DNA from: Actinomycetes bacterium
Lineage (GTDB): Bacteria > Actinomycetota > Actinomycetes > S36-B12 > UBA10799
DNA length: 11,867 bases
Reading direction: 5' to 3'
Assembly: GCA_029779995.1 (NCBI GenBank)
Contig: JAKOZM010000452.1
Coordinates: forward strand, 1-11,867
Shown: positions 1-11,867 of the stretch, one piece after another
Layout of the letters: each line of letters opens with the position of its first letter
Position numbering within the stretch: position 1 is the first letter of the stretch
Notes under the pieces: model-generated
Seen by the model: the letters and a program-made list of their open reading frames with translations, nothing else
Database searches by the model: none
Told to the model about the DNA's origin: nothing
Made by a program: the position numbers and the translations under genes

Positions 1-698
1 TGGACCGCCAGCAGGGGCAGCAGCAGTAGTGGCAGCATCGTCCAGGAATACGGATAGGCGATGGCCGTGATGGCGATCAGTGGGGACAGGGCCAGTACCG
101 CGACGGTCGAGATCGTGTAGAACCAGAACTCTTCGGAGAAGTCCTCCCACCACGAGGCATCAGTGGCCAGTCCAGCCACGAGGGCCAGGTTCAGGAGGTG
201 ATAAACGATCCAAGTACCCACGATCCACCAGAGATCGCTGGCAGAGAGATCGGTGTGCGGGTTCTCTGGGGTCGGTTGTACTCCGGCGACGACCATGACC
301 AGCCAGGCGGCACTCAGACTGCAGGTGTATTGCCCCACGTTGAACAGTAGTTTCCAGAGCGGTTTGCGCTGCAGCACCTCGGAGAAGACCGTGGAGAAGG
401 CGAAGAGCAGGACAGCCGGATACAGCCCCCACAGGTACATCGCCGCGAAAACGAACGCCAGCGAGATCGACACCGGGTTGCCGACCAGGCGCGTCATGAC
501 GATTGGACGCAACTCGCTGAGGCCAACGATGATGGCGATCATCACCAGGGGCTCGGCCATCGCCAGCAGGGCTCCGGTGCTGACGTTGAACGCCGAGACG
601 ACCAGGACCGCCAATCCGAGCCATGTGCAGAGATGCCAGGTCGCGGCGAACCTGCTCGGACGCAGTAGCGAGGGGTATGTCTGCGTCGCTGGTGCCAC
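1..698 (-). CDS. Multi-pass membrane protein, N-terminal part; probable sensor region of a cyclic-di-GMP-type signalling protein (partial)
   Basis: The frame is open from a GTG at 696-698 to the left edge, giving 232 codons with no end. A GGGAGGGA ribosome binding site lies 6 nt before the GTG, and an in-frame TGA 9 codons upstream limits other starts. The product is almost entirely hydrophobic, with about seven predicted membrane segments (near residues 19-37, 42-60, 77-104, 117-139, 155-176, 192-213 and 217-232). Residues 108-130 (VLQRKPLWKLLFNVGQYTCS and following) resemble the K-x-LFN-x-xQY pattern I associate with integral membrane sensor regions placed before GGDEF/EAL or HD-GYP domains in actinobacteria. 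The catalytic part would lie left of the window, so the signalling role is inferred. That it is a membrane protein is clear. Other frames over this stretch are Arg/Pro-rich shadows. Confidence 0.6.
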   Translation of the reverse strand, partial: MAPATQTYPSLLRPSRFAATWHLCTWLGLAVLVVSAFNVSTGALLAMAEPLVMIAIIVGLSELRPIVMTRLVGNPVSISLAFVFAAMYLWGLYPAVLLFAFSTVFSEVLQRKPLWKLLFNVGQYTCSLSAAWLVMVVAGVQPTPENPHTDLSASDLWWIVGTWIVYHLLNLALVAGLATDASWWEDFSEEFWFYTISTVAVLALSPLIAITAIAYPYSWTMLPLLLLPLLAV

Positions 699-725
699 TA
701 CGCGTCCCTCCCTGGCCAGATCTCA

Positions 726-731
726 AATCTA
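726..731 (-). promoter_or_regulatory. Possible -10 box of the membrane sensor gene
   Basis: TAGATT on the minus strand lies 27 nt before the GTG start. A transcript beginning about 7 nt downstream would have a leader of roughly 20 nt containing the GGGAGG ribosome binding site. I see no convincing -35 box. Confidence 0.35.
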
Positions 732-784
732 GCGGCGGTCACGCCGAAACTCCTGGCAGAAGGGCGCTCAGATCCCCCGATGGG

Positions 785-930
785 TCAGGGCACTGACACC
801 ACGACGTTGCCGTGCTTGCGTCGGCCATTCACGTGGCGATAGCGGCGACGACGTCCGCCAGTGGGTACGTCCGGTCGTTCGCTGGTTGCAGGGCGCCACC
901 AGGGAGCAGAGTTGCCAGCGCTTCCAGACG
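785..930 (-). pseudogene. Decayed C-terminal fragment of a zinc-type alcohol dehydrogenase / quinone oxidoreductase (MDR family)
   Basis: On the minus strand one frame reads RLEALATLLPGGALQPANDR, then TYPLADVV, then hits a TGA at 829-831. Shifting frame by one base near 833-845 continues with YRHVNGRRKHGNVVVSVP and a stop at 785-787. Joined, these match the usual C-terminus of medium-chain dehydrogenase/reductase quinone oxidoreductases: LEALA-x-LL-x-x-GAL-x-P-x-x-DRTYPL, then Y-R/HV-x-x-GRK-x-GNVVV. Only about 48 codons of a protein normally over 300 residues long remain. The lapA-like gene ends at 996, so the N-terminal and nucleotide-binding parts are missing and a simple sequencing error cannot explain the fragment. 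It is best read as the residue of a gene lost by deletion. The reading up to about 957 (RYGDVARCF) may also belong to it but is not recognisable. The family assignment is by pattern recall. Confidence 0.65.
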
Positions 931-995
931 GAAGCATCGCGCGACATCCCCGTAGCGCTGCCACGCGGGCGGGGTGTGAGATGTGGCAGTGCCGG

Positions 996-1244
996 TCAGG
1001 CGCGACGCGCCTTGCGGCGACGGCGGCGACGCATGACCCCCAGGCCGAACCAGACCATGGCCCCGAAGGCGGCCACGACGACCGTGTAGAACCACACGGG
1101 CCAGGTGAAGTCCCAGAAGAGGAACTCCAGCGTCACCGATTGCCGATTCTGAAATATGAAGAGCAAGAGCACGACCAGCCCGCCGCCGGCCGCCAATGAA
1201 CTGGCACCCAGTGCTCCCTTGGACTCTGTCGGTTCGATCGTCAT
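996..1244 (-). CDS. LapA-like (DUF1049) small membrane protein
   Basis: This 82-residue protein has two membrane segments, near residues 18-32 and 49-69. Between them lies FQNRQSVTLEFLFWDFTWPV, the characteristic F-x-xQN-x-x-V-x-x-x-FLFW stretch of LapA/DUF1049 proteins, and the chain ends in a strongly basic tail (MRRRRRRKARRA). LapA relatives in enterobacteria work with LapB in controlling lipopolysaccharide assembly; in a Gram-positive actinobacterium the role is unknown, so the name reflects fold only. The ATG at 1242-1244 was chosen because GAGGGG lies about 5 nt upstream and the family begins shortly before the first membrane segment. The frame stays open upstream, but the extension does not look like coding sequence. 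Downstream on the same strand lies the dehydrogenase remnant. Confidence 0.82.
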   Translation of the reverse strand: MTIEPTESKGALGASSLAAGGGLVVLLLFIFQNRQSVTLEFLFWDFTWPVWFYTVVVAAFGAMVWFGLGVMRRRRRRKARRA

Positions 1245-1263
1245 GGAAGCCCCTCGGGTCGAC

Positions 1264-1280
1264 GCCGGGATGCCCCCGGC
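1264..1280 (-). promoter_or_regulatory. Small hairpin in the leader of the lapA-like gene
   Basis: GCCGGG and CCCGGC pair over a 5-nt loop, 20-36 nt before the lapA-like start codon. If transcription starts from the weak TAGGTT box at 1289-1294 (minus strand), this hairpin would sit near the 5' end of the transcript. A regulatory role is possible but unsupported; a perfect 6-bp GC stem can arise by chance in DNA this GC-rich. Confidence 0.25.
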
Positions 1281-1288
1281 TTTGGCCG

Positions 1289-1294
1289 AACCTA
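1289..1294 (-). promoter_or_regulatory. Possible -10 box of the lapA-like gene
   Basis: TAGGTT on the minus strand fits the TANNNT pattern and would give a leader of about 38 nt containing the GAGGGG ribosome binding site. No good -35 box is visible. The rest of the 203-bp divergent gap (1245-1447) shows no gene. Confidence 0.25.
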
Positions 1295-1435
1295 ACATGA
1301 TCAACAGACATCTGCCCCTCCAGACATGCGGTCTCCAGCGCCACTTCGCACCCTCTGAGCTCTCTTGCGACAGCCTTTCCACGTCAATATCGCGGGCCAT
1401 CGGCGGTCGGAGTTTCGTCAGAATCCCGAAGGCCA

Positions 1436-1441
1436 TACTCT
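1436..1441 (+). promoter_or_regulatory. Probable -10 box for leaderless transcription of the serine hydrolase gene
   Basis: TACTCT is followed by exactly 6 nt and then the ATG at 1448. There is no ribosome binding site in those 6 nt, so the transcript probably begins at or beside the start codon. The -35 region is weak. Confidence 0.5.
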
Positions 1442-1447
1442 GACCCA

Positions 1448-2563
1448 ATGCGCTGGCCCGTGATCGTCTGCACGACCGTTCTGCTTGCCGCGTGTTCCGC
1501 CGGCGGAGATCCGCAGCCTTCGCCGACACCGACCGCGCCGGCAGCGACTGCGTTACCAGCGAGCACGACCGAGGCCTTGAGCCAGCAGTTGACCACCACA
1601 ATGGTCCGCAACGATGTGCCCGGCGGCGCCGTCGAGGTATGTATCCCCGGGTACGAGGACTGGGCAACGGCGCAAGGGGTCTCGGACGTGGAGAGTCAGA
1701 CTCCCCTGACGACCGATGCTGTGTGGCCGATCCGCAGCGTCACGAAGTCAGTCACCGTGACGCTGATCCTGCAACTGGTGGATGAAGGCAAGATCTCCCT
1801 GGATGACACGATCGATCAGTGGGTGCCAAACGTGCCCAATGGCGACGAGATCACGTTGCGACAACTCGCGGATATGAGCAGCGGCGTGCCCGAGTACACC
1901 ACCCAGGCGTGGATCGACGAGTACATCAAGGACACGCAGAAGGCCTTCACGACCGAAGAACTGATCGACTTTGCCGTGGCGGAACCTGCGCAGTTCGCCC
2001 CCGGCGCGCAGAAGGTGTACACCAACACCAACACCCTGCTGCTCGGCCAAGTGGTGCAGCAGGAGTACGGAAAGCCGTTCGGGGAGGTCGTGCAGGAGCA
2101 GATCATCTCGCCCCTGGGTTTGACGGGAACGATGTACCACACCGAGGTCAACGACTGGACCGGACCGACCGGCTACCAGGGTGGTGAGCCGCAGGAGAAC
2201 AACTTCACGGTCCTCGGGCCCGCCGGGGCCATGACCTCGACGTTGAGTGACCTCTGCAAATGGGGCCAGGCATTGGGAAGCGGCAGCCTGCTACAAGCTG
2301 GGACTCAGGCCGCTCGCGTCCAAGGCGCCCCCCTGGACAAGGGCCCTGAGTACGACTTCTACGGGCAGGGCATCGGTGGTCTGGAAGGCTGGATCGGGCA
2401 CACGGGGGAGGGCTTCGGGCATACGGTGCTCGTCATGCACAATCCTGATTCAGGGGCGACCGCGGTGGTTGCCATGAATATCTCCAATGCAGGCAAGCAC
2501 GTCCCCACCCGCTACTTCCGCAAGATCGCCCCGCTTCTGGATGAGGTCCCGCCCGCTGGCTGA
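1448..2563 (+). CDS. Lipoprotein serine hydrolase, class C beta-lactamase / D-Ala-D-Ala carboxypeptidase fold
   Basis: The 371-residue product begins with a lipoprotein signal: a short hydrophobic stretch and the lipobox L-A-A-C with the lipidated cysteine at residue 16. A Pro/Thr/Ala-rich linker (21-40) follows. The catalytic domain has all three serine active-site motifs in order: S-V-T-K (97-100, nucleophile Ser97 and Lys100), Y-T-N (191-193) and H-T-G (318-320). These, and the length, fit the beta-lactamase-related family (Pfam Beta-lactamase, MEROPS S12-like), whose members act on D-alanyl peptides, beta-lactams or esters; the real substrate cannot be read from the sequence. The protein should be anchored on the outer face of the cell membrane. 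Its start lies 6 nt after a TANNNT box with no ribosome binding site. The heliorhodopsin gene follows after 51 bp but appears to have its own promoter. Confidence 0.9.
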   Translation: MRWPVIVCTTVLLAACSAGGDPQPSPTPTAPAATALPASTTEALSQQLTTTMVRNDVPGGAVEVCIPGYEDWATAQGVSDVESQTPLTTDAVWPIRSVTKSVTVTLILQLVDEGKISLDDTIDQWVPNVPNGDEITLRQLADMSSGVPEYTTQAWIDEYIKDTQKAFTTEELIDFAVAEPAQFAPGAQKVYTNTNTLLLGQVVQQEYGKPFGEVVQEQIISPLGLTGTMYHTEVNDWTGPTGYQGGEPQENNFTVLGPAGAMTSTLSDLCKWGQALGSGSLLQAGTQAARVQGAPLDKGPEYDFYGQGIGGLEGWIGHTGEGFGHTVLVMHNPDSGATAVVAMNISNAGKHVPTRYFRKIAPLLDEVPPAG

Positions 2564-2601
2564 CTGGCGGCCGTTCACCCTGCGTAGCCGCTGACAGCCG
2601 C

Positions 2602-2607
2602 TAGCGT
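2602..2607 (+). promoter_or_regulatory. Probable -10 box of the heliorhodopsin gene (leaderless)
   Basis: TAGCGT lies 7 nt before the ATG at 2615, and the 7 nt between contain no normal ribosome binding site. The box sits inside an 8-bp palindrome (CGCTAGCG, 2599-2606) and just after two direct copies of AGCCGCT (2586-2592 and 2596-2602) spaced 10 bp apart, which could be an operator. Confidence 0.42.
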
Positions 2608-2614
2608 GGTGGTT

Positions 2615-3403
2615 ATGAACTCCACATCCCGCACGAAGGACCCCAAGTCGGTCGACGCGGGACGTTTGGCAGGTCTACGCCGCTACAACGTCATCGTCGG
2701 CATCATCCTGCTCGTGCAGGCCGTCGCGGTGGTCGCGTTGTCCAACGACTTCTCGCTGCCGGTGACGGCGTCGTATCTGGAGGGGCCGCCAGGAACAACT
2801 CCCGGGGCGCCGGTGACATTGCTCGATACCCCCATCGGTTTGGCGGTGGCTGGCTTCCTGGCACTGTCCGGGCTGGCCCTGCTGCTGGTCGCCACGGTCT
2901 GGTACTCCGGTTATGCGCGAGACCTCGCGCACCAGCGCAACCGGGCACGCTGGGTGGAGTACGCCCTGACATCTTCGATGATGATCGTGCTGATCGCCCA
3001 GATCACGGGCCTGACGGATGTGGCCGCCTTGGCCGCGATCTTCGCTGTGAACGCGGCCATGATCCTCTTCGGGTGGCTGCAAGAGGTCTACGAGTCGCCC
3101 GGCGGTGGCTTCCTCCCGTTCATCTTCGGGTCCGTGGTCGGGATCGTGCCGTGGCTGATCATCGCCTTCTTCGTCGTGGCTCCTGGTTCCACATCGTCGG
3201 CCGAGCCGCCCGCCTTCGTCTACGGGATCATCATTTCCTTGTTCCTGTTCTTCAATGTGTTCGCCCTCAACCAGTACCTGCAGTACAAGCAGGTTGGGCG
3301 CTGGGCGGACTACCTGAACGGTGAGCGCACCTACATCACCCTGAGTCTGGTCGCCAAGTCTTTGCTGGCCTGGCAGGTGTTCGCGGGGACGCTGGCTGGG
3401 TAA
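2615..3403 (+). CDS. Heliorhodopsin, retinal-binding seven-helix membrane protein
   Basis: The 262-residue protein has seven membrane segments (about 27-43, 73-97, 113-131, 134-157, 166-189, 200-222, 239-261). Helix 7 contains LSLVAKSLLAWQ, where Lys248 is the expected retinal Schiff-base lysine. Helix 3 starts with RWVEY, where Glu115 is the expected counterion. The helix-1 stretch LSNDFSLPVTASYL (42-55) and MILFGWLQEVYE (149-160) are also heliorhodopsin-like. The type-1 proton-pump carboxylate motif is absent. Heliorhodopsins are light-sensing proteins with inverted membrane orientation (N-terminus inside); most pump nothing, and their role is debated. At two places where I recall conserved histidines (TM1 'LLHLxQ' and TM2/3 'ALAHLL') this protein has leucine (about L32 and L89). 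GTGs at 2606 and 2609 are alternative starts; ATG 2615 fits the TAGCGT box. No retinal-synthesis gene lies in the window. Confidence 0.93.
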   Translation: MNSTSRTKDPKSVDAGRLAGLRRYNVIVGIILLVQAVAVVALSNDFSLPVTASYLEGPPGTTPGAPVTLLDTPIGLAVAGFLALSGLALLLVATVWYSGYARDLAHQRNRARWVEYALTSSMMIVLIAQITGLTDVAALAAIFAVNAAMILFGWLQEVYESPGGGFLPFIFGSVVGIVPWLIIAFFVVAPGSTSSAEPPAFVYGIIISLFLFFNVFALNQYLQYKQVGRWADYLNGERTYITLSLVAKSLLAWQVFAGTLAG

Positions 3404-3412
3404 CGCACTGAC

Positions 3413-3441
3413 GGCCTGGCGGTGCTCCTCACGGGCAGGCC
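3413..3441 (+). terminator. Hairpin after the heliorhodopsin gene, likely terminator
   Basis: GGCCTG pairs with CAGGCC, and inside these GGTG..CACG continues the stem with two mismatches around a CTCCT loop. It starts 10 nt after the stop codon. There is no run of T, as is common for actinobacterial hairpin terminators. Confidence 0.45.
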
Positions 3442-3472
3442 GGCGTGACCTCGATTGTTGTTGGTGGCGCTG

Positions 3473-3486
3473 CCCGCGTGTGCGGG
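3473..3486 (-). terminator. Hairpin after the HNH endonuclease gene, likely terminator
   Basis: CCCGC and GCGGG pair over a 4-nt loop, 11 nt after the TAG stop of the HNH gene on the minus strand. With its flanks (GCTGCCCGCGTGTGCGGGG) it looks like a type I-E CRISPR repeat, but it occurs once and no array or cas gene is present, so a terminator is the simpler reading. Confidence 0.4.
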
Positions 3487-3496
3487 GAACCCATTT

Positions 3497-4606
3497 CTAG
3501 GGGTCGTCGGGTCGGCTGGTGTATCGCTTGCCGCGGGGGCTGATCCAGATGGTCGTGTTGTTCGGTCCGCGTTCGACCCGCCAGCCGGTGTGGGTTTTGA
3601 TGCGGTGGTGGTATCGGCATAGCGGCTGGAGATTGTCGGCGTCGGTGGGGCCCGCTGGCCAGGGGACGATGTGGTCCAAATCGCAGTTCCGGGCGGGCCG
3701 GCGGCAGCCCGGGAACCGGCAGTGCCGATCCCGGGTTTTCACGTACCTGCGCATCTTCAGGGTGGGCATATACCCTGCTTGTAGCTGGGGCAGGGTTAGC
3801 CGGATGATCGCCGAGGGCAGTTCCAGGCGGCGCAGCAGATCATCCGCATGGGCATCAGCGATCGGCCCGTACCCTTCGATCTCCGCCCCGTCATCGGTCA
3901 TGATCACGGCGATCGGGACCTGCTCAGCCGGAGTGATCCCCGTCAACAGTTCGATGAACATGTCGGCCCGGATGGCCTCCCGGTTGCCGTGAATGTTGTT
4001 CGACCGCACCCGGATCGAATCCATACACGCCGTGGCCTCCTCGGCGGTCAGATAGGCCGACAGCGTGGCCATCCCGTCCGGCTCCGGGATCAGGCTGACC
4101 TTGCGACACGTGCGGGCCTTCTTACGCCTGCGTTCGGCGGCATCCGGATCGATCCGGTCCACCTGGCGCGGTAGCCAGCCCCGCACCTGGTGCCGCGTCC
4201 GGGTGGCCGCATAGTCGATCGCCCGCTCGACCAGTTCCCGCCGGGCACCCGGTTCAAGTCCGAGGGTGGATGTGGCAATCTCCCGGGCCTTCGAGAGGTC
4301 GATGCGGCCCGTGGCCAGCGCCTTCAGCAGCACCGGCAGGCCGGACACCACATCCACCGCCACATCCACCATCGACGACGCCGCACCAGGCGACCAGACC
4401 ATCGCACACGCCACCTCCGGCGGCGTCGGATCCACCACCACCCCGTCCGGATCGGCCCCCAGCTCAGACTCCACGAACACCTGGTGGAACGCCTTCAGTT
4501 GCTGGGCGTGGCAGTACCCGATCACCGCCTCAGCCGCCTTCGCCCGCTCCAGCGGATCTTCCCGGGAGCGCATCGCCTCCCAGGCATCCATCACCCATTC
4601 GTTCAT
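3497..4606 (-). CDS. DUF222 / HNH endonuclease domain protein (13E12-type)
   Basis: The 369-residue product has an N-terminal DUF222-type helical region (about 15-270) and a C-terminal HNH nuclease module. The module shows C296-R-F-P-G-C301, then DLDHIVPW (His312), N325 in NLQPLC, and Cys330 with His333/His334: the zinc-binding and catalytic pattern of HNH nucleases. The tail THTGWRVERGPNNTTIWISP is also typical of this actinobacterial family. These genes are often present in many copies per actinobacterial genome, and their biological role is unclear; some are counted with the mycobacterial 13E12 repeat family. ATG at 4604-4606 was chosen because TACGGT lies 6 nt before it. The frame extends 11 codons upstream to 4639, which would overlap that box. 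The gene is convergent with the heliorhodopsin gene and follows the small lipoprotein on the same strand. It shows no sign of truncation. Confidence 0.9.
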   Translation of the reverse strand: MNEWVMDAWEAMRSREDPLERAKAAEAVIGYCHAQQLKAFHQVFVESELGADPDGVVVDPTPPEVACAMVWSPGAASSMVDVAVDVVSGLPVLLKALATGRIDLSKAREIATSTLGLEPGARRELVERAIDYAATRTRHQVRGWLPRQVDRIDPDAAERRRKKARTCRKVSLIPEPDGMATLSAYLTAEEATACMDSIRVRSNNIHGNREAIRADMFIELLTGITPAEQVPIAVIMTDDGAEIEGYGPIADAHADDLLRRLELPSAIIRLTLPQLQAGYMPTLKMRRYVKTRDRHCRFPGCRRPARNCDLDHIVPWPAGPTDADNLQPLCRYHHRIKTHTGWRVERGPNNTTIWISPRGKRYTSRPDDP

Positions 4607-4612
4607 GCCCAC

Positions 4613-4618
4613 ACCGTA
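4613..4618 (-). promoter_or_regulatory. Probable -10 box of the HNH gene (leaderless)
   Basis: On the minus strand TACGGT is followed by GTGGGC and then the ATG at 4606, leaving 6 nt. No ribosome binding site with normal spacing is visible. Confidence 0.45.
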
Positions 4619-4678
4619 CGAGAGGGCTACGACAAACACCTCTGACCAGGAACTACGCGGTGGATAACCTAGCCTTCG

Positions 4679-5065
4679 TTACCCGCAGCCCACCGTGGTG
4701 GCTGCCGTGTCGATCGTGGAACTCACTGAATCGACCGCTTGGGTGACCGCCGCCGGTACGTCCGCGCTCTCCTTGGCTGCTGAAAGCGACTGGGTGATCC
4801 CGTCGAGGCCCTGTGAGATCCCGACCAGCACTGCGCGCTCCGCGATCGGGGCGTCTTCGATGGCCTGCTCGATGTTGGCCTGTACCTCGGCCACCTGCCG
4901 CTTGGCGTCGCCGACGGTCTTGGGCGCTGTCGTGGTCAGGGAGGAGAGTCCCTTCTGAGCCTTCGTGAGCCCCTCGCACACTTGGGCGGTCTCCTCGCTG
5001 GACGCGCAACCACTCAGCACGAGCACTGCCACGCCTGCCATCGTGCCGAATCGATTCATCTTCAT
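4679..5065 (-). CDS. Small helical lipoprotein of unknown function
   Basis: The 128-residue protein starts with a lipoprotein signal containing a hydrophobic stretch and the lipobox L-S-G-C (cysteine at residue 20), so it should be anchored outside the membrane by lipid. The mature part is rich in Ala, Thr, Glu, Gln and Ser with a spacing that predicts long amphipathic helices (about 27-60 and 63-118). A second cysteine pair is possible between C30 and C127 (VCEGL and VGCG). I do not recognise a family. The ATG at 5063-5065 was chosen because TAATCT sits exactly 6 nt upstream; an in-frame ATG two codons later is possible. The gene is divergent from the MFS gene, with the HNH gene 72 bp downstream on the same strand. 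Confidence 0.8.
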   Translation of the reverse strand: MKMNRFGTMAGVAVLVLSGCASSEETAQVCEGLTKAQKGLSSLTTTAPKTVGDAKRQVAEVQANIEQAIEDAPIAERAVLVGISQGLDGITQSLSAAKESADVPAAVTQAVDSVSSTIDTAATTVGCG

Positions 5066-5071
5066 TCCGCA

Positions 5072-5077
5072 AGATTA
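5072..5077 (-). promoter_or_regulatory. Probable -10 box of the small lipoprotein gene (leaderless)
   Basis: TAATCT on the minus strand is followed by 6 nt (TGCGGA) and the ATG at 5065. It is the closest match to the -10 consensus among the promoters in the window. Confidence 0.5.
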
Positions 5078-5142
5078 CTTTCGAGCTCGTCGGCCGCCGA
5101 TCATGACTGGCCTTGAGACCGATTCGAATGCCCCCGCGGGTC

Positions 5143-5148
5143 TACAGT
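5143..5148 (+). promoter_or_regulatory. Possible -10 box of the MFS-GH127 operon
   Basis: TACAGT lies 23 nt before the ATG at 5172 and would give a leader of about 17 nt carrying the GGAGGG site at 5162-5167. A TTGAGA at 5113-5118 is too far (24 nt) to be a standard -35 box. Confidence 0.35.
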
Positions 5149-5161
5149 TCAAGGAGGGCGA

Positions 5162-5167
5162 GGAGGG
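5162..5167 (+). promoter_or_regulatory. Ribosome binding site deciding the MFS start
   Basis: GGAGGG followed by 4 nt and ATG 5172. The same frame is open much further upstream (ATG at 5103 and beyond), but those starts have no ribosome binding site and would add a non-membrane leader, so 5172 is preferred. Confidence 0.65.
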
Positions 5168-5171
5168 ACTC

Positions 5172-6512
5172 ATGACGGCGGCACCGGAAACCAGCAGCCA
5201 CCTGACACCGACCGGACTGGGCAGTCGCACCTGGTGGGCCCTCATCATCGTCGGCCTGATCGGGCAGGTGGCGTGGGTCGTCGAGAACATGTACCTCAAC
5301 CTGTTCGTCTACGAGACCATCACCGACGAGCCGACCGTCATCGCGCTGATGGTGGCCGTGAGTGCCATCTCCGCCACAGCTGCAGCTTTTGTCGTCGGCG
5401 CCTGGAGCGACCGGGTAGGTAGAAGACGGGTATTCATCACGGCGGGCTACGCCTTGTGGGGGATGTCGACGATGTTGTTCGGGTTCGCCACCGTGGACAC
5501 TCTGGCCACTTTTGTGCCGGTTGCGACCGCAGCGACTGCGGCGGCCACAGCTGTGATCGTTATCGACGCGATCATGAGTTTCCTAGGTGCCGGAGCCAAT
5601 GACGCCTCATTCAACGCTTGGGTCACCGACACCACGGACGAAGGTAATCGTGGCCGCGTAGAGACCGTCCTGACGGCCATGCCGCTGCTTGCCATGTTGC
5701 TGGTCTTCGGAGGAATGGATGGTCTGACCAAGGACGGGCAGTGGTCGGCCTTCTTCGTGATCACCGGTGTGCTGATGATCGCCGCAGCAGGGGTGGCGTG
5801 GCTGCTGGTGCGCGACTCCCCGCGCGAGCAGGTGCAGCACGAGACGATGTGGCGTGCCATGGTGCACGGCCTGCGCCCATCCGCGGTGCGTGCCGATCCC
5901 GATCTCTACCTCGCGTTGACCGCGTTGGCCCTGGTCGGGATCTCGTCACAGGTCTTCTTGCCGTACCTGCTGATCTACATCCAGAACTACCTGCAAATAG
6001 AGGCTTACGCCCTGGTCCTGGCGGTCGTGCTGATTGGTGCATCTGTCGTCGGTGTCCTGGGCGGCCGGGTCATCGACCGCGTCGGCAAGGTCAACGCCAT
6101 GTTGCCTGCTGCCGGTATCTATCTGGCGGGTCTGGCGCTCACGTTCGCCGCCCGCGGCATGCTGGCCCTGATGGGGGCCGGCCTGGTCTTGATGGCGGGA
6201 TTCCTGTTGTCGCAGGCCGTGATCGCCGCAGCCGTGCGCGACTACACGCCGCCGGATCGGGTCGGCACCGTGCAGGGCCTACGCATGGTGTTCTTCGTCG
6301 CGCTGCCCATGGTGATTGGACCCGCGATCGGGGCGGCGGTCATCAAGAACGCCGATGCGACGTATGTGAATCTGGGTCAGATCAAGCAAGTTCCCACGCC
6401 GGGCATCTTCTTGGCTGCGGCCGTGGTCGTGCTCTTCGTCGTGCTGCCTGTCGCGGTCCTGCGGCGACGACAGAAAGCGGGCGTGGCCTACCAGCTCTCC
6501 GAGCCACAGTGA
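5172..6512 (+). CDS. Major facilitator superfamily transporter, probable sugar/glycoside uptake
   Basis: The 446-residue protein has about 12 membrane helices. The loop between helices 2 and 3 carries the MFS signature G-A-W-S-D-R-V-G-R-R-R, and the matching half-way loop reads GGRVIDRVGKV, so both halves of the family fold are present. The N-terminus (RTWWALIIVGLIGQVAWVVE) resembles a group of MFS transporters found beside glycoside hydrolase genes. The GH127-like gene follows after 23 bp on the same strand and lacks a signal peptide, so a likely job is importing an L-arabinose-containing glycoside or oligosaccharide; this substrate is inferred from the neighbour only. The start rests on the GGAGGG site. 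The other large frame under its 3' half is an Arg/Gly-rich shadow and not a gene. Confidence 0.88.
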   Translation: MTAAPETSSHLTPTGLGSRTWWALIIVGLIGQVAWVVENMYLNLFVYETITDEPTVIALMVAVSAISATAAAFVVGAWSDRVGRRRVFITAGYALWGMSTMLFGFATVDTLATFVPVATAATAAATAVIVIDAIMSFLGAGANDASFNAWVTDTTDEGNRGRVETVLTAMPLLAMLLVFGGMDGLTKDGQWSAFFVITGVLMIAAAGVAWLLVRDSPREQVQHETMWRAMVHGLRPSAVRADPDLYLALTALALVGISSQVFLPYLLIYIQNYLQIEAYALVLAVVLIGASVVGVLGGRVIDRVGKVNAMLPAAGIYLAGLALTFAARGMLALMGAGLVLMAGFLLSQAVIAAAVRDYTPPDRVGTVQGLRMVFFVALPMVIGPAIGAAVIKNADATYVNLGQIKQVPTPGIFLAAAVVVLFVVLPVAVLRRRQKAGVAYQLSEPQ

Positions 6513-6535
6513 CGCCGGCTGTGTCCAACGGATCA

Positions 6536-8464
6536 ATGCACCCCCGATTCGACCGTCTGCCGTTGGGCACTGTCCGCCCGACGGGTTGGCTTCGCGATCA
6601 GTTGCTGGCGCAGGCCCAAGGCGTCACCGGCCGTCTGGAGCAGGTGTGGCCGGACGTGGGGCCGACGTCGGGGTGGCTCGGTGGTCCCGGCGAGTGCTGG
6701 GAACGGGGACCCTACTATCTCGGTGGACTTGTGCCGCTCGCGGCCGTGCTCGATGACGACTCCCTGCGGGAACTGGCGCAGAAGTGGATCGAATGGACCT
6801 TGGCCAGCCAGCGCGAGGACGGGTTCTTCGGCCCGCAGACAAACCGGGACTGGTGGCCGCGCATGGTCATGCTGACGGTGCTGATCTCCCACCACAGCGC
6901 CACGGGGGACGAGCGGGTGCCGCCCTTTATCGAGCGCTACCTGCGCTACGCCCACGCCGAGCTGCCCGCTCAGCCGCTGGAAATGTGGGCCCACGCCCGC
7001 GGCGCGGAGATGATCCCGGCGGTGCTGTGGTGCTATGAACGGACGGGGCAGGCGTGGCTACTCGACCTCGCGCAGTTGCTTGTCGCACAATCCCTGGACT
7101 GGGCTGGTCTGTATGCCGACTTCCCCTTCACCGAACCTGCCGCGGCCATGCCGCTGGGTCGGCTGCTGCGCGCCTATCTCCCCGCTCGTACAAAGGCGGA
7201 AGACCTGATCCGGCGGGTGCGGCCCGCCAAGCGCACACGCACCCGAACCGCCACCAAGATTCAGTCGTCCAATGCATCGCCTGCGCTGCGCTTCTACCAC
7301 TCGACGCATGGCGTCAATCATGCGATGGCGTTGCGTGGTGTGGCGTACGCCGCCCAAGTCACCGGCGGCGATCCCGGCTCGGCAGCCCTGCTGGCCGACG
7401 AAACGGTGACCCGCTTCCATGGCAGCCCGGTGGGAGTCGTCACCGCCGATGAGCATCTTGCGGGCCGCTCGTCCATCCACGGCATCGAAACCTGCTCGGT
7501 GGTGGAGACGATGCGCTCGTGTGAGGAACTTCTGCGAATCACTGGCGACGGGTATTGGGGTGACCGCCTTGAGCAGGTCGGCTTCAATGCTCTGCCCGCT
7601 GCCTTGACCGCCGACCTAATGGGCCACCAGTACTACCAGCAAGTGACCGAGATCGAGGTGTCTCGACGACGACGGCCGTGGTTCAACGGCGGTTCCGACG
7701 GCACCCTGTTCGGCCTTGAGCCGACGTACGGCTGCTGCACCGCGAACCTTCACCAAGGGTGGCCGCGCCTGGTCGAGACGGCCGTGATGCGTACCAGCGA
7801 TGGGCTGGCACTGGCCGTGCTGGTTCCCTGCGAGGTCAGAGCCGACGTTGCGGGGGCTGCGGTGCAGGTCGGGGTTGACACGTCGTACCCCTTCGACGAC
7901 GAAGTGAGGGTCCGCATCGGCCTGAGGAAACCCGCCTCGTTCACGCTGCACATACGGGTGCCTGCCTGGTGCGAGGACGTCACCTTCTCAGTGAACGCAG
8001 ATCCGTGTGATCCCCCGGTCGAGCACGGTTTCGCGGCGCTGCGACGGGAATGGACCGACGGCGATGTTGTGACGATGGCGTTGCCGTTGGCGCTGCGTCA
8101 CGAGGACTCAGTGATGCGTCGTGGTCCGGTGGTCCTCGCGCTGGCGTTGGCCGAGGACTGGCGCCCAGTGGGCAGCCAGCATGGAGTCACCGAATGGGAA
8201 GTCCGGACGAACTCGCCGTGGGCGTTCGCCATCGATGAGCTGAGCCGCGCGCAGGTTCACCGGCGCCCGATCCCCGCGGTTCCCTTCGATCACAACGCGC
8301 CGGCCGTCGAAGTGACGGTGCCAGCTCGGCCGGTCACCAACTGGATCGAGCACCGCGGGTCAGCCGGGCCAGTGCCGGAGGTGCTCGTGCTGGGCGAGGC
8401 GTTGCCCGTTCGGCTGGTTCCATACGGCTGCACAGCGTTACGGGTCACCCGTCTGCCGGGCTGA
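6536..8464 (+). CDS. GH127-type (DUF1680) beta-L-arabinofuranosidase-like glycoside hydrolase
   Basis: The 642-residue protein starts directly with the family's N-terminus (FDRLPLGTVRPTGWLRDQL, then GWLGG, WERGPYYLGGLVPLA and SQREDGFFGP), an alpha/alpha-barrel of the DUF1680/GH127 type. The zinc and catalytic cysteine motifs are visible: E318-T-C320 (GIETCSVVE) and C400-C401 (YGCCTANLHQGWPR), corresponding by motif to Glu338/Cys340 and Cys417/Cys418 of the characterised enzyme HypBA1; D305-E306 probably supplies the acid/base. The rest (about 420-642) forms the usual beta-sandwich. There is no signal peptide, so it should act in the cytoplasm on material brought in by the upstream MFS transporter. 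Residues about 203-252 form a basic insertion (Arg/Lys-rich 226-241) that I do not expect in the family. GTG at 6509 overlaps the MFS stop in frame and GTG 6521 is another alternative; neither has a clear ribosome binding site. Confidence 0.85.
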   Translation: MHPRFDRLPLGTVRPTGWLRDQLLAQAQGVTGRLEQVWPDVGPTSGWLGGPGECWERGPYYLGGLVPLAAVLDDDSLRELAQKWIEWTLASQREDGFFGPQTNRDWWPRMVMLTVLISHHSATGDERVPPFIERYLRYAHAELPAQPLEMWAHARGAEMIPAVLWCYERTGQAWLLDLAQLLVAQSLDWAGLYADFPFTEPAAAMPLGRLLRAYLPARTKAEDLIRRVRPAKRTRTRTATKIQSSNASPALRFYHSTHGVNHAMALRGVAYAAQVTGGDPGSAALLADETVTRFHGSPVGVVTADEHLAGRSSIHGIETCSVVETMRSCEELLRITGDGYWGDRLEQVGFNALPAALTADLMGHQYYQQVTEIEVSRRRRPWFNGGSDGTLFGLEPTYGCCTANLHQGWPRLVETAVMRTSDGLALAVLVPCEVRADVAGAAVQVGVDTSYPFDDEVRVRIGLRKPASFTLHIRVPAWCEDVTFSVNADPCDPPVEHGFAALRREWTDGDVVTMALPLALRHEDSVMRRGPVVLALALAEDWRPVGSQHGVTEWEVRTNSPWAFAIDELSRAQVHRRPIPAVPFDHNAPAVEVTVPARPVTNWIEHRGSAGPVPEVLVLGEALPVRLVPYGCTALRVTRLPG

Positions 8465-8487
8465 CGTCGAATTGGCCTTCCGCTTCC

Positions 8488-8496
8488 AAGGTGATC
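8488..8496 (+). promoter_or_regulatory. Ribosome binding site of the metallophosphatase gene
   Basis: AAGGTGATC matches the 3' half of the full anti-16S complement and lies at a suitable distance from the GTG at 8498. An in-frame TGA at 8492-8494 rules out starts further upstream. GTG 8513 is an alternative, preceded by CATGCT and 6 nt. Confidence 0.5.
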
Positions 8497-8497
8497 T

Positions 8498-9694
8498 GTG
8501 CATGCTGGGGGAGTGTTCCCGCTGATCATCGCCGCCGCGAGTGTCGGGATCGCTGTTTCTGTTGCGCCTACCACGGTTACCGGCTGGTCGAGCACGCCCC
8601 TCAGTGTCGCGCCTGGCCGATCAGTGGTCGACCAAGTGCGAGTGCATGGCGTAGGCAGACATCGTGTGGTCCTGCAAACCTCTATGGTCGGTGCGCAGCG
8701 CTGGCAGCGGGTATGGCAGCGCGCCACCGACAAGCGCGGGCGACTGAGGGTGCGGTTTCCGGTAATGACCGAAGGTGCCCGGGACTTCCGGCTGAAGGTG
8801 CCGGCGACGCGCAAGTCCGCCAGGACTGTCACGGTCGCGCGTCGGATCACGGTGCGCCCGCGGCCAGCGGCGCCGGACCCGAGCAGTTCACCCGGGCGGC
8901 AGAGCGCCACGGTCTTCGTGGCCGGCGATATTGGTTTGTGTCCACCAACCGGGACCCCGGACAAGACAGCGGCCCTGATCGACGCTGTTGCCGCAGCCGT
9001 CGTGGTGCCCGGAGACCTCGCGTACCCCGCGGGGACGGCGACCGATTTCACCACCTGCTACCACCCGTACTACGGCGCGTTTCGTGATGTGACATTCCCG
9101 GTGCCCGGCAATCACGAGTACGCCTCCGGTGCCAGTGCGTACTTTGCCTACTTCGGAGACCGGGTGGGCACGCAGGCGGCACCCTGGTACGCGGTGAACG
9201 TGGGGCCCTGGCGGTTCTACATGCTGAACTCCAACTGCGGCTCCGTGGGCGGCTGCGGGGTTGACTCACCGCAGTACCGCTGGCTTGCGGCGCAATTGGC
9301 GCCGAACCCACCGCAGTGCACCGCCGCGGTCTGGCACCATCCTCGTTGGTCAAGTGGCCAGCACGGCCCCTACGCTGGCACCTCGGACCTCTACGAACTG
9401 CTGGTCGCGAGTGGCACGGATCTGCTACTGACCGGTCATGAGCACAACTACGAGCGCTTTGCTCCGATGACTGCCAACGGCTCGGTCGACCAGGTGGGCA
9501 TCCGGCAGTTCGTCGTCGGGACAGGGGGCCAGACGATGCGCTCGTTCGCGTCGACGGCTGCGGGGTCCGAGGTGCGGCTCAACCGCAGTTCAGGTGTATT
9601 GAAGTTGCAGCTGGCCGCGGGCCGCTACACCTGGGAGTTCCTGCCGACGACTCCTGGCTCGGACACGGACTACGGCACCGACACCTGCCACTGA
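8498..9694 (+). CDS. Exported metallophosphatase, purple acid phosphatase type (calcineurin-like)
   Basis: The 398-residue protein has a hydrophobic N-terminus (about 6-24) that looks like a signal peptide, though with no positive charge before it. A beta-rich region (about 28-122, Ig-like by appearance) precedes the catalytic domain. The metal-binding motifs of metallophosphoesterases appear in order: D144 in VAGDIG, D173 with Y176 in GDLAYP, N205-H206 in GNHEY, H280/H281 in WHHPRW and H314/H316 in GHEHNYER. The GD-x-x-Y form and the GHEHNYER ending point to the purple acid phosphatase side of the family, which removes phosphate from esters outside the cell; the substrate is unknown. Cys pairs (C187, C247, C253, C274, C397) could form disulfides, fitting export. 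It follows the GH127-like gene after 33 bp and may be read from the same transcript. Confidence 0.87.
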   Translation: MHAGGVFPLIIAAASVGIAVSVAPTTVTGWSSTPLSVAPGRSVVDQVRVHGVGRHRVVLQTSMVGAQRWQRVWQRATDKRGRLRVRFPVMTEGARDFRLKVPATRKSARTVTVARRITVRPRPAAPDPSSSPGRQSATVFVAGDIGLCPPTGTPDKTAALIDAVAAAVVVPGDLAYPAGTATDFTTCYHPYYGAFRDVTFPVPGNHEYASGASAYFAYFGDRVGTQAAPWYAVNVGPWRFYMLNSNCGSVGGCGVDSPQYRWLAAQLAPNPPQCTAAVWHHPRWSSGQHGPYAGTSDLYELLVASGTDLLLTGHEHNYERFAPMTANGSVDQVGIRQFVVGTGGQTMRSFASTAAGSEVRLNRSSGVLKLQLAAGRYTWEFLPTTPGSDTDYGTDTCH

Positions 9695-9711
9695 TCGCCA
9701 CACCCGAATTC

Positions 9712-10416
9712 CTACGCGGCTTCGCGCACATCCCGGTGGAAACGTACGGTTCCTTCTGCGCGGGGCAGCCAATCCGGCGGAGTATCCAGTCCGATGCCGA
9801 AGGAGCTGATGTACACCGGACCCCAGTTACCCAGCTCGAGGCGGCCGGTCCTGTTGTCCTTCTGTAATCGACCGGTCGCTTGGATCTCGACGGGGCCGGT
9901 GTAGTCCGAGGATTCATCGTGAGTGAGGCAGTCGAACATGTCGTAGATGCTGTGCTGGAGGAGGTGAACGGAAACCTCAGCCCGGAATGTGAGGCTGATG
10001 GTGCGGTTGACCACCTTGTACTTCCGCCCCATTGCCGCAGTGCGTAGTCCGTTCAACTGGGCATTCACAGGACCAGCGAAGGAGATCGTCTCGACATTCC
10101 TGGTCTCCTCACACCCCGGCCCCGCCGGGTAGGTCTGGATGTAGCGCATAGTGATCCGGCCGTTGGGGCGCTTCTTGGCGGAGTGGAAACCTTGGGCATC
10201 TCCGGAGTTGTAGTAGAGGGCTTTCACATTGCTCACGGACGCGCTGTAGGTGAAGTCCAGCCCGCCGCCCTGGCTCCAGTCGTTGTGGAATGCTCCAGTG
10301 ACCTGCAGGTCAGCGCGGACTCGCGCCGGACCGGGTGAGCGTGCTGCAAGAGCCGGCGAGGAGCAGGTCAGCGCCAGCACGGCCGCACAGCCCCCGCTGA
10401 GTATGGGAATGAGCAT
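9712..10416 (-). CDS. Exported protein of unknown family
   Basis: This 234-residue protein has a clear signal peptide: a hydrophobic core (about 3-19) and an A-L-A-A cleavage site near residues 22-25. The mature part looks beta-rich, with alternating hydrophobic and polar residues, and contains two cysteines (C102 in PGCEET, C163 in FDCLTH) that may form a disulfide. Acidic DESSDY (167-172) and a WGPVYISSFGIGL stretch (198-210) are noticeable. I do not recognise a family or a catalytic motif. The ATG at 10414-10416 is well supported: AGGAGA lies 5 nt upstream. The gene is convergent with the metallophosphatase (17-bp gap) and divergent from the metalloprotease gene, with a 147-bp promoter region between. 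Its codon usage looks like the neighbours, so there is no sign of recent transfer. Confidence 0.8.
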   Translation of the reverse strand: MLIPILSGGCAAVLALTCSSPALAARSPGPARVRADLQVTGAFHNDWSQGGGLDFTYSASVSNVKALYYNSGDAQGFHSAKKRPNGRITMRYIQTYPAGPGCEETRNVETISFAGPVNAQLNGLRTAAMGRKYKVVNRTISLTFRAEVSVHLLQHSIYDMFDCLTHDESSDYTGPVEIQATGRLQKDNRTGRLELGNWGPVYISSFGIGLDTPPDWLPRAEGTVRFHRDVREAA

Positions 10417-10421
10417 GGCCG

Positions 10422-10427
10422 TCTCCT
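10422..10427 (-). promoter_or_regulatory. Ribosome binding site of the unknown exported protein
   Basis: AGGAGA on the minus strand lies 5 nt before the ATG at 10416. A TAGGCT box at 10441-10446 (minus strand) is a possible -10 element and would give a leader of about 18 nt including this site. Confidence 0.5.
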
Positions 10428-10440
10428 GGGTGTCTCCCGG

Positions 10441-10446
10441 AGCCTA
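10441..10446 (-). promoter_or_regulatory. Possible -10 box of the unknown exported protein gene
   Basis: TAGGCT on the minus strand fits TANNNT and is placed for a short leader with the AGGAGA site. No reliable -35 box is visible. Confidence 0.3.
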
Positions 10447-10551
10447 CCTGTGAATGTTGATCTTGACGGGTCGGCCGAACGGTTCGACTTTCGTCACGAG
10501 CGCCCCTGCCAGTGCGCCCGAATTGTGACCTTTGGAGCGAGCCCACGAGAG

Positions 10552-10557
10552 TAGCCT
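10552..10557 (+). promoter_or_regulatory. Probable -10 box of the metalloprotease gene (leaderless)
   Basis: TAGCCT is followed by 6 nt (GGAGTC) and the ATG at 10564. The GGAG in those 6 nt is too close to serve ATG 10564 but could serve the in-frame ATG at 10573, so leaderless and leadered readings both remain possible. Confidence 0.42.
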
Positions 10558-10563
10558 GGAGTC

Positions 10564-11867
10564 ATGAGGGGGATGTCCGCCCTTGTCCTGGCCGTAGCGC
10601 TGGTGATCCCGGCATACGGGTCACCCGCCAGCGCCGCCACCGAGCGGCCCACGCTCCCCGCGCAGGCGGGCAGCAGCCACTTCCTCGTGCACTATGACCC
10701 CACGACCGCCTCCATGGACTACGTGACCAGCGCGCTGGCCGACTTCGAAGAGTCCTACTCAAAGCTCGTCGCTGGCGGCGCAGGCACTCCCAACGCTGGC
10801 CTGCGCCCACCGGTCAACGATGCCCCCCGCGGTGGGGACGGGCGCACCGATGTCTATCTGATGAGCCCGCCGGGGCAGTCCGACAGTTGGGTGGGTGGGC
10901 AGGAATGGCCCGACAACGGCACCTACGCTGACCCGCTGGTGGACAGCGGTTTCCTCTTCATGACCCCCACCTTGTCGCGGGTCGGCTTCCGATTCCGCAG
11001 TGCTCATGAGTTCATGCACGTCATCCAGGATGCCTACATCGATACCGCCGGACTGTTCACGGAGAGCACCGCAAACTGGGCCTCCGACTTCGCATTGCCG
11101 GACATTGAGCCCGGTGACAGCCAGTTCGACGTCCCGTTCCTGCCCCTGGATTGCTCATATCTGGATTGGAAGGGGGAGGCCTGCGGGAACGGCTACCGGC
11201 AGTGGCTGTTCTTTCAATGGCTCTGCGAGCATTTTGGTGACGGCTTCATCCATCGGCTCTGGACCGTGCACGCTACCCAGTTCAAGATCTCGGGTACCAG
11301 CCCGTCGCTGGATTGGCAGATCATGACCAAAGCCATCGCGGATGAGCCAGGTGAGGCCAGTCTGGCGTCGATGTACACCGGCTACGCGGCAGCGCTGTGG
11401 GACCCAACGCTGTGGCGCACCAGCGCGGTGAACACCATGTACGCCAAGCACGGTGGCCCCACTGCGACAGATGTGGGGGTCACCCGGGCAGTGCCATCGA
11501 CCGGTGCCCGGAGCGCCGCAGTCGACCACTTCGCGACCCGTTTCATCCGCTTCCAGCAGACGGCTGCATCCGGCCCCGGTGATGTGCTGCGGGTATCGGT
11601 GACAGCACCGCCCGGTGCGGATCCACCCCGGTTGCTCTCGGCCGGGGGCCCTGGTTTGGCTCGTAAGGTGGTAGGGCTCAACCCGGTGGGAGGTGGCCGG
11701 TTCGAAGCAACGACGTCGCTGGATGCCGCCAACGTCAATGACGTCGTGCTGCCGCTGACGAACAACACGGCGACAGACAATCTGGCGTTCACCTATAGCG
11801 CAGAGCTCATTCCCGGTGGACCCGCGGCTGCGCCGGCAAACGATGAGCGCGCAAATCCGCTCACAAT
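10564..11867 (+). CDS. Exported HExxH zinc metalloprotease, C-terminus off window (partial)
   Basis: The frame is open from ATG 10564 to the right edge (434 codons, no stop). Residues 1-24 are a signal peptide ending S-P-A-S-A-A. The catalytic domain contains H148-E149-F-M-H152 in FRSAHEFMHVIQDAY, the zinc HExxH motif, followed 15 residues later by E167 in LFTESTANWASD, a likely third ligand as in gluzincin-type proteases. The arrangement HE-x-x-H-x-x-Q followed by E-x-T/S-A-x-W resembles the putative secreted metalloproteases related to Myxococcus MXAN_6640; I hold this match loosely. Residues about 300-415 are beta-rich, and the last visible residues (APANDERANPLTI) look like the N-D-x-x-A-N start of a C-terminal pre-peptidase-like beta domain, so more of the protein lies beyond the edge. 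It should act outside the cell; its substrate is unknown. Confidence 0.8.
   Translation, partial: MRGMSALVLAVALVIPAYGSPASAATERPTLPAQAGSSHFLVHYDPTTASMDYVTSALADFEESYSKLVAGGAGTPNAGLRPPVNDAPRGGDGRTDVYLMSPPGQSDSWVGGQEWPDNGTYADPLVDSGFLFMTPTLSRVGFRFRSAHEFMHVIQDAYIDTAGLFTESTANWASDFALPDIEPGDSQFDVPFLPLDCSYLDWKGEACGNGYRQWLFFQWLCEHFGDGFIHRLWTVHATQFKISGTSPSLDWQIMTKAIADEPGEASLASMYTGYAAALWDPTLWRTSAVNTMYAKHGGPTATDVGVTRAVPSTGARSAAVDHFATRFIRFQQTAASGPGDVLRVSVTAPPGADPPRLLSAGGPGLARKVVGLNPVGGGRFEATTSLDAANVNDVVLPLTNNTATDNLAFTYSAELIPGGPAAAPANDERANPLT

Follow-up and report, generated by a model that had tools for sequence, protein, structure and literature searches.

In excerpts of the literature, both the function of heliorhodopsins and the role of a pair of histidines in them, either as acceptors of the Schiff-base proton or as dispensable residues, are in dispute (PMC9726877, PMC6951262). 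The heliorhodopsin gene found in the 11,867-nt stretch of actinobacterial DNA analyzed here (the window) raises the question of how a member of this family could work when leucine takes the place of both histidines, and whether the hydrolase gene beside it has a part in that function.

Identity of the heliorhodopsin and its key residues

The window protein, read from the ATG at position 2615 (an in-frame GTG also occurs at 2606), matched the PF18761 Heliorhodopsin profile with 320.8 bits (cut-off 26.7) and the NF038020 HeR profile with 327.6 bits (cut-off 100). A search of solved structures returned six chains, all of them heliorhodopsins, and the best match was 48C12 (E 1e-89), which covered residues 18–260 of the window protein. 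In a separate alignment the two proteins were 58.1% identical over 253 aligned residues. With the curated cut-offs passed, and with the helix-7 lysine and the helix-3 glutamate counterion present, the protein is a genuine heliorhodopsin. This bears out the original prediction, which had named the family from Lys248 and Glu115, residues that align with Lys241 and Glu107 of 48C12, and had proposed the Pfam search that gave the first of the above matches. The 58% identity to 48C12 also suggests that the window protein has the inverted membrane topology. The closest named loci were L001 (Candidatus Nanopelagicales), whose best segment is 91% identical, followed by L003 (81%) and L002 (78%). In a database search one protein, P0001, with 14 member sequences, reached 98% identity.

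The comparison with 48C12 (PDB 6su3, 6su4, 6uh3, 9ljj) showed that the window protein shares with it the lysine, the counterion, Arg104, Glu149, Glu230, Ser76, Ser237, and Trp246, but has leucine in place of both His23 and His80, and threonine in place of Ser111. The two histidines of 48C12 are proposed acceptors of the Schiff-base proton (excerpt of PMC9726877). TaHeR (PDB 6is6, 7u55), which belongs to the same family (E 3.6e-55), has His23 and His82 (excerpt of PMC9385722), where the window protein has leucine at both sites. Hence, a sub-type feature of 48C12 and TaHeR is absent from the window protein, which has Leu32 and Leu89 instead; the pair is a usual feature of heliorhodopsins and lies outside the family definition. 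The paired change had been overlooked in the original prediction. The sole histidine of the window protein is residue 106 (position 98 of 48C12), in the segment linking helix 2 to helix 3, and it is retained in few members of the group to which the window protein belongs.

Table 1. Features of the window, with coordinates and the evidence for each
Feature	Position	Strand	Evidence
PF00144 serine hydrolase (D-peptidase/DD-carboxypeptidase-like), probable lipoprotein	1448..2563	+	PF00144 193.2 bits, motifs
TAGCGT, −10-like hexamer 7 nt before ATG; probable leaderless promoter	2602..2607	+	match with L001, inferred
Heliorhodopsin gene, 262 aa	2615..3403	+	PF18761, NF038020, match to 48C12
Leu32 (CTG codon), aligned with His23 of 48C12	2708..2710	+	gap-free alignment at site, codon checked
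Leu89 (CTG codon), aligned with His80 of 48C12	2879..2881	+	gap-free alignment at site, codon checked
Glu115, counterion position (48C12 Glu107), helix 3	2957..2959	+	alignment, residue checked
Lys248, retinal Schiff-base lysine (48C12 Lys241), helix 7	3356..3358	+	alignment, residue checked
DUF222-HNH gene, convergent neighbor	3497..4639	−	PF02720 56.2 bits, PF01844 24.3 bits
MFS transporter	5172–6512		profile search
GH127-like protein	6536–8464		profile search
Metallophosphoesterase	8498–9694		profile search
MXAN_6640-like protease	from 10564		81.6 bits, below the model cut-off of 140

Distribution and origin of the leucine pair

The two histidine sites were compared in an alignment of 154 rows, which consisted of 152 locus rows, the window protein, and 48C12. 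The data showed that 145 rows had His/His, nine had Leu/Leu, and none was mixed. The set was extended to 514 rows by 360 database proteins (eight of them at least 99% like a locus row), which came from searches around the window protein, L015, and L050; here 315 rows were His/His, 197 Leu/Leu, and two gap/Leu, the latter being cut off at the first site, again with no mixed row. There are 7590 heliorhodopsin matches at E 1e-40, and the best 120 were listed per search. Those around the window protein comprised 64 Leu/Leu, 54 His/His, and two gap/Leu proteins, those around L015 were Leu/Leu throughout (120/120), and those around L050 included four Leu/Leu proteins among 120. Because each list holds the best 120 of thousands and two were seeded with Leu/Leu queries, they are enriched for close relatives, and the ratio of His/His to Leu/Leu is uninformative on abundance. 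The informative part, within the sampled rows, is that a mixed His/Leu state does not appear in the alignments.

The Leu/Leu heliorhodopsins fall into two groups, one of Nanopelagicales, which includes the window protein, and one of Chloroflexota and Actinomycetota (L013, L015, L016, L019, L020). Some members of the second group come from sediments, for example Lac Pavin sediment and B1Sed, where a light receptor would be unexpected. Among the matches listed, Asn16, Gln26, Ser76, Tyr92, Glu107, Glu149, Glu230, Ser237, Lys241, and Trp246 (48C12 numbers) were retained in 64/64 proteins of the window group and 120/120 of the other group, and Arg104 in 64/64 and 119/120, respectively. Judged by these alignments, both groups retain the retinal lysine, the counterion, and most of the inner hydrogen-bond residues. 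The dN/dS values (Nei–Gojobori) of five pairs in the window group were 0.075, 0.201, 0.14, 0.097, and 0.135, the single dS above 1 among them being uncertain, while in the other group they were 0.046 and 0.323, with two further pairs saturated at synonymous sites. These values show purifying selection in both groups. The passages of the literature that were searched contained no report of natural heliorhodopsins lacking the histidines; as far as these passages go, the Leu/Leu sub-type may be new.

The trees suggest that the leucine pair arose twice. In the 154-row tree the Leu/Leu state needs two changes, which are forced by the starred branches, and the same was observed in a 78-row tree from which the columns of His23 and His80 had been omitted. 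A single ancestral Leu/Leu origin followed by spread through gene transfer would be consistent with the AU test, in which the best one-clade tree was not rejected (p-AU 0.073), and with the long branches that come together at the junction of the second group with L050 in the 154-row tree, both trees being quick ones. However, that one-clade tree was 46.8 log units worse, and besides the two forced changes the groups differ elsewhere: Thr111, Gln213, and Ser242 were found in 68/68 members of the window group, against Met213 and Ala242 in 125/125 and Ser111 in 124/125 members of the other, a count in which only position 111 is independent, since residues 213 and 242 had served to assign members to the groups. 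Four basal members of the other group have Ser242. Two separate origins are favored by these comparisons, and a single one appears unlikely. The retained residues bear also on the notion that Leu/Leu heliorhodopsins are no longer light sensors and serve, with the fold kept, as structural or retinal/carotenoid-binding proteins. The polar pair has indeed gone from the Schiff-base cavity, and light is perhaps scarce in the sediments from which some second-group members come, but nearly all of the members listed still have the lysine, the counterion, Ser76, Ser237, Trp246, and Arg104/Glu149/Glu230, which makes a loss of sensing improbable. A Leu/Leu variant might, on the other hand, have its retinal bound and play a different role.

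Gene neighborhood, promoter, and retinal supply

The gene upstream of the heliorhodopsin encodes a PF00144 member by its profile match and by its SxxK, YxN, and HTG/KTG motifs, which are intact (SVTK at 97, YTN at 191, HTG at 318), and its N-terminus contains a lipobox-like LAAC. The nearest solved proteins, alkaline D-peptidase (4y7p) and D-Ala-D-Ala carboxypeptidases (1cef), share the PF00144/S12 fold and its motifs. The arrangement described in the original prediction was confirmed: The heliorhodopsin ATG lies 51 bp behind the stop codon of this gene on the same strand, with the hydrolase predicted to be an exported lipoprotein, and on its other side the heliorhodopsin faces the DUF222-HNH gene on the opposite strand. 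The GH127-like gene is located directly behind the MFS gene, and the two could form a pair for sugar uptake and breakdown; the GH127-like protein also gave a partial match to an aceric acid hydrolase model, far below its cut-off.

Neighborhoods were compared by matching eleven window proteins to 52 genome loci and to 115 heliorhodopsin places, 114 of which are in the order of genome G001 and one in G004. Conserved neighbors were found only within sub-lineages (e.g., ORF clusters c6/c8, c24, and c53/c54). DUF222-HNH was rejected as a conserved neighbor, as its matches near three heliorhodopsins (33–37% over 84–92 residues, mostly C-terminal) were taken as chance. A relative of the MFS transporter (67%) adjoins the heliorhodopsin of L004 in G004 and is divergent from it (1798–3102). 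Strong MFS orthologs occur in G001 and G022 among 166 genomes and in G004, G362, G449, and G456 among 393, and no heliorhodopsin was found near them on the stretches examined in G001, G022, G362, G449, and G456; the association of the two genes is a weak lead. Close behind the Leu/Leu heliorhodopsin of L020 lies a gene (1112–2080) whose start we take to be DegV-like. A link of heliorhodopsin to DegV was reportedly described by Chazan in 2022. Gene context of heliorhodopsins is treated in PMC8612252 and PMC11109279; the literature covered also included PMC9601134, PMC9448325, PMC7807009, and PMC9257189 (all as excerpts).

The 51-bp spacing on one strand could mean that the two genes form a light-regulated pair, with the activity of a cell-wall or D-peptide hydrolase modulated by the rhodopsin. 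The ten classes of heliorhodopsin neighbors in an excerpt of PMC11109279 include alpha/beta hydrolases, and in L001 a divergent gene, named alpha/beta-hydrolase-like by eye, adjoins the heliorhodopsin upstream, with another gene downstream. In L002, which belongs to the window group, a gene for a 638-aa protein of PF00144 type (1024–2940) follows the heliorhodopsin 169 bp downstream on the same strand. However, this protein is of a longer type, has just 23.5% identity with the hydrolase of the window, and is encoded on the other side of the heliorhodopsin. An ortholog of the window hydrolase was found beside the heliorhodopsin at 0/115 places, and its best orthologs, in G003 (63%) and G028 (62%), are on contigs without heliorhodopsin, both genomes having one elsewhere. 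A profile made from relatives of the hydrolase found PF00144-type genes near heliorhodopsin at only three places, namely directly downstream in L002, with one gene between in L179, and about 1.8 kb away in L198, so that this type accounts for one of 215 immediate neighbors (108 upstream, 107 downstream). The hydrolase is moreover predicted to be exported, while the described partners of heliorhodopsins, such as glutamine synthetase and an ABC transporter, are cytoplasmic or membrane proteins according to published abstracts.

A promoter-like hexamer before the heliorhodopsin also argues against such a pair. The window and L001 share the ten bases GCTAGCGTGG, with TAGCGT placed exactly 7 nt before the ATG in both, although L001 has another, divergent gene upstream. 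In a scan for TANNNT at 111 places with readable upstream sequence, the motif had a spacer of 6 in 17 places and of 7 in four, compared with 0 to 6 places for any other spacer length between 2 and 39. The peak at spacer 6 fits the leaderless transcripts of actinobacteria. Because the window spacer of 7 is not above the TANNNT background, the case for the promoter is built on the match with L001, which suggests that the heliorhodopsin has its own promoter. The link between hydrolase and heliorhodopsin that the original prediction had put forward thus fares poorly: The neighborhood differs in relatives wherever it is readable, with L001 showing both sides and L002 and L003, the other two nearest relatives, having the heliorhodopsin at a contig edge with the upstream side cut off. 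A light-regulated pair is therefore very improbable, and the two genes are probably functionally unrelated neighbors brought together by chance.

No retinal-synthesis genes were found among the ten window proteins scanned, and in this scope solely the earlier statement that they are missing holds. Heliorhodopsin matches, some of them fragments, were present in 118 of 166 genomes of the order of G001, and the Blh-type profile PF15461 matched in 28 of the 166, and in none of G001–G003. A manual count placed 23 of the 28 within the set of 118, one of them (G106) solely through a fragment, and 95 of the 118 have heliorhodopsin without a Blh-type gene, genome completeness being unstated; the combination is common. 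Among the four related genomes G001–G004, of which G004 belongs to another order, PF03055 matched in G001 only, while the carotenoid models PF00494 (which also covers squalene synthases), TIGR02734, and TIGR03462 were over the cut-off in all four. The PF01036 profile matched nothing in these genomes or in the controls and was uninformative. Three genomes of the order of G001 have a second, divergent heliorhodopsin (36–39% identity to the window protein) besides the usual copy (G128:C9, G134:C81, G144:C76). At G053:C16:3286–3730, some 7 kb from an intact copy, lie pieces of heliorhodopsin, one of them interrupted by a stop codon, which may be the remains of a duplicate. A scan of viral contigs gave a single distant relative (33%) with a truncated end, which was left out of the analysis.

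Possible mechanism and meaning

The reading that we prefer, with a probability of about 65%, is that the window, from a freshwater-type actinobacterium near Nanopelagicales, encodes a retinal-binding heliorhodopsin that stands alone and belongs to a natural Leu/Leu sub-type; it would serve in light-dependent regulation and not in pumping. The single heliorhodopsin match in each of G001, G002, and G003 is in keeping with this reading. Light would isomerize the retinal on Lys248, and the Schiff-base proton could move to Glu115, with no histidine beyond to take it, the leucine pair replacing the histidine pair in the cytoplasmic-side Schiff-base cavity. Any conformational signal would then pass via the retained polar residues Asn25, Tyr100, Arg112, Glu157, Glu237, and Gln35/Trp253 to a partner encoded elsewhere than next door. 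Pigment formation, the proton path, and signaling in this scheme are inferred.

The same side chains were removed in the mutants H23F/H82F of TaHeR and H23F, H80F, H23A, and H80A of 48C12 (excerpts of PMC9726877, PMC6951262, PMC10238734), while the window sequence is natural and altered at both sites, to leucine. In the excerpted data H23F and H80F slowed the photocycle of 48C12 and H80F formed no O state, while M still formed in the single histidine mutants and in the TaHeR double mutant (PMC9726877); red shifts are cited for H23A and H80A (PMC10238734). By analogy with the 48C12 mutants in these three papers, the proton in the window protein would be confined near Glu115, the O state would be altered or missing, a red shift is possible, and a histidine-driven flip of Trp253 would not occur. 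Since an excerpt of PMC6951262 argues that both His23 and His80 are non-essential, their loss may also change little.

More tentatively, and with less than even confidence, it could be proposed that the histidine pair was lost jointly at least two times, each time to leucine, in proteins that stayed under selection and are presumably photoactive. The pair would then be a switchable module, and the Leu/Leu proteins a second mechanistic class that holds the proton near the glutamate counterion and signals without the His80–His23–Trp246 chain. The natural double variant could offer a test of the disputed histidine relay. Instead of point mutants, a widespread natural family lacking the histidines would provide a selected, folded comparison in a protein that closely resembles the solved 48C12. 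If the Leu/Leu type is photoactive, the function of the family would need no proton transfer to histidine, and if it is not, one group of the family would have left light sensing.
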